Of a stretch of DNA of 64,000 nt, positions 1 to 64,000 are shown one piece after another. The position numbers and the translations under genes are program-made. This DNA comes from Demequina rhizosphaerae (GTDB lineage Bacteria; Actinomycetota; Actinomycetes; Actinomycetales; Demequinaceae): positions 124,001 to 188,000 of the forward strand of contig NZ_BBMC01000004.1 of assembly GCF_000971255.1 (NCBI RefSeq), read 5' to 3'. The notes below the pieces were generated by a model that had not been told where the DNA came from, did not search any database, and saw only the letters and a list, made by a program, of their open reading frames with translations. How positions within the stretch are numbered: the stretch's first letter is position 1; every line of letters starts with the position of its first letter.

Positions 1-1290
1 CGGGACGTCGGCGGCGAGTGGCGCATCTCGGGTCTCGAGGACGGCTCGCTGCTCGCCGAGGCCACCTTCAACCGCGTCTTCCTGCCCGTCTCGCTGGTCT
101 TCGCGACCGCCGACGGGTCGACGGTGGTGCCCGAGCTGCGGTGGCTGCCGTCGACCAACGTCGCGACGTGGGCCGCGCGCGAGCTCGTCGCGGGCCCCTC
201 GCCGTGGCTCGCCAACGCGGTCACCTCGGGCTTCCCCGCCGGGTCCGCGCTCGCGGTCGACTCCGTGGTGGTGACGGACGGCGTCGCCAAGGTCCAGCTC
301 GCCTCCGAGTCGGCCGGCACGCCCGCGGAGCGCGCGCTCGCGGAGCAGCAGCTGCGGCTCACGCTCACGGCCCTGCCGGGGGTGCGCGAGGTCGAGGTGA
401 CGGTCGCCGGCGTGCCGCTCGTGGCCGAGCCGGTCGACACGCTGTCCCGCGGCCCCGTCCCCGAGGGCGTCGCGGCCGTGTTCATCGACGGCCGCCTGGG
501 CCTGTGGGACGGGGACGAGCTGTCCGTCGTGCCGGACCGCGTGGGCGCGCTGCCCGCCGGCGCCGCCGACCTCGCCACGTCCTACACGGGCGAGCGCGTC
601 GCCTTCCGCGTCGGCGAGGACCGCATCGTCGTGTCCGACGCGCTCGCCGGCGGCGTCGACACCCTCGTGCCGTACGAGGACGCCGGCCGCCCCCGCGGCG
701 AGATGGAGGTCACCACCGTCGTCGAGGGCGCGGACCTGGTCGCGCCCACGTTCGACCGCTACGGCTGGCTGTGGACCGCGGAGTCGGTCGACCCGGAGTC
801 CGTGACCGCGGTGTCCGAGGACGGCGGCGTCATGGCGCTCGACGCGCGCTGGCTCGCGGGCCGCACGGTGCAGCAGATCGTGCCGTCGCGCGACGGCGCC
901 CGCGTCCTCGTGGTGTCGCGGTCGGGCGCCCAGACGGTCGTCGAGGTCGCCGAGGTGGTGAGGTCGGAGTCGGGCGAGCCCCTCAGCATCGGAGAGCCGC
1001 TGCAGATCGGCGCGAACATCGGCACGACCGTGGACGCCATCTGGGTCGACGACTCGTCGGTGGCGCTGCTCGGGTCGTCGAGCGGCGACGAGACGGCGCC
1101 GCTGTGGATCGTCGCGGTGGGCGGCCGCACCACCGAGGATGCGGCCGTGTCCGACGCGGTCGCGATGTCGGCTCGTCACGGCGACCGGTCGATCACGCTC
1201 GTCTCGAAGGACGGGACGGTGCGCGAGCGCGCCGGCACCGGCTGGTCCGCGGTCGCCTCAGGGGTCGACGACCTCGCGTACGCGGGCTGA
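1..1290 (+). CDS. lpqB: Lipoprotein LpqB, 3' part
   Basis: The reading frame is open from the first base and ends at a TGA, so the N-terminus with signal peptide and lipobox lies outside the window. The first ~130 residues match a GerMN domain (a WLP...ARELVAGPS stretch and a ...LTLTALPGVREVEV repeat), followed by the beta-propeller-like LpqB C-terminal region. LpqB is the surface lipoprotein that modulates the MtrAB two-component system; mtrAB normally lies just upstream, and comF, hpf and secA follow here as expected. Identification is firm from the domain pattern and gene order. Confidence 0.9.
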   Translation, partial: RDVGGEWRISGLEDGSLLAEATFNRVFLPVSLVFATADGSTVVPELRWLPSTNVATWAARELVAGPSPWLANAVTSGFPAGSALAVDSVVVTDGVAKVQLASESAGTPAERALAEQQLRLTLTALPGVREVEVTVAGVPLVAEPVDTLSRGPVPEGVAAVFIDGRLGLWDGDELSVVPDRVGALPAGAADLATSYTGERVAFRVGEDRIVVSDALAGGVDTLVPYEDAGRPRGEMEVTTVVEGADLVAPTFDRYGWLWTAESVDPESVTAVSEDGGVMALDARWLAGRTVQQIVPSRDGARVLVVSRSGAQTVVEVAEVVRSESGEPLSIGEPLQIGANIGTTVDAIWVDDSSVALLGSSSGDETAPLWIVAVGGRTTEDAAVSDAVAMSARHGDRSITLVSKDGTVRERAGTGWSAVASGVDDLAYAG

Positions 1291-1356
1291 GCCCGGGGCC
1301 GGTGTCCCCGGCACCGCCGGGCATCCGCATCGTCGCCGCGCGCGGGGACGAGGCGC

Positions 1357-2136
1357 ATGCCCGCTCCCGCCGTGCCCGAGCCTGGTCCCGTGGAGGGTCC
1401 CGGACCGCTCGCGCGCCTCGCGCGGCTCGTCGTGCCCGTCGCGTGCCCCGGCTGCGGGCTCGACGACGTGCCGTGGTGCGAGGCGTGCGAGGCGCCGTGG
1501 TGGGAACCGCCGCTGCGGTGCGAGACGGGGGCGCCGCGTCTCGACGGCCTCACGCCGCCGCTGCCGGTGTGGTCGGTCGCGGAGCTCGACGGTGCCGCGC
1601 ACGGGGTCGTCGCCGCGTGGAAGGACGCGGGGCGGCGGGACCTGGGCGCGCTGCTGGGCCCCGCCCTCGAACGTGCCGCGGCCGCCGTCGCCCCGGCGCT
1701 CGGGCCCGCCGTCGCCTCGGCCCCGGTCGCGGTGGTGCCGTGCCCGGCGCGCGCCGCGCACACGCGGCGGCGGGGCGTCGACCTGCCGCTCCTGCTCGCC
1801 CGCGCCGCGGCCGCCGGCCTCGCGACGGGCGGGGTCGCGGCGGAGGCGGTCGACGCGCTGCTGCCCGCCCGGGGCGCGTCGCGCGGCGCGGGGGACCGCG
1901 GGAGATGGCGCGCGGGCGCGGGCCGCGTGCGCGCATCCGTGGCGCGCCGCGGCGGGCCTCGGCCCGCGCTCCTCGTCGACGACGTGGTCACCACCGGGGC
2001 GACGCTGGCCCGCGCCGCGGGCGCCCTGAGGGGCTCCCCGCTGGTGCCCGTCGGGGCGCTCGTCCTGGCATCGGCCCCGGCACCTGGGGAAGTGCTGAGA
2101 GTCCGTCCCGCAAGCCCGTCCGGCGCGCTAGGGTAG
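1357..2136 (+). CDS. comF: ComF family phosphoribosyltransferase-like protein
   Basis: A 259-residue protein. It has an N-terminal CxxC...CxxC zinc-finger-like segment (ACPGCGLDDVPWCEAC, about residues 30-45) and a C-terminal PRPP-binding motif (LLVDDVVTTGATL, about residues 208-220). This is the ComF layout. ComF proteins are linked to DNA uptake in competent bacteria, but the actinobacterial role is unclear. It lies 66 bp after lpqB and upstream of hpf, the conserved order. The ATG is preceded by a G-rich GGGGACGAGG stretch. Confidence 0.85.
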   Translation: MPAPAVPEPGPVEGPGPLARLARLVVPVACPGCGLDDVPWCEACEAPWWEPPLRCETGAPRLDGLTPPLPVWSVAELDGAAHGVVAAWKDAGRRDLGALLGPALERAAAAVAPALGPAVASAPVAVVPCPARAAHTRRRGVDLPLLLARAAAAGLATGGVAAEAVDALLPARGASRGAGDRGRWRAGAGRVRASVARRGGPRPALLVDDVVTTGATLARAAGALRGSPLVPVGALVLASAPAPGEVLRVRPASPSGALG

Positions 2137-2263
2137 GAGGTCCAGGACGACGAAGAACGTCGGACACCTTCCAGGCGAGGAGGTGATGCACCAGGCGCGA
2201 CAAGCGCCGACCCCTTGCCCCTGGCCCCTGCGGGGCCCCAGCGACAGTGAAGGAGTTTTCGTC

Positions 2264-2911
2264 ATGGACATCGCCATCGTGGGACGTCACACCAAGGTCT
2301 CCGAGGACATGCGGCAGAGGATCTTCGAGAAGATGGAGAAGGTCGAGGCCCTGGCCCCTCGCGCGACCCGAGCGGACGTTCATGTGGTCCATGAGAGGAA
2401 TCCCAAGCACGCCAACGACCGCGAGCGCGTCGAGATCACGGTGCGCGGACGTGGAGTCGTGCGCGCCGAGGCGGCTGCCGAGGACCGGTTCGTCGCGCTC
2501 GACGGCGCGATGCAGAAGCTGATCGAGCAGCTGCGCAAGCTCCACGAGCGCAAGGCCCACCGTCACCAGGGCAAGAGCGGGCTGCACACGGTGCCCGCGC
2601 CCGAGCCGGTGGAGGACGCCGTGGACGACCGCGCATCCAGCGTCGAGGCGTGGGAGGGTGCGCCGGAGGGCTCGCACCGCGAGATCCCCATCGACGGCAC
2701 GCCGATCGTCATCCGGTCCAAGACCCACGCGGCCACGCCGATGACGGTCGCGGACGCGCTCGACCAGATGGAGCTCGTCGGCCACGACTTCTTCCTCTTC
2801 CACGACGTCGACTCCGGCCTCGCGTCCGCGGTGTACCGCCGGCGCGGCTGGACGTACGGCGTGATCCACCTCGAGCAGGCGGCGGCCGAGGAGGCCCGCG
2901 AGACCGCCTGA
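2264..2911 (+). CDS. hpf: Long-form ribosome hibernation-promoting factor HPF
   Basis: A 215-residue protein with an N-terminal S30AE/YfiA domain (starts MDIAIVGRHTKVSED, about residues 1-95), a linker, and a C-terminal dimerisation domain (from about residue 155, with TPMTVADALDQMELVGHDFFLF). Long HPF dimerises 70S ribosomes during stasis. The ATG at 2264 has an AAGGAG ribosome site at about 2250-2255 and gives the standard family N-terminus. An in-frame ATG at 2186 behind a GAGGAGGTG site would add 26 residues. The 5' region holds a short CCCCTGCGGGGCCCC hairpin. Confidence 0.93.
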   Translation: MDIAIVGRHTKVSEDMRQRIFEKMEKVEALAPRATRADVHVVHERNPKHANDRERVEITVRGRGVVRAEAAAEDRFVALDGAMQKLIEQLRKLHERKAHRHQGKSGLHTVPAPEPVEDAVDDRASSVEAWEGAPEGSHREIPIDGTPIVIRSKTHAATPMTVADALDQMELVGHDFFLFHDVDSGLASAVYRRRGWTYGVIHLEQAAAEEARETA

Positions 2912-2921
2912 TCCCTGTCGC

Positions 2922-2964
2922 GGCGGGGCTGCAACCGGATAGATTTCCCGGGTGCAGCCCCGCC
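2922..2964. promoter_or_regulatory. 12-bp inverted repeat spanning the promoter and start of the EamA gene
   Basis: GGCGGGGCTGCA at 2922-2933 is an exact inverted match to TGCAGCCCCGCC at 2953-2964, with a 19-nt spacer. The spacer contains a TAGATT -10-like hexamer (2940-2945), and the GTG start at 2952 lies at the edge of the right arm. It could be the hpf terminator, an operator, or an RNA hairpin that hides the start codon. There is no T-run, which weakens the terminator reading. Confidence 0.5.
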
Positions 2965-3842
2965 ATTTCATGTCCGTCGTGCTCGCGGCGACCCTGTGGG
3001 GCACGGGCGGCTTCCTGGGGACGCTGCTGGCGGACGCCAGCGACGTCCCGCCGGCCTCGGTCGCGATGTGGCGCATGGTCATCGCGGGCGTCGTCCTCAC
3101 CGTCTGGCTCGCGGCGCGCGGGTCGGTCGGGTTGCGCAGCCTCGACCGGGCGATGGTCGTGCGGATCCTCGCGACGGGCTCGCTCACCGCGGCCTTCGAG
3201 GTGCTCTACTTCACCGGCATCGCGCTCGCGGGCGTGGGCCTCGCGACGCTCGTCACCATCGGATCCGCGCCGGCCTGGGTCGCGCTGTGGGACTGGTGGC
3301 GCCACGGCGACCGGCCGGACGCGCGCCGCGTGCTCGCGCTCGTGCTGGCCCTCGGCGGCCTCGCGCTGCTGCTGGGCTCCTCGCTCACGGCGGGCGACCG
3401 CGCGCTGCTCGGCACGTGCGTGGCCGTCGTCACCGGCGCGGTGTTCGCGGGCGTCACCGTCGTCAACCGCACGCCGGTGCCGGGCCTGGGCGCGGCCCGC
3501 CTCACCGCGCTGTCCTTCACCGCGGGCGGCCTGCTGCTCGTGCCCGTCGCGCTCGTGCTCGGCTGGGGCGCGCCGTCCGGCGCCGCGTCGTGGGGGATCG
3601 CCGTCGCCCTGGGCGTCGTGTCGACAGCGCTCGCGTACCTCGCGTTCCTCTCGGGCCTCGCGACCGTGCCCCCGTTCGTCGCGACCGTCGTGAGCCTGCT
3701 CGAGCCGCTCGTCGCCGCCATCCTGGGCGCGCTCGTGCTGGGGGAGAGGCTCGGCTGGGGCGGCATCGTCGGCGGCGCGGTGCTCGGGAGCGCGGTGGTG
3801 CTGTTGCGCCCACAGCGAGACGAGCCGGAGAGCATCCATTGA
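2952..3842 (+). CDS. EamA/DMT-family transporter
   Basis: A 296-residue, very hydrophobic protein with about ten predicted membrane segments in two repeats, typical of drug/metabolite transporters of the EamA family. The start [21 protein letters not shown] leads into the first helix. The last helix pair contains the family signature ([22 protein letters not shown]). The substrate cannot be told from sequence. The GTG at 2952 sits 6 nt after TAGATT, so it may be leaderless; an in-frame ATG at 2970 is the alternative. Confidence 0.85.
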
Positions 3843-3888
3843 CCGCCTACGATGGTCGGGGACTGTACAGGCTTTCGAGGAGCGCAAC

Positions 3889-6774
<2,886 letters not shown>

Positions 6775-6792
6775 GCCACCGCGACCCCGCGA

Positions 6793-6823
6793 CGAGGGCG
6801 GCACCCGGCGGGTGCCGCCCTCG
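6793..6823. terminator. Bidirectional stem-loop between secA and the Rv3235-family gene
   Basis: A 14-bp perfect stem (CGAGGGCGGCACCC at 6793-6806 with its complement at 6810-6823) with a 3-nt loop, between convergent genes. There is no clear T-run, as is common in high-GC actinobacteria. Confidence 0.8.
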
Positions 6824-6846
6824 CGCGCGTCCGGGGCGCTCGCCCG

Positions 6847-7239
6847 TCAGCCGATGTCGAGCACGGTGATGACCCAGCGGCCCGCGCGGTCCTCGAGCCG
6901 CAGCGCGACCGCGTGCGACATCCCGGCGATCTGGGCGACCGCGGCGATCTCCGCGGCGTCGCGGGACACCCGGCATGCGCGCGCCCGGAGGATCCGCGCC
7001 CCCGCGCCGCCGTCCCGGCCCGCGCGGCGCGCGAGCGAGTGCTGGCGGGCCAGCCGCTCGCGCACCTCCGGCGTGATCCACCGCAGCAGCGAGTCGAGCC
7101 CGTCGCCGCCGTGGACCACCTCGATCGCGGTGAGCGCGACGGTGCAGGCCAGCGGCGTCGGGTCCCCGAGCGTCGCGCGCGGGCGGCCGTAGACGTCGCG
7201 GCGGGCCGGGCGGGGCGACCACGCGGGCTCGGCGCTCAC
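6847..7239 (-). CDS. Rv3235-family protein (DUF6459)
   Basis: A 130-residue protein starting at GTG 7239; the GTGA overlaps the stop of the upstream LysM gene, so the two are translationally coupled. The C-terminal half (LRLEDRAGRWVITVLDIG at the end) matches the small conserved actinobacterial Rv3235 family found near secA. The function is unknown. A longer frame extends upstream but overlaps the LysM gene and is a shadow. Confidence 0.75.
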   Translation of the reverse strand: MSAEPAWSPRPARRDVYGRPRATLGDPTPLACTVALTAIEVVHGGDGLDSLLRWITPEVRERLARQHSLARRAGRDGGAGARILRARACRVSRDAAEIAAVAQIAGMSHAVALRLEDRAGRWVITVLDIG

Positions 7240-7958
7240 CGCGCGTCCCCGGCGAGCGCGGCGGGGAGCGCGAGGCGCAGCCCGGGATGGATGAGGTCCG
7301 GGTCCGAGCCGACGGTGTCGCGGTTCGCCGCGTACAGGCGGGGCCACGCGTCCGCGACCTCCGCGGCGCCGGCGGTCGCGCCGAGCGCCTCGGCCGTGAT
7401 CGACCACAGCGACTCTCCCGGCTCGACCACATGGACGCGGGGCCCGCTCCCGGTGTCCGCGCGCGTCTCCTCGGCGGGGACGATGCGCGCGGGGCTCGGC
7501 GCCCGTGTCGCCGGGGCCCACGGCACGGAGACAGGCGCGGGGTCCGCGGGCAGCCATCCCGCCGACGGCGGCGGCTCGTCGGCGTGGGCCGCGCCCGCGC
7601 CGAGCAGGGACGCGGCGAGACCGGCGGCGACGCCGCGCGCGAGCCGACCGGTCCAGGCGGGTGCGGAGGCGCCGCGTGCCCGGGCCGCGAGGGCGGCGGC
7701 GACCTCGACGAGGAAGCGCAGCGCGATCGCCGCGGCCGCGATCCCGGCGCAGGCGAGGACCGCGTCGGCGGCCGTCCACACGCGCCAGTCGACCGCCGCG
7801 GCCGTGCGCCACGCGAGCGCGGCGGCGCCGCCGCCCGTCCCCGCCGCGGCGAGGGTGGCGACCGCGGCCCTCGCGGATGCTCCCGCCGGTCTCCGCGCTC
7901 TCGCCACGCGCGCCGCGCGCCCGCCCGGCCGCCGCATCGTCCCCGCCGCTCCGCCCAT
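7236..7958 (-). CDS. Membrane-anchored LysM-domain protein
   Basis: A 240-residue protein. The N-terminal part is Ala-rich and hydrophobic, with two or three membrane segments and a possible cleavage site before ADEPPP (about residue 125). The C-terminus carries a LysM peptidoglycan-binding domain (VHVVEPGESLWSITAEALG ... IHPGLRLALP). It probably docks on the cell wall. ATG 7958 was chosen; GTG 7961, one codon earlier, is an alternative. Upstream lie four 10-bp direct repeats (7971-8010) that may bind a regulator. Confidence 0.75.
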   Translation of the reverse strand: MGGAAGTMRRPGGRAARVARARRPAGASARAAVATLAAAGTGGGAAALAWRTAAAVDWRVWTAADAVLACAGIAAAAIALRFLVEVAAALAARARGASAPAWTGRLARGVAAGLAASLLGAGAAHADEPPPSAGWLPADPAPVSVPWAPATRAPSPARIVPAEETRADTGSGPRVHVVEPGESLWSITAEALGATAGAAEVADAWPRLYAANRDTVGSDPDLIHPGLRLALPAALAGDAR

Positions 7959-7970
7959 CACAAGCCCCCG

Positions 7971-8010
7971 TTTGATGTCGTTTGATGCTGTTTGGTATCT
8001 TCTGATGTAG
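7971..8010. promoter_or_regulatory. Four helically phased 10-bp direct repeats, candidate BldC/MerR-type operator
   Basis: Four contiguous decamers, TTTGATGTCG, TTTGATGCTG, TTTGGTATCT and TCTGATGTAG, fill 7971-8010. They form an AT-rich patch in the divergent region between the LysM gene (-) and the 8075 gene (+). A 10-bp period puts every unit on one helical face. BldC-type proteins are known to bind AT-rich direct repeats cooperatively, and a BldC-like gene lies at 8585-8797. Confidence 0.55.
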
Positions 8011-8074
8011 TCCGTCGCGTCCGTTTTGTCCACCCGGGATTCCCGCCTGTGGAGGCGGCGGCTAGCGTGACGGC

Positions 8075-8581
8075 ATGCGCTGGGAGCTGCTGTTCGCGGA
8101 CCTCGAGTCGAGGCTCGAGGCCGAGGAGCGCGCCGAGGTCGAGGCGGAGATCGCCAAGCGGACGCGCGATGAGCGGGCCGCGGTGACGCTCGCCGGGCGG
8201 CTCGCGGCGCACGCCGGCGGGCGCGTGGCCCTCGTGCTGCGCGGCGGAGGCCGCGTGGCGGGAGCCGTCGCGGACCTCGCGGGAGCGTGGGTGCTGCTCG
8301 ACACGGCCGAGGGTCAGGCGGTGGTGCCGCTCACGGCGGTGGCGGCGCTCGACGGGCTGGGCCACGGCTCCGCTCCGCTGACCGAGGTGCGGCGCCGCCT
8401 CACCCTCGCCTCGGCGCTGCGCGAGCTCGCGGACTCGGGGCTGCCGGTCGCCGTCGAGACGGACGGCGGCACGTGGCGCGGGGTCATCCGCGCGGTGGGC
8501 GCGGACCACCTCGACCTCGATGCTGGCGGCGTGGCGCGGACCGTGCCGCTCGGCGCCCTGCTGGCGGTGCGGGCGGGCTGA
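8075..8581 (+). CDS. Conserved hypothetical protein
   Basis: A 168-residue protein I do not recognise by function. It starts MRWELLFADLESRLEAEERAE with an acidic helical N-terminus, followed by repeated beta-rich segments (VALVLRGGGRVAGAV and VAVETDGGTWRGVIRAVG) that could be two small SH3/Sm-like barrels. TAGCGT at 8063-8068 sits 6 nt before the ATG, suggesting a leaderless transcript. It converges on the BldC-like gene with a 3-nt gap. Similar proteins occur near secA in Micrococcales (recollection, not searched). Confidence 0.7.
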   Translation: MRWELLFADLESRLEAEERAEVEAEIAKRTRDERAAVTLAGRLAAHAGGRVALVLRGGGRVAGAVADLAGAWVLLDTAEGQAVVPLTAVAALDGLGHGSAPLTEVRRRLTLASALRELADSGLPVAVETDGGTWRGVIRAVGADHLDLDAGGVARTVPLGALLAVRAG

Positions 8582-8584
8582 CCC

Positions 8585-8797
8585 TCAGCGGGCGTCGCGC
8601 TCCTTGAGGTGCTCGCGGGCGAGCGCGTACTGGCGGGCGATGTAGCCCTCGAGCTCGCTCTCCTCGACGCGCCACTGGCCGCGGCCGCCCACCTGGATCG
8701 CGGGCAGGTCGCCCGAGCGGACGAGCGCATACGCCTGCTGCGAGGAGATGTTGAGGATCTCCTGGACGTCGCTCAGCTTGAGGAACCGCGGTGGCAC
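8585..8797 (-). CDS. BldC-like / excisionase-type helix-turn-helix protein
   Basis: A 70-residue DNA-binding protein made almost entirely of a MerR/excisionase HTH (FLKLSDVQEILNISSQQAYAL, then a wing with the conserved WRVEESELEGYI). Size and fold match the BldC-like family of actinobacterial transcription regulators. The GTG at 8797 gives the compact domain and sits 7 nt after a CACAAT -10-like hexamer. The longer upstream frame has no supporting signal. Targets are unknown; the direct repeats at 7971-8010 are an obvious candidate. Confidence 0.85.
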   Translation of the reverse strand: MPPRFLKLSDVQEILNISSQQAYALVRSGDLPAIQVGGRGQWRVEESELEGYIARQYALAREHLKERDAR

Positions 8798-8900
8798 CCG
8801 GCCATTGTGACACGGCGCCGCCGCGCGTGCCCGCTGTCCACAGCTCTTCCCGTGCAGGGGTCGCACCAGGCATGATGTCTCCATCCGGCGGCTGTGGGGG

Positions 8901-9509
8901 GTGCCGATGGGCGACGATGTTCAGGCGGTGGCGGCGCGTCTGCGGCCGCCCGGGTGGCGCGACCCGCGCCTCGTGGTGGGTGTGCTGCTCATCGTGATCG
9001 CCGTCGTGGGGGTCGCGGCCGCGTTGCGGGCCGCCGACCGCACGACGCCCGTCTACGCGGCCGCCGACGCCCTCGCGCCGGGCACGGTGCTCGACGAGTC
9101 CAACCTGCTGATCGCGCACGTGCGGGTGGGCGACGGCTACCTCGCGGCGCCCGCGGACGCGCCCTTCGGACGGGTGCTCACGCGCGCAGTCGGGGACGGC
9201 GAGCTCGTCCCGGCCAGCGCCGTCGCGACGCGGGAGGACTTCGACGGCCGTCCGGTCGCGGTGATCGCCTCCGCGCCGGTCGCGGACGGCGTGGAGGCCG
9301 GCGCGGTCGTCGACGTGTGGGTCACGCCCGAGGACGGCTCCTCGACACGGGTGGGCGAGGCGCTGGCGGTGGCGGCGGTCGAGCGCGACGAGGGCTCGTT
9401 CGGGCTCGGCGGCGAGACCGTCTACGTCGTGGTGCCGGGCGACGAGGTCGGCGCCCTCCTCGACGCGCTGGCGGCCGCGGCCGAGGTCGCGGTCGTGGGG
9501 ATCGGGTGA
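8901..9509 (+). CDS. SAF-domain protein, RcpC/CpaB-like
   Basis: A 202-residue protein with one N-terminal membrane helix (LVVGVLLIVIAVVGVAAALRAA, about residues 24-45) and an outside SAF domain (YAAADALAPGTVLDESNLL ... LTRAVGDGELVPASAV). This resembles CpaB/RcpC of Flp pilus systems. It overlaps the next CpaE-like gene by GTGA. GTG 8901 or ATG 8907 could be the start. No other tad/flp gene is visible nearby, so a pilus role is only inferred. Confidence 0.75.
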   Translation: MPMGDDVQAVAARLRPPGWRDPRLVVGVLLIVIAVVGVAAALRAADRTTPVYAAADALAPGTVLDESNLLIAHVRVGDGYLAAPADAPFGRVLTRAVGDGELVPASAVATREDFDGRPVAVIASAPVADGVEAGAVVDVWVTPEDGSSTRVGEALAVAAVERDEGSFGLGGETVYVVVPGDEVGALLDALAAAAEVAVVGIG

Positions 9510-10681
9510 GCGCGCCGCTCGGCGTCATCGTCGCCGTGCGCGGTGACGGCGAGGCCGCGGTCGTCGCGGAGGTCGACGCGCACCCGAGGCTCGCCGTGGT
9601 GCGCCGCTGCGCGGACCTCGCGGAGGCCGTCGCGGTCGCGCGCGCCGGGCTCGGCTCCGTCGTCGTGCTGTCGGAGCAGCCGCACCTCGACGCGGACGCT
9701 GTGGCGGCGATCCGTGCGGCGGGCGCGGGCCTCGTCGGGGTGGCCGACGGCGCCGCGCCGCGCCTCGAGGCGCTCGGGGTCCCGCTCGCGCGCGCCGGGC
9801 TCGCCGAGGCGGTGCTCGCCGCGGTCGACCGGCCGGCGCCGGACTTCGCGCCGCCGCCCGAGCGGGGCCCGGGCGCCGTGATCGCGGTGTGGGGCACGGG
9901 CGGCGCGCCCGGCCGCACCACCGTCGCCGTCAACCTCGCGGCCGAGTCGGCCCTCGCGGGGCACCGCACCGTGCTGGTCGACCTCGACACCTACGGCGCG
10001 TCGGTGGCCACCGCGGTGGGGCTCGCGGACGAGGCCCCCGGGATCGCCGCGGTGGCACGGTCCGCCGCGCGCGGCGAGGACGCGGCCGCGCTGCTCGCGC
10101 GCCACGCGGTCGAGGTCGCGCCGCGCCTGCGTGTCGTCACGGGCCTCACGCGGGCCGCGCGCTGGCCCGAGGTGACCGCCCCCGCTCTCGAGCGGCTGTG
10201 GCCCGCGCTGCGGGCGCAGGCCGACGTCGTCGTCCTCGACCTCGCCGCCCCCGCCGAGGACGGCGGCGCGCACGCTCCGGGCCCGCGCCGCGACGGCGCG
10301 ACGCTCGCTGGCCTCGCCGAGGCGGACGCGGTCGTCGCCGTCGGGGGAGCGGAGCCGCACCAGCTCGTGCGCCTCGTGCACGCGCTGCTCGACCTCGACG
10401 GCCCCGCGCCGGTGGTGGCGGTCAACCGCATCCGCGCGTCGGTGGCCGGGGCGCGGCCGGAGGACGCGATCGCCGCCGCGCTCGGACGCCACGCGGGCGT
10501 CACCGAGGTGTGGCCGCTGCCGTGGGACCTGAGGGCCTGCGACGCGGCCGCGCGCGACGGCCGCACCCTCGCCGAGGTCGCGCCGCGGTCGCCGCTGAGG
10601 AGGGCGATCGCGTCGATGGCGGAGGTGGTGATCGCCGCCGCGCGCGCCGCGCGTGGTGAGCCCGCGACGGTGACAGACTGA
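9506..10681 (+). CDS. CpaE-like ParA/MinD-family ATPase
   Basis: A 391-residue protein. The first ~120 residues look like a degenerate receiver-type domain (VVLSEQPHLDADAVAAIRAAG...). The rest is a MinD/ParA ATPase with a deviant Walker A (GTGGAPGRTTVAVNLA, about residues 131-146) and the LVDLDTYG switch I region. The architecture matches CpaE, which localises Flp-pilus machinery. The GTG start overlaps the SAF gene stop (GTGA). The Walker lysine is replaced by Arg, as in other actinobacterial CpaE-like proteins I recall. Confidence 0.78.
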   Translation: MSAPLGVIVAVRGDGEAAVVAEVDAHPRLAVVRRCADLAEAVAVARAGLGSVVVLSEQPHLDADAVAAIRAAGAGLVGVADGAAPRLEALGVPLARAGLAEAVLAAVDRPAPDFAPPPERGPGAVIAVWGTGGAPGRTTVAVNLAAESALAGHRTVLVDLDTYGASVATAVGLADEAPGIAAVARSAARGEDAAALLARHAVEVAPRLRVVTGLTRAARWPEVTAPALERLWPALRAQADVVVLDLAAPAEDGGAHAPGPRRDGATLAGLAEADAVVAVGGAEPHQLVRLVHALLDLDGPAPVVAVNRIRASVAGARPEDAIAAALGRHAGVTEVWPLPWDLRACDAAARDGRTLAEVAPRSPLRRAIASMAEVVIAAARAARGEPATVTD

Positions 10682-10685
10682 GGCC

Positions 10686-11126
10686 ATGCGCGTGTACATC
10701 CCCGCCACCGTCGACGATCTCCCTCGCTGCGCGGACGGGCTGTGGGAGCCGCCGCTCGCCTACGCCGTGACGGAGCGCCTGCTCGCGCTCGTCGACTCCG
10801 ATGACGCGGACGAGCTCGCGGAGATCGCCCGCGACGTCGCCGCGCGCGCCTCGGTGATCGACGTCGGCTCGCCGCTGCGGGTGGTCGTCGTCGCCGAGCT
10901 CACGCGCCCCGAGTGCGACGCGGACCCCGACGTCCACCCGGCCGCGGTCCGCGTGCAGGGCCGGATCCCCGCCTCGGCGATCGCGTGCGCGTTCGTCGAC
11001 GAGCCGGACGCGGCCGACGACGTGCGCGCGGCCCGCGCGGGCGACGAGGACGCGCTCGACCGGCTCGACGACCACGACATGCTCTGGTACGACGCGTCCG
11101 AGCTCTCGCACGTGCCCGTGGGGTAG
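10686..11126 (+). CDS. DUF6912 family protein
   Basis: A 146-residue acidic protein starting MRVYIPATVDDLP, with the conserved start and the middle segment SPLRVVVVAELTRPEC seen in a widespread uncharacterised actinobacterial family. No catalytic motif is evident. It starts 4 nt after the CpaE-like gene and converges on hisN with a 12-nt gap. Confidence 0.7.
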   Translation: MRVYIPATVDDLPRCADGLWEPPLAYAVTERLLALVDSDDADELAEIARDVAARASVIDVGSPLRVVVVAELTRPECDADPDVHPAAVRVQGRIPASAIACAFVDEPDAADDVRAARAGDEDALDRLDDHDMLWYDASELSHVPVG

Positions 11127-11138
11127 GCGCGGGTCAGG

Positions 11139-11924
11139 TCAGCGCAGCCGCGCGAGCACCTCGTCGTGGAGCAGCCCGTTGGTCACCAGCGCGTTGCCGC
11201 CGTGCGGTCCGGGGGAGCCGTCGACGCCCGTGAAGCGGCCGCCCGCCTCCTCGACGATCGGCACGAGCGCGGCCATGTCGTACAGCGCGAGCTCGGGCTC
11301 CGCGGCGATGTCCACCGCGCCCTCGGCGACCATCATGTAGCTCCAGAAGTCGCCGTACGCGCGCGTGCGCCACACGTCCGACATCAGGCCCATGAAGGCC
11401 GGCAGCCGCCCGAACGCCTCCCACTCGGCGAGGTCGGAGTACGACAGCGACGCCTCCGCGAGGCTCGCGACCGCGGACACGTGGATCGGCCTGGCGGTGG
11501 CCTCCGACGCCCCGAGCCACGCGCCCTGGCCCCGTGCCGCGAACCAGCGGCGGTGCAGCGCCGGCGCGCTCACCACGCCCACGACGACGTCGTCGCCGTC
11601 GAGCAGCGAGATCAGCGTCGCCCACACCGGCACGTCGCGGATGAAGTTCTTGGTGCCGTCGATCGGGTCGACCACCCAGCGGCGGGCGGACTCGCCGGTG
11701 GTGCCGTACTCCTCGCCCACGAACGCGTCGGCGGGGCGGTGCTGCGCGATGAGGTCGCGCGCGAGGCGCTCGGCGGCGCGGTCGACCGCCGTCACGGGGG
11801 TGTCGTCGGGCTTCGTCTCGACCGTGAGCTCGCCGGTCGCGAAGTTCGCGAGCGTGAGGCGGTCCACCTCGTCGGCGATCGCGAGGGCGAGCAGCAGGTC
11901 GTCGGCGTAGGGGGCGTCCGTCAT
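11139..11924 (-). CDS. hisN: Histidinol-phosphatase HisN (inositol monophosphatase family)
   Basis: A 261-residue member of the Mg-dependent inositol monophosphatase family. Metal-binding motifs are GEE (70-72), DPIDGT (86-91) and the C-terminal LYDMAALVPIVEEAGG. The WVVDPIDGTKNF and WATLISLLD wording is typical of actinobacterial HisN, which removes phosphate from histidinol phosphate. TAGGTT lies 6 nt before the ATG, so a leaderless mRNA is likely. It lies downstream of rsgA on the same strand. Confidence 0.88.
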   Translation of the reverse strand: MTDAPYADDLLLALAIADEVDRLTLANFATGELTVETKPDDTPVTAVDRAAERLARDLIAQHRPADAFVGEEYGTTGESARRWVVDPIDGTKNFIRDVPVWATLISLLDGDDVVVGVVSAPALHRRWFAARGQGAWLGASEATARPIHVSAVASLAEASLSYSDLAEWEAFGRLPAFMGLMSDVWRTRAYGDFWSYMMVAEGAVDIAAEPELALYDMAALVPIVEEAGGRFTGVDGSPGPHGGNALVTNGLLHDEVLARLR

Positions 11925-11992
11925 GGCTTCAACCTACCGGGGACGATGCGCGGGTCGCCCGGCGCTCTTCCCCGACGGTGCGCGCGGAGCGG

Positions 11993-13012
11993 TCAGTACT
12001 GGTCGCCCGCGGCGCGGGAGGCGAGCAGCCGGCGGATCGAGTCGACGCGGGCGTGGCGCTCGGGCACGTCGCCCGCCCACGCGTCGAGCTCGCAGCCGGC
12101 CTCGGCCGACTCGTGCGTGCAGCCGCGCGGGCAGCGCTCGTCGGCGGCCGCGGCGACGTCGGGGAAGGCGAGGATGAAGTGCTCGGGGTCGACGTGCGCG
12201 AGCCCGAACGACCGCACGCCGGGGGTGTCGACGATGCGGCCGCCGCTCGGCACGTCGTACAGCACCGCCGACGTCGAGGTGTGGCGTCCGCGGCCCGTGA
12301 CGTCGTTGACGACGCCCACGGCGCGCCCCGCGTCCGGCACGAGCGCGTTGACGAGCGTCGACTTGCCGACGCCCGAGTAGCCCACGAGCACCGTGGTCGC
12401 GCCCTCGAGCGACGCGCGCAGCTCCACGAAGCCGGGATCCTCGTCGGGGCCGCCCTCGCGCCTCACGGATGTCTCGAGGACCCGCACCCCGAGCGGCTCG
12501 TACGCGGCCCGGAGGTCGGAGGCGTCGGCGAGGTCGGCCTTGGTGAGCACGAGCACGGCCTCCATGCCGGCGTCGAACGCGGCCACGAGGCAGCGGTCGA
12601 TCATGCGCGGGTTGGGCTCGGGATCGGCGAGCGCGGTGACGATCGCGAGCTGCTCGGCGTTGGCGACGATCACGCGCTCGGTCGCGTCGGTGTCGTCGGC
12701 GGTGCGGCGCAGCGCGGTCGCGCGCGGCTCGCGGCGGACGATGCGCGCGAGGGTGTCCGGCCGGCCGGAGGTGTCGCCCACCACGCCGACGCGGTCCCCG
12801 ATCACGAGGCCCCGGCGCCCGAGGTCGCGCGCCTTGACCGCGGTGATGACCGCATCGTCCATCCGGACCGTGTAGCGGCCGCGGTCGACGGCGATCACCG
12901 TGCCGGGCTCGGCCTCCTCGTGCGCGGGGCGCACCTTGGTCCGCGGGCGCGACCCGCGCCGGTTGGGGCGCACGCGCGCGTCGGACTCGTCGTAGCGGCT
13001 CCAGTCGCTCAC
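11993..13012 (-). CDS. rsgA: Ribosome small-subunit GTPase RsgA
   Basis: A 339-residue circularly permuted GTPase that helps mature the 30S subunit. In order: OB-fold (about 36-95), G4 LTKAD (156-160), G1 GYSGVGKST (211-219), G3 DTPG (262-265), then a zinc knuckle (C294, C298, H300, C307). The GTG start lies in a GTGA overlap with the stop of an 8-codon mini-ORF that follows a TAGGCT hexamer (13042-13047). rsgA translation may therefore depend on ribosomes ending that leader. Confidence 0.95.
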   Translation of the reverse strand: MSDWSRYDESDARVRPNRRGSRPRTKVRPAHEEAEPGTVIAVDRGRYTVRMDDAVITAVKARDLGRRGLVIGDRVGVVGDTSGRPDTLARIVRREPRATALRRTADDTDATERVIVANAEQLAIVTALADPEPNPRMIDRCLVAAFDAGMEAVLVLTKADLADASDLRAAYEPLGVRVLETSVRREGGPDEDPGFVELRASLEGATTVLVGYSGVGKSTLVNALVPDAGRAVGVVNDVTGRGRHTSTSAVLYDVPSGGRIVDTPGVRSFGLAHVDPEHFILAFPDVAAAADERCPRGCTHESAEAGCELDAWAGDVPERHARVDSIRRLLASRAAGDQY

Positions 13013-13035
13013 GTGCGGTCCGGCGTCGAAGGCAT
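13009..13035 (-). CDS. Candidate leaderless mini-ORF upstream of rsgA
   Basis: ATG 13035 encodes MPSTPDRT and ends in TGA at 13011-13009, overlapping the GTG of rsgA. The hexamer TAGGCT (13047-13042) is exactly 6 nt before the ATG, the same spacing as at many gene starts in this window, so the transcript would begin at or next to this ATG. rsgA itself has no clear ribosome site. The peptide is short and unlikely to act by itself; a coupling role is inferred. Confidence 0.5.
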   Translation of the reverse strand: MPSTPDRT

Positions 13036-13116
13036 GCGCCCAGCCTACCGAGCGGTCGCGGCCGGGCGCGGCGCGCGTCCGCGTCCTACGCTCGGAGGGA
13101 GGCGAAGGGACGCGTC

Positions 13117-14100
13117 ATGGAGGACACGCTGAGGATCGCGGTGGTCGGCGCCGGCGGATGGGGCGCGCAGCACGCGCGGATCTTCTCGAGGCGGCGGGAC
13201 ACGGAGCTCGTGGGCATCGTCGGGCGCGACCCCGGCCGCACGGCCGCCCGGGCCGCCGCGTTCGACACCACGCCGTACACGGACATCGACGTCATGCTCG
13301 AGGAGGCGCGACCGGACCTCGTGACGGTGTGCCTGCCCAACGAGGCGCACTTCGAGCCGACGCTCCACCTCCTGCGCCGGGACGTGCCGCTGCTCGTCGA
13401 GAAGCCGCTCGTGTTCGAGCTGGACGAGGCGGACACGCTGCTGGCCGAGGCGGAGGCGCGGGGGCTGTTCTTCGCCATCAACCTCAACCACCGGTACGCG
13501 GAGCCGGTGGCGCGCGCGAAGGCCGCGATCGACGCCGGCGAGCTCGGCGACGTGGTGTTCGCGACCTGGCGCTTCGGCGGCGAGCCCAACTTCGGGACGA
13601 GCCCGCACGCCAACCTCATCGAGACGCAGGTGCACGGGATCGACATGCTCGAGCACCTGTGCGGGCCGATCGACAGCGTCGCCGCGCAGATGACGGACAT
13701 GACGCGGCCCGGGACGTACACGACGCTCGCGGTGGCCCTGCGCTTCGCCGGCGGTGCGGTGGGCAGCCTCGTGGGGTCCTACGACTCGTCGTACGCGTAC
13801 CCCGACACGCACCTCGTCGAGGTCAACGGGACGCGCGGCAGGCTGCTCATCGAGGACACCGTCAAGCGGCTCACGGTCTCGTCCGCGGGCGACGCGACCC
13901 GTCGCGTGTGGGAGGCGGGCTACTTCGACGACGAGGCGCGGACGTTCGAGTACACGTTCGACCGGCACGTCGAGCACCTCCTCGCGGCCTTCCGCGCCGG
14001 CGACGAGCCGCCGGTGCACGCCCGCGAGGGCAGGCGCGCGCTCGAGGTCGCGCACGCGATCATCCGCGCGTTCGAGCAGGGCGTGCGCGTCCCGGTGTGA
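13117..14100 (+). CDS. Gfo/Idh/MocA-family oxidoreductase
   Basis: A 327-residue NAD(P)-dependent oxidoreductase. The Rossmann motif GAGGWGAQHARIF is at about residues 11-23. The EKPL motif (about residue 95), with the catalytic-type lysine, precedes the family C-terminal alpha/beta domain. Substrates are usually sugars or inositols and cannot be assigned here. The ATG has a GAAGGGA site. It stands alone, divergent from rsgA and convergent with aroA. Confidence 0.88.
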   Translation: MEDTLRIAVVGAGGWGAQHARIFSRRRDTELVGIVGRDPGRTAARAAAFDTTPYTDIDVMLEEARPDLVTVCLPNEAHFEPTLHLLRRDVPLLVEKPLVFELDEADTLLAEAEARGLFFAINLNHRYAEPVARAKAAIDAGELGDVVFATWRFGGEPNFGTSPHANLIETQVHGIDMLEHLCGPIDSVAAQMTDMTRPGTYTTLAVALRFAGGAVGSLVGSYDSSYAYPDTHLVEVNGTRGRLLIEDTVKRLTVSSAGDATRRVWEAGYFDDEARTFEYTFDRHVEHLLAAFRAGDEPPVHAREGRRALEVAHAIIRAFEQGVRVPV

Positions 14101-14107
14101 GGGCCGC

Positions 14108-15427
14108 TCAGCCGTCGAGGCCGAGCATCCCGCGCCACATCGCGGGGAAGCCGGGCATCGTCTTCGCGGTGGTGCCGACGTTCACGACGCGCACGTCGGG
14201 CACAGCGAGCCCGACGATCGCCGCGAAGGTCGCCATGCGGTGGTCGTGGTACGTCTCCATGTCCGCGCCGTGCAGCCCCGCGACGCCGTCCTCGGGCAGC
14301 CCGCCGAAGGCGAGCGACGCCTCGTCCGCCGTGCACGTGCCCCCGAGGCGGGTCACCTCGGCGGCGAGCGCCGCGAGGCGGTCCGTCTCGTGGCCCCGCA
14401 GGTGGCCGATGCCGGTGAGCCGGCTGGGCCCCTGCGCGACGGCGCACAGCGCCGCGATCGTCGGCGTGATCTCGCCGGCGGGGGAGAGGTCGGCGTCGAT
14501 GCCGCGGACGGTGCCGTCGCCAGTCACGGTCATGACGTCGCCGTCGAGCGTGCACGTCGCGCCCATGCGGGTGAGCAGCTCGGGGTAGTACGCGCCGGGC
14601 TGGGTGGTCTCCGCGGGCCAGCCGGGGATGCGCACGGTGCCGCCCGCGACGAGCGCGGCCGCCATGAACGGGCCGGCGTTGGAGAGGTCGGGCTCGACCC
14701 GCACGTCGCCCGGGCGGATCTCGCCGGGGTGGACGATCCAGGTGCGCTCGTCGGGCTGGTCGACCCGGATGCCGGCCTCGCGCAGGGTCGCGCACGTCAT
14801 GTCGATGTGCGGCAGGCTCGGCAGCGTCGCACCGGTGTGGCGCACGGTGAGGCCCTCGGGCAGGCGCGGCGCCGTGAGCAGCAGCCCGGTGACGAACTGG
14901 GAGGACGACGACGCGTCGACCTCGACCACGTCCGGGACCTCCGCGGGCGGCGTCACGGTGAAGGGCAGGGTGCCGCGGCCGTCGTCGTCCACGTCGGCGC
15001 CGAGCAGGCGCAGCGCGTCGAGGAGGGGGCCCATGGGGCGCACCCGCGCACCCTCGTCGCCGTCGAAGCTCACGGGCCCGTCGGCGAGCAGCACCATCGG
15101 CGGCACGAAGCGCATCACCGTGCCGGCGAGGCCGCAGTCGACGTGGGCGCCGCCGCGGATCGGTCCGGGCGTGACGCGCCAGTCGTCGCCGGAGTCGTCG
15201 ACGTCGATCCCCAGGCCGCGCAGCGCGCCGATCATGAGGTCCGAGTCGCGCGAGCGCAACCCGCCGCGCATGGTCACGGGCTCCGCGGCGAGCGCCGCGA
15301 GCACGAGGTGGCGGTTGGTGAGCGACTTGGAACCGGGCACGGAGACGGTCGCGTCGAGCGGACGATGCGCGAGGGGCGCGTCCCACGCCTCGCCGGGGCC
15401 GGTGCCGGTGGGGAGGGCGCCGCTCAC
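14108..15427 (-). CDS. aroA: 3-phosphoshikimate 1-carboxyvinyltransferase (EPSP synthase)
   Basis: A 439-residue EPSP synthase of the shikimate pathway. It starts MSGALPTG from GTG 15427, with the shikimate-3-phosphate-binding VPGSKSLTNRHLVLAALA near residue 30. GLAGTVMRFVPP and LTGIGHLRGHETDRLAALA are further family blocks. The GTGA overlaps the stop of the DoxX-like gene, so the two are coupled. The frame runs farther upstream only as a shadow of the DoxX-like gene. Confidence 0.96.
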   Translation of the reverse strand: MSGALPTGTGPGEAWDAPLAHRPLDATVSVPGSKSLTNRHLVLAALAAEPVTMRGGLRSRDSDLMIGALRGLGIDVDDSGDDWRVTPGPIRGGAHVDCGLAGTVMRFVPPMVLLADGPVSFDGDEGARVRPMGPLLDALRLLGADVDDDGRGTLPFTVTPPAEVPDVVEVDASSSSQFVTGLLLTAPRLPEGLTVRHTGATLPSLPHIDMTCATLREAGIRVDQPDERTWIVHPGEIRPGDVRVEPDLSNAGPFMAAALVAGGTVRIPGWPAETTQPGAYYPELLTRMGATCTLDGDVMTVTGDGTVRGIDADLSPAGEITPTIAALCAVAQGPSRLTGIGHLRGHETDRLAALAAEVTRLGGTCTADEASLAFGGLPEDGVAGLHGADMETYHDHRMATFAAIVGLAVPDVRVVNVGTTAKTMPGFPAMWRGMLGLDG

Positions 15428-15942
15428 GCGGCGCGCTTCTTGGAGCCGGCGGCCTTGAGAGCCGCCTTGGCCTCCTTCTCCTTCGCCTTCGTCTCCGCGG
15501 CCTTCTCCTTGGCCTTCGCCTTCTTCGCCTTCTTGCGGTCGATGTGGCGCTGGCTGTGGCCCGCCGTCGCGGCGAGCAGCACGCCGCCGACGAGCGAGAG
15601 GTTCTTGAGGAACTGCTCGAGCTCCTCCTCCTTGCGCGTCTCGTCCTCCTCGTTCCAGAAGGGGTGGGCGAGCGCGGCGGTCGCGCCGGCGAGGCCCGCG
15701 AGGCCCAGCGCGGCGGCGCGCGGGCTCCGCGACAGCGCGAGCGCGGCGGCGAGCGCGACAGAGGCGGCGCCGTGGACCTTCACCAGGTCGACGGTCTTCA
15801 CCTCCTCGAGTCCCAGCTCCTTGAGGGCGGGCTCGACGGTGGGGGCGACGCGCTCGGCGCGCGCCTCGGGCTCGAGATAGCTCTGGACGCCTCCGTAGAC
15901 GAACCACGAGGCGAGCAACGGCCTGGCAAGTGCACGCAACAT
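15424..15942 (-). CDS. DoxX-family membrane protein
   Basis: A 172-residue protein with about four hydrophobic segments, starting [18 protein letters not shown], and a C-terminal tail of Lys/Ala/Glu repeats (about residues 135-172). It fits the DoxX family. DoxX-like proteins next to redox-stress genes are often linked to oxidative stress, and this one is divergent from the redox-sensing sigma factor. TAGCGT lies 7 nt before the ATG (leaderless candidate). It is coupled to aroA by GTGA. Confidence 0.8.
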
Positions 15943-15982
15943 GCCTCCTACGCTATCAAGCGAGGCGCTCTCCGTCAGGGCC

Positions 15983-16010
15983 GGGAATGATGTCGGCCGC
16001 GGTGCGGTTA
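15983..16010 (+). promoter_or_regulatory. SigR-type promoter (GGGAAT-N18-GTT) of the sigR-rsrA operon
   Basis: GGGAAT at 15983-15988 is followed after exactly 18 nt by GTT at 16007-16009. This matches the known actinobacterial SigR/SigH consensus GGAAT-N18-GTT. It lies upstream of the gene for that sigma factor, so positive autoregulation is expected, as in Streptomyces and Mycobacterium. The transcript would start close to 16017-16020, where an in-frame GTG (16020) could begin a longer SigR isoform. Confidence 0.85.
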
Positions 16011-16094
16011 CCGACCGATGTGACGACCACCGTGGAGAGGCTTGCGGCGTCGCGTGCACCGGCACGGCGGCGCACCGCTGTACGCTCGCAACCG

Positions 16095-16700
16095 ATGACC
16101 GACGCAACAGAGTTCGACTTCGAGTCCGAGGCGCTGTCCTACATGGACCAGCTGTACGCGGCCGCCCTGCGCATGACGCGCAACGGCGCCGACGCCGAGG
16201 ACCTGGTTCAGGAGACCTTCGCGAAGGCGTTCGCGGCGCAGGACAAGTTCACGCCGGGCACCAACCTCAAGGCGTGGCTGTACCGGATCCAGACGAACGC
16301 GTTCATCAACAGCTACCGCAAGAAGCAGCGCGAGCCGAAGCGCTCGGACGCGGACACCGTCGAGGACTGGCAGCTCGCGGCCGCCGCGGAGCACACCTCG
16401 AGCGGGCTGGCCTCGGCCGAGGAGGCGGCGCTCGACTCGCTCGGCGACGACGAGATCCGTCAGGCGCTGTCGGAGCTGTCGGACGACTTCCGGATGGCCG
16501 TGTACCTCTCCGACGTGGAGGGGTTCGCCTACAAGGAGATCGCGGAGATCATGGACACCCCGGTGGGGACGGTCATGTCGCGGCTGCACCGTGGCCGCAA
16601 GCTCCTGCGAGAGAAGCTTCGGGACTACGCCGCCGAGCGTGGTCTCTACGAGAGGACCCCGGTGAAGAAGAACAAGGACGGGGGTGCGTGCCGTGCCTAA
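16095..16700 (+). CDS. sigR: Redox-responsive ECF sigma factor SigR/SigH
   Basis: A 201-residue group-IV sigma factor with region 2 ([21 protein letters not shown] ... [21 protein letters not shown]) and region 4 ([23 protein letters not shown] ... [13 protein letters not shown]). Sequence and partner gene (rsrA) identify the SigR/SigH group controlling thiol-oxidative stress. TACGCT (16081-16086) lies 8 nt before the ATG. GTG 16020, in frame behind the SigR-type promoter, would add 25 residues, like the unstable SigR' of Streptomyces. Confidence 0.95.
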
Positions 16701-16941
16701 GCCGGAGTGCGAGGAGGCGCTCGACCGCCTCTTCGAGTACATCGATCACGAGCTGCCCGAGGATGAGATCCATCGGATCGGGGAGCACCTCAAGGAGTGC
16801 GGGCCCTGCGAGGCCGAGCACAAGATCAACGAGAAGATCAAGCGGCTCGTCAACAAGGCGGGCCACGATGTCGCGCCGGACGACCTCCGCGCGCGCATCC
16901 TCACGACGATCCGCGCGACCCGGCCGGACGGCGCCACCTAG
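16684..16941 (+). CDS. rsrA: Zinc-containing anti-sigma factor RsrA
   Basis: An 85-residue ZAS-family anti-sigma factor with the HxxxCxxC motif (HLKECGPC, about residues 35-42) and an earlier Cys (PECEEAL) that completes the redox switch. RsrA binds SigR and releases it when the thiols are oxidised. GTG 16684 overlaps the sigR end by 17 nt; GTG 16693 is an alternative start. The gene is followed by a strong terminator. Confidence 0.95.
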
Positions 16942-16976
16942 GCCCTCCGCGGGCGCGCCCCGTCGCCCGAGACGAC

Positions 16977-17009
16977 AGAAGCCGCATCGGCAGGGCCGAT
17001 GCGGCTTCT
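16977..17009. terminator. Strong bidirectional terminator after rsrA
   Basis: A 15-bp perfect stem (arms 16977-16991 and 16995-17009) with a 3-nt loop, AGAAGCCGCATCGGC on the left. The flanks are T-rich on the right and A-rich on the left. It ends the sigR-rsrA operon and the convergent bL37 gene. Confidence 0.92.
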
Positions 17010-17031
17010 TCTCGTATCCGGGCGGAACGGC

Positions 17032-17106
17032 TCAGGCGTTGGGCCGCTTGCCGTGGTTGGCGCCGGACTTCGCGCGCGACTTGCGCTTGCGGCCTCGCTT
17101 GCTCAC
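17032..17106 (-). CDS. 50S ribosomal protein bL37
   Basis: A 24-residue, highly basic protein starting MSKRGRKRKS and ending NHGKRPNA. This is the actinobacterium-specific small ribosomal protein bL37 seen in mycobacterial 50S structures. The GTG start (17106) has an AAAGGGGAA ribosome site. The gene is below most length cut-offs and is easily missed. It sits alone between the rsrA terminator and pilT. Confidence 0.92.
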   Translation of the reverse strand: MSKRGRKRKSRAKSGANHGKRPNA

Positions 17107-17246
17107 AACGTTCCCCTTTCTGGACGCGTAACAAAGACCCCCTATCCTCCCACATCTGAGGACCTTGTCACACCGGCGGTCCCGCGCGGGGGAGTTGACG
17201 CTACGCTCCCCTCAAGCCGCCCATATCGGATGCCGATGGAGGAACC

Positions 17247-18335
17247 GTGAGCGATCAGCCCCAGTCAGTCATCCCGTTCCTGCACGCGCTTGCCTCGACG
17301 GGCGGCTCCGACCTGCACTGCAAGGTGGGCTCCGCGCCCCGCGTGCGCGTCGACGGCCGCCTCCGGAAGCTCCAGGTGCCGCCCCTGACCCCCGAGGACA
17401 CGCAGCACATGGTCGCCCAGGTGCTGCCCGAGGACCTCGTGCCGGCGTTCCGCGACACCCACGAGGCGGACTTCGCGTTCTCGCTGTCCGGCGTGGGCCG
17501 CTTCCGCGTCAACGCGTACGTGGCGCGCGGCACCGAGGGCCTCGTGTTCCGCCGCGTCGCGGTGGGCGCGCAGAGCTTCGAGGAGCTGGGCCTGCCGGGC
17601 GTCATCGCGGACCTCGCGCTCGAGCCGCGCGGCCTCGTGCTCGTCACCGGCCCGACCGGCTCCGGCAAGACCACGACCCTCGCCTCGATGATCGACCTCA
17701 TCAACGCGTACCGCGAGGTCAACATCGTCACGATCGAGGACCCCATCGAGGTCCTCCACCAGGACAAGAAGGCGATTATCTCGCAGCGCGAGGTGCGTTC
17801 CGACACGCTCGACTTCACCTCGGCGCTGCGCGCCGCGATGCGTCAGGACCCCGACGTCATCATGGTCGGCGAGATGCGCGACATCGAGACGGTCCGGGCG
17901 GCGCTGTCCGCGGCCGAGACCGGCCACCTCGTCCTCGCGACCCTCCACACCGTGGACGCGCAGGACACCATCAACCGCATCGTCGACTTCTTCACGCCGC
18001 ACGAGCAGAACCAGGTCCGCGCGACGCTCGCGCAGACCCTGCGCGGCATCGTCTCGCAGCGCCTCGTGCGCCGCGGCGACGGCACCGGCCGCACGCTCGT
18101 CGCGGAGGTCATGGTCAACACGGGCCGCACGGCCGAGGCGATCATCGACCCGTCGAGCCAGCCGCCCATCCTCGACCTCATCTCCGAGGGCGAGTACTAC
18201 AAGATGCAGACCTTCGACCAGCACCTCTTCCAGCTGGTCCGGGACAACGTGGTCGCGCTCGACGACGCCGTCGCGATCGCGTCGCGCCCGCACGACCTCC
18301 TGGTCGAGCTCCGCGGCGCGGGCGTCGTCGACTAG
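17247..18335 (+). CDS. pilT: PilT-like type IV pilus retraction ATPase
   Basis: A 362-residue secretion ATPase of the PilT type. It has an N-terminal PAS-like domain with the early SDLHCKVGSAPRVRVDG motif, Walker A GPTGSGKT (135-142), an Asp box (TIEDPIEVLH), Walker B (DPDVIMVGEMRD) and a His box (TGHLVLATLHT). This is the PilT/PilU pattern, including the C-terminal region. The GTG start has a GGAGG site at 17237-17241. No other type IV pilus gene is in the window. Confidence 0.92.
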   Translation: MSDQPQSVIPFLHALASTGGSDLHCKVGSAPRVRVDGRLRKLQVPPLTPEDTQHMVAQVLPEDLVPAFRDTHEADFAFSLSGVGRFRVNAYVARGTEGLVFRRVAVGAQSFEELGLPGVIADLALEPRGLVLVTGPTGSGKTTTLASMIDLINAYREVNIVTIEDPIEVLHQDKKAIISQREVRSDTLDFTSALRAAMRQDPDVIMVGEMRDIETVRAALSAAETGHLVLATLHTVDAQDTINRIVDFFTPHEQNQVRATLAQTLRGIVSQRLVRRGDGTGRTLVAEVMVNTGRTAEAIIDPSSQPPILDLISEGEYYKMQTFDQHLFQLVRDNVVALDDAVAIASRPHDLLVELRGAGVVD

Positions 18336-18347
18336 TAGCTGTCACGT

Positions 18348-18385
18348 ACGAGGGGCCGCCACCCGTCCGGGTGGCGGCCCCTCGT
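18348..18385 (+). terminator. Terminator after pilT
   Basis: An 18-bp perfect stem (ACGAGGGGCCGCCACCCG and its complement) with a 2-nt loop, 13 nt after the pilT stop. No T-run follows. Confidence 0.85.
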
Positions 18386-18406
18386 GCGTCCCCGCCTGCC
18401 TGGCGC

Positions 18407-18540
18407 GCGCTGGGAGGTGCCGAGTGCCCGTTCGGGCGCGAATCGGACACTGAGCGCCTCGCAAGAGGCGGCCCAGCGCCTCGGCCGAGCGCCACGGTCC
18501 GGCGCCACGGCCCGATGCCTCGGCCCGGCGCCTCGGCCCG
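18407..18540. repeat. Intergenic repeat, copy 1, with five 13-bp tandem units
   Basis: A block of about 70 bp (18407-18475, containing GGGAGGTGCCGAGTGCCCG and ATCGGACACTGAGC) is followed by five tandem 13-bp units at 18476-18540, consensus GCGCCTCGGCCCG with A/T and G/T variants. The block has internal small hairpins (e.g. GCCTC-GCAA-GAGGC). The same block plus units recurs at 18766-18879. No coding potential was accepted here; all frames through it are Ala/Arg/Pro-rich shadows. Confidence 0.85.
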
Positions 18541-18600
18541 ATGTCGCGCGCTCGGCTCCTCGCCGCATCCCGATGAGGCGCGCTCGGGTGCATGTGGTGG

Positions 18601-18676
18601 TCTTGAATTTCAAGAATCGCTTGAACAGCTCCGCCGGGGGGCTGGTTCCGCTGCTCGCTGCGGGGCGTGTTCAAGC
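18601..18676. other. AT-richer stem-loop locus between the two repeat copies
   Basis: TCTTGAA and TTCAAGA form a 7-bp palindrome around one T at 18601-18615. Directly after it, GCTTGAACA (18619-18627) pairs perfectly with TGTTCAAGC (18668-18676). The stem continues inward as GCTCCG with CGGGGC past a 1-nt bulge, giving about 15 pairs around a 27-nt loop. The composition differs from the surrounding sequence. It could be a small RNA, an unusual terminator or part of a mobile repeat. Confidence 0.5.
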
Positions 18677-18765
18677 CTGAGCTGAAATACGCGGACACGA
18701 AGTGCGCGCCTGCGGCCTGACACGCCGACGCCCCGACGCCTTCGCCCCGATTGCGCCCCGACTGC

Positions 18766-18879
18766 GCGCTGGGAGGTGCCGAGTGCCCGTCCGGGCGCGA
18801 ATCGGACACTGAGCACCTCGCAGGAGACGGCCCAGCGCCACGGCCCAGCGCCTCGGCCGAGCGCCACGGTCCGATGCCC
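18766..18879. repeat. Intergenic repeat, copy 2, with three 13-bp units
   Basis: This is the second direct copy of the block at 18407, with a few substitutions. It is followed by three 13-bp units (18835-18847, 18848-18860, 18861-18873) and a decayed fourth. The difference in unit number (5 versus 3) between copies suggests repeat expansion or contraction. The remaining sequence between the copies holds only the stem-loop at 18601-18676. Confidence 0.85.
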
Positions 18880-18900
18880 CGCGCTTGCGGGCGGTGCGCC

Positions 18901-19493
18901 TCAGTTGCCGGGCGGCTCGATCCCGAGCCACGAGTGCCAGCGCGAATGCAGCACGAGCCACGCCATGAGGCCGTAGCCCGCCTGCAGGGGCAGCGCGTCG
19001 TGGCCGGTGGCCATGTCCGCGGCCCACTGGTCGTGGCGCGCGAGCGGCCCGTACATGTCGATGTAGCCCACGCCGCGGCGCGACGCAGCGTCCTCGCACA
19101 CGGCGGCCAGCTCCGCGATGCGCGCGTTGTCGGCCTCCTCGCCGGGCGGCGGGCCCGCGATCAGCGTCTCGAAGCCGAGCGCGTGCGCGCGGTCGAGGAA
19201 GTTCGCGATGTTGAGGCGCGTCATCGTGGGGGAGACCCCGCGATGGACGTCGTGCCGGCCGATCGCGAAGAGCACGTGGTTGGCCTCGGGCTCGGTGCGC
19301 GCCGTGCGCCGCAGCGCCTCCTCGTCCCACCGGCTGGTGAGCTCGCCCGTGGTCTCGTGCGGCACGGCGAGCGTGTGGAAGGCGAGGTCGGGCGCGAGGG
19401 GGAGCGTGCGCGCCGCGACGCGCCCCGCCCACCCCAGCGCCTTGGGGTCGCCGTGACCGGCCACGAGCTCGTCGCCGACGAGGAAGACGTTCC

Positions 19494-19497
<4 letters not shown>
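18901..19497 (-). CDS. SGNH-hydrolase-fold protein with degenerate active site
   Basis: A 198-residue protein with the overall pattern of the GDSL/SGNH esterase family found beside kgd in actinobacteria ([14 protein letters not shown], then [11 protein letters not shown]). The catalytic positions differ. The nucleophile Ser of GDSL is Glu10, the block III Asn is His82 (GRHD), and the block V Asp and His of DxxHP are His166 and Leu169 (HDALP). It looks like a pseudoenzyme. The ATGA overlap with the kgd stop couples its translation to kgd. Confidence 0.75.
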
Positions 19498-23327
<3,830 letters not shown>

Positions 23328-23440
23328 GGTTGAGGCCGCTCGCTTTCTTGGCGCATCAGCGTCGATGGTGAAATGTGCTTCCTATCATCGTCCTACAACG
23401 AGCAGCCTCGGAACAACGTGCCTGCCATTTGGAGAAATCG

Positions 23441-24238
23441 TTACGTGAGGTCGCGTCGGAAGGACGTCCGCCAGCCGATCGCGGCCGCGACCAGGCCGTA
23501 TCCGAGCAGCACCGCGAGGCCCGCCCACGCGGGCAGCAGATCCGACAGCCCGGCCGCGGAGTAGAAGCTCGCGCCCGCGACCGCCTCGCCCGCGGCGCCG
23601 GGCAGGAAGCGCGCGATCGGCGCGGCCGCCTCCCAGTAGCCGAGCGCGATGCGCACGAGCGGCTCGACGATCTGCGTCCACACGATGAGGCCGACGACGA
23701 CCGCCACCTGGTTCGTCACGAGCGTGCCGAAGCCGACGCCCACGAGCATCCAGGCGGCCATCGCCACCGCGCCGAGCCCGAGCGTGCGCCACGTCGCCGG
23801 GTCGTCGAGCATCGCGCCGTCGCCGGCCAGCGCGAGGGCGGGGGCGCCCGCGGCGAGCGCGGCGGCGGAGCTCGCGACGCCGTAGGCGAGCGCGAACGGC
23901 ACGGTCGCGACCAGCTTGGCGATCGCGACGCGCGTGCGGCGCGGCTCCGCGAGCACCGCGGTCTGGATCGTGCGGTGGCGGAACTCCTGCGTCACGACGA
24001 TCGCGCCGAACGCGACGGGGAACACGTAGCCGAGGGTGACGCCGGCGGAGTAGACGGTGAGCGCGAGCTGGTCCGGCGGCACCGCGAGCTCGTCGCCGGC
24101 GGCCTCGCCGCCCAGCGCGGTGGCCAGCGCGAGCGAGCCGGCGAGCACCGCGACGGACACGACCATGGCGAGCATGAGGGCCCACCACAGGCGCGTCGTG
24201 AGGATCTTCCGGATCTCGGAGCGGATCGCGGCGCTCAT
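23441..24238 (-). CDS. ABC transporter permease (ABC-2 type)
   Basis: A 265-residue membrane protein with about six hydrophobic segments. It starts MSAAIRSEIRKILTTRLWWAL, the usual cytoplasmic start of ABC-2 permeases, and contains the conserved QEFRHRTIQTAVLAEP loop. ATGA overlap joins it to the ATPase gene. Export of a small molecule or peptide is likely; the substrate is unknown. Confidence 0.85.
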   Translation of the reverse strand: MSAAIRSEIRKILTTRLWWALMLAMVVSVAVLAGSLALATALGGEAAGDELAVPPDQLALTVYSAGVTLGYVFPVAFGAIVVTQEFRHRTIQTAVLAEPRRTRVAIAKLVATVPFALAYGVASSAAALAAGAPALALAGDGAMLDDPATWRTLGLGAVAMAAWMLVGVGFGTLVTNQVAVVVGLIVWTQIVEPLVRIALGYWEAAAPIARFLPGAAGEAVAGASFYSAAGLSDLLPAWAGLAVLLGYGLVAAAIGWRTSFRRDLT

Positions 24239-25125
24239 GCGGCGTCCTCCGTGAGGCGCAGGAACACCTGTTCGAGCGTCTCGCCGGTCTCGGCGAGGCC
24301 GTGCACCTCGACGCCCGCCGCGAAGGCGCGGGCGCCGACCTCCTCGGCGCCGGCGCGGGGCACCACGAGCTCGGTGGGTGCGGCCAGGTGTGCGTCCGGC
24401 CAGTCCTCCGCCAGCCGCGCGAGGCGGGCGGCGTCGGGGGAGCGCAGCGTGGTCGCCTGGTGCGCGAGCGCGCGCAGCTCCGCCAGCGACGAGGCGTGGC
24501 GGATGCGTCCGCGCGCGATCACGACCACGTCGTCCACGGTCTGCTCGACCTCGCCGAGCAGGTGCGAGGACAGCAGCACGGTGCCGCCGCGGGCGGCGAA
24601 GCCGCGCACGAAGCCGCGCATCCACGTGATGCCGGCCGGGTCGAGGCCGTTGGCCGGCTCGTCGAGCACGAGCGCCGCCGGCTCGCCCAGCAGCGCCATC
24701 GCGAGGCCGAGCCGCTGGCGCATGCCCATCGAGAAGCCGCCGACGCGGCGGTTCGCCGCCTCCGTCATCCCGACCGCCGCGAGCGCCTCGTCGCATCGTG
24801 CGTCGTCCTTGCCCGCGAGCGGCGCGACCACGCGGAGGTGGTCGCGGGCCGTGCGGCCGGGGTGGAAGGCGGGCTCGAGCTGCGCGCCCACGACGGTCGC
24901 GGGGCGCGGCACGTCGCGGTAGCGCCGCCCGCCGATGAACGTGTCGCCGGCGGTGGGGGCGACGAGGCCCAGGAGCGCGCGCAGCGTCGTGGACTTGCCG
25001 GCGCCGTTGGGGCCGAGGAAGCCGGTCACGCGGCCGGGTTCGGCGACGAACGACGCGTCCTCGACGGCCGTCACCGCCCCGAACCGCTTCGTCAGCCCGG
25101 CGATCTCGATCCGTGGCCCGTCCAT
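24235..25125 (-). CDS. ABC transporter ATP-binding protein
   Basis: A 296-residue ATPase. Walker A is GPNGAGKST (about 38-46), the signature is variant (FSMGMRQRLGLA) and Walker B is LVLDEPANGLD. The C-terminal extension of about 80 residues is typical of exporters paired with ABC-2 permeases. The promoter region contains the perfect palindrome at 25144-25164. A GAGGGAGG ribosome site lies before the ATG. No regulator gene is adjacent. Confidence 0.9.
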   Translation of the reverse strand: MDGPRIEIAGLTKRFGAVTAVEDASFVAEPGRVTGFLGPNGAGKSTTLRALLGLVAPTAGDTFIGGRRYRDVPRPATVVGAQLEPAFHPGRTARDHLRVVAPLAGKDDARCDEALAAVGMTEAANRRVGGFSMGMRQRLGLAMALLGEPAALVLDEPANGLDPAGITWMRGFVRGFAARGGTVLLSSHLLGEVEQTVDDVVVIARGRIRHASSLAELRALAHQATTLRSPDAARLARLAEDWPDAHLAAPTELVVPRAGAEEVGARAFAAGVEVHGLAETGETLEQVFLRLTEDAA

Positions 25126-25143
25126 GCCGCCTCCCTCGTGAGT

Positions 25144-25164
25144 TGTTATAGATGAACTATAACA
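25144..25164. promoter_or_regulatory. Palindromic operator upstream of the ABC transporter operon
   Basis: TGTTATAG (25144-25151) and CTATAACA (25157-25164) are perfect 8-bp arms around ATGAA. The site is AT-rich in a GC-rich setting and includes -10-like TATAAC/TATAGT on both strands. Such sites before small ABC operons usually bind a GntR (YtrA-type) or similar dimeric repressor. The regulator must be encoded elsewhere. Confidence 0.75.
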
Positions 25165-25211
25165 GTCGGTGCCTGTCCCGGGGACCCGTCCGCCTGTATC
25201 CTGTCGTCACC

Positions 25212-25241
25212 ATGGACCCCGACAGTTCCAGCCGACCATGA
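25212..25241 (+). CDS. Candidate leaderless mini-ORF upstream of the first CNNM gene
   Basis: ATG 25212 encodes MDPDSSSRP and stops in a TGA that overlaps the ATG of the CNNM gene (ATGA). The hexamer TATCCT (25197-25202) lies 9 nt upstream, so transcription would begin just before this ATG. The CNNM gene lacks its own ribosome site. The arrangement is the same as at rsgA. Confidence 0.45.
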   Translation: MDPDSSSRP

Positions 25242-26536
25242 CCGCATGGCTCCTCGTGGGCGTCGGGGTGCTCCTCACCCTCGGCACCGCGGTCTTCGTC
25301 GCAGCCGAGTTCTCCCTCGTCGCGCTCGATCCCTCGCACGTCGGGGACGATGCGCGCGGCCGCCGGGTCCGCACCGCGCTGCGGCGCCTGTCGACCCAGC
25401 TGTCGGGGGCGCAGGTCGGCATCACGCTCACCACGATCCTGCTCGGCTACACCGCCCAGCCCGCGCTCGTCGAGCTGCTGTCCGTCCCGCTCGAGACCAG
25501 CGCGCTGTCGCGCGCGGCCGTCGCGGGGCTCGCCGGCACCCTGTCGCTCGTGCTCGTCAACGCCTTCTCGATGATCGTCGGCGAGCTCATCCCCAAGAAC
25601 CTCGCGCTCGCGGAGCCGTTCCGCACGGCACGCGTCGCGGCGCCCCTCAACATGGCCTTCACGGCCGCCCTGCGGCCCGTCATCGCCTCGCTCAACGGCG
25701 CCGCCAACGGGATCCTGCGGCTCATGGGCATCGAGCCCAAGGAGGAGCTCGCGGGCGGGCGCTCCCGCCAGGAGCTCGCGGCCCTCGTGAGCCGCAGCGC
25801 CGAGGCCGGCACGCTCGCCCCGTCGACCGCGCTCCTCCTCAAGAACTCGATCGAGCTCGACAACCTCGCGGCGATCGACGTCATGACGGACCGCACCCGC
25901 GTCCACACGCTCGGGCGCGACGCGACGGCCGCTGACGTCATCGCGGCGTCGCGCGCGACCGGCCACTCCCGCTTCCCCGTGGTGGGCGACGGCACCGACG
26001 ACGTGCTCGGCCTCGTGCACCTGCGCGCCGCGATCGCGGTGCCCGCGCATCGTCGCCCCGAGGTGCCGGTGCGCGCGCTCATGGCGGACGCGCCGCGCAT
26101 CCCCGAGACGATGCAGATGGGCCCGCTCCTCGTGGAGCTGCGCGGGCTCGGCTACCAGTGCGCGATCGTCGTGGACGAGTACGGCGGCACCGCCGGCCTC
26201 GTGACCCTCGAGGACGTCGTCGAGGAGCTCGTCGGCGACGTCGCGGACGAGCACGACCGCCGCCGCGCCGCGGTGCACCGCGCGCCCGGCGGCGCCTGGA
26301 TCGTGCCCGGCGAGCTGAGGCCCGACGAGGTGCTCGAGCGCACCGGCCTGGTGATCCCGGAGTCCCCGGCGTACGAGACGCTCGGCGGCTTCGCGATGGC
26401 ACGGCTCGGACGCGTCGCGGAGCCCGGGGACACGGTCGAGGCGCCCGGCGTGCTGGCGCGCGTCGAGCGCATGGACGGCCGACGCATCGACCGCGTGCGG
26501 CTCACCCCGGTCGCGCACGAGGAGGACGAGGCATGA
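25238..26536 (+). CDS. CNNM/CorC-family protein (HlyC/CorC), first of a pair
   Basis: A 432-residue protein. The N-terminal CNNM membrane domain (starts MTAWLLVGVGVLLTLGTAVF; about residues 1-190, with the conserved VGELIPKNLAL) is followed by a CBS pair (about 200-330) and a C-terminal CorC/HlyC domain (GGFAMARLGRVAEPGDTVE). Such proteins are implicated in Mg2+/divalent-cation homeostasis. ATG 25238 overlaps the mini-ORF stop. The gene overlaps its homologue downstream by ATGA. Confidence 0.92.
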   Translation: MTAWLLVGVGVLLTLGTAVFVAAEFSLVALDPSHVGDDARGRRVRTALRRLSTQLSGAQVGITLTTILLGYTAQPALVELLSVPLETSALSRAAVAGLAGTLSLVLVNAFSMIVGELIPKNLALAEPFRTARVAAPLNMAFTAALRPVIASLNGAANGILRLMGIEPKEELAGGRSRQELAALVSRSAEAGTLAPSTALLLKNSIELDNLAAIDVMTDRTRVHTLGRDATAADVIAASRATGHSRFPVVGDGTDDVLGLVHLRAAIAVPAHRRPEVPVRALMADAPRIPETMQMGPLLVELRGLGYQCAIVVDEYGGTAGLVTLEDVVEELVGDVADEHDRRRAAVHRAPGGAWIVPGELRPDEVLERTGLVIPESPAYETLGGFAMARLGRVAEPGDTVEAPGVLARVERMDGRRIDRVRLTPVAHEEDEA

Positions 26537-27573
26537 GCCCCGGCATGGTGCTCGCGGTCGTGGGCCTGCTCCTCGCGAACGCGTTCTTCGTGGGCGCCGA
26601 GTTCGCGATCATCTCCGCGCGCCGCAGCTCCGTCGAGCCGCGCGCGGCGGCCGGCTCGCGCGCCGCGCGCACGGTGCTGTGGGCTATGGAGAACGTGTCG
26701 CTCATGCTCGCGACGGCGCAGCTGGGCATCACGGTGTGCTCGGTCGCGCTCGGCGTCGTGGCCGAGCCCGCGCTCGCCCACGCGCTCGAGCCGCTCATCC
26801 ACGCGCTCGGGCTCGGCGAGGCCGCCGCGCACGCCGTCGCGGTCGCCATCGCGCTGCTCGTCATCGTGGGGCTGCACGTCGTGGTGGGCGAGATGGTGCC
26901 CAAGAACGCCGCGGTGTCGAGCCCGGACCGCGCCGCGCTCGTGTTCGGCCCCCCGCTCGTCGCGATCGCGCGCATCGTGCGCCCCATCATCGTCGCGCTC
27001 AACTGGGTCGCGAACGGCACCGTGCGGCTCCTGGGCTTCGAGCCCAAGGACGAGGTGACGAGCGCGTTCACCGCGGACGAGGTCCACTCGATCGTCGAGC
27101 GGTCCTCCGCGGAGGGCACGATCTCCGACCCGACCGGCCTGCTCACCACCGCGATCGAGTTCTCGGAGCGGTCGGTCGAGGAGGTCATGGTCCCGGTCGG
27201 GCAGGTCCGCGCGCTCGCTCTCGGCGCCACGGTCGAGGACCTCGAGCGCATCGCGACCGACACCGGCTTCTCGCGCTTCCCTGTCGCCGACGACGGCGCC
27301 TTCGTGGGCTACCTCCACATCAAGGACGCCCTGTACGCGCGGCCCGGCGAGCGCGAGGAGCCCATCCAGGCGTGGCGCGTGCGGGACCTGCCGTCCGTGG
27401 TCCACGGTGCCGAGGTGGAGCTCGCGCTCGCGCTCATGCGCCGCTCCGGCGCGCACGTCGCCGCGGTGGTCGACGACGGCCTCACCGTCGGCATGGTCTT
27501 CCTCGAGGACATCCTCGAGGAGCTCGTCGGCGAGGTGCGCGATTCGCTCGCCCGCCGGGACGCGAGCGCCTAG
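26533..27573 (+). CDS. CNNM/CorC-family protein, second of a pair
   Basis: A 346-residue paralogue of the preceding protein with the CNNM membrane domain (AFFVGAEFAIISARRSS, VVVGEMVPKNAAV) and CBS pair, but without the C-terminal CorC domain. The two may form a heteromer. It starts in the ATGA overlap. It is followed by a weak stem-loop terminator. Confidence 0.92.
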   Translation: MSPGMVLAVVGLLLANAFFVGAEFAIISARRSSVEPRAAAGSRAARTVLWAMENVSLMLATAQLGITVCSVALGVVAEPALAHALEPLIHALGLGEAAAHAVAVAIALLVIVGLHVVVGEMVPKNAAVSSPDRAALVFGPPLVAIARIVRPIIVALNWVANGTVRLLGFEPKDEVTSAFTADEVHSIVERSSAEGTISDPTGLLTTAIEFSERSVEEVMVPVGQVRALALGATVEDLERIATDTGFSRFPVADDGAFVGYLHIKDALYARPGEREEPIQAWRVRDLPSVVHGAEVELALALMRRSGAHVAAVVDDGLTVGMVFLEDILEELVGEVRDSLARRDASA

Positions 27574-27617
27574 CAGGACGGTCACCGGTCACGGTCATGT
27601 GACGGACCAGACACGCC

Positions 27618-27632
27618 CGGGGCTTGGCCCCG
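27618..27632 (+). terminator. Weak terminator after the CNNM pair
   Basis: CGGGGC (27618-27623) and GCCCCG (27627-27632) form a 6-bp stem with a 3-nt loop followed by TCGTT. Confidence 0.5.
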
Positions 27633-27634
27633 TC

Positions 27635-27652
27635 GTTACCGTTTGGTAATAA
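27635..27652. promoter_or_regulatory. Imperfect palindrome and -10-like element before the VanY gene
   Basis: GTTACC-GTTT-GGTAAT (27635-27650) is a near-perfect inverted repeat that merges into TAATAAT (27647-27652 within it), a good -10 element. The patch is AT-rich and sits about 80 bp before the VanY-like gene. The binding protein is not known from sequence. Confidence 0.45.
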
Positions 27653-27729
27653 TTGACCCGGACGCCCAGCGGAGATGACCCCGCAGGGCGCCCGTCGTAT
27701 CCGATGTCAGACGCCCCCCGGAGGCCAAG

Positions 27730-28521
27730 GTGAGCAAGCGCGGCTCTCTTCACGCACCGCGCCCCGGCCACCGCTCCCGCAAGGAGCGCCGCATCGAGCA
27801 CACGCAGGAGCTGCAGATCCGCACCACGCGGAGGCGTCGCAAGTACGGCACCCGCGGCGGCGTGATCCTCGGCTTCCTCGCCGCGATGGTCGTCTACCCG
27901 GTCATGGGCACGATCGCGCCGTACGCGAACGCCGCGGAGAAGCTTCCCGGCGTGGTCAAGGGCGAGTCGCCGACCACCGCGACCGCGATCCTCGGCGCGG
28001 GCCCGCAGTTCGAGTCCTCGGACCTGCCGCTGCCGACGGTCGACGACCAGTCGGGCGCGATCCTCACCGCCAACGACGTGCCGATCGCCTCGAACCTGCT
28101 GCCCGACTGCAACCCCGACTTCGACCCGAACATGTCCAACGGCCAGCTGCGCAGCGACCAACTGTGCGAGCTGTGGGCCGCGGGCCAGTACCTCCGCCCG
28201 GACGCGGCGCTCGCGCTCGCGGCGCTCAACGAGCGCTTCCGCTCGGAGTTCGGCACGGACATGTGCCTGTCGGGCACCTACCGCGACCTGTCGAGCCAGT
28301 ACGCGACCAAGGCGACGCGCGGCTACCTCGCGGCGACGCCGGGCACGTCCATGCACGGCCTCGGGCTCGCGATCGACCTGTGCCGCACCCACGCCTCCGG
28401 CGTCTACTACTCGTGGCTGTCGATCAACGCCGGCACCTACGGCTTCTGGAACCCCGACTGGGCCAAGACGTCCAAGTACGAGCCCTGGCACTGGGAGTAC
28501 AACACGTACGACAACTACTGA
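27730..28521 (+). CDS. VanY-like D-Ala-D-Ala carboxypeptidase (peptidase M15)
   Basis: A 263-residue protein. A basic N-terminus (about 45 residues, Arg/Lys-rich) precedes a membrane or signal segment (GVILGFLAAMVVYPVMGTIAPYANA). The C-terminal M15B domain has the zinc motif SMHGLGLAID and a final EPWHWEY. It should trim peptidoglycan stem peptides outside the membrane. The GTG start has a GGAGG site. A strong terminator follows. Confidence 0.88.
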   Translation: MSKRGSLHAPRPGHRSRKERRIEHTQELQIRTTRRRRKYGTRGGVILGFLAAMVVYPVMGTIAPYANAAEKLPGVVKGESPTTATAILGAGPQFESSDLPLPTVDDQSGAILTANDVPIASNLLPDCNPDFDPNMSNGQLRSDQLCELWAAGQYLRPDAALALAALNERFRSEFGTDMCLSGTYRDLSSQYATKATRGYLAATPGTSMHGLGLAIDLCRTHASGVYYSWLSINAGTYGFWNPDWAKTSKYEPWHWEYNTYDNY

Positions 28522-28544
28522 GCCGCCTCCCGGCCCGCCTGCCG

Positions 28545-28571
28545 AGCCCGCGACCGCCCCGGTCGCGGGCT
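28545..28571 (+). terminator. Terminator after the VanY gene
   Basis: AGCCCGCGACC and GGTCGCGGGCT form an 11-bp perfect stem with loop GCCCC, followed by TCGTCGTC. Confidence 0.85.
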
Positions 28572-28671
28572 TCGTCGTCTCCGGGCCCGCCGCGCTCGCC
28601 CGGGTCACCCGCCCCGATGTCGGACGATGCGGGAGACGCTCCTTCGCACGTGCCGGTTCCGACCCGACCGA

Positions 28672-28694
28672 CGGACGGATCCGGGATCCGTCCG
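28672..28694. promoter_or_regulatory. 11-bp palindrome upstream of ald
   Basis: CGGACGGATCC (28672-28682) and GGATCCGTCCG (28684-28694) are perfect arms around one G, about 120 bp upstream of ald. It may be an operator or a structured 5' UTR element. The rest of 28574-28814 holds no gene I can support. Confidence 0.4.
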
Positions 28695-28814
28695 GCCGGC
28701 GGGCGGGAGCCGGAGCCGCCGGCGCGGGCCGGCAGGGGCCACGCGTCGCGCGGGTGGGGCGGGGTGCCCGGGGTGTAGGACTGGAGGCGAGGGCGCAATC
28801 GCAAGGAGGCGGTC

Positions 28815-29903
28815 GTGCGAGTCGGGGTCCCCACCGAGACCAAGAGCGGCGAGACGCGCGTCGCGATCGCGCCCGCGGGCGTCCACGCGCTGGTCGCGCG
28901 CGGCCATGAGGTGCTCGTCCAGGCGGGGGCCGGCCGCGGCGCCGGGATCGCCGACGCGGAGTTCGACGCCGCCGGCGCCACGCTCGTGACCGCGGCCGAG
29001 GCGTGGGACGCGGACCTCGTGCTCAAGGTCAAGGAGCCGCAGCCCGAGGAGCTCGGGCTGCTGCGCGACACCACGCTCTTCACGTTCCTCCACCTCGCCG
29101 CCAACCCCGCGCTCGCGGCCGCGCTGGCCGCCGCCGGGACCACCGCGCTGTCGTACGACACGGTCCAGCTCGCCGACGGCTCGCTGCCCCTGCTCACCCC
29201 GATGAGCGAGGTCGCCGGGCGACTGGCCGTGCTCGCGGGCGCGCACCACCTGCTGAGCCCGCACGGCGGACGCGGCGTGCTCCTCGCGGGCGTGCCCGGG
29301 GTGCCCGGCGCGCGCGTCACGGTGCTCGGCGCGGGCGTCGCGGGCTCGCAGGCGATCGCGCAGGCCGCGGCGCTCGGCGCCGACGTCACGGCGATCGACC
29401 TGTCCCTGCCCGCGCTGCGCCGCCTCGACGAGCGCCACGGCGGCCGGGTGCGCACCGTGGTGTCGACGGCGCACGCGATCGCGGAGGAGGTGCGCGGCTC
29501 CGACCTCGTGGTCGGCGCGGTCCTCGTGCCCGGCAGGCCCGCCCCCAAGGTCGTCACGCACGCGATGGTCGAGGAGATGCCGCGCGGGAGCGTGCTCGTG
29601 GACGTCGCGATCGACCAGGGCGGCTGCTTCGAGGACTCGCGGCCCACCACGCACGAGGACCCCGTGCGCGAGGTGGCGGGCTCGCTCGTGTACGCCGTCG
29701 CGAACATGCCGGCGGCGGTCGGCGTCACGGCGACGCGCGCCCTCACCAACGTCACGCTGCCGTACGTGCTGCGCCTCGCCGAGGGCGTGGACGATGCGGT
29801 GGCGGCCGACCCGGCGCTGGCCGCCGGGGTCAACGTGCGGGCGGGACGCATCGTCCACCCGGCCGTGGCCGCGGCGCTCGGGGAGGCGCCGGCGCCCGCC
29901 TAG
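28815..29903 (+). CDS. ald: Alanine dehydrogenase
   Basis: A 362-residue NAD-dependent alanine dehydrogenase. It starts MRVGVPTETKSGETRVAIAP (substrate Arg15), with the K of LKVKEPQ near residue 75, H of FLHLAAN near 95, the Rossmann motif VLGAGVAGSQAI near 173 and the family block VDVAIDQGGCFEDSRPTTH near 261. It interconverts L-alanine and pyruvate. The GTG has an AAGGAGG site. Confidence 0.95.
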   Translation: MRVGVPTETKSGETRVAIAPAGVHALVARGHEVLVQAGAGRGAGIADAEFDAAGATLVTAAEAWDADLVLKVKEPQPEELGLLRDTTLFTFLHLAANPALAAALAAAGTTALSYDTVQLADGSLPLLTPMSEVAGRLAVLAGAHHLLSPHGGRGVLLAGVPGVPGARVTVLGAGVAGSQAIAQAAALGADVTAIDLSLPALRRLDERHGGRVRTVVSTAHAIAEEVRGSDLVVGAVLVPGRPAPKVVTHAMVEEMPRGSVLVDVAIDQGGCFEDSRPTTHEDPVREVAGSLVYAVANMPAAVGVTATRALTNVTLPYVLRLAEGVDDAVAADPALAAGVNVRAGRIVHPAVAAALGEAPAPA

Positions 29904-29912
29904 GCTGGGGCC

Positions 29913-30380
29913 ATGCCAGGCCCCGAGCAGCCCGAGCCCACGACCCCGCGCACGTGGCTGCCGCTCGTCGTCGCGGCGTCGATCGCGGCGCTCGTGGTGA
30001 TCGGCGCGTTCGTCGCGTCGTCGCTGCGCTCGGGGATGAGCGCGGGGCGGTCGGACGCGGTGCGCGCGTGCGAGGAGGCCTACGAGGCCTCGGCCGAGGA
30101 CGGCGAGGTGCTGCCGCGCATCGTCGCCGGCGACGTCTACGGCAGCGCGGAGTGGCGAGACCTCCGGGACTTCCTCGAGGCGCAGGGGCTGCTCGAGTCC
30201 GCGGGCGTCGAGGTCGACGGGTCCGAGGCGGACGCCTCCGCGGCCGCGCTCGCCGAGCAGGGCCGCGACCACGTCACCGTGGTGTGGTGGCTCGACAGCG
30301 AGGAGCACCTCGCGTGCGAGGTCGACGTCGAGGGCGACAGCGCGCTCGACGGCACCGCCGTGCTCGTGCCGCTCTCCTGA
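29913..30380 (+). CDS. Single-pass membrane protein, unknown function
   Basis: A 155-residue protein with one N-terminal transmembrane helix (WLPLVVAASIAALVVIGAFV, about residues 15-34) and an acidic extracytoplasmic domain with two Cys (ACEEAYEAS, HLACEVD) that may form a disulfide. No family is recognised. TAGGCT, overlapping the ald stop codon, lies 6 nt before the ATG, so the mRNA is probably leaderless. Confidence 0.7.
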   Translation: MPGPEQPEPTTPRTWLPLVVAASIAALVVIGAFVASSLRSGMSAGRSDAVRACEEAYEASAEDGEVLPRIVAGDVYGSAEWRDLRDFLEAQGLLESAGVEVDGSEADASAAALAEQGRDHVTVVWWLDSEEHLACEVDVEGDSALDGTAVLVPLS

Positions 30381-30408
30381 GCGGCCGCTCCGGACCTACG
30401 CTGGACCT

Positions 30409-30771
30409 ATGGCCGACTCGCCGAGCTTCCCGCGGCACGTCTACGGCGTGGGAGACGCTCCCGATGCCCGGTTCTCGATGGCCAACGAGCGCACCTACCT
30501 CGCCTGGACGCGGACCGCGCTGGCGCTGTTCGCGACCGGCGTCGGCCTCGAGGCGCTCGACGCGCCCGTCCACCCGACCATCCGGCTGGTCGTCGCGGTG
30601 CTCTTCAGCGCGCTCGGCATCGTCGCGGGCGTCGCCGGGCTGGTGGGGTGGCTGCGGGCGGAGCGCGCGCTGCGCCTCGGGACGCCGCTGCCGGGGCCGC
30701 GGATCGGGATGCTCGTCACGGTCGGCGTGGTGATCGGCATCGCGCTCGTCGTGGTGGGGATGCTCGTGTGA
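30409..30771 (+). CDS. DUF202 (YidH-like) membrane protein
   Basis: A 120-residue protein with the DUF202 signature ANERTYLAWTRTALALFATGVG and three membrane helices. The function of the family is unsettled. TACGCT is 6 nt before the ATG (leaderless candidate). It overlaps a second DUF202 gene by GTGA. Confidence 0.85.
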   Translation: MADSPSFPRHVYGVGDAPDARFSMANERTYLAWTRTALALFATGVGLEALDAPVHPTIRLVVAVLFSALGIVAGVAGLVGWLRAERALRLGTPLPGPRIGMLVTVGVVIGIALVVVGMLV

Positions 30772-31109
30772 GCGAGGACCGGGTCTACGACGACGGGCTC
30801 GCGCTCGAGCGGACCGCCCTCGCGTGGCAGCGCACCGCGCTGGCCTTCGCGATCGCGTCGCTCGGCGCGGCGGGGGTCTTCATCCCCGTCGGCGCGCCGG
30901 CGGTCGCGCTCGCGGTGGCCGGCTCGGCGTTCGCGATCGCGACCCTCGCGGTGGCGGCGCTGCGGTACCGCGCGGCACATCGTCACCTGCACCGCGGCGG
31001 GGGCCACCTCTCGCCCGGCGTGGCCGTGGCGGTGCTGTCCGGCTCGGTGCTGCTGCTGGGCGTCGCGTGCGTCGTCTACACGGTCGTGATCGGGCTCGGC
31101 CGCGGATGA
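30768..31109 (+). CDS. DUF202 membrane protein, second copy
   Basis: A 113-residue protein with the DUF202 motif LERTALAWQRTALAFAIASLG and three membrane helices. GTG 30768 overlaps the previous stop. The pair probably works together. It is the last core gene before the accessory island. Confidence 0.85.
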   Translation: MSEDRVYDDGLALERTALAWQRTALAFAIASLGAAGVFIPVGAPAVALAVAGSAFAIATLAVAALRYRAAHRHLHRGGGHLSPGVAVAVLSGSVLLLGVACVVYTVVIGLGRG

Positions 31110-31124
31110 GCCCGGACATGACAA

Positions 31125-31150
31125 GAGGCCCGGCGCATGCACCGGGCCTC
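31125..31150 (+). terminator. Terminator after the DUF202 pair
   Basis: GAGGCCCGG (31125-31133) and CCGGGCCTC (31142-31150) form a 9-bp stem with an 8-nt loop, followed by GTT. Confidence 0.8.
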
Positions 31151-31572
31151 GTTCACGAAGCGGCGTGCCCGTAGTATTGCTTCTACCTGGGGTTTTGCCT
31201 CATGTCTTGGGGTGCTGAGTCCACGAAACTCGCGCTGTGAGTCCATTCGCGACCAGTTGGAGGTGATGTCGCGCGCCGCGCCTGGTTGCGGGGCGGTCCA
31301 GGGATTCGCACGCGTTGCATGGAGCGCGGCTTGACAGGGCCTTGGCGTGCTCGACGAGCAGCGCCAGGCTGAGACGCGCACCGGCTGGAGCGGCTTGATA
31401 GGACAATCGCACCTGAGTTGAAGCCATGACAGATGCATCCGGTTTGTCACTGGCGACGGCGACCGAGGCTTGCGAGGATGGAACGCGCGCCCGTGCCCGC
31501 TAGGTGAGTTCCTCGTGGTCACCGGAGAAGCGGCGCGCGCTGGCCCGTGCACAATCTCAGGAGGAGTGATCG

Positions 31573-33336
31573 GTGACTGTGGTTTCCCGGCCGGCTGAAC
31601 TGATGCGCAAGCTTGTGATTAGCGATGACCTGTCCGGCGAGTTCTTCGTCCCGTCATATCAGCGTGGGTATCGGTGGGGCGCGACCGAGGTTGTGAAGCT
31701 CCTTGACGACATCGAGAGCGAGGTTATCGCCGCTTCTGCGCCGCGCAGTTACTACTTGCAGCCGATCGTCGTCATGTGGCGAGACGCGCATTCGAACTGG
31801 GAACTGATCGACGGTCAGCAACGGCTTACCACGCTGTACCTGATCGTGAAGTACCTCCGCGACAGCAATTGGCTCCCCCGAGCCAAGGTCAACTACTCAC
31901 TGGTGTACGAAACCAGGGACAACAGTCGCGACTACCTTGACACGCTCGAGGCCTCGCTCCGTCACTCCAATATCGACTTCCACTACATGTACTCCGCGTA
32001 TGAAGCGATCGAGAGCTGGTTCGAGAGTCGTCCGGATCCCGAGGGTGCGGCCATCAATATCCGCAAGGCACTCTCGGAGCATGTCTACGTGATCTGGTAC
32101 GAGGCTCCCGAGGGTACGGATCGCAACGAGCTCTTCAGGCGGCTCAATGTGGGGCGGATCCCATTGACCGACGCCGAGCTCATCAAGGCGCTCGTGCTTT
32201 CCAAGGTCGGAGCCGAGGGCGGTCGTGCGGAGCGTCAGGAGCAAGTTGCTGTTCAGTGGGACGCCTTCGAGCGTGACCTTCGTGACCCTGAAATGTGGGC
32301 GTTCATCACGGGTTCGGACCGTGTGTGGCCCACCCATGTCGACTTGCTGTTCCGTGCCATGGCTGGAAGCACAGGCGGCAACGAGCAACACCGCTACTGG
32401 GTGTTCGAGCAGCTCCGCCCACGCATTGAGGAATCGGCATCCGATTTCTGGCGCGCGGTGGTCCGCATGCATGGCCTCGTCACAGGCTGGTTCCACGACC
32501 GAGAGCTCTACCACCTCATCGGATTCCTGATCGCGACAGGCGAGAGGTACGAGTTTGAGCGCATTGTCGATCTGGCTGACGGTCTCACGAACAAAGCATT
32601 CAGACTGGCGCTGATGGATCGCGTCCGAGCGCGTATGGGTCGCACTGTCGCGGGCCTGGACGACCTCAACTACGAGAAGCACCGCGACGAGTGCCAACGT
32701 CTGCTGCTGCTGATGAATGTCGCCACGGTCCTGGGGCGAGATGGAGACGGCAACCGATTCTCCTTCTACGCCCACGCGGGAGGAGAGTGGTCGGTCGAGC
32801 ACATCCACGCGCAGAATGCCGCACCGCTGACACGTGCCGAACAGTGGAAGACATGGCTGGAGCTGCACCGGCGTGCCATCGCATCGCTACCCGGGCGCGA
32901 CGGCGCGGACAGCACGAACCTTTTCGGAAGGATCGACGCTTTCATCGGTGCGATCGACAAGGGCGAGCTTGGCATCGAAGCCAGATTCAGAGAGCTGGAG
33001 GAAGAGATTCTCACGTACTTCGCGCTGAGCGGCGACGCTGTCCTGGGCGACGACGTCCACCTGCTGCCCAACCTCGCTCTCCTCGAGCGTGGGCACAACA
33101 GCGCTCTGGGGAACTCGGTGTTCGAGGTCAAGCGCCAGGAAATCCTGCGGCGCGATCGCCGTGGTGAGTACATCCCGCCGTGCACCCGCAACGTGTTCTT
33201 GAAGTACTACACCGATGATGCCGACCAACAGCTCCACGTCTGGGGGCCGCAGGATCGACAGGCGTACTACAAGCAGATGCGGGACGTTCTTCGCCCTTAC
33301 CTGGTGCGAGAGTCCGAGGAGGAGGTGGCATCGTGA
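31573..33336 (+). CDS. DUF262/DUF1524 protein, GmrSD-like
   Basis: A 587-residue protein. The N-terminal DUF262 domain has the nucleotide-binding IDGQQRLTTLYL (DGQQRLTT at 80-87), preceded by VPSYQRGYRWG, and the LFRRLNVGRIPLTDAELIKALVL block. The C-terminal region has VEHIHAQ (about 406-412) and NLALLERGHNSALGNSVFEVKR, matching the DUF1524 HNH-like end of GmrSD-type nucleases. GmrSD enzymes cut modified phage DNA. The GTG has a GGAGGAG site. The overlap with the next DUF262 gene is GTGA. Confidence 0.85.
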   Translation: MTVVSRPAELMRKLVISDDLSGEFFVPSYQRGYRWGATEVVKLLDDIESEVIAASAPRSYYLQPIVVMWRDAHSNWELIDGQQRLTTLYLIVKYLRDSNWLPRAKVNYSLVYETRDNSRDYLDTLEASLRHSNIDFHYMYSAYEAIESWFESRPDPEGAAINIRKALSEHVYVIWYEAPEGTDRNELFRRLNVGRIPLTDAELIKALVLSKVGAEGGRAERQEQVAVQWDAFERDLRDPEMWAFITGSDRVWPTHVDLLFRAMAGSTGGNEQHRYWVFEQLRPRIEESASDFWRAVVRMHGLVTGWFHDRELYHLIGFLIATGERYEFERIVDLADGLTNKAFRLALMDRVRARMGRTVAGLDDLNYEKHRDECQRLLLLMNVATVLGRDGDGNRFSFYAHAGGEWSVEHIHAQNAAPLTRAEQWKTWLELHRRAIASLPGRDGADSTNLFGRIDAFIGAIDKGELGIEARFRELEEEILTYFALSGDAVLGDDVHLLPNLALLERGHNSALGNSVFEVKRQEILRRDRRGEYIPPCTRNVFLKYYTDDADQQLHVWGPQDRQAYYKQMRDVLRPYLVRESEEEVAS

Positions 33337-35615
33337 AGGGCTTCTCGACCACCTACGGAGGGATCTTCCGCAGCGTCGATGACCGCCCCTACGTCGCCAG
33401 CATCGAGATCCCGATCATCCAACGCGACTACGCCCAAGGCCGCGAGGACGAAGCGACCGCGACAATCCGCAGAGACTTCCTCGACGTACTCCTGCGAGCG
33501 GTCACCACCGACGCATCGATCGACCTCGACTTCATCTATGGAGAGGTCACCGACGGTGTCCTGAAGCCCCTCGACGGGCAGCAGCGCCTCACGACACTGT
33601 TCCTCCTGCATTGGTACATAGCTTCGCGGGCAGGCAAACTCGACCCGCATGCCGCGTGGAGCCAGTTCCGATACTCCACGCGGCTCAGCGCCGAGTACTT
33701 CTGCTACGAGCTCGTCAACCATGCATGGCCGCACGAGGACGAGGACCCGGTCGACTGGATCACAGATCAGCCCTGGTACCTGTTCCCGTGGCGCACGGAC
33801 CCGACTATCCAGTCGATGCTGGTCATGATCGCCGCTATCCACCGAGGACTGTCCGCGGACCACCTCGATTTCGGTGCGCTTTGGGCTCGTCTGATGTCTG
33901 ACGAGCAGCCGGCGATCTCGTTCCTGTTCCTGCCGATCGATGACATGGAGTCAGGCGACGACCTGTACATCAAGATGAACTCGCGCGGAAAGCCGCTCAC
34001 CGAGTTCGAGATCTTCAAAGCCCGACTCGAGAAGGTCCTGCAGGGCTCAGGGCGCCGCGGACTGCTGAGCGAGAAGCTCGATCGGGAATGGTCCGATCTC
34101 CTGTGGCACTACGAGGGAGGCAACCACCTCGTTGACGAGGAGTTCATGAACTACTTGGCCTTCATCGTCGACGTGTGCGAGTGGCGCACCGGTACGACAA
34201 GGACCGCCGGCAGCCTTCTTGACCGGGCCCGGCGGGTCTTCGTCGAGCACGACGATGCGGACACGCACCTTGACCTCCTTTTCTTCGCATTCGACACATG
34301 GGTCGGTGAAGACCCCTCCGAGGACGTCCCGGCGCGGGTCTTCGCCGAGATGTTCCGCGTGGGTGAGGGTCCGACGTCGGCCGTGCGGCTCTTCGAATCG
34401 CAGGACCCCAATCTCTTCGCGGCCTGCCTTGAGCGGTACGGCACCAAGCAGTTCTCGCTGGCAGAGACGATCCTTCTGTACGCGGTGATCGTGTTCCGGC
34501 AATCGCCGCCGGAGGGTGCCGCGGGCACGCTTGAGCGACGTCTCCGGTCGCTGCGCAACATCGCCGAATCCGCGCCCGATGACGTCCGCAACGAGCACAT
34601 GCCCGACCTCATCGCCGCGACCACAACCCTGATGACAGCGCCCGAAGGCGCGCACCTCGACGGGCTCAAACGGTTCAACCAGGCGCGAGTCGACGACGAG
34701 AAGCGCAAGTACGCCCTGTTGGTCGAGGACCCCGAGGCCGCGACTGCCGTCCACGCGCTAGAAGACCACGACCTCCTGAGGGGACGTCTCTTCGCCTTCC
34801 CGCTCGACGCTGCCTTTCTCAAAGCACACTGCGCCACCTTCCATGCCGTGACAGCCGACGACGTGTTGCCGCAACTCGCTCCCGCGCTGCTGACCAAGGG
34901 CGACTACTCCAGAAGGCTCGGCACAACCAGGCGGCAACTGGGTGTCCCAGGCGAGCGACGGGGGCGCGGATCATGGCGAGAGGTCCTGACGAGCGGTTCT
35001 CGCGAGAGCCGTGAGGCGATGCGCATCGCTGTCGGCAACCTGCTCGCCGACGTCGCCAGGCACGACGGCCCGACGCCGGACGCCCTCGACCAGATCGTCC
35101 GCGAGTGGCTGACAGAACGACGTGAGGCGAACCTGTACGACTGGCTCTACTACTTCGTGCGCTACCCCGTCATGCTTGCCGCGCCCAAGGGCGTCTACAT
35201 CGGCGACTACGACGCGGCCAGCGGCGGCTACCGATACCGCGTGGACATGATGAACGGCGCGGACTACCGCTCTGCGTTCAAGGATCCGTACCTGCTCGCA
35301 GTCTGGAACGAGATCGACGATCCCGCCCGCGTGGGCAAACCGGAGTTCCGAAGCTGGGACTACACGGGCGACGAGCGGGCGATGCGCTTTACCGCGACGG
35401 GTGCCGGTCTCAGGAGCCACGACAATGGGTTCGAGATCCTGCTTCCCACGGACCCGGCGATACAGGCGATGGCTCGGTCGGCGCTCGCCGCTTTCGCGCT
35501 CGACTCGACGAACGTGATCCACGTGGCCAAGCGCACATCGGACGGTCTGGACGCGGAAGACCGCGTCCAGACAGGTGCCGCTGTCGTCCACGCCCTCCTT
35601 GAGTTCGGGCTCTAG
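33333..35615 (+). CDS. Second DUF262 protein, coupled partner
   Basis: A 760-residue protein with an N-terminal DUF262 domain (IPIIQRDYAQGR, then LDGQQRLTTLFLLHW near residues 80-95, and LYIKMNSRGKPLTEFEIFKARLEK near 210-235). No HxxP/HNH motif was found at the C-terminus, which is unassigned. GTG 33333 lies in the GTGA overlap with the first gene. The pair looks like one two-component system. Its codon use differs from the core genome. Confidence 0.82.
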   Translation: MKGFSTTYGGIFRSVDDRPYVASIEIPIIQRDYAQGREDEATATIRRDFLDVLLRAVTTDASIDLDFIYGEVTDGVLKPLDGQQRLTTLFLLHWYIASRAGKLDPHAAWSQFRYSTRLSAEYFCYELVNHAWPHEDEDPVDWITDQPWYLFPWRTDPTIQSMLVMIAAIHRGLSADHLDFGALWARLMSDEQPAISFLFLPIDDMESGDDLYIKMNSRGKPLTEFEIFKARLEKVLQGSGRRGLLSEKLDREWSDLLWHYEGGNHLVDEEFMNYLAFIVDVCEWRTGTTRTAGSLLDRARRVFVEHDDADTHLDLLFFAFDTWVGEDPSEDVPARVFAEMFRVGEGPTSAVRLFESQDPNLFAACLERYGTKQFSLAETILLYAVIVFRQSPPEGAAGTLERRLRSLRNIAESAPDDVRNEHMPDLIAATTTLMTAPEGAHLDGLKRFNQARVDDEKRKYALLVEDPEAATAVHALEDHDLLRGRLFAFPLDAAFLKAHCATFHAVTADDVLPQLAPALLTKGDYSRRLGTTRRQLGVPGERRGRGSWREVLTSGSRESREAMRIAVGNLLADVARHDGPTPDALDQIVREWLTERREANLYDWLYYFVRYPVMLAAPKGVYIGDYDAASGGYRYRVDMMNGADYRSAFKDPYLLAVWNEIDDPARVGKPEFRSWDYTGDERAMRFTATGAGLRSHDNGFEILLPTDPAIQAMARSALAAFALDSTNVIHVAKRTSDGLDAEDRVQTGAAVVHALLEFGL

Positions 35616-35686
35616 ACGTACCCGAATCCTTCGGGTCCAGGCTGAACGTGCTTGGGCTCTCGCCGATGGAGGGGGCGGACGGCGGC

Positions 35687-36559
35687 TCAGGCTGGCACGA
35701 CGGTTGCGATGAACCTGCCGATCCGCGTCTGCTCGCCGAGACTGCGAGCAGCTTCGAGCGATGCATCCGCCGACACGAGATCCCGCGTCACGGGGACCTC
35801 GCCGGGCGCGTAGTGCATGAGCAGGACGGCCCTCTTGGCGCGTCGGCGAAGGCGCTCCAGCTCGTCGGGCGTCAAGTAGGACGCTGAGCCTCCAAGTGCC
35901 AGCACCGTGTCGAACTGAGTGCCGCACAGCACACGCTGATGCTCGGCGACCGCATAGGTCATCGGATAGACACCGGCCAGGTGCGGGTGTTTCCACACGA
36001 GCTCATTGAGCATTGCCGACGACGGATCGATCCCGACGTAGCGCACGGACTCGACAAGCCCGAGGTCGAGTGGCAGGCCTGTGCCGCAACCCACGTCGAG
36101 CGTGCGCCGCAGTTTGGGCCCGAACACTTCACGGATGAGAGACACGGTCGCGATCTTCTCGGCGCCGCGCAACCCGTGGTCGGAATCCCAATGCGACGCG
36201 TACGCGTCGTACGGCGATGCGATACCTGATGCCGTGCAGGGATGATTCTGGACGCCATACACGTGGTCGGCGCGACCCCGGTTGATGATCCCTGTGTTCT
36301 GGACATCCTTGTCCAGCGGGAAGTACTTCCAGCCGTCATCGAGGGTGAGGTAGAGGTTGGTCGCCTTGTAGAACTTCATCGGCTCCCCGAAGGTGCGAAT
36401 AACCCGAGCCGCGCGTATGCAGTCGTCCTTGGTGAAGCCCGTCGTCTTGTCCGGGATTACGTACTCGTGAGGCGCACCTTGCGCGTAGGTCGTCGCGAAC
36501 ACCCAGTCCAGCTCCGGAACGAGGTTGCGCCACCAGTCGAGATCAGTCTTGGTAATCAT
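35687..36559 (-). CDS. SAM-dependent methyltransferase
   Basis: A 290-residue class I methyltransferase. Motif I is LDVGCGTG (154-161) and the acidic residue after strand 2 is in GIDPSSAM (178). The N-terminal 100 residues (DLDWWRNLVPELDWVFATTYA ... NTGIINRGR) form a leader seen in small-molecule methyltransferases of mobile regions. There is no DPPY/NPPY motif, so a DNA adenine target is not supported. It is oriented opposite to the DUF262 pair. Confidence 0.82.
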   Translation of the reverse strand: MITKTDLDWWRNLVPELDWVFATTYAQGAPHEYVIPDKTTGFTKDDCIRAARVIRTFGEPMKFYKATNLYLTLDDGWKYFPLDKDVQNTGIINRGRADHVYGVQNHPCTASGIASPYDAYASHWDSDHGLRGAEKIATVSLIREVFGPKLRRTLDVGCGTGLPLDLGLVESVRYVGIDPSSAMLNELVWKHPHLAGVYPMTYAVAEHQRVLCGTQFDTVLALGGSASYLTPDELERLRRRAKRAVLLMHYAPGEVPVTRDLVSADASLEAARSLGEQTRIGRFIATVVPA

Positions 36560-36660
36560 CGGTATCCCCTAGTCAGGCACGGCCCACGAAGTCCGTGCAT
36601 GCCTAGTGTGGGTGCGTCCACTGACAGTCGGGGCGCGGTAGGCGCAGAGCTGGAGACCTC

Positions 36661-37704
36661 CTACCGCTTCGCTCCTGTCTTGCCTCCGGCGCTACGAGCG
36701 TTCGCTTCGTCGCTTCCGCGAGCCTTGCGGAGCCAGTACGGCTTGAGGTCGAATCGGACCTCGAGTTGGGTGGTGTCGACGGTGCCGCGCGTGTACCACT
36801 TCGGCGGCTTGCCTGGGCGGGCGACCTGGTAGGCGACGGCGCCAGCCGCGATAGCGATGCCGACCCCTACACCGGCAGCGAGGGCCCCGAACGGCACTTT
36901 GAGGTTGCCGACGTTCGCGCCGACCGCTGTCGTGACAAGCCTCAGAGCTGCGGCGCCGCCCTTGTCGGTGAGGATCTGGTCGCGCTTGGTCTCGATCGAA
37001 GCCGTGTCCGACACGGGCTTCACGAGACTGGGGTTCTTCTTGGTCGCCCAGTCCTGGAAGTTGCTCCAATCGAGCTGGCGTACCCCCTCGCGCGCCCTGC
37101 TCCTGTCCCACACGGCGACGTAGGCCTCCTTCAACTGGCTCATGGTGAAGTACCGGGGCAGGAGATCGAACACGCGGGTCGTCTCCTCCATCTCCTTGCG
37201 CCAGTACTCGCGAACCATCCGAAGCGGCTCGATCGTGTCGACGGGACTGTTGCGTGTCGCGAGGTCGTGGATGTTCGACCATGCACCATCGTTTTGCGGC
37301 TCGACCTCAGGGGCGGTCACGGGAAGCGCGCACGTGTAGATGAACGTGACCGGCTCACCTTCAGCGCGGGGTTCGATGAAGCCCACCGCGTGCAGAGAGT
37401 CGCGCTCAAGGGGGAACTGCACCAGAACCTTGCTCGCGAAGTCTTTGGTCAACGCCAGCGCGGCATCGCTTGGCCTTGTGCCGGGGCCGATCTCGCCCTC
37501 GGGCCAGCCGGTCCGGGACCCGGGATGCACCGGGGACCTGCGCACCGTCAGGAACGTCGACTCGCTCGCGCTCACGACGCCGGCGAGCCACGGCTGATAG
37601 GCGCCGCCGTCCCCGTCGTCGCCATGAGGGGCGACGGGCGACTCGAGGCGAATCGCCACCGGGACGACGATGACCCGTCCCGAAGCCGAAGACGTCGAAT
37701 TCAT
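36661..37704 (-). CDS. Degenerate Nudix domain, NrtR-type winged helix and membrane helix
   Basis: A 347-residue protein. Residues ~10-145 resemble a Nudix fold (TGWPEGEIGPGTRPSDAAL), but the REUxEE catalytic core is missing. Residues ~180-255 match the winged-helix domain of NrtR/Nudix proteins (LLPRYFTMSQLKEAYVAVW ... LDWSNFQDW ... GGAAALRL). Residues ~271-296 are one transmembrane helix. This would be a membrane-tethered nucleotide sensor rather than a hydrolase. The fold call is by pattern only. Confidence 0.6.
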   Translation of the reverse strand: MNSTSSASGRVIVVPVAIRLESPVAPHGDDGDGGAYQPWLAGVVSASESTFLTVRRSPVHPGSRTGWPEGEIGPGTRPSDAALALTKDFASKVLVQFPLERDSLHAVGFIEPRAEGEPVTFIYTCALPVTAPEVEPQNDGAWSNIHDLATRNSPVDTIEPLRMVREYWRKEMEETTRVFDLLPRYFTMSQLKEAYVAVWDRSRAREGVRQLDWSNFQDWATKKNPSLVKPVSDTASIETKRDQILTDKGGAAALRLVTTAVGANVGNLKVPFGALAAGVGVGIAIAAGAVAYQVARPGKPPKWYTRGTVDTTQLEVRFDLKPYWLRKARGSDEANARSAGGKTGAKR

Positions 37705-37707
37705 AGG

Positions 37708-37762
37708 TTGACACCACCCAACGAGAGTCTTAATCTGTGCGCGTCACAGTAATACGGTGACG
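37708..37762 (+). promoter_or_regulatory. Consensus-like promoter with operator-like repeats before the DUF1232 gene
   Basis: TTGACA (37708-37713), 17 nt, then TAATCT (37731-37736) is a near-consensus housekeeping promoter, rare in this genome. Over the expected start point lie CTGTG-CGCGT-CACAG (37735-37749) and CGTCAC/GTGACG (37742-37747 and 37757-37762), both inverted repeats that could bind a repressor. Confidence 0.7.
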
Positions 37763-37850
37763 AAGTTCGCCAGCAAGCCCATTATACGGATGGGTTCGCT
37801 GAACATCCACAGACCCGCCGCCAACGGTGGCCCACACCAGGGAGATCATC

Positions 37851-38198
37851 ATGACCACACTGTCCATCGACGCCATCCCCTTCGACTTCGACAAGGGCAA
37901 CCGCCGCCTCCTCAAGAAGCTCCTGCGCCAGCTCGGAGCGGAGGCGCTCACGCTCTACCGCCTGGGCCTGGCGGTGAAGAACAAGGACTACGCGCTCGCC
38001 ACGCCCGACCTCATGATGGTGCTCGCCGCCCTCGGATATGTCGCGAACCCGCTCGATGTCGTTCCCGACTTCGTGCCGGTCGCCGGCCTGGGCGACGACG
38101 CGCTCGTCGTCGCCGCCGTCGTCGCCAAGCTCGGCTATGAGCTGATCTGCTTCCGCAGCTGGGAGCGCCGCCACCACAACGGCCGCTACGACGGCTAA
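37851..38198 (+). CDS. DUF1232 (YkvA-like) protein
   Basis: A 115-residue protein whose core LAALGYVANPLDVVPDFVPVAGLGDDA is the DUF1232 signature. The hydrophobic helices may associate with membranes. ATG 37851 has an AGGGAG site. It precedes the MIT_C gene by 39 nt and probably shares the promoter at 37708-37736. The family function is unknown. Confidence 0.82.
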   Translation: MTTLSIDAIPFDFDKGNRRLLKKLLRQLGAEALTLYRLGLAVKNKDYALATPDLMMVLAALGYVANPLDVVPDFVPVAGLGDDALVVAAVVAKLGYELICFRSWERRHHNGRYDG

Positions 38199-38237
38199 CA
38201 CCCGCATCGCCACCCCACACCCGAAAGGACGCCTGCA

Positions 38238-38909
38238 ATGAGCCGCATCGCCGCAATCCCCGCACCCCTTCCCCGTGCGGCATTCCTGGACCCGCTGGGC
38301 ATCGGGATCCAGATCGCCGGACCCGCACTGATCCGCGCGGCAAGTGCGCTCGCAGCGCACGCCAAGGCAAAGCGCGCGGCTGCGCCCAGGCGCGCCGCCG
38401 CTCGCGCACGCACCTGCTCGACGCTCGAGACCGGGACGCGGACCATTTCTGCAGGCGACCGAGGCGTCACCTACGACGACCTCGTGGTGCCCTACCTCGC
38501 CAGCGCACCGATCGTCACGATCATCGATCCCTACCTGCGCGACGAGCAGCAGATCCAGAACCTCGCCGACCTCCTCGAATCCATCGGCCGCACCAACAAC
38601 GCGGCACCGACCAAGGTCGAGATCATCACCACCGCTGAAGACGGCACGATCGAGCGCGCATGCCGCCAGGCGGAACTCCTACTCGCCCTGCGCGCCAACG
38701 CGGCGCTGGACGGTCTCTCTGTCTCCGTGGCCTTCGACTCGACCATCCACGACCGCAGCATCACCACGCACGAATGGCAGATCCTGCTGGGCAAGGGGCT
38801 CGACTTCTGGCACCGCCCCGGCGCCGACGTCGACCCCCTGACCTGGCGGCGCCAGGAGCTGCGAGAAGTCGCCAAGACCTTCCACATCACCTACAACCGC
38901 GTCTCCTGA
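38238..38909 (+). CDS. MIT_C (phospholipase D-like fold) domain protein
   Basis: A 223-residue protein. Residues 1-70 are Ala/Arg-rich, with a possible amphipathic or membrane segment (LGIGIQIAGPALIRAAS). Residues ~80-220 match the MIT_C domain, a PLD-like fold: IIDPYLRDEQQIQNLADLL, then FDSTIHDRSITTHEWQILLGKGLDFW near the end. In eukaryotes MIT_C is an ESCRT partner; bacterial copies occur in accessory loci. Catalytic activity cannot be judged from the single HDR-like motif. Confidence 0.65.
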   Translation: MSRIAAIPAPLPRAAFLDPLGIGIQIAGPALIRAASALAAHAKAKRAAAPRRAAARARTCSTLETGTRTISAGDRGVTYDDLVVPYLASAPIVTIIDPYLRDEQQIQNLADLLESIGRTNNAAPTKVEIITTAEDGTIERACRQAELLLALRANAALDGLSVSVAFDSTIHDRSITTHEWQILLGKGLDFWHRPGADVDPLTWRRQELREVAKTFHITYNRVS

Positions 38910-39093
38910 CCACGCTGACGGCACAGCAGACGCGAGAGAGGATCGACGCTCATCGGCCGAACCCACCGCGTTGTTCGCCGCTAGCCCGCCCGACTCGAAT
39001 CCCTCACACGTCCCCATCCGAACGCTCGTGCACCGGGCTGGCCGGGCACCCCGCCGCACCACGCACGTAGGTGAGCGCCACGATCACCGCAGA

Positions 39094-39486
39094 TCAGCGC
39101 GCCCCCGAATCCCGCCGCGAACAGACCTCGTCGACGAGGTGCTCGTCGATGAGCCCGTGCCGCAGCGCGGTCTCGACCTCCGACCAGGCGCCAGGGGGAT
39201 CAACCACGAGAGAGTCCCATCCATCGGTATGCCCGCCCGGGGCATAGGCGTACGACACCAGGAAGTCGATGACCTCGTCACGGGAACGCGCTCCGTCGGC
39301 GTACTCCTTACAGGCACGCAGCGGCGTCAAATGCCGGACGTCGCCTCCGGCCAGCGCGACCTGCTCCACCACATCGCCGACCTGCACCGGACGCTCGCCC
39401 GCAGAAGACTGCGAGGCGCTCGCGAACGTGCCGTCGGCGTGCGCGGCCGGGTCGGGGGCATCATCCGATGGCCCAGTGGCGATCAT
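39094..39486 (-). CDS. Small hypothetical protein
   Basis: A 130-residue acidic protein. The C-terminal ~85 residues (LRACKEYADGARSRDEVIDFL ... DGWDSLVVDPPGAWSEVETAL) look like a compact helical domain. I do not recognise it. Start ATG 39486 is tentative, since a GTG about 45 residues in is also possible. It is divergent from the small gene at 39545, and the two may form a pair such as toxin-antitoxin. Confidence 0.5.
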   Translation of the reverse strand: MIATGPSDDAPDPAAHADGTFASASQSSAGERPVQVGDVVEQVALAGGDVRHLTPLRACKEYADGARSRDEVIDFLVSYAYAPGGHTDGWDSLVVDPPGAWSEVETALRHGLIDEHLVDEVCSRRDSGAR

Positions 39487-39544
39487 GCCTCCATCATGGG
39501 TGTGCGCTCTGGCGCGACGCCAGGCATCCGGAGAGAATCGGAGC

Positions 39545-39784
39545 ATGAGGCGCGAGGGCATCCCGGAGGACAAGCGCCGGCGCATGCTCATCGAGGCAGC
39601 GCGCATCAATTGCGACGTCAACCGCAAGCTGGGCAGGGTGCCCGAGGCGAGGATGCTCGAGTTTGCCGCCATGAGGCTTGACGAGTACGACACGTGGGAC
39701 GTGGCGCCGTACCGGACGGCACCGACGCCGAGGGAACTGCGGATGCTCACCAGGCGCCGTTGGTGGGAATGCTTGCTCGGCTAG
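39545..39784 (+). CDS. Small hypothetical protein
   Basis: A 79-residue basic protein beginning MRREGIPEDKRRRMLIEAARI and ending RRRWWECLLG. A GAGAAT hexamer sits 6 nt before the ATG. No family is recognised. It lies 58 bp from the divergent gene at 39486. Confidence 0.5.
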   Translation: MRREGIPEDKRRRMLIEAARINCDVNRKLGRVPEARMLEFAAMRLDEYDTWDVAPYRTAPTPRELRMLTRRRWWECLLG

Positions 39785-40130
39785 CGCGTCTCGAGGCGGG
39801 CAGCCGTGACCGCCGCAACGCACACGAACGGTGGCGGGGCGCCCTTCACGGGCGACCCCCGCGTCGCACCAATTCATTGCCGTAGCCAAGGCGTGGAGTA
39901 TCGGCGGGCATGAGTTCTCACAGGCCGCGGCCCGGTCGCTCCTAGGCGGCTCCGCGCGTCTCGCTCGTCTGCACGGCTTCACAGCGGTCGTCGTACGGGG
40001 TCTACGCGAGGTCGCCTTCGCCGCGCTGAGTCATCCGCGAAGAAGCCACGTGGTCTCGTCAACATATCGGCGCGAGATGACACGACGTGACAGAGTCACT
40101 TCGCGCACGGGGCGGATCGAGAGGGTCTGT

Positions 40131-41861
40131 TCAGGCTTCCAGGGCGGCCACTCCCAGTCGGTCGAGCATGCTCTGTGCCTCGGACTGCACCGCGATGAGG
40201 GCGCTGTTCAACTCGGACCGGTATGCCTGGTTGTCGCGCACTGTCTGGTTGACGGCATCGATCTCTCGCACGGCCCCACCGAACCCGGCCTCGAGTTCGC
40301 CGCGTACGTGGGTGAGGATGTCAGTCGCGATCGAGTCGCATTGAGCCAGTACCCCGCCGATGATCGCGTTGCGGCGGCGCATCTGCTCTTTGATTGCGGC
40401 GGTCTCCGCCCGTTCCTCCTGAAGAATCGAATAGGCCTCGAGAGCGACAGGGATGGCGATGCTTCCGTACTTCGCGACCTGACCGATCTTGTTGGCCATG
40501 CGTACCGCCTGGTAGGGCTTGAACTTGACGCCGAGGTGCTTGCCCACGCCGTAGACGATCTTGTGGCCCGGGCTTCCGGCGGCTTGCCGCACGCCGTCGC
40601 CTGCGCCCCAGTTCTTCTGGAAGTTCTTGAGGTGGTCCGCGGCCTTCGGTGCCCAATTGGGGAGGCCAGTGCGCTTCTGGCTTGGTGCTTCGTCGAGCCC
40701 GGTATCGACAGGGGAGACGGTGCTGTCGATGTCGCCCTGGATATCGAGCTCGGCGAGCTGATGCGCGTACGGCGAAGCTTCGATTTCGCGCACCTCCGAG
40801 GTGAAATCGGCGAGCTGGGCGTTCAGGACGCGATTGACCGAGTCTGTGAACGCTCGGTGCGCCTCGTCGAGGCGTTCGTTGAGTCGCGCAGATGCGGCGT
40901 CGAGGTCAGCGCGGTCCTGAGATGCCGAGTCGTCGATCGACTCGGCGGTGTCAGCGAGCTCTTCGGCGGCTCTGATGCACGCAGTTCGGAACTCCGCGGC
41001 TTGGCGGTCGAGCGCGGACTCGATGAGGCCGCGACGGTTGGTGAGTGCTCTGCGCTGGCGTGCGAGTACCGCCAGGATGGCCTCTTCGTCGGGGCTGTCG
41101 GAGATGGAGGCGAGCGCCTCGCCTGCAACGAGGGCGATCTGCTGGAGCGGTACGCGGAAGCGAGCCAGTTCGCCTCGTTCTTGCGCGATCTGGTTGATGG
41201 CTTCTCGGACCTGCGCCATGCGTGAAGCGTCGAGTCGGCGGGCCGCCTTCGACGGATCCTGTTCGTGCAGGCCGTCCAGGTAGGTCTTGGCGTCGCACTC
41301 GACCCACGGCACGTAGTCAGCGAAGGTGCCCAGAGCCGTCCTCACCGCGTCATCGCGCACGCCCGGTGCGGCGGGAAGGGTGCGGCACTTCGTGATCACA
41401 ATCAAGAGCTGGGGTGCCTTGCGCAAGTCCTCGGTGACGTGCTTGAGGTGCGCGATCATACGGTCGTCGAACAGATCCACCGTGACGGTGAACAGCACAA
41501 GATCCGCGCTGCGCAGCGCCTCCTCGGCCATCGCGTCGTGTTCGACGAGCCCTGCCTGCACGCCGGGCGTGTCGACGAGGTCGACAAGACCGTCCCAGTC
41601 GAAGACCTCAACCTTGTCGGTCGCCACGGCGGAGTCGATCACGACCTCGGCGGCCTCGTCCGTGAGTGCCTTCACGAGCGTCGACTTCCCGCTGCTGTAG
41701 AACCCGGTCAACACCATCCTGGGGCGGTCGTGCTCCTCGATCGCCAGCATCTGGCTCAACCGCGTCGCACGATCTGCCGGCATCTCGGCGATCAGCGTGC
41801 TGAGACGGTCCGACAAGTCGCGGATCGCGGCAGGCGCGGCATGGAAAAGGACGTCACTCAT
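40131..41861 (-). CDS. Dynamin-like GTPase, LeoA-like
   Basis: A 576-residue bacterial dynamin. G1 is GFYSSGKST (53-61), G3 is DTPG near residue 100, and G4 is degenerate (ITKCR). A long helical middle (about 260-430) leads to a C-terminal block GHKIVYGVGKHLGVKFKPYQA resembling LeoA of enterotoxigenic E. coli. Such proteins bind membranes. The ATG has an AAGGAG site and overlaps the stop of the upstream GTPase gene (ATGA), so the two should be made in fixed ratio. Confidence 0.8.
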   Translation of the reverse strand: MSDVLFHAAPAAIRDLSDRLSTLIAEMPADRATRLSQMLAIEEHDRPRMVLTGFYSSGKSTLVKALTDEAAEVVIDSAVATDKVEVFDWDGLVDLVDTPGVQAGLVEHDAMAEEALRSADLVLFTVTVDLFDDRMIAHLKHVTEDLRKAPQLLIVITKCRTLPAAPGVRDDAVRTALGTFADYVPWVECDAKTYLDGLHEQDPSKAARRLDASRMAQVREAINQIAQERGELARFRVPLQQIALVAGEALASISDSPDEEAILAVLARQRRALTNRRGLIESALDRQAAEFRTACIRAAEELADTAESIDDSASQDRADLDAASARLNERLDEAHRAFTDSVNRVLNAQLADFTSEVREIEASPYAHQLAELDIQGDIDSTVSPVDTGLDEAPSQKRTGLPNWAPKAADHLKNFQKNWGAGDGVRQAAGSPGHKIVYGVGKHLGVKFKPYQAVRMANKIGQVAKYGSIAIPVALEAYSILQEERAETAAIKEQMRRRNAIIGGVLAQCDSIATDILTHVRGELEAGFGGAVREIDAVNQTVRDNQAYRSELNSALIAVQSEAQSMLDRLGVAALEA

Positions 41862-43918
41862 GGGGTAGCACTCCTTCGTGTACTCGTGTGTGAGATCTCC
41901 ACTGGGGTCTCGAGGTGGTCGGAGAGGTTCGCGGACCAGGCGGCGAGGACCGGATCTGGCACCTTCTCCGCTGTCGTCACGCGGGTGCAGTCGGACCGGC
42001 TGACGCGGACCTCGGGGACGTGCTCGGTCAGCCCCAGAACGTAGGAGGCCGCGCGAACTCCCTGCCGACCTGGCTCGGGCGGGCGCCCGTATGCGACGAG
42101 CTCGGGCGACGCTGGTGGAAACAACCACGCCTCGGACAGCGCCTCCTCGTCGACCTCGACAACGGTGCAAACACCCGCAAGCCGCGTCACCTTGCGAACC
42201 GCCCCCGCCAGGCGAGGACGGTCCTCCAGATGTAGCAGACAGACGGCGGTCTCGTGGTCGAGCGTCGACGTCGCCGCGCGAACCTCGCGTCGCCGCGATG
42301 CGAGCCCATCGGCCACGGCTGACGCTGACGCCTCAGCTCGCGCGTTCCGCGCGAAGCATTGCGCGATGTCGTCACGGACCTGCGCGATCGTGGCCCTCAC
42401 ACTGGCAAGCATCTTGGCCTCGACCTGGTCGAGCACGTCGCCGATCTGGGTGCGCAGCAACTCCCGATTGGCTTCCAGGATCTTCGCCTTGCTGGTGAAC
42501 AGTGACTGCACCCGCTTGCGCAGCGGGGTGATCGCCAAGCCGCCGATGATGCCGACGACAGCGCCCACCGGCCCGCCGTAGACGAAGCCGACCACCGCGA
42601 TGGCAAGCGCGCCGCCGCCACCGACAGCCAGGCCAGCCGCGCGACGCTTCCACACGCTCCTGAAGTCCTGCAAACCGCCGACCTTGATTCCTGGACGTTC
42701 AGCGGTGGTCCACTCGCGGTTGGCGTCGGCGATCTCCCCAGCCATCGTGTGCGACAGCTGCGACAGCTGCGACTTCATGTCCTGTTCGATCTCGTCGAGC
42801 ATGTCGCCTTGTTCCGTCTCCCACGCGGTCACCACTTGCGGTCCGAAATCCGTCACCGACTGATGCCAGCCACGCCGCTTGCCGACGATGCGCACAATGT
42901 TGTCCGCCATCGTCTGCTCGCACGAGGAGACAAGACGCGCGATTCGTCGCTCCTGATCCTGGCGCATCCCACGCGCAACTTCGACACTCGCCCGCGTCGA
43001 GGCCTCCACGGTCGACAGGGCTTCGGTCAGTTGGAGTGCCTGCGCGCGCACCTCGTCAGCCTCGCGCAGAACGCGCCGATGCGCGCGGCGCGCTTCAGCC
43101 TCGCTCCGGAGGACTCCGAGCAGATCGGCGACACGGCTCGCCGCACCGAGCTCGGTTCCGACGGCGTCAGCCGTCCGGGACTGCCGCGCGGCTTCCGCAT
43201 GAAGCATGATCTCGGCCACGGGCCGAACGCCCGCTGTCGCGAGGTGATTGCGGATGGTGGCGAAGTGCCCTTCGTGCTGGTCGAAGACCGCAGCGGGGTC
43301 GTCGAGGAAGTCTTCTCGATCCAGGTCATCCACGAGCGGCGCCCGACAGTTCAATGCGATCACGACAGGTTTGCCGCGGAACGCGACCTCGCGCAGCGCT
43401 TGCGCGGTCTCCTCTTGGAAGGAGTCGTTGCTGGCCACCCACAGCACGAGATCGGCACCTGGAATCTCGGCCATGGCGAGAGCCACGTCCTCGGCGCCGT
43501 CCTGTGCTCCCACTCCTGGGGTGTCGACAATCTCAACGTCGGCGATATCGACAGCAGGCGCTCCGAAGACGTCGCGAGACGTGCGCTGCGCTCCAACCCC
43601 GATGCGATCCTTCGAGCCGTCGGTGAGCGCCGCCAACAACGTGCTCTTGCCCGCCATGGTGCGGCCCATCAGCACAACCCGCATCGGACGCGCACTGGCT
43701 GGGGCCTCGGTGATCGCGACCTCAGCGAGCAGGTCCAAGAACTCGCGCGTCGTGGGGTCGGACGAAACGGCGCGGGATGAAGCCGCGTGGGCGTCGACCA
43801 GGAACGCGCGGTAGGACGCCACTGCCGCCGTGTGCGCCTGCAATCGGTCGTCGCCACACGGTTCGGGTCCGAAGAACAGGTCCTTCGCGGTCGCGCTCCA
43901 ACGGTGCCTGGAGGTCAC
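41858..43918 (-). CDS. Dynamin-like GTPase with membrane hairpin
   Basis: A 686-residue protein. G1 is GRTMAGKST (85-93), G3 is DTPGVGAQ near residue 135, and G4 is degenerate (ALNCRAP). Coiled-coil stretches (about 290-430) flank two adjacent hydrophobic helices (LAVGGGGALAIAVVGFVYGG and AVVGIIGGLAIT, about 447-482). This is the architecture of membrane-remodelling dynamin partners (LeoB/LeoC-like). GTG 43918 has a TGGAG site. It is coupled to the LeoA-like gene. Confidence 0.75.
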   Translation of the reverse strand: MTSRHRWSATAKDLFFGPEPCGDDRLQAHTAAVASYRAFLVDAHAASSRAVSSDPTTREFLDLLAEVAITEAPASARPMRVVLMGRTMAGKSTLLAALTDGSKDRIGVGAQRTSRDVFGAPAVDIADVEIVDTPGVGAQDGAEDVALAMAEIPGADLVLWVASNDSFQEETAQALREVAFRGKPVVIALNCRAPLVDDLDREDFLDDPAAVFDQHEGHFATIRNHLATAGVRPVAEIMLHAEAARQSRTADAVGTELGAASRVADLLGVLRSEAEARRAHRRVLREADEVRAQALQLTEALSTVEASTRASVEVARGMRQDQERRIARLVSSCEQTMADNIVRIVGKRRGWHQSVTDFGPQVVTAWETEQGDMLDEIEQDMKSQLSQLSHTMAGEIADANREWTTAERPGIKVGGLQDFRSVWKRRAAGLAVGGGGALAIAVVGFVYGGPVGAVVGIIGGLAITPLRKRVQSLFTSKAKILEANRELLRTQIGDVLDQVEAKMLASVRATIAQVRDDIAQCFARNARAEASASAVADGLASRRREVRAATSTLDHETAVCLLHLEDRPRLAGAVRKVTRLAGVCTVVEVDEEALSEAWLFPPASPELVAYGRPPEPGRQGVRAASYVLGLTEHVPEVRVSRSDCTRVTTAEKVPDPVLAAWSANLSDHLETPVEISHTSTRRSATP

Positions 43919-43999
43919 GGTGAGCTCCAGCTGGCACTCACAAGTGGGCGCGTCGTCGTGCGCCGACGGACAGACTTCATGCGGCTCAGGTCTGCCGCG

Positions 44000-44509
44000 C
44001 TAGCCATCGTGGGTCCCCGCGGCGGCTGGCTCACCAAGGTGCGCGACGATGGTGAGGGGATCCTCGAAGACGATCCCACACACGTGGACATCCGCCGAGA
44101 GCCTCTCGCTCAGAAGTCGGCTGACCGCCCGCAGGTCGAGACTGACCTCGACCTCGGCAGGACTGACCGCGCGCGAGCTCACCGCGCCCGCAGGCAGCCC
44201 CAGGTCATCGAGCTTCTCGGCTATCGCACACGCCAAGCCGTCTCTGAACAACCGGGTGGGGACGTGAGGCTGACCCGTGTACGCGAGCTTCGCGACAAGC
44301 GTGGCGGTCAGCGTGTCGCCGTGGATGTCATACCGCCGCACGACCGCGATGACCGGAAGCGTCTTGTGCACGGGCAACGCGCCGATCGGCTTGATCGTAT
44401 GGTCGAACTCGACCTCGAGCTGGCCGGTGGCGTTCGTGCGGATGGCCTTGACGGGCGATCGTCCCGACACGAGCCCATGAGCCTCGTGAAGTGGCACCTC
44501 GAATCTCAT
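44000..44509 (-). CDS. Unknown 169-residue protein, first gene of the dynamin operon
   Basis: The ATG at 44509 has a GAGGGGGCGG ribosome site; a longer frame to 44557 is less likely. The protein is rich in beta-type segments (MRFEVPLHEAHGLVSG, LPVIAVVRRYDIHGDTLTATLV). It has no membrane helix or known motif. It lies 81 bp upstream of the first GTPase on the same strand, and its constant role as operon leader is inferred only from position. Confidence 0.6.
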   Translation of the reverse strand: MRFEVPLHEAHGLVSGRSPVKAIRTNATGQLEVEFDHTIKPIGALPVHKTLPVIAVVRRYDIHGDTLTATLVAKLAYTGQPHVPTRLFRDGLACAIAEKLDDLGLPAGAVSSRAVSPAEVEVSLDLRAVSRLLSERLSADVHVCGIVFEDPLTIVAHLGEPAAAGTHDG

Positions 44510-44624
44510 TGCCGCCCCCTCAGTGCGACGGTTATCTGTGGTCGACGTGCGCCGCACGCGGCTATCTCCGCGATCCGGGCATCTGTGCTTGGCTTGCGTA
44601 GGCGGCGGCGATAGTGGCGGTCCG

Positions 44625-45341
44625 TCATCGGGCGACCTCGACGAGATTGCCTCCGAGCCGGCTCGCGAGCTGGCCCAACGCAGGCTGGGCCGTGTTCACG
44701 ATCCAGTTGGGGCCGGCGAGAAGGCCCACCTCGACGTAGCCGGCGGATACCGACACAATCTTGTCGACGGCAGCTTGGGTGGCCTCGCTGTCGGCGTAGA
44801 TGGAGAACACGTCGTCTTGTGAACAGGCGCCCGACTCAAGTGCGCTCTTGACCTGGTCCGTCTGAGTCCACGCCGGGCATGCGTAGCCGGCGGCCACCGC
44901 CGCATCGACCAAGTCCTCGACAGAGGAGTACTGCGGGGCGTCGCTTCCCGCGCGGATAGGTATCTGCGGCGAGTCGCCCGACCCGGGTTCCGAGGCCACT
45001 GCTCCGCTGCCGTTGAGGTCGTCCTCGTAGTTCTGGGCCGCCCGCAGAATCTCGGACTCGGTGATGTAGGAGTCGGACTCGAGCAGATACGGGCGGTGAG
45101 ATTCGGCACCGTTGCTGCACAGGACATCGTTGTGCCAGTCCCAGTCGTTCGTGCGAACGTAGGTGCACTCCCACTCCGATGCCGCCACGACCGTGACTGC
45201 CGTCTCCGCCGGTGCGGTCTCGATGGGCTCGCGCACCGGTGGCTCGTTGCCGGCCGGTTCATACGTCGACACGCAGCCCGCGGTCGCGACCACAGCTGTC
45301 ACGGCGATCACGGTTCTGGTCGGTATTCGCAGCATCTTCAC
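44625..45341 (-). CDS. Predicted lipoprotein
   Basis: A 238-residue protein with a signal peptide (MLRIPTRTVIAVTAVVATAGC; lipobox ATAGC). A Thr/Pro/Glu-rich linker and a domain with four more Cys (WECTYVR, VLCSNG, YACPAW, GACSQ) follow. No family is recognised. GTG 45341 or ATG 45335 may be the start. It is on the same strand as the dynamin operon, 115 bp upstream of it. Confidence 0.65.
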   Translation of the reverse strand: MKMLRIPTRTVIAVTAVVATAGCVSTYEPAGNEPPVREPIETAPAETAVTVVAASEWECTYVRTNDWDWHNDVLCSNGAESHRPYLLESDSYITESEILRAAQNYEDDLNGSGAVASEPGSGDSPQIPIRAGSDAPQYSSVEDLVDAAVAAGYACPAWTQTDQVKSALESGACSQDDVFSIYADSEATQAAVDKIVSVSAGYVEVGLLAGPNWIVNTAQPALGQLASRLGGNLVEVAR

Positions 45342-45606
45342 GGTGTTCGACGTCCCCCCAAAGACGTGTGAACTCGCGGCCGACCCCATGGCGACCGTTG
45401 GCGCGAGCCTATCGGTGGGCACAGACGTTGTCGCTGGGCCCGGCAGTGGTTGAGCGCCGCGCCGTCGCGCTCACGCAGACAGCACGGCCTGGTGCACGCG
45501 TGCGCCGCGGCAGGTCGATGCCCGTTTGAGCGCGGGCCCGGCGACAGGTGACCATTGACGTCGCTCGGGCGCGCGTGTCTATCCGCGTGTGGATGCGGTG
45601 GCCGCG

Positions 45607-45802
45607 TTATTCGTCGTAGACCTCAAGGTCGTAGTTGAGCAGTTCCCAGGTGCCGGCGTGGATCGCGCCTGCGGCCTCGTCGTTGAGTTCAGCCGATGCG
45701 AGGGAGCAGGCGAAGTGCGTGATGCCCAGCACCGTCGGTTGGATCTTGTCCCAGGAGTCTGCGACGTCGGTGAGATCGGCGAATCTCGGACTGCCAGCGC
45801 TG
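45607..45802 (-). pseudogene. C-terminal fragment of a gene cut by the IS3 element
   Basis: The frame reads ADLTDVADSWDKIQPTVLG and ends LNYDLEVYDE. It runs without a start up to the left inverted repeat of the IS at 45803 and continues only into IS sequence. The missing 5' part is not on the other side of the IS, where an IS481 remnant lies, so the locus was rearranged. The parent protein is not recognised. Confidence 0.6.
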
Positions 45803-45869
45803 GGAGCCTGACCCGCTTCCGTGGACACCTGATCTGAGGCGATGATCGTCTTGGAAGGGAGTTCCGCGA

Positions 45870-46154
45870 ATGCCCGCACCGAAGTCGCCGGAGTTCCGGC
45901 GTCGAGCATTGGACCTTGTCGCGCAGGGTGAACCTGTCGCGGCGACCGCCCGCAATCTTGGGATCAGCGAGTCGTGCCTGCGTCGCTGGATGGCTCAGGA
46001 CGAGATCGACCGTGGCGACCGTGAAGGCCTGACCAGCGCCGAGAAGCGCGAGCTGGTCGAGCTGCGTCGCAAGAACCGGGTCCTGGAAACCGAGATCGAG
46101 ATCCTCAAGCGTGCCTCGGCGTACTTCGCGCGCGAGAACATCCTCCCAAAATAG
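45870..46154 (+). CDS. IS3-family transposase OrfA
   Basis: A 94-residue protein with an N-terminal HTH (FRRRALDLVAQGEPVAATARN) and a C-terminal leucine zipper (LVELRRKNRVLETEIEILKR). It ends ARENILPK at TAG 46152-46154. The A-rich CCAAAATAG at the stop would allow -1 frameshifting into orfB. Confidence 0.93.
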   Translation: MPAPKSPEFRRRALDLVAQGEPVAATARNLGISESCLRRWMAQDEIDRGDREGLTSAEKRELVELRRKNRVLETEIEILKRASAYFARENILPK

Positions 46155-46201
46155 GGTTCCGGCTCGTCCATGAGCTGGCCGCCGACGGCTTCGACGTCGC
46201 G

Positions 46202-47026
46202 GTGGCGTGCCGGATCCTGAAGGTCTCCCGTACCGGCTACTACGCCTGGCGGACCCGTCCGCCGTCGACGCGTGCCGTCGCCGACGAGGCGCTCACGACC
46301 ACGATCGAACGGATCCATCTAGACTCCCGCGGCACGTATGGCGCGCCCCGCGTCCACGCCGAGCTGCGGCTCGGCCTGGGGGTACGGGTGGGGCGCAAGC
46401 GCGTCGCCAGGCTCATGCGGCAAGCCGAGTTGCAGGGCGTATGCCACCGCAGGAAACGTCGAGGCTGGAAGCCGGCCCCGGCCGCGCACGACGATCTCGT
46501 CCAACGCCAGTTCCGGGCCGACCGCCCCAACCGGCTGTGGTTCTGCGACATCACGCAGCACCGCGCGAAGGACGGCTGGGTCTACTGCGCCGGCGTCATC
46601 GACGCCTACTCCCGTCGGATCGTGGGCTGGTCGATCTCGGACCGCATCACCGCGGACATCGTCGTCGACGCTCTCGACATGGCCCGCTGGCAACGTCGAC
46701 CAGCCCCGGGCACCATCGTGCACGCCGATCGAGGAGCGCAGTACACGTCCTGGGTCTTCGGGCACCGGCTACGCCAGGCCGGGCTGCTGGGATCGATGGG
46801 GCGAGTCGCCTCGAGCGTGGACAACGCCCTCATCGAGTCGTTCTGGTCGACCATGCAACGCGAGCTGCTCGACCGCCACGACTGGGACTCCCGCACCGAG
46901 CTCGCATCCGCGATGTTCGAATGGATCGAGGGCTTCTACAACCCCCGCCGCCGGCACACCTCGCTCGGCGACCTCAGCCCAGTCGAGTACGAAGCCCTTC
47001 ACACCCGTGCCGCCATCGCGGCATGA
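46202..47026 (+). CDS. IS3-family transposase OrfB
   Basis: A 274-residue integrase-core protein with the DDE residues in WFCDITQ, VHADRGAQYTS and ALIESFWSTMQ, plus the RRRHTSLGDLSPVEYE end. The natural product is probably an OrfAB fusion made by -1 slippage near 46149; reading from 46151 gives the usual junction IGFRLVHELAADGFDVAVAC. Intact, so the element may be active. Confidence 0.93.
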   Translation: MACRILKVSRTGYYAWRTRPPSTRAVADEALTTTIERIHLDSRGTYGAPRVHAELRLGLGVRVGRKRVARLMRQAELQGVCHRRKRRGWKPAPAAHDDLVQRQFRADRPNRLWFCDITQHRAKDGWVYCAGVIDAYSRRIVGWSISDRITADIVVDALDMARWQRRPAPGTIVHADRGAQYTSWVFGHRLRQAGLLGSMGRVASSVDNALIESFWSTMQRELLDRHDWDSRTELASAMFEWIEGFYNPRRRHTSLGDLSPVEYEALHTRAAIAA

Positions 47027-47066
47027 TCAACACACCACCCGTGTCCACGAGACCGGGTCAGGCTCC

Positions 47067-47506
47067 AGACCCTGAAGAAGTGGCTCGCGGCCAGGCCCGA
47101 CACCGACACGATCGACGCGATGCAACACGTGTTGCACACCTTCCAGCATGTCTACAACCACGAACGCCCCCACCGGTCGCTCGCACGGCGCACCCCCGCC
47201 GAGGCCTACACCGCGCTACCCAAGGACCAGCCCTCGATCGAGCTCCTCGAGCGCCACTGGCGCGTCCGCCACGACATCGTCGACCCCGGCGGCACCATCA
47301 CCGTGCGCTGGGCCGGCAAGCTACGCCACCTCGGCATCGGACGCGCCCACCGCGGAACCGACATCGTGCTCCTCATGGCCGGCCGCGACACCCTCGTCAT
47401 CGACCGCACCACCGGCGAGATCATCGCAGAACACCACCTCGACGAAACCCGCGACTACCAGCCCAAGAAACACCAAAGGCCCCTCCCGAAGGAGGGGCCT
47501 TTGTGA
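47067..47506 (+). pseudogene. 3' remnant of an IS481-like transposase
   Basis: A reading frame without its 5' part enters directly from the IS3 right end (TLKKWLAARPDTDTIDAMQ). It continues with integrase-core residues YNHERPHRSLARRTPAEAY and a C-terminal domain ending KHQRPLPKEGPL. The remainder to ~47549 (two GTGAACGATG direct repeats and a CATCACA end) matches an IS481-type terminal region, 5 bp from the tRNA. Confidence 0.82.
47475..47502 (+). terminator. Terminator at the IS481 remnant
   Basis: AAAGGCCCCTCC and GGAGGGGCCTTT form a 12-bp perfect stem with loop CGAA, overlapping the end of the frame. It has A- and T-runs, so it can act in both directions. Confidence 0.9.
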
Positions 47507-47554
47507 ACGATGACCCGAGACATCTGTGAACGATGTCCCGACACATCACAGAAG

Positions 47555-47627
47555 CGCCCCCGACAGGAATCGAACCTGCGACCTACGGTACCGGAAACCG
47601 GCGCTCTATCCGCTGAGCTACGGGGGC
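47555..47627 (-). tRNA. tRNA-Arg (anticodon CCG)
   Basis: On the minus strand: acceptor GCCCCCG with CGGGGGC, D-arm GCTC...GAGC, anticodon loop TTCCGGT and T-arm GCAGG-TTCGATT-CCTGT. Discriminator G; CCA is not encoded. The first pair of the anticodon stem is a C-T mismatch. It marks the right border of the island. Confidence 0.93.
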
Positions 47628-47741
47628 CCGCCCGGACTGGCCGGGCCGAACGAGGATATCAGCAGGTCGCCGCGGCGCGGGACCCCCGTGCCGGCCCGCG
47701 TCGGGCCCGCCGCGCCGGCCACGCGCGTGGGATGCTGAGGC

Positions 47742-48107
47742 GTGCGCATCCGCCCCGCCGTCGTCGCCGTCCCGACCGTGGTGCTGGCGTTCGCGCTCGC
47801 GGCCTGCGAGCCCCGCGGGGGCGACGACGTCCGCGACAGCCGCGACCCGGACGCGGTCGGCACCGTGACGCGCGTCGAGGACGCGGCCGACGTCATCGCG
47901 GTGGGCTTCGCGCCCGATCCCGGGTACGAGTACTTCGAGGGCACCACGTTCGACTTCGCCGAGCAGGGCGGGCTCGAGGGCCCCGACGGCGAGGCGCTCA
48001 CAGGCTCGGACGTGGCGGTGGGGGACCGGCTCGAGGTGTGGGTCGAGGCGTGCGCCGAGTCCTTCCCCGTCCAGTGCCCGGATCCCGTCGGGCGCGTGCT
48101 CCCGTAG
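47742..48107 (+). CDS. Small predicted lipoprotein
   Basis: A 121-residue protein with a signal peptide (VVAVPTVVLAFALAAC; lipobox LAAC) and an acidic, probably beta-barrel domain (VGTVTRVEDAADVIAVGF ... VAVGDRLEVWVEACAESFP) of the OB-like type. A GATGCT hexamer lies 5 nt before the GTG. Function unknown. Confidence 0.7.
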   Translation: MRIRPAVVAVPTVVLAFALAACEPRGGDDVRDSRDPDAVGTVTRVEDAADVIAVGFAPDPGYEYFEGTTFDFAEQGGLEGPDGEALTGSDVAVGDRLEVWVEACAESFPVQCPDPVGRVLP

Positions 48108-48139
48108 CGGAGCGGCGCCGGGCGGTCCACACTGATCCC

Positions 48140-48922
48140 ATGCCCGCCGTCGAGCTCGCCCTGGTCGGCGGCCCCACCGTGGTCGTCGGGTACGCCGGCC
48201 TCGCGCTCCTCACGGACCCGACGTTCGACCCGCCGGGCGCGTACGGCAACCTCACCAAGCTCGCCGGGCCCGCGTTCGGCCCCGAGCACATCGGGCACGT
48301 CCACCTCGTGCTGCTCTCGCACGACGAACACGCGGACAACCTCGACCACGCGGGCCGCGCCGCGCTCGCCGCCGCGGGCCACGTGCTCTCCACGCCCGGC
48401 GCCTCGTCCCGCATCCCCGGCGTCGTGGGGCTCAAGCCGTGGCACAGCGTCACGGTGTACGGCGCGCACGCGCCGGTGCGGGTGACCGCCGTGCCCGCGC
48501 AGCACGGCCCGACGGCGCTGCTCGACCGGCTGGCGGAGGTCACCGGCTTCGTCGTCGAGGCCGCCGGCTGGCCCACGCTGTACTTCTCCGGCGACAACTC
48601 CGAGGTCGAGGTGGCCGCGCGGGTCGCCCACCGCTTCCCCGACGTCGAGGTCGCGCTCGTGTGCGCCGGCGCGGCGCGGGTGGCGCGGCTGGACGATGCG
48701 CTGCTCACCGCGGACGCCGCCCGCACCGCCGCGATCGCGGAGCTGTGGCCGGCCGCCGCGGTGGTGCCCGTCCACATCGACGACTGGGCCCACTTCTCCG
48801 AGCCCCGGCCCGCCCTGAGGAGGGCGCTCGCGGACGATCCGGCCCGCGACCGCATCGTCCTCCTGGAGAGGGGAGCGGCGGTCAGCCTCCCGCGCGCGTG
48901 GAGCACCCCGGCCCACGCCTAG
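48140..48922 (+). CDS. Metallo-beta-lactamase-fold hydrolase, UlaG-like
   Basis: A 260-residue protein. The metal motif is variant (LLSHDEHADNLD, in place of HxHxDH), and further strands include VTAVPAQHGP, LYFSGDN and VPVHIDDWAHF. The combination fits the beta-lactamase-superfamily UlaG-like enzymes. The first His of HxHxDH is Ser-His here, as in several of these proteins. CACACT lies 6 nt before the ATG. Confidence 0.8.
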   Translation: MPAVELALVGGPTVVVGYAGLALLTDPTFDPPGAYGNLTKLAGPAFGPEHIGHVHLVLLSHDEHADNLDHAGRAALAAAGHVLSTPGASSRIPGVVGLKPWHSVTVYGAHAPVRVTAVPAQHGPTALLDRLAEVTGFVVEAAGWPTLYFSGDNSEVEVAARVAHRFPDVEVALVCAGAARVARLDDALLTADAARTAAIAELWPAAAVVPVHIDDWAHFSEPRPALRRALADDPARDRIVLLERGAAVSLPRAWSTPAHA

Positions 48923-48931
48923 AATGGCCTG

Positions 48932-50605
48932 GTGACCCCCGAAGAGCTCTCCGCGACCATCCGCGCCGCCATCCTGGCCGGCATCGACGACAGCGACTTC
49001 CAGCTGTCCCCGTTCGACGTCCCGGAGGTGCGCGTCGAGCGACCGCGTCAGCGCGATCATGGCGACTGGGCCACCAACGTCGCCATGCAGCTCGCGAAGA
49101 AGGCCGGCACGAACCCCCGCGAGCTCGCCGACACGCTCGTCGAGCGCCTCGCGCAGGTCGACGGCATCGCGACGGCCGAGGTCGCGGGCCCGGGCTTCAT
49201 CAATATCCGCCTCGACGCGGACGCCGCCGGCCTGCTCGCCAAGGGCATCGTCGAGTACGGCGACGACTACGGCCGCGGCGAGTCCCTCACGGGCAAGGTC
49301 GTCAACGTCGAGTTCGTGTCCGCGAACCCCACCGGCCCCGTCCACATCGGCGGCACCCGCTGGGCGGCCGTCGGCGACTCCCTCGCGCGCCTGCTCGAGT
49401 TCCACGGCGCGGAGGTGGTGCGCGAGTACTACTTCAACGACCACGGCGCGCAGATCGACCGCTTCGCGGCCTCGCTGCTCGCGGTCGTGCGCGGCGAGGA
49501 CGCGCCCGAGGACGGCTACGGCGGCGAGTACATCCAGGACATCGCCAACGAGGTCATGGCCGAGGCCGCCGCGGGCGGCTACAGTGACCCGCTCGAGCTG
49601 CCCCGCGACGAGCAGCTGGAGTTCTTCCGCAAGCACGGCGTCGCGCTGATGTTCCAGCAGATCAAGGACCAGCTCCACGCGTTCGGCGTCGACTTCGACG
49701 TCTACTTCCACGAGGACTCGCTGCACCACTCGGGCGCCGTCGACAAGGCGATCGAGCAGCTGAAGTCCACCGGTGCGCTGTACGAGAAGGACGGCGCCTG
49801 GTGGCTCCGCTCGACCGACTACGGCGACGACAAGGACCGCGTCGTCATCAAGTCCGACGGCCGACCGGCGTACATCGCGGGCGACCTCGCGTACTTCAAG
49901 GACAAGCGCCACCGCGGCGCGGACCTGTGCATCTACCTGCTCGGCGCGGACCACCACGGCTACATCGCGCGCCTCAAGGCGGCCGCGGCTGCCTTCGGTG
50001 ACGACGCCGACACCGTCGAGGTGAAGATCGGCCAGCTGGTCAACCTCGTCAAGGACGGCAAGCCGGTCCGCATGTCCAAGCGCGCGGGCACCGTCGTGAC
50101 GATCGAGGACCTCGTCGAGGCCGTCGGCGTCGACGCCGCCCGCTACGCGCTGGCCCGCTCCAGCGCGGACACCCCGATCGACGTCGACCTCGACCTGCTC
50201 GCGTCGCAGTCGAACGCGAACCCGGTGTTCTACGTCCAGTACGCGCACGCCCGCACGGCCGGCGTCGCCCGCAACGCCGCCGAGTACGGCATCCGCCGCG
50301 AGGACGGCTTCGACCCGTCGCTGCTCACGCACGAGTCCGAGGCCAAGCTCCTCGGCATCCTCGGCGAGTTCCCGCGCGTCGTCGCGCAGGCCGTCGAGTT
50401 CCGCGAGCAGCACCGCGTCGCGCGCTACCTCGAGGACGTCGCCGCCGCGTTCAACCAGTGGTACGACCGCACCCGCGTCACCCCGCAGGGCGACGAGGAG
50501 GTCACCGACCTCCACCGCACCCGTCTGTGGGTGAACGATGCGACCGGCCAGGTGCTGCGCAACGGCCTGCACCTGCTCGGCGTCTCCGCCCCCGAGAGGA
50601 TGTGA
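48932..50605 (+). CDS. argS: Arginyl-tRNA synthetase
   Basis: A 557-residue class I synthetase. The HIGH-type motif is [10 protein letters not shown] (about 131-140) and KMSKS-type is RMSKRAGT (about 378-385). A C-terminal anticodon-binding DALR domain ends the protein. TAGAAT (48920-48925) is 6 nt before the GTG, a textbook leaderless start. It is coupled to lysA (TGATG overlap). Confidence 0.97.
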
Positions 50606-51948
50606 TGATGACCGCCGCCGTGTTCTCGAGGACCGTCACGCGCGGCGAGGACGGCGCCCTGTCCGTGGGCGGCGTCGACGTGCGCGAGCTCGCCGGGCGC
50701 TTCGGCACGCCGCTGTACGTGGTCGACGAGGAGGACATGCGGGCGCGCGCCGCCGCGTTCCGCGACTCCTTCACCACCGCGTTCGGCCGGCACGGCGCCA
50801 AGGTGGACGTGTACTACGCGTCCAAGGCGTTCCTGTCGTCCAAGGTCGCGCGCTGGATGCGCGCCGAGGACCTGTGCATGGACGTCGCGTCCGGCGGCGA
50901 GCTCGAGCTCGCGCTGCGCGGCGGCATGCCCGCCTCGCACATCGGCCTCCACGGCAACAACAAGTCGGACGCGGAGCTGCGCCGCGCGCTCGAGGTGGGC
51001 GTGGGCCGCATCATCGTCGACTCGTTCACCGAGATCGAGACGCTCGACGCGATCGCCCGCGAGATGGGCACGGTCGCGCCCGTGCTCGTGCGCGTCACCA
51101 CCGGCGTCCACGCAGGCGGCCACGAGTACATCGCGACCTCGCACGAGGACCAGAAGTTCGGGCTGTCGCTCGCGGCCGGCGCCGCCTTCGAGGCGCTGGT
51201 CGAGTGCCACGACGCTGAGGGCATCGACCTGCGCGGCATCCACACGCACATCGGCAGCCAGATCCTGTCGCTCGCGGCCTTCCAGGAGAGCGCGGAGCGG
51301 ATGCTGGGCCTGCGCGCGGCGTTCCGCGCCGAGGTCGGCGTCGACCTGCCCGAGGTGGACCTCGGCGGCGGCTACGCGATCCGCTACACGCCGCACGGCG
51401 AGGAGCTCACCCCGCAGGACGCGGCGGCCGGCATGGCCGAGGCCGTGGCCGCCGCCGTCGAGAAGGTCGGCGGCTCGTGGCCGCACCTGTCGATCGAGCC
51501 CGGCCGGGCCATCGCCGGGCCGGCGGGCATGACCCTCTACCGGGTCGGGGTCGTCAAGCGCGTGGACCTCGACGAGGGCGGCGAGCGCCAGTACGTCGCG
51601 GTCGACGGCGGCATGAGCGACAACATGCGCACCATCACGTACGAGGCCGAGTACACGGCGACCGTCGCGTCGCGGCTGTCCGACGCGGAGCCGGCGCTGA
51701 GCCGCGTGGTCGGCAAGCACTGCGAGAGCGGCGATATCGTCGTGCGCGACGTCGACCTGCCGCACGACACCGCCCGCGGCGACCTGCTCGCGGTGCCCGC
51801 GACCGGCGCGTACGGCCGCGTGATGGCCTCGAACTACAACTCCGTTCTCCGCCCCGCCGTGGTCGCGGTGCGCGACGGCGAGGCCGAGCTGCTGGTCCGT
51901 CGCGACACCCTCGAGGACCTCTTCAGCTGGGACGTCGCGCCCGACTGA
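50605..51948 (+). CDS. lysA: Diaminopimelate decarboxylase
   Basis: A 447-residue PLP enzyme making L-lysine from meso-diaminopimelate. The PLP lysine is in VYYASKAFLS (Lys74). Further motifs are IHTHIGSQI, EPGRAIAGPAG and the active-site Cys in GKHCESGDI (about 372). It starts in overlap with the argS stop. The argS-lysA-hom-thrC-thrB order is classic for actinobacteria, though other genes intervene before hom here. Confidence 0.97.
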   Translation: MMTAAVFSRTVTRGEDGALSVGGVDVRELAGRFGTPLYVVDEEDMRARAAAFRDSFTTAFGRHGAKVDVYYASKAFLSSKVARWMRAEDLCMDVASGGELELALRGGMPASHIGLHGNNKSDAELRRALEVGVGRIIVDSFTEIETLDAIAREMGTVAPVLVRVTTGVHAGGHEYIATSHEDQKFGLSLAAGAAFEALVECHDAEGIDLRGIHTHIGSQILSLAAFQESAERMLGLRAAFRAEVGVDLPEVDLGGGYAIRYTPHGEELTPQDAAAGMAEAVAAAVEKVGGSWPHLSIEPGRAIAGPAGMTLYRVGVVKRVDLDEGGERQYVAVDGGMSDNMRTITYEAEYTATVASRLSDAEPALSRVVGKHCESGDIVVRDVDLPHDTARGDLLAVPATGAYGRVMASNYNSVLRPAVVAVRDGEAELLVRRDTLEDLFSWDVAPD

Positions 51949-52034
51949 GGAGCCGCATCGTCGCTCGCCTCGCGCGCCCGAGGGATGCGCGGTTGACTGG
52001 TGGGGAGTCCCCGCCAGCGACGAAGGGAGCCGCC

Positions 52035-52190
52035 ATGCCCACCGGTCAGGACAAGCCCCACCTCGGTGTCTTCGACCCCGCGCCGACGAGCGAATGGGAC
52101 GAGATGCCCGACGACGACGCGGGCGACGTGATCCCGCCCGCCGCGGTCGAGATGGAGATCCTCCACCCGATCGAGCGGCACAGCGACTGA
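52035..52190 (+). CDS. Small acidic hypothetical protein
   Basis: A 51-residue protein, MPTGQDKPHLGVFDP at the start and HPIERHSD at the end. The ATG has an AAGGGAG site at good spacing. Codon use is typical of the genome, which supports a real gene. Function unknown. Confidence 0.55.
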   Translation: MPTGQDKPHLGVFDPAPTSEWDEMPDDDAGDVIPPAAVEMEILHPIERHSD

Positions 52191-52308
52191 GCCTCGTCCG
52201 AGGCCGGCGCGCAGGAACGTCCCGGCGCCCCGCGCGCGTTCACCCGAGGGAGGGCGACGAGGCCCTCGCGAACCGGGAGCACTGACCGGGAGCCCAAGGA
52301 GGTGCGTG

Positions 52309-52515
52309 ATGACCGAGCAGTACGACGCGGACACCGAGGCGCTGGTCGAGCTGGCCGCCGAGGTCGAGCGCGAGCGCGAGGCGGAGTCGACGGAGTACGA
52401 CAGCTCCGTGGACCCCGAGGACGAGATCGACGAGGAGGCGCCCGCGGACGGGCCCGTCGAGCCCCTCGACGACGGCCCCGAGGACGAGGGCGGCGACGAG
52501 GCGAGGTACCTCTAG
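52309..52515 (+). CDS. Small, very acidic hypothetical protein
   Basis: A 68-residue protein, over 40% Asp/Glu (VELAAEVEREREAESTEYD), without Cys or hydrophobic segments. The ATG has an AAGGAGG site. It converges on the QorB-like gene. It may be disordered; function unknown. Confidence 0.6.
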   Translation: MTEQYDADTEALVELAAEVEREREAESTEYDSSVDPEDEIDEEAPADGPVEPLDDGPEDEGGDEARYL

Positions 52516-52552
52516 GCGGCGCGACGGACCCGGCCGGCGCCGGGGAGCGGGA

Positions 52553-53410
52553 TCAGCCGCGCGCGGCCGCCGCGACCGCGTCGGCGAGCGGGGTCGTGGG
52601 CCGGCCGATGAGGTCGGCGAGCGCGGTGCTGGTCGTGTCGAGCTCGCCCTTGGCGATCGAGGCGTCGATCGCGGCCCAGAAGCGCGCCGCGCCCGGGTCC
52701 ATGCCCACCTCCTCGAAGGTGGTCGCGAGCCGCTCGACCGAGACGTCCGAGTGCGCGATCTGCGCGCCGGTCGCGGTCGCGGCCTCGGCGGCCAGGTCGG
52801 CGAGCGTGAAGCGGGTGCCGCCGAGCTCGTAGACCTCGCCCTCGGTGTCCTGCAGCAGGGCGACGGCGGCCGCCTCCGCGTAGTCGGCGCGTGAGGCCGC
52901 CGCGATCGTCGCGCCGCCGGTCGCGCCCAGCACCGTGCCGGTCTCCGCGTAGGTCGCGAGCTGGCCGGTGTAGTTCTCGAGGTACCAGCCGTTGCGCAGC
53001 ACGGTCGCGGGGATCGACGAGGCGGCGAGCGCCTCCTCGGTCGCGAGGTGCTCCGCCGCGAGGGGGTTGCTCGTGGTGTCGGCGCCCAGGATCGACGTGT
53101 ACACCAGGCGCGAGACGCCGGCGCGCTCGGCGGCGTCGATGACCGCCCGGTGCTGCGCGACGCGCTGTCCCACCTCGGAGCCGGACACCAGCGCGAGGCG
53201 GTCGACGCCCGCGAGCGCCGCGTCGAGCGACGCGCCGTCCGTGTAGTCGCCGAAGCGCACTGTGACGCCGCGCTCGGCCAGGTCCTCGACCTTGGCGGTC
53301 GTGCGGGCGATCGCGATCACGTCGGCGGGGGCGGCGCCGCGGGAGAGGAGGCTCTCGACGATGAGCCGGCCGAGGTGGCCGCTGGCGCCGGTGACGGCGT
53401 AGGTGGTCAT
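52553..53410 (-). CDS. NmrA/QorB-like NAD(P)H-binding quinone reductase
   Basis: A 285-residue protein with an N-terminal Rossmann motif TGASGHLGRLIVESL and the family block YTSILGADTTSNPLAAEH, as in QorB (YtfG). ATG 53410 has a GGAAGGAC site. Its divergent HxlR neighbour is the usual regulator of this gene type. It probably reduces quinones or detoxifies aldehydes; the cofactor is likely NADPH. Confidence 0.88.
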   Translation of the reverse strand: MTTYAVTGASGHLGRLIVESLLSRGAAPADVIAIARTTAKVEDLAERGVTVRFGDYTDGASLDAALAGVDRLALVSGSEVGQRVAQHRAVIDAAERAGVSRLVYTSILGADTTSNPLAAEHLATEEALAASSIPATVLRNGWYLENYTGQLATYAETGTVLGATGGATIAAASRADYAEAAAVALLQDTEGEVYELGGTRFTLADLAAEAATATGAQIAHSDVSVERLATTFEEVGMDPGAARFWAAIDASIAKGELDTTSTALADLIGRPTTPLADAVAAAARG

Positions 53411-53462
53411 GGGGAGGTCCTTCCGTTCGGCGGCGGGGCCCGTTGCCGCGCCTTCCGCGAAC

Positions 53463-53479
53463 ACTAACGATAAGTAAGT
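53463..53479. promoter_or_regulatory. Operator-like imperfect palindrome between qorB-like and hxlR genes
   Basis: ACTAAC (53463-53468), GATAA, GTAAGT (53474-53479): 6-bp arms with one mismatch in an AT-rich patch. Its location between divergent genes fits an HxlR/QorR binding site. Confidence 0.65.
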
Positions 53480-53526
53480 ACCCCCTATTCCGTCTGTTGG
53501 TGACGGGCCGGTCGTACAGTGGGGGT

Positions 53527-53916
53527 GTGGACGACCCCGAGGCTCTCGATCCGTCGCCGGCGCTGGTGACGGACGTCTTCGCGCGCGCCTGCACGTCGCG
53601 CGCCGCGTTCGAGGACGTCACCTCGCGCTGGTCGTCGCTGGTGCTGCTCGCGCTCGCGGAGGGGCCGCACCGCTTCGGCGAGCTGCGGCGTCGCGTCGAG
53701 GGCGTGAGCGAGCGGATGCTCGCCCAGTCGCTGCGCGGTCTCGAGCGCGACGGCCTGCTCACCCGCGACGTCGCCGGCACCATCCCGCCGCGGGTCGACT
53801 ACGCGCTCACCCCGCTCGGGGCGCGCGTGGCGGACGGCCTGCGCGGGCTCGCGGACGTGCTCGAGGGGGCCGTGCCGGACATCGACCGCGCGCGGCTCGA
53901 GTACGACTCCCGGTGA
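53527..53916 (+). CDS. HxlR-family transcriptional regulator
   Basis: A 129-residue winged-helix protein. It has the conserved Cys near the N-terminus (FARACTSRA, variant of CP) and the family core WSSLVLLALAEGPHRFGELRR ... VSERMLAQSLRGLERDGLL. The family senses electrophiles or oxidants via Cys. TACAGT is 6 nt before the GTG (leaderless). It probably represses itself and the divergent reductase gene. Confidence 0.88.
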   Translation: MDDPEALDPSPALVTDVFARACTSRAAFEDVTSRWSSLVLLALAEGPHRFGELRRRVEGVSERMLAQSLRGLERDGLLTRDVAGTIPPRVDYALTPLGARVADGLRGLADVLEGAVPDIDRARLEYDSR

Positions 53917-54000
53917 CGAGGTCCGGACCGCCCGGCCGCCGCATCGTCCCTCCGCCCGGGCCGCCCGGGACGTGCCTGCCCTCACGCTAAAGTGGGAGCC

Positions 54001-55287
54001 GTGCCCAGCCCCCTCACCCCCGTCAAGGTCGCCATCCTCGGCCCCGGAACCGTCGGCTCGGAGGTCGTGCGCCTGCTGACGCAGGAGGCCGAGGACCTCG
54101 CCGCGCGCGTGGGCGCGCCGCTCGAGATCATCGGCATCCACGTGCGCGACACGTCCAAGGACCGCGGCCCCCACGTGCCGCGCGAGCTCCTCACGTCCGA
54201 CGCCTCCGCGCTCGTCGCGGACGCCGACGTGGTGGTCGAGCTCATGGGCGGCATCGAGCCGGCCCGCACGCTCATCCTCGAGGCCATCGCGGGCGGCGCC
54301 TCCGTCGTCACCGCGAACAAGGCCCTCGTCGCGGCCCACGGCCCCGAGCTGTACGAGGCCGCCGACGCCGCGAACGTGGACCTCTACTTCGAGGCCGCCG
54401 TCGCCGGCGCGATCCCGCTCGTCCGGCCCGTGCGCGAGTCGCTCGCGGGCGACCACATCACGCGCATCCTCGGCATCGTCAACGGCACCACCAACTACAT
54501 CCTCGACGAGATGACGCGGCGCGGGCTGTCCTACGACGTCGCGCTCAAGCAGGCGCAGGAGCTCGGCTACGCCGAGGCCGACCCGACCGCGGACGTCGAG
54601 GGGCACGATGCGGCGGCCAAGGCCGCGATCCTCGCGTCCCTCGCGTTCCACCAGCGGGTCGCGCTGTCCGACGTCTACTGCGAGGGCATCTCCGCCGTCA
54701 CCGCGGACGACGTGATCGCGGCGCGCGAGACGCACCAGGTCATCAAGCTGCTCGCGATCGCCGAGCGCACCGAGGGCGGCGTCACCGTGCGCGTCCACCC
54801 GGCGCTCGTGTCCGAGGACCACCCGCTCGCGGGCGTCCACGGCGCGTTCAACGCGGTCTTCATCGAGGCCGAGTCCGCGGGCGGGCTGATGTTCTACGGC
54901 CAGGGCGCCGGCGGCACGCCCACCGCGTCCGCCGTGCTCGGCGACATCGTGTCCGTCGCGCGCCACAAGGCGATCGGCGGCAAGGGCCCGCGCGAGTCGA
55001 ACTACGCGGTGCACGAGGTGCTGCCGATGGACGCCGCGCTCACGCGCTACTCGGTGCGGATGGCGGTCGAGGACCGCCCCGGCGTGCTCGCGGCGGTCGC
55101 GACCGTGTTCCAGAAGCACGGCGTGGGCATCGAGATCGTCCGGCAGGTGCCGGGGCAGACGCACGCGGGGCTGATCCTGTCGACGTACGCGGCGCCCGAG
55201 CGCGACCTGCGCGCGACGGTGGCGGACCTGCGCGCGAGCGACGCGGTCGCCGAGGTGAAGTCCGTGCTGAGGATCGAGGGGGAGTAG
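54001..55287 (+). CDS. hom: Homoserine dehydrogenase
   Basis: A 428-residue enzyme of Thr/Met synthesis. It has an NAD-binding domain ([15 protein letters not shown]), the catalytic domain ([35 protein letters not shown]), and a C-terminal ACT domain (about 345-420) for threonine feedback. TAAAGT (53988-53993) is 7 nt before the GTG, so it is leaderless. It overlaps thrC by 1 nt. Confidence 0.96.
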
Positions 55288-56345
55288 TGGCGCACGTGTG
55301 GGGCGGCATCGTCCGCGAGTACCTGGACCGCATGCCGTTCGAGGAGGGCGACCGCATCGTCTCCCTGGGCGAGGGCGGCACGCCGCTCGTGCACGCCCAG
55401 TCGATCTCCGCCGAGGTCGGCGCCGAGGTCTTCGTCAAGGTCGAGGGCATGAACCCGACCGGCTCCTTCAAGGACCGCGGCATGACCTCCGCGATCACGC
55501 AGGTCGTCAAGGACGGCGACCACACCGTGGTGTGCGCGTCGACCGGCAACACCTCCGCCTCCGCCGCGGCGTACGCCGCGCACGCGGGCCTGCGCTGCGT
55601 CGTGATGATCCCGCAGGGCAAGATCGCGGCCGGCAAGATGGCGCAGGCCATCGTGCACGGCGCGGACCTGGTGCAGGTCGACGGCAACTTCGACGAGTGC
55701 CTCGACATCGTGCGCGAGCTGTCCGAGAACTACCCGATCGCGCTCGTGAACTCGGTCAACCCGTACCGCCTCCAGGGACAGAAGACCGGGGCCTTCGAGA
55801 TCGTCGACCAGCTGGGCGACGCCCCCGACATCCACATGCTCCCCGTCGGCAACGCGGGCAACATCTCCGCGTACTGGATGGGCTTCACCGAGTACGCCGA
55901 GGCCGGCATCGCCTCGCGCACGCCGCGCATCTGGGGCGTCCAGGCGGCCGGCGCCGCGCCGTTCGTCGCGGGCCACCCCATCAAGGACCCCGAGACGGTC
56001 GCGACCGCGATCCGCATCGGCAAGCCCGCCTCGTGGGACCTCGCGATCAACGCGCGCGACGAGTCCGGCGGCTGGATCCGCGCCGTCTCCGACGCCCAGA
56101 TCCTGTCCGCGCAGGCGCGCCTGGCCGCGGACGTCGGCGTGTTCGTCGAGCCCGCCTCCGCGGCGCCGATCGCGGGCCTGCTCGCGGCGGCCGCGCTGGG
56201 CGAGGTGCCGCGCGGCGCGACCATCACGTGCACCGTGACGGGCAACGGGCTCAAGGACACCGCGACCGCGCTGGGCGACCGCGAGGTCGACCCGACGGTC
56301 ATCCCCGTCGACGTCGAGGCCGCCGCGGCGGCGCTCGGCCTGTAG
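55287..56345 (+). CDS. thrC: Threonine synthase
   Basis: A 352-residue PLP enzyme converting O-phosphohomoserine to threonine. The PLP lysine is in [10 protein letters not shown] (Lys62). The phosphate loop is [13 protein letters not shown]. The GTG start shares one base with the hom stop (TAGTG). It is the second gene of hom-thrC-thrB. Confidence 0.96.
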
Positions 56346-56350
56346 CCGCC

Positions 56351-57283
56351 ATGGCGATGCGGCTCGCCGCGGACCACGTCCGCGTGTCCGTGCCCGCGAC
56401 CGCGGGCAATCTCGGTCCCGGCTTCGACGCGCTCGGCATGGCGCTGGGCCTGGTCGACGACCTCGAGGTGCGGGCCGTCGCATCGTCCTCCGTGGAGGTC
56501 GAGATCGAGGGCGAGGGCGCGGCGTCGCTGCCGCGCGACGAGAACCACCTCGTGGTGCAGGCGCTGCGCGCGGCGCTCGACCACGTGGGCGCCTCGCAGA
56601 CCGGGCTGCACATCCGCGCGGTCAACCGCATCCCGCACGGCCGCGGCCTCGGCTCGTCCGCGGCGGCCGTCGTGGCGGGCATCGTCGCGGCGCGCTCGCT
56701 CATCGCGGAGCCCGAGGCGCTGCCGGCCGAGGAGGTGCTGCGGCTCGCGAACGCGTTCGAGGGGCACCCCGACAACGCCGCGCCCGCGATCTACGGCGGC
56801 GCGACGGTGGCGTGGAAGGACGCGTCGGGCGTGCACGCGCGCCCGCTCCTCGTGTCCGACGAGATCGAGACCGCGGTGCTGGTGCCCGGCTCGACGCTGC
56901 CGACCAAGGAGGCGCGTGCGGTCCTGCCTCCCAAGGTGCCGCACGTGGACGCGGCGTTCAACGTCGGCCGCGCCGCGCTGCTCGTGAACTCGCTTGCCGG
57001 ACGCCCCGAGGACCTCTTCGCCGCGACCGAGGACAAGCTCCACCAGACGTACCGGGCCGACGTGCTCGGGCCCGCGACGTCGATGGTCCGCGAGCTGCGC
57101 GCGCGCGGGCTCGCGGCCGTGGTCTCCGGCGCCGGCCCCTCGGTGCTGGTGCTCGGCACCGGGCTGCAGGCCGAGGGCCTGGAGAGCGGCCTGCTGACCT
57201 GGGCCGAGGGCATCGGCGGCGACCGCTGGCACTGCATCCACACCCGCGAGCGGGTGACCGGCGCGACCGGGGTGCGGCTCTAG
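56351..57283 (+). CDS. thrB: Homoserine kinase
   Basis: A 310-residue GHMP kinase. The ATP loop is PHGRGLGSSAAAVVAG (about 97-112), with the N-terminal VSVPATAGNLGPGFD and the C-terminal SGAGPSVLVLG. It phosphorylates homoserine for ThrC. It starts 5 nt after thrC, and its stop abuts the stop of the convergent TRIC gene with no spacer. Confidence 0.96.
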   Translation: MAMRLAADHVRVSVPATAGNLGPGFDALGMALGLVDDLEVRAVASSSVEVEIEGEGAASLPRDENHLVVQALRAALDHVGASQTGLHIRAVNRIPHGRGLGSSAAAVVAGIVAARSLIAEPEALPAEEVLRLANAFEGHPDNAAPAIYGGATVAWKDASGVHARPLLVSDEIETAVLVPGSTLPTKEARAVLPPKVPHVDAAFNVGRAALLVNSLAGRPEDLFAATEDKLHQTYRADVLGPATSMVRELRARGLAAVVSGAGPSVLVLGTGLQAEGLESGLLTWAEGIGGDRWHCIHTRERVTGATGVRL

Positions 57284-58222
57284 CTAGGCCGTCCCGTCCT
57301 CCTTGGGCTCCTCGGAGTCCTCCGCCTCCACGGCCGCGGCCCACTCCTGCGACGGCGAGGCGTGCCCCAGCCCGGGTCCGTACTCGTCGATGACCAGGGT
57401 CTCGGTGGCCGCGCCCGCGTCCGCGGCATCGTCGGTCTCGTCCCATACCTCGGGCTCGGCGGTCGGCTGCGGATGCGCGAGCGTCACCGCGGCGAGGGAG
57501 CCGGTGGCGGGGCTAAGCTCGCCGATGCCCTCGGGGAGCGTGCCCTCCTTGCGTGCGACCCGGAACGCGCGCCGCATCTTGAGCTCGTACGCGTGCTTGC
57601 GGGGCTGCGGCACGCTCACGTGGAACACCTGCCCGGACAGCCGGATCAGCACGGCGACGGCGGTCGAGAGCACGAGCGTGACGATCGGTTCCGTCGGCCG
57701 GGCGAGCAACACGTACGCGACGCCGGCGCCGAGGCCGGCGACGGCGTTCGGCGGGCCCATGTACATGATCGACGACGGCCGTCCTTGGAGCACGTCGCAC
57801 AGCATCAGCCCCCCGACGGAGGCGATCATGCCGATGACGATCGCCGGGAGCCAGCGGACGCCGGTGAGCAGAGCGGTGTTGACGCCGACGACGGCGAACA
57901 CGCCGATGATGATCGAGTCGAGCCACCACAGCAGCTGGCCGAGCTTGCGGAGGTAGTACAGGAACAGCATCCCGATGCCCGCCGCGACGCCGGCGGCGAC
58001 GAAGTACGACGGGTCGCGCAGCGACTGCGGGGGGAGACGCCCGAGCAGGACGTCGCGGATGATCGCGCCGCCGAAGCCCATGGCGGCGGAGAGCGTCAGG
58101 ACCCCGACGAGGTCCGTGTGCTCGTCCTCTCCGGCGCGGATCGCTCCGCCGAGCGCGCCGATGAACACGGCGGCCACGTAGATCCACTGGGGCATGTCGA
58201 TGAGATCTGCTGCAACGATCAC
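57284..58222 (-). CDS. TRIC-type cation channel (YadS/UPF0126 family)
   Basis: A 312-residue protein with seven membrane helices as two repeats, each containing the glycine-rich pattern GGAIIRDVLLG / GGLMLCDVLQG. It has a long acidic cytoplasmic tail (about 230-312). The family forms trimeric K+ channels. TAGGCT (58234-58229) is 6 nt before the GTG. Its promoter interleaves with that of the divergent gene at 58259. Confidence 0.88.
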   Translation of the reverse strand: MIVAADLIDMPQWIYVAAVFIGALGGAIRAGEDEHTDLVGVLTLSAAMGFGGAIIRDVLLGRLPPQSLRDPSYFVAAGVAAGIGMLFLYYLRKLGQLLWWLDSIIIGVFAVVGVNTALLTGVRWLPAIVIGMIASVGGLMLCDVLQGRPSSIMYMGPPNAVAGLGAGVAYVLLARPTEPIVTLVLSTAVAVLIRLSGQVFHVSVPQPRKHAYELKMRRAFRVARKEGTLPEGIGELSPATGSLAAVTLAHPQPTAEPEVWDETDDAADAGAATETLVIDEYGPGLGHASPSQEWAAAVEAEDSEEPKEDGTA

Positions 58223-58258
58223 GGCACGAGCCTACGGGCGTGCCCCTAGGCTCGTCGC

Positions 58259-59212
58259 ATGGGATCAGGAAGAGCGGCGATCCTGCCGCCCGGGAAGGCG
58301 TTGCGGCTGGCAGGCGTCGTCGTGGCGGTCCTCGTCGCGGTGGCGGTGGCGGTCGGCGTGGTGGCCGGGGTCGGCGCCGGCGTCGGTGCGGCGCTGGGCG
58401 GTCTCACCGTCGTGATGGTCTCGCTGATGAGCGGGCCGCGGTGGCACGCGATCGCGCTCGGCGTCGCGATCGCCGTCCTGGCCGCGGGCGCGACCCTCGC
58501 GCGGGACGATGCGCTGGTGCTGGGCCTCCTGACGGCGGCCTCGGCCGTCGTGACGTACCCCGTCGTGCTCCGCTACGGCCCGGTGACCGGCACGGCGCCG
58601 GTGGTGCTCGCGGTTGCCGGCACCGTCGCCGCCGACATCGGCCCATGGGCCGCGGCGGCCGGCGTCGCGGCGGCCGCCGTCGCGGTGCCGCTCGCGCTCG
58701 CGGCGCTCGGGCTCGCGAAGCTTCCTGCGGCGGCGCTGCCGCGGCGCACCACCATCGCCTACGTGGCCGCCCTGGCCGCCGGCTCGGGGATTGCGATCGG
58801 GATCGGGCGCGCGCTCGAGCTCGCGCACGCCCTGTGGCTCGTGGTCGCCCTCAGCGCGGTCCTGGTGCCCGTCCGCGGCGAGACCACGGCGCGCGCGCGG
58901 CGCAGGGTGGTCGGCACGGTGGTCGGCACGCTCGTCGGCGCGGTGCTCGCGTCGGTGCTGCCGACGTGGCTGGCGATCGCGCTCGCGGTGGCCGCCGCGG
59001 TGGGCGGGCTGGCGTGGAGCATCGCCAAGGACGAGATCCGCGGCGCGGCGTTCACCGCGGCCGTCATCGTCCTCCTGGCCGGCGCCGCGTCGACGGCCGG
59101 CGCGTGGGACGCCGCCCTGCAGCGGATCGGCCTCACGGTGGTGGGTGTGGTCCTCGCGAGCGCCCTGGCGCTGCTGATCGCGCGCCTCGAGCGTGCCGAG
59201 GAGTCGCCATGA
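58259..59212 (+). CDS. FUSC-like multi-pass membrane protein
   Basis: A 317-residue protein with two blocks of five to six hydrophobic helices (about 15-140 and 160-305) separated by a basic loop (RGETTARARRRVVGTVVGTL), which is the FUSC-like pattern. Possible efflux role. TAGGCT (58247-58252) is 6 nt before the ATG (leaderless). It overlaps the GNAT gene by ATGA. Confidence 0.75.
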   Translation: MGSGRAAILPPGKALRLAGVVVAVLVAVAVAVGVVAGVGAGVGAALGGLTVVMVSLMSGPRWHAIALGVAIAVLAAGATLARDDALVLGLLTAASAVVTYPVVLRYGPVTGTAPVVLAVAGTVAADIGPWAAAAGVAAAAVAVPLALAALGLAKLPAAALPRRTTIAYVAALAAGSGIAIGIGRALELAHALWLVVALSAVLVPVRGETTARARRRVVGTVVGTLVGAVLASVLPTWLAIALAVAAAVGGLAWSIAKDEIRGAAFTAAVIVLLAGAASTAGAWDAALQRIGLTVVGVVLASALALLIARLERAEESP

Positions 59213-59853
59213 TCCGCCCCTCGACCGCCGCGGACCACGCTGCGATCGCGCGCATCTGCCTCCTCACGGGCGCGCAAGGGGACGATGCGACGGGCCGCTT
59301 CGGCGACGACACGGTCCTCACGGACGTCTACGCGACGCCGTACCTCCACGGCCCCGGCGGCTTCTGCCTCGTGTGGGACGACGGCGGCGAGGCCCGCGGC
59401 TACGTGCTCGGCACGTCCGACACCGGGGCGTTCCAGCGGTGGTTCGTCGACGAGTGGTGGCCGCGCGTCGGCCCGACCCACGCCGAGCGCACTCCCGACG
59501 ACGCGTGGCTGCTGCCGTCGGCCGCGGATCCCGGCCGCATGCTGATCCCGCAGCTCGCCGCCTACCCCGCCCACCTCCACATCGACCTCCTGCCCGACCA
59601 GCAGGGCAGGGGAGCGGGGCGCGCCCTCGTCGACGCGGCCTGCCGCCTCCTCGCGGGGCGCGGCGTGCCCGGCGTCCACCTCGTCGCCGAGCGCGCCAAC
59701 GCGGGCGCCCAGGCGTTCTACCCGCGGGTGGGCTTCGCGCCCGTGGGCGGGGACGAGGCGACGGTCACGTTCGCCCGCAGCCTCGCCGCTCGCGCGGACG
59801 AGGGCGGCGGTGCCGCACCCGCCGCCGGAGACGCCTCCCCGCTTGCGGAGTGA
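59209..59853 (+). CDS. GNAT-family N-acetyltransferase
   Basis: A 214-residue acetyltransferase. Motif A, LHIDLLPDQQGRGAGRALVDA (about 124-144), binds acetyl-CoA. The C-terminal NAGAQAFYPRVGFAPVG is also conserved. The substrate is unknown. It is translationally coupled to the membrane protein gene upstream. Confidence 0.88.
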   Translation: MIRPSTAADHAAIARICLLTGAQGDDATGRFGDDTVLTDVYATPYLHGPGGFCLVWDDGGEARGYVLGTSDTGAFQRWFVDEWWPRVGPTHAERTPDDAWLLPSAADPGRMLIPQLAAYPAHLHIDLLPDQQGRGAGRALVDAACRLLAGRGVPGVHLVAERANAGAQAFYPRVGFAPVGGDEATVTFARSLAARADEGGGAAPAAGDASPLAE

Positions 59854-59866
59854 GTGCTCACTCACT
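59849..59866. promoter_or_regulatory. TetR-type palindromic operator
   Basis: AGTGAGTG (59849-59856), CT, CACTCACT (59859-59866): perfect 8-bp arms. It lies directly before the -10 hexamer TAGGGT (59867-59872), which is itself 6 nt from the tetR GTG. Binding there would block transcription of the regulator and the exporter genes. Confidence 0.85.
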
Positions 59867-59878
59867 TAGGGTGAGCCG

Positions 59879-60478
59879 GTGACCACCCGGACCCGGCGGG
59901 CGGCCCCCATGGCCCCCGATCAGCGACGCGCCTCGATCGTCGACGCCGCGATCCCGCTCATCCTCGAGCGCGGCGCCGAGGTCACCACGCGCGAGATCGC
60001 GGACGCCGCCGGCATCGCGGAGGGCACCGTCTTCCGCGCCTTCGCGGACAAGACCGAGCTCATCGATGCCGCGATCACCCGCGTGATGGACCCCACCGAG
60101 CTGCTCGCCGACCTCGACGCGATCGACGCGGCGCTCCCGCTCGACGACAAGATCGAGCGCGTCGTCTCCCTCATGCACCGGCGTGTGTCGGCCGTCGTGC
60201 GCTTCATGACGGCGCTCGGCCCGCGCGACCACGCCCGTCACCGCGCGGGCGAGGACCACCCGCACCGCAATCCGCCGCTCGGGGAGACCACCGGCGTCGT
60301 GGCCCGCCTGCTCGAGCCCGACGCGCACCGGCTGCGCGTCCCCGTCGCGACAGCCGTCGACTATCTGCGCATCCTGGTGTTCGGCACCACGATGCCGTTC
60401 CTCACCAACGGAGGCACCTCGGACCCGTCCGAGCTCGCCGACTTCATCCTGCGCGGCATCGCCAAGGAAGGGGACTGA
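59879..60478 (+). CDS. TetR-family regulator of the ABC exporter operon
   Basis: A 199-residue repressor with an N-terminal HTH (RASIVDAAIPLILERGAEVTT, then IADAAGIAEGTVFRAFADKTEL) and a variable ligand-binding C-terminus. The GTG start is leaderless behind TAGGGT. It lies 4 nt before the first exporter gene; autorepression through the palindrome at 59849-59866 is expected. Confidence 0.92.
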   Translation: MTTRTRRAAPMAPDQRRASIVDAAIPLILERGAEVTTREIADAAGIAEGTVFRAFADKTELIDAAITRVMDPTELLADLDAIDAALPLDDKIERVVSLMHRRVSAVVRFMTALGPRDHARHRAGEDHPHRNPPLGETTGVVARLLEPDAHRLRVPVATAVDYLRILVFGTTMPFLTNGGTSDPSELADFILRGIAKEGD

Positions 60479-60482
60479 TCCC

Positions 60483-62213
60483 ATGCTCTGGAAGCTCCTG
60501 GTGAGCTCGGTCAGGCCGTACTGGCGCCTCCTCGTGGGCGTCGTCGTGTTCCAGTTCGCGCAAGCGATGGTGAACCTGTACCTGCCCACGCTCAACGCCG
60601 ACATCATCGACAAGGGCGTGGCCACCGGCGACACCGGCTACATCTGGCGCATGGGCGGCTGGATGCTCGCGCTGTCGTTCGTGGGCGTCGCCGTCACCAT
60701 CACGGCCGTGTACTTCGGCGCCAAGCTCGCGATGCGCGTGGGCCGCGACCTCCGCCGCGACATCTTCGGGCGCGTCGGGTCGTTCTCCGAGGCCGAGGTC
60801 CAGCGCTTCGGCGCCCCGTCGCTCATCACCCGCACGAGCAACGACGTCCAGCAGGTCCAGATGCTCGTCCTCATGACCTGCACCATGCTCATGACGACGC
60901 CGTTCACGCTCATCGGCGGCGTCATCCTCGCGATCGACCAGGACCCCGAGCTGTCGTGGATCATGGCGGTCGCGATCCCGTTGCTGCTCGTCATCGTGCT
61001 GCTCATCGTGTGGCGCATGGTGCCCCACTTCCGCCGCATGCAGACCCGCATCGACGGCATCAACCGCGTGCTGCGCGAGCAGCTCACGGGCATCCGCGTG
61101 ATCCGCGCCTTCGTCCGCGAGCCCGTCGAGGAGACGCGCTTCGCCGAGGCCAACGACCTCGTCACCGAGTCCGCCCTCAAGGCCGGGCGCCTCATGGCCG
61201 CGATGTTCCCGCTCGTGCTGCTCGTCGTGAACCTCGGCTCCGCCGCGGTGATCTGGTTCGGCGGCTACCGCATCGACTCGGGCGAGATGCAGGTCGGCGC
61301 GCTCACCGCGTTCCTCAGCTACCTCATCCAGATCCTGTTCTCCGTGCTCATGGCGACGTTCCTGTTCGTGCTCGTGCCCCGCGCGTCCGTGTCCGCGGAC
61401 CGCATCGGCGAGGTGCTCGCGACCCGGTCGACCGTGACGGAGGCCGATGCGGCGGTCGAGGTCCCCTCGACCGGCGACGTGGTCTTCGACAACGTCACCT
61501 TCACGTACCCGGGCGCCGAGCAGCCGGTGCTCGCCGACATCTCGTTCACCGCGCGCCGCGGCACCACGACCGCCATCATCGGCTCGACCGGCGCGGGCAA
61601 GACCACCCTGGTCAACCTCATCCCGCGGCTGTACGACGCGACCGGCGGCTCCGTCCTCGTCGGCGGCGTCGACGTGCGCGGCGCGCGCCTCGAGTCCCTG
61701 TGGTCGCGCATCGGCGTGGTGCCGCAGCGCCCGTACCTCTTCGCGGGGACCGTGGCGAGCAACCTCCGGTACGGCCGCGAGGAGGCCACCGACGAGGAGC
61801 TGTGGGAGGCGCTCGCGATCGCCCAGGGCGAGGACTTCGTGCGGGCCATGCCCGAGCAGCTCGACACCCCCGTCGCGCAGGGCGGCACCACCGTCTCGGG
61901 CGGCCAGCGCCAGCGCCTGTCCATCGCCCGCGCCCTGGTGCGGCAGCCGGACGTGCTGGTGTTCGACGACTCGTTCAGCGCGCTCGACACCGCGACCGAC
62001 GCGCGCCTGCGCGCCGCCCTCGACCGCGACGTCACGGACGCGACCGTGATCGTCGTCGCCCAGCGCGTCTCGAGCATCGTCGACGCGGACCAGATCCTGG
62101 TGATGGAGGACGGGCGCATCGTCGACCGCGGCACGCACGCCGAGCTCCTGGAGACGTCGCCCACGTACCAGGAGATCGTCAGTACCCAGCTGCGAGCGGA
62201 GGAGGTGGCCTGA
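60483..62213 (+). CDS. ABC exporter half-transporter with degenerate catalytic site
   Basis: A 576-residue transporter: six membrane helices (about 1-300), then an ATPase domain with Walker A GSTGAGKTT (about 368), signature VSGGQRQR and Walker B LVFDDSFSALD. The catalytic Glu after Walker B is Asp here, the mark of the non-consensus half of heterodimeric exporters such as TM287/288 or BmrCD. It overlaps the next gene by 1 nt. Confidence 0.93.
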   Translation: MLWKLLVSSVRPYWRLLVGVVVFQFAQAMVNLYLPTLNADIIDKGVATGDTGYIWRMGGWMLALSFVGVAVTITAVYFGAKLAMRVGRDLRRDIFGRVGSFSEAEVQRFGAPSLITRTSNDVQQVQMLVLMTCTMLMTTPFTLIGGVILAIDQDPELSWIMAVAIPLLLVIVLLIVWRMVPHFRRMQTRIDGINRVLREQLTGIRVIRAFVREPVEETRFAEANDLVTESALKAGRLMAAMFPLVLLVVNLGSAAVIWFGGYRIDSGEMQVGALTAFLSYLIQILFSVLMATFLFVLVPRASVSADRIGEVLATRSTVTEADAAVEVPSTGDVVFDNVTFTYPGAEQPVLADISFTARRGTTTAIIGSTGAGKTTLVNLIPRLYDATGGSVLVGGVDVRGARLESLWSRIGVVPQRPYLFAGTVASNLRYGREEATDEELWEALAIAQGEDFVRAMPEQLDTPVAQGGTTVSGGQRQRLSIARALVRQPDVLVFDDSFSALDTATDARLRAALDRDVTDATVIVVAQRVSSIVDADQILVMEDGRIVDRGTHAELLETSPTYQEIVSTQLRAEEVA

Positions 62214-64000
62214 TGAGCGAGCGCACCGAGACCAAGAACCGTCCCCCGCAGCGCCAGCACGGCGGCCCCATGGGCCCCGGCATGGGCGCCCCCACCGAGA
62301 AGGCGTCGAACTTCAAGGAGTCGGGCAAGCGGCTCGCCGGGCTGCTCAAGCCCGAGATGGCGCTCGTGATCGTGGTCGTCGTCCTGGGCGCCGGGTCCGT
62401 CGCCCTGTCCGTCGTCGGCCCCAAGATCCTGGGCAACGCGACCACCGTGATCTTCGAGGGCTTCCTCGCCGGCGGCGTCGACTTCCCCAAGCTCCACGGC
62501 ATCCTGCTGTGGGTCGTCGTCATCTACATCGGCTCGGCGATCCTGGGCCTGCTCCAGGGCTTCCTGCTCAACGGCGTCACCCAGCGCACCGTGTTCCGGC
62601 TCCGCGAGAGCGTCGAGCAGAAGATCCACCGCCTGCCGCTCAGCTACTTCGACCGCCACCAGCGTGGCGACCTGCTGAGCCGCGTCACCAACGACATCGA
62701 CAACATCTCGCAGACGCTCCAGCAGACGCTCAGCCAGCTGTTCATCTCGCTCCTCACCGTGATCGGCATCCTCGGCATGATGTTCTCGATCTCGTGGGAG
62801 CTCGCGCTCGTCGCGTTGGTGTCGATCCCGCTCACCGCGGTGCTCGTGGCCCAGATCGCGAAGCGCTCGCAGCCCAAGTTCGTCGCGCAGTGGAAGCACA
62901 CCGGCGACCTCAACTCCCAGATCGAGGAGGGCTACACCGGCCACGGGCTCGTCAAGGTGTTCGGGCGCAAGCGCGAGTCGCAGGCCGAGTTCGCCCGCAA
63001 GAACGAGGAGCTGTACGAGGCGAGCTTCGGGGCCCAGTTCATCTCCGGCATCATCATGCCGAGCGCGATGTTCATCGGGAACCTCGTCTACGTCGCCATC
63101 GCCGTCATCGGCGGGCTGCGCGTCGCGAGCGGCACCATGACGCTCGGCGACGTCCAGGCCTTCATCCAGTACTCGCGCCAGTTCCAGCAGCCCATCAGCC
63201 AGCTGGGCTCGATGGCGAACCTGCTGCAGTCGGGCGTCGCGTCCGCCGAGCGCGTGTTCGAGCTGCTCGACGCCGACGAGCAGGGCGCGGACGCGGACCC
63301 CGCCGCGACGCCCGCGGACGACCACGGCCGCCTCGTGTTCGAGGACGTGTCCTTCCGCTACGTGCAGGACAAGCCGCTCATCGACGACCTCGACCTCACG
63401 GTCGAGCCCGGGCGCACGGTCGCGATCGTGGGCCCCACGGGCGCCGGCAAGACCACGCTGGTCAACCTCATCATGCGGTTCTACGAGCTCGAGGGCGGGC
63501 GCATCACGCTCGACGGCACGGACATCGCGCAGATGTCCCGCCAGGACCTGCGCTCGCGCACAGGCATGGTGCTCCAGGACACGTGGCTGTTCGGCGGCAC
63601 CATCCGCGACAACATCGCGTACGGACGCCCGGGAGCGACGGAGGACGAGATCCTCGACGCCGCGCGCGCCGCCTACGTCGACCGCTTCGTGCACTCGCTG
63701 CCCGACGGCTACGACACCGTGCTCGACGACGACGCGACCAACCTGTCCGCGGGCGAGCGCCAGCTCGTCACCATCGCGCGCGCGTTCGTCGCGCGGCCGC
63801 AGGTGCTCATCCTCGACGAGGCGACCAGCTCGGTCGACACCCGCACCGAGCTGCTCGTCCAGCGCGCGATGGCGGAGCTGCGCAAGGACCGCACGGCCTT
63901 CGTCATCGCGCACCGCCTGTCCACGATCCGCGACGCTGACCTCATCCTCGTGATGGAGAACGGGGCGATCGTCGAGCAGGGGAACCACCACCAGTTGCTC
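62213..64000 (+). CDS. ABC exporter half-transporter, partner (3' truncated by window end)
   Basis: 596 residues are visible. A Pro/Gln/Gly-rich N-terminus (about 1-35) precedes the membrane domain and an ATPase domain with Walker A GPTGAGKTT, signature LSAGERQ and Walker B LILDEATSSVD (consensus Glu). It complements the degenerate partner to form a heterodimeric multidrug-type exporter. ATG 62213 lies in a TGATG overlap. The last residues are missing. Confidence 0.94.
   Translation, partial: MSERTETKNRPPQRQHGGPMGPGMGAPTEKASNFKESGKRLAGLLKPEMALVIVVVVLGAGSVALSVVGPKILGNATTVIFEGFLAGGVDFPKLHGILLWVVVIYIGSAILGLLQGFLLNGVTQRTVFRLRESVEQKIHRLPLSYFDRHQRGDLLSRVTNDIDNISQTLQQTLSQLFISLLTVIGILGMMFSISWELALVALVSIPLTAVLVAQIAKRSQPKFVAQWKHTGDLNSQIEEGYTGHGLVKVFGRKRESQAEFARKNEELYEASFGAQFISGIIMPSAMFIGNLVYVAIAVIGGLRVASGTMTLGDVQAFIQYSRQFQQPISQLGSMANLLQSGVASAERVFELLDADEQGADADPAATPADDHGRLVFEDVSFRYVQDKPLIDDLDLTVEPGRTVAIVGPTGAGKTTLVNLIMRFYELEGGRITLDGTDIAQMSRQDLRSRTGMVLQDTWLFGGTIRDNIAYGRPGATEDEILDAARAAYVDRFVHSLPDGYDTVLDDDATNLSAGERQLVTIARAFVARPQVLILDEATSSVDTRTELLVQRAMAELRKDRTAFVIAHRLSTIRDADLILVMENGAIVEQGNHHQLL

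Follow-up and report, generated by a model that had tools for sequence, protein, structure and literature searches.

We consider it likely that sigR-rsrA of Demequina rhizosphaerae is read from two promoters, that a start codon stands at, or directly beside, the 5′ end of each of the two mRNAs, and that the choice of promoter thereby sets the N-terminus of the sigma factor. The genes lie in a 64-kb window, by which we mean the whole stretch of DNA that was analysed. The short SigR isoform has 201 amino acids, runs from ATG 16095 to a stop codon at 16698–16700 (16095–16700, forward strand) and matches the TIGR02947 SigH_actino model with 309.2 bits against a cut-off of 251.55. The anti-sigma factor gene rsrA (16684–16941, forward strand) overlaps the end of sigR; its product matches TIGR03988 antisig_RsrA with 73.2 bits (cut-off 62.5), and an H-X3-C-X2-C motif is visible in the translation. 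The matches to both curated models and the adjacent, overlapping open reading frames identify the pair as a SigR/SigH-actino ECF sigma factor and its RsrA. On the other side of the start region, a divergent 172-aa protein is encoded at 15424–15942 on the reverse strand. One base 5′ of the protein's ATG is AGGAGG, with a TAGCGT box close upstream. At the cut-offs applied, neither Pfam nor NCBIfam gave a match, and the stretch is also present in several close Demequina. One Demequina genome holds a second, partial sigR match (G026:C1:2681954-2682238) with 89% identity over residues 107–201.

The upstream promoter, p2, is of the SigR type, with a −35 element GGGAAT at 15983–15988, an 18-nt spacer and a −10 element GTT at 16007–16009 (15983–16009, forward strand). 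The accessible text of PMC4803200 gives GGAAYR-(N17–18)-GTT as the optimum for Mycobacterium tuberculosis SigH, and p2 conforms to it. GGGAAT-N18-GTT occurs once in the window, where 0.03 matches are expected, and ten times in the 3.03-Mb genome, where the reversed-pattern control gives none; a chance origin of the SigR-type promoter before sigR is unlikely. Ten nucleotides past GTT, one more than the commoner Demequina value of 9, stands GTG 16020 (16020–16022, forward strand), the predicted start codon of a long isoform and the predicted 5′ end of the p2 mRNA. It lies 75 nt before ATG 16095 in the same open frame with no intervening stop, and thus heads a 25-codon N-terminal extension (16020–16094, forward strand). 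A sequence-only reading of this DNA had placed p2, GTG 16020, a TACGCT hexamer and ATG 16095 at these positions and had proposed the 25-residue extension, all of which direct reading confirmed. Absent from that reading is ATG 16018, which immediately precedes a TGA and forms an out-of-frame start-stop, ATGTGA (16018–16023, forward strand), overlapping GTG 16020.

Comparison within the genus covered 37 sigR loci, drawn from 36 of 37 same-genus genomes, including that of the window, and from D. mangrovi. The assembly of Demequina G029 contains no close sigR, and the counts exclude six loci that duplicate other Demequina records (L031–L033 and L035–L037) and one paralogue (L173). A GGAAT-N18-GTT site precedes sigR at all 37 loci (with N19 in one), and each has an in-frame ATG or GTG after GTT, with no stop, at a distance of 8 nt in 2 loci, 9 nt in 25 and 10 nt in 10. 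The sequence-only reading had looked to relatives for conservation of the in-frame GTG 16020; what is conserved is an RTG, and not GTG itself, with ATG at 24 loci and GTG at 13. By that reading's own test, a break in the frame between the GTG and the ATG in close relatives, whether by stop or by frameshift, would refute the proposal; no such break occurs at any of the 37 loci. The extension varies between 15 and 53 codons, with 25 codons in 19 of the 37. Counted with fixed anchors on a FastTree tree of the Demequina loci, there are at least 12 changes of length from long to short start, each of them by whole codons, and 16 from the long start to the conserved FE..AL core. The extension is open in the SigR frame at every locus; of the two alternative frames, one is open at none of the 37 loci and the other at 21. 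The protein sequence of the tail is poorly conserved past a loose M-T-x-T start, and the codon-position signal is weak (p 0.03 for the whole tail and 0.07 for codons 9–17, among 12 same-length sequences of the 37, close relatives picked for their 25-codon tails). The fixed start spacing and the keeping of the frame, combined with a poorly conserved tail, indicate that the position and frame of the long start, and not the sequence of the tail, are under strong constraint.

The downstream promoter, p1, is represented by TACGCT (16081–16086, forward strand), the predicted housekeeping-type −10 box (TANNNT) of a short transcript, which is followed by 8 nt and then by ATG 16095. The box sits inside the extension and is read there within Val-Arg-Ser. 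At all 37 Demequina loci a TANNNT box ends exactly 8 nt 5′ of the short start (TAGGCT in 21, TACGCT in 13, others in 3); the 8-nt placement claimed for the hexamer in the window is confirmed and proves invariant across the genus. Among 166 loci, which add 129 from other taxa, TANNNT stands 8 nt before an in-frame RTG at 130. A scan of spacings from 3 to 14 nt gave otherwise 31 cases at 5 nt and one each at 6, 9 and 11–14 nt. Each of the 31 RTGs at 5 nt directly precedes another RTG at 8 nt, the short start, and the pairs represent a possible double start. No excess of Shine-Dalgarno matches was found at the short start, where a 4-nt match occurs in 8 of the 37 Demequina loci against 11 expected by shuffling. 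At the long start the raw count of loci with a 4–5-nt match is likewise 8 of 37.

Elsewhere in the window's genome, the gap between such a box and ATG is mostly shorter. TAGGCT is followed by ATG after 6 nt in 24 of 51 cases, after 7 nt in 19 and after 8 nt in 2; for TACGCT the corresponding numbers are 20, 10 and 3 of 39, with sigR among the last three. Reversed-pattern controls gave 14 matches for TAGGCT and 27 for TACGCT, and because of the latter figure much of the TACGCT-ATG set may be chance. Set against the 6–7 nt that prevail elsewhere, the 8-nt gap at p1 could mean that its mRNA has a leader of one base. A gap of this length could lower translation of short SigR. A TAGGCT box at a gap of 6 would put an in-frame TAG stop into the long form, which does not explain the avoidance of 7.

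The 129 loci beyond the Demequina set comprise 73 from named relatives, 14 from same-order genomes (14 of 22 compared) and 42 from a class search (taken from the 286 genomes of the class that gave a match). L103 and L124 stand for a single record and are counted separately. A GGAA[T/C]-N17–20-GTT site is present at 117 of them, and 56 have an in-frame RTG 8–10 nt past GTT, 46 of these at exactly 9 nt. RTG at 8–10 nt in other frames occurs 8 times (7 without the duplicate), and the in-frame background is 2.26 per offset. The layout is found in Cellulomonas (13 of 13), Actinotalea (5 of 5), Isoptericola (2 of 2), Cellulosimicrobium (2 of 2), Georgenia (1) and Actinomyces (1). Janibacter, Knoellia, Kocuria and Brachybacterium fall into a leadered class, and the three Promicromonospora loci have no recognised SigR-type site. 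Over all 166 loci, 93 show the leaderless layout, 59 have an in-frame start further down behind a Shine-Dalgarno-like match and are candidates for leadered starts, since the 4-nt criterion used for that match is loose, 12 have no recognised site and 2 are neither. TANNNT-N8-RTG is present in 86 of the 93 leaderless loci, 36 of the 59 leadered ones, 6 of the 12 without a site and both of the others. On a FastTree tree, the leaderless and leadered labels change at least 21 times, with 68 of 158 inner branches under 80; for the leaderless group, the starred branches force only 5 of 23. Two database labels in the set may be wrong: L058 is a metagenome-assembled genome labelled 'Proteobacteria' with an actinobacterial sigR, and the sigR start-region offsets of L096, 'Streptomyces sp. 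NP160', equal those of L126 and are unlike those of Streptomyces-like loci. The elements, their spacing, their conservation and the keeping of the frame are established by these comparisons, which support the two-start reading first proposed for this DNA and reveal a layout that is widespread rather than special to one genome.

SigR-type sites elsewhere in the genome show how often a start codon lies this close to the promoter. Relaxed patterns found 18 and 24 sites, with 2 and 1 in the reversed controls, for a union of 28 including sigR. Five of the 27 other sites (L187, L188, L201, L211 and L222) have a start codon 8–9 nt past GTT, with the 8-nt offset at L187 and L222. The genes concerned encode a DsbA-like protein, a photolyase, a DUF1206 protein, an F420-dependent oxidoreductase and a CoA-binding protein. 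In the DsbA-like protein, the photolyase and the F420-dependent oxidoreductase the domain begins at residue 3–5, so these three starts cannot lie much further in; all five genes are apparently leaderless SigR targets. The remaining 22 sites have no start at 8–10 nt as scored. Further sites precede genes for Fe/Mn superoxide dismutase, a ferritin-like protein, flavin-dependent oxidoreductases, GTP cyclohydrolase II, a lumazine-binding protein and an Rdx protein, and these make a plausible redox regulon. A strict scan, in which 1 of 10 sites had a near start codon, had suggested that this feature is special to sigR, an idea dropped when the relaxed scans gave five other genes. We also rejected the idea that the SigR promoter intrinsically includes the start codon, because most of the 27 other sites lack it and several genes have their ribosome sites 28–60 nt downstream.

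Three other readings of the start region dispense with the long isoform as proposed, alter its initiation or make it the sole product. The p2 mRNA might have a 75-nt untranslated leader and yield the same short SigR from ATG 16095, with the in-frame GTG incidental. Chance open frames are common in high-GC DNA, as the one other frame open in 21 of 37 loci illustrates, and the weak codon-position signal would suit this view; against it stand a start locked 8–10 nt past the −10 element in all 37 loci, length changes that are all whole codons, and the lack of ribosome-site excess at the short ATG, and we regard it as very improbable. We give slightly more weight, while still judging it quite unlikely, to transcription from A16018, in which ribosomes would meet AUG-UGA first and the start-stop would dampen or couple translation of the overlapping GUG long form. 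A16018 is a purine, 8-nt offsets are seen at L187 and L222, and ATGTGA recurs at the long start in Demequina, but this is so at only 3 of the 37 loci (L001, L002 and L004), and at that position close relatives carry either TTG or no start. Least probable of all, to the point that we give it hardly any credence, is that the long protein is the sole SigR, with TACGCT no promoter and ATG 16095 unused. The long frame is indeed open throughout, as this would have it, but the view has against it TANNNT boxes placed precisely 8 nt 5′ of an in-frame RTG at every one of the 37 Demequina loci and at 130 of the 166 loci in all, and the spacings of 3–14 nt hold nothing besides 8 (130), 5 (31) and the singles at 6, 9 and 11–14.

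Two nested starts, each with its own promoter, thus remain our preferred reading, and the parallel that bears on it most closely is the sigma-R/sigma-R′ system of Streptomyces coelicolor (sigRp1/sigRp2). As far as the accessible parts of the sources describe it, that system likewise has a SigR-type upstream promoter, an in-frame start between the promoters, a longer N-terminus and a downstream p1. By motif, all 37 Demequina loci match these features of the sigma-R′ circuit with a p2-type site, an in-frame extension start and a predicted p1. The available text of PMC4921905 and PMC5472188 gives the Streptomyces extension as 55 or 58 residues and the short start as GTC; in Demequina, by contrast, the predicted 5′ end coincides with the long start, and the window has ATG as its short start codon. 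The seven Streptomyces-like loci in our comparison (L131–L137, family f37) have an in-frame ATG 49–88 nt past GTT, preceded by a purine-rich ribosome site, an arrangement consistent with a leadered sigma-R′. None of the seven shows the TANNNT-N8-start layout, and two also have a close in-frame RTG, an ATG at 11 nt in L134 and a GTG at 13 nt in L132.

In mycobacterial reporters, according to the accessible text of PMC4633059, an RTG at the 5′ end is both necessary and sufficient. The p2-to-start spacing of 8–10 nt fits an RTG at the predicted 5′ end of the transcript. Of the mapped SigH-dependent starts in M. tuberculosis, three lie no more than 5 bp from the start codon and four lie past it, according to the available part of PMC4803200, whose authors see in them possible leaderless mRNAs and alternative forms of the proteins.

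We infer the transcript ends, leaderless translation and the use of p2 by SigR, as well as a short start shut out on p2 mRNA and an unstable long form, in a circuit that would run as follows. In unstressed cells, housekeeping RNA polymerase would use TACGCT at p1 and make a leaderless or nearly leaderless mRNA for short SigR, which RsrA would keep inactive. Thiol oxidation would free SigR to transcribe its own gene from GGGAAT-N18-GTT at p2. The p2 mRNA would begin at GTG 16020 and be translated from its end into SigR with 25 additional residues. The short ATG would be silent on this mRNA because no ribosome-binding site serves it there, and promoter choice alone would pick the N-terminus. Long SigR is probably short-lived by analogy with Streptomyces, where sigma-R′ has a half-life of about 10 min (accessible text of PMC4921905) and its tail makes the protein a Clp substrate (accessible text of PMC5472188); the response would then be strong and transient. 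A more speculative extension, which we put forward as possible but unlikely, is that much of the Actinobacteria builds the SigR-RsrA switch from two nested leaderless promoters, each with its own start codon, with sigma-factor choice alone picking the N-terminus, and that the p1 gap is fixed at 8 nt to give a poor mRNA with a one-base leader, which would hold SigR below RsrA and fill the role of the rare GTC start in Streptomyces.

The fate of the long form is the part of this scheme with the most substantial competitor. Both isoforms could be made while the tail is not destabilising and instead alters RsrA binding or is neutral, the in-frame start existing only because a leaderless mRNA needs one. 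The tail sequence is hardly conserved beyond the loose M-T-x-T although the frame is kept, and no consensus SigR site lies near clpP, as might be expected on such a view; the short life of Streptomyces sigma-R′ and the Clp-directed tail, as far as the available portions of PMC4921905 and PMC5472188 document them, speak against it, and we think it rather doubtful. The patterns scanned gave no SigR-type site within 600 nt before the clpP domain matches. For clpC there is one degenerate site, GGCAT-N18-GTT, about 70 nt 5′ of the ATG (L229, about 1361–1386), and a TAGCCT box overlaps it. As far as motif scanning goes, the clpP and clpC results neither support nor exclude a Clp feedback. An unstable long form remains the version we favour.

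Other actinobacterial genes offer partial likenesses. According to the accessible text of PMC4921905 and PMC10027907, M. tuberculosis sigE also has several promoters, one leaderless mRNA and isoforms; its alternative isoforms, unlike the one proposed here, are shorter and arise from an internal promoter. The present case differs from the leaderless mRNAs of Actinobacteria in that a single gene contains two such starts, one nested within the other, from which proteins with different N-termini would be made. In the literature searched, part of it accessible only in excerpt, we found no case in which both isoforms of a SigR are leaderless, and no nested double-leaderless layout or account of its spread; the founding sigma-R′ papers lay outside that scope, and an earlier description is possible. 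Judged from the motifs, the circuit would be of the known sigma-R′ kind, and the nested double-leaderless arrangement appears new.

The long start in Streptomyces apparently lies behind a ribosome-binding site, and the same logic seems to operate here without 5′ leaders. If this is true, isoform choice would be purely transcriptional, and each sigR of this layout would have two genuine protein products, only one of which appears in a one-start annotation. The locus would then provide an easily tested case in which leaderless translation decides the N-terminus, and perhaps the stability, of a sigma factor in oxidative stress.
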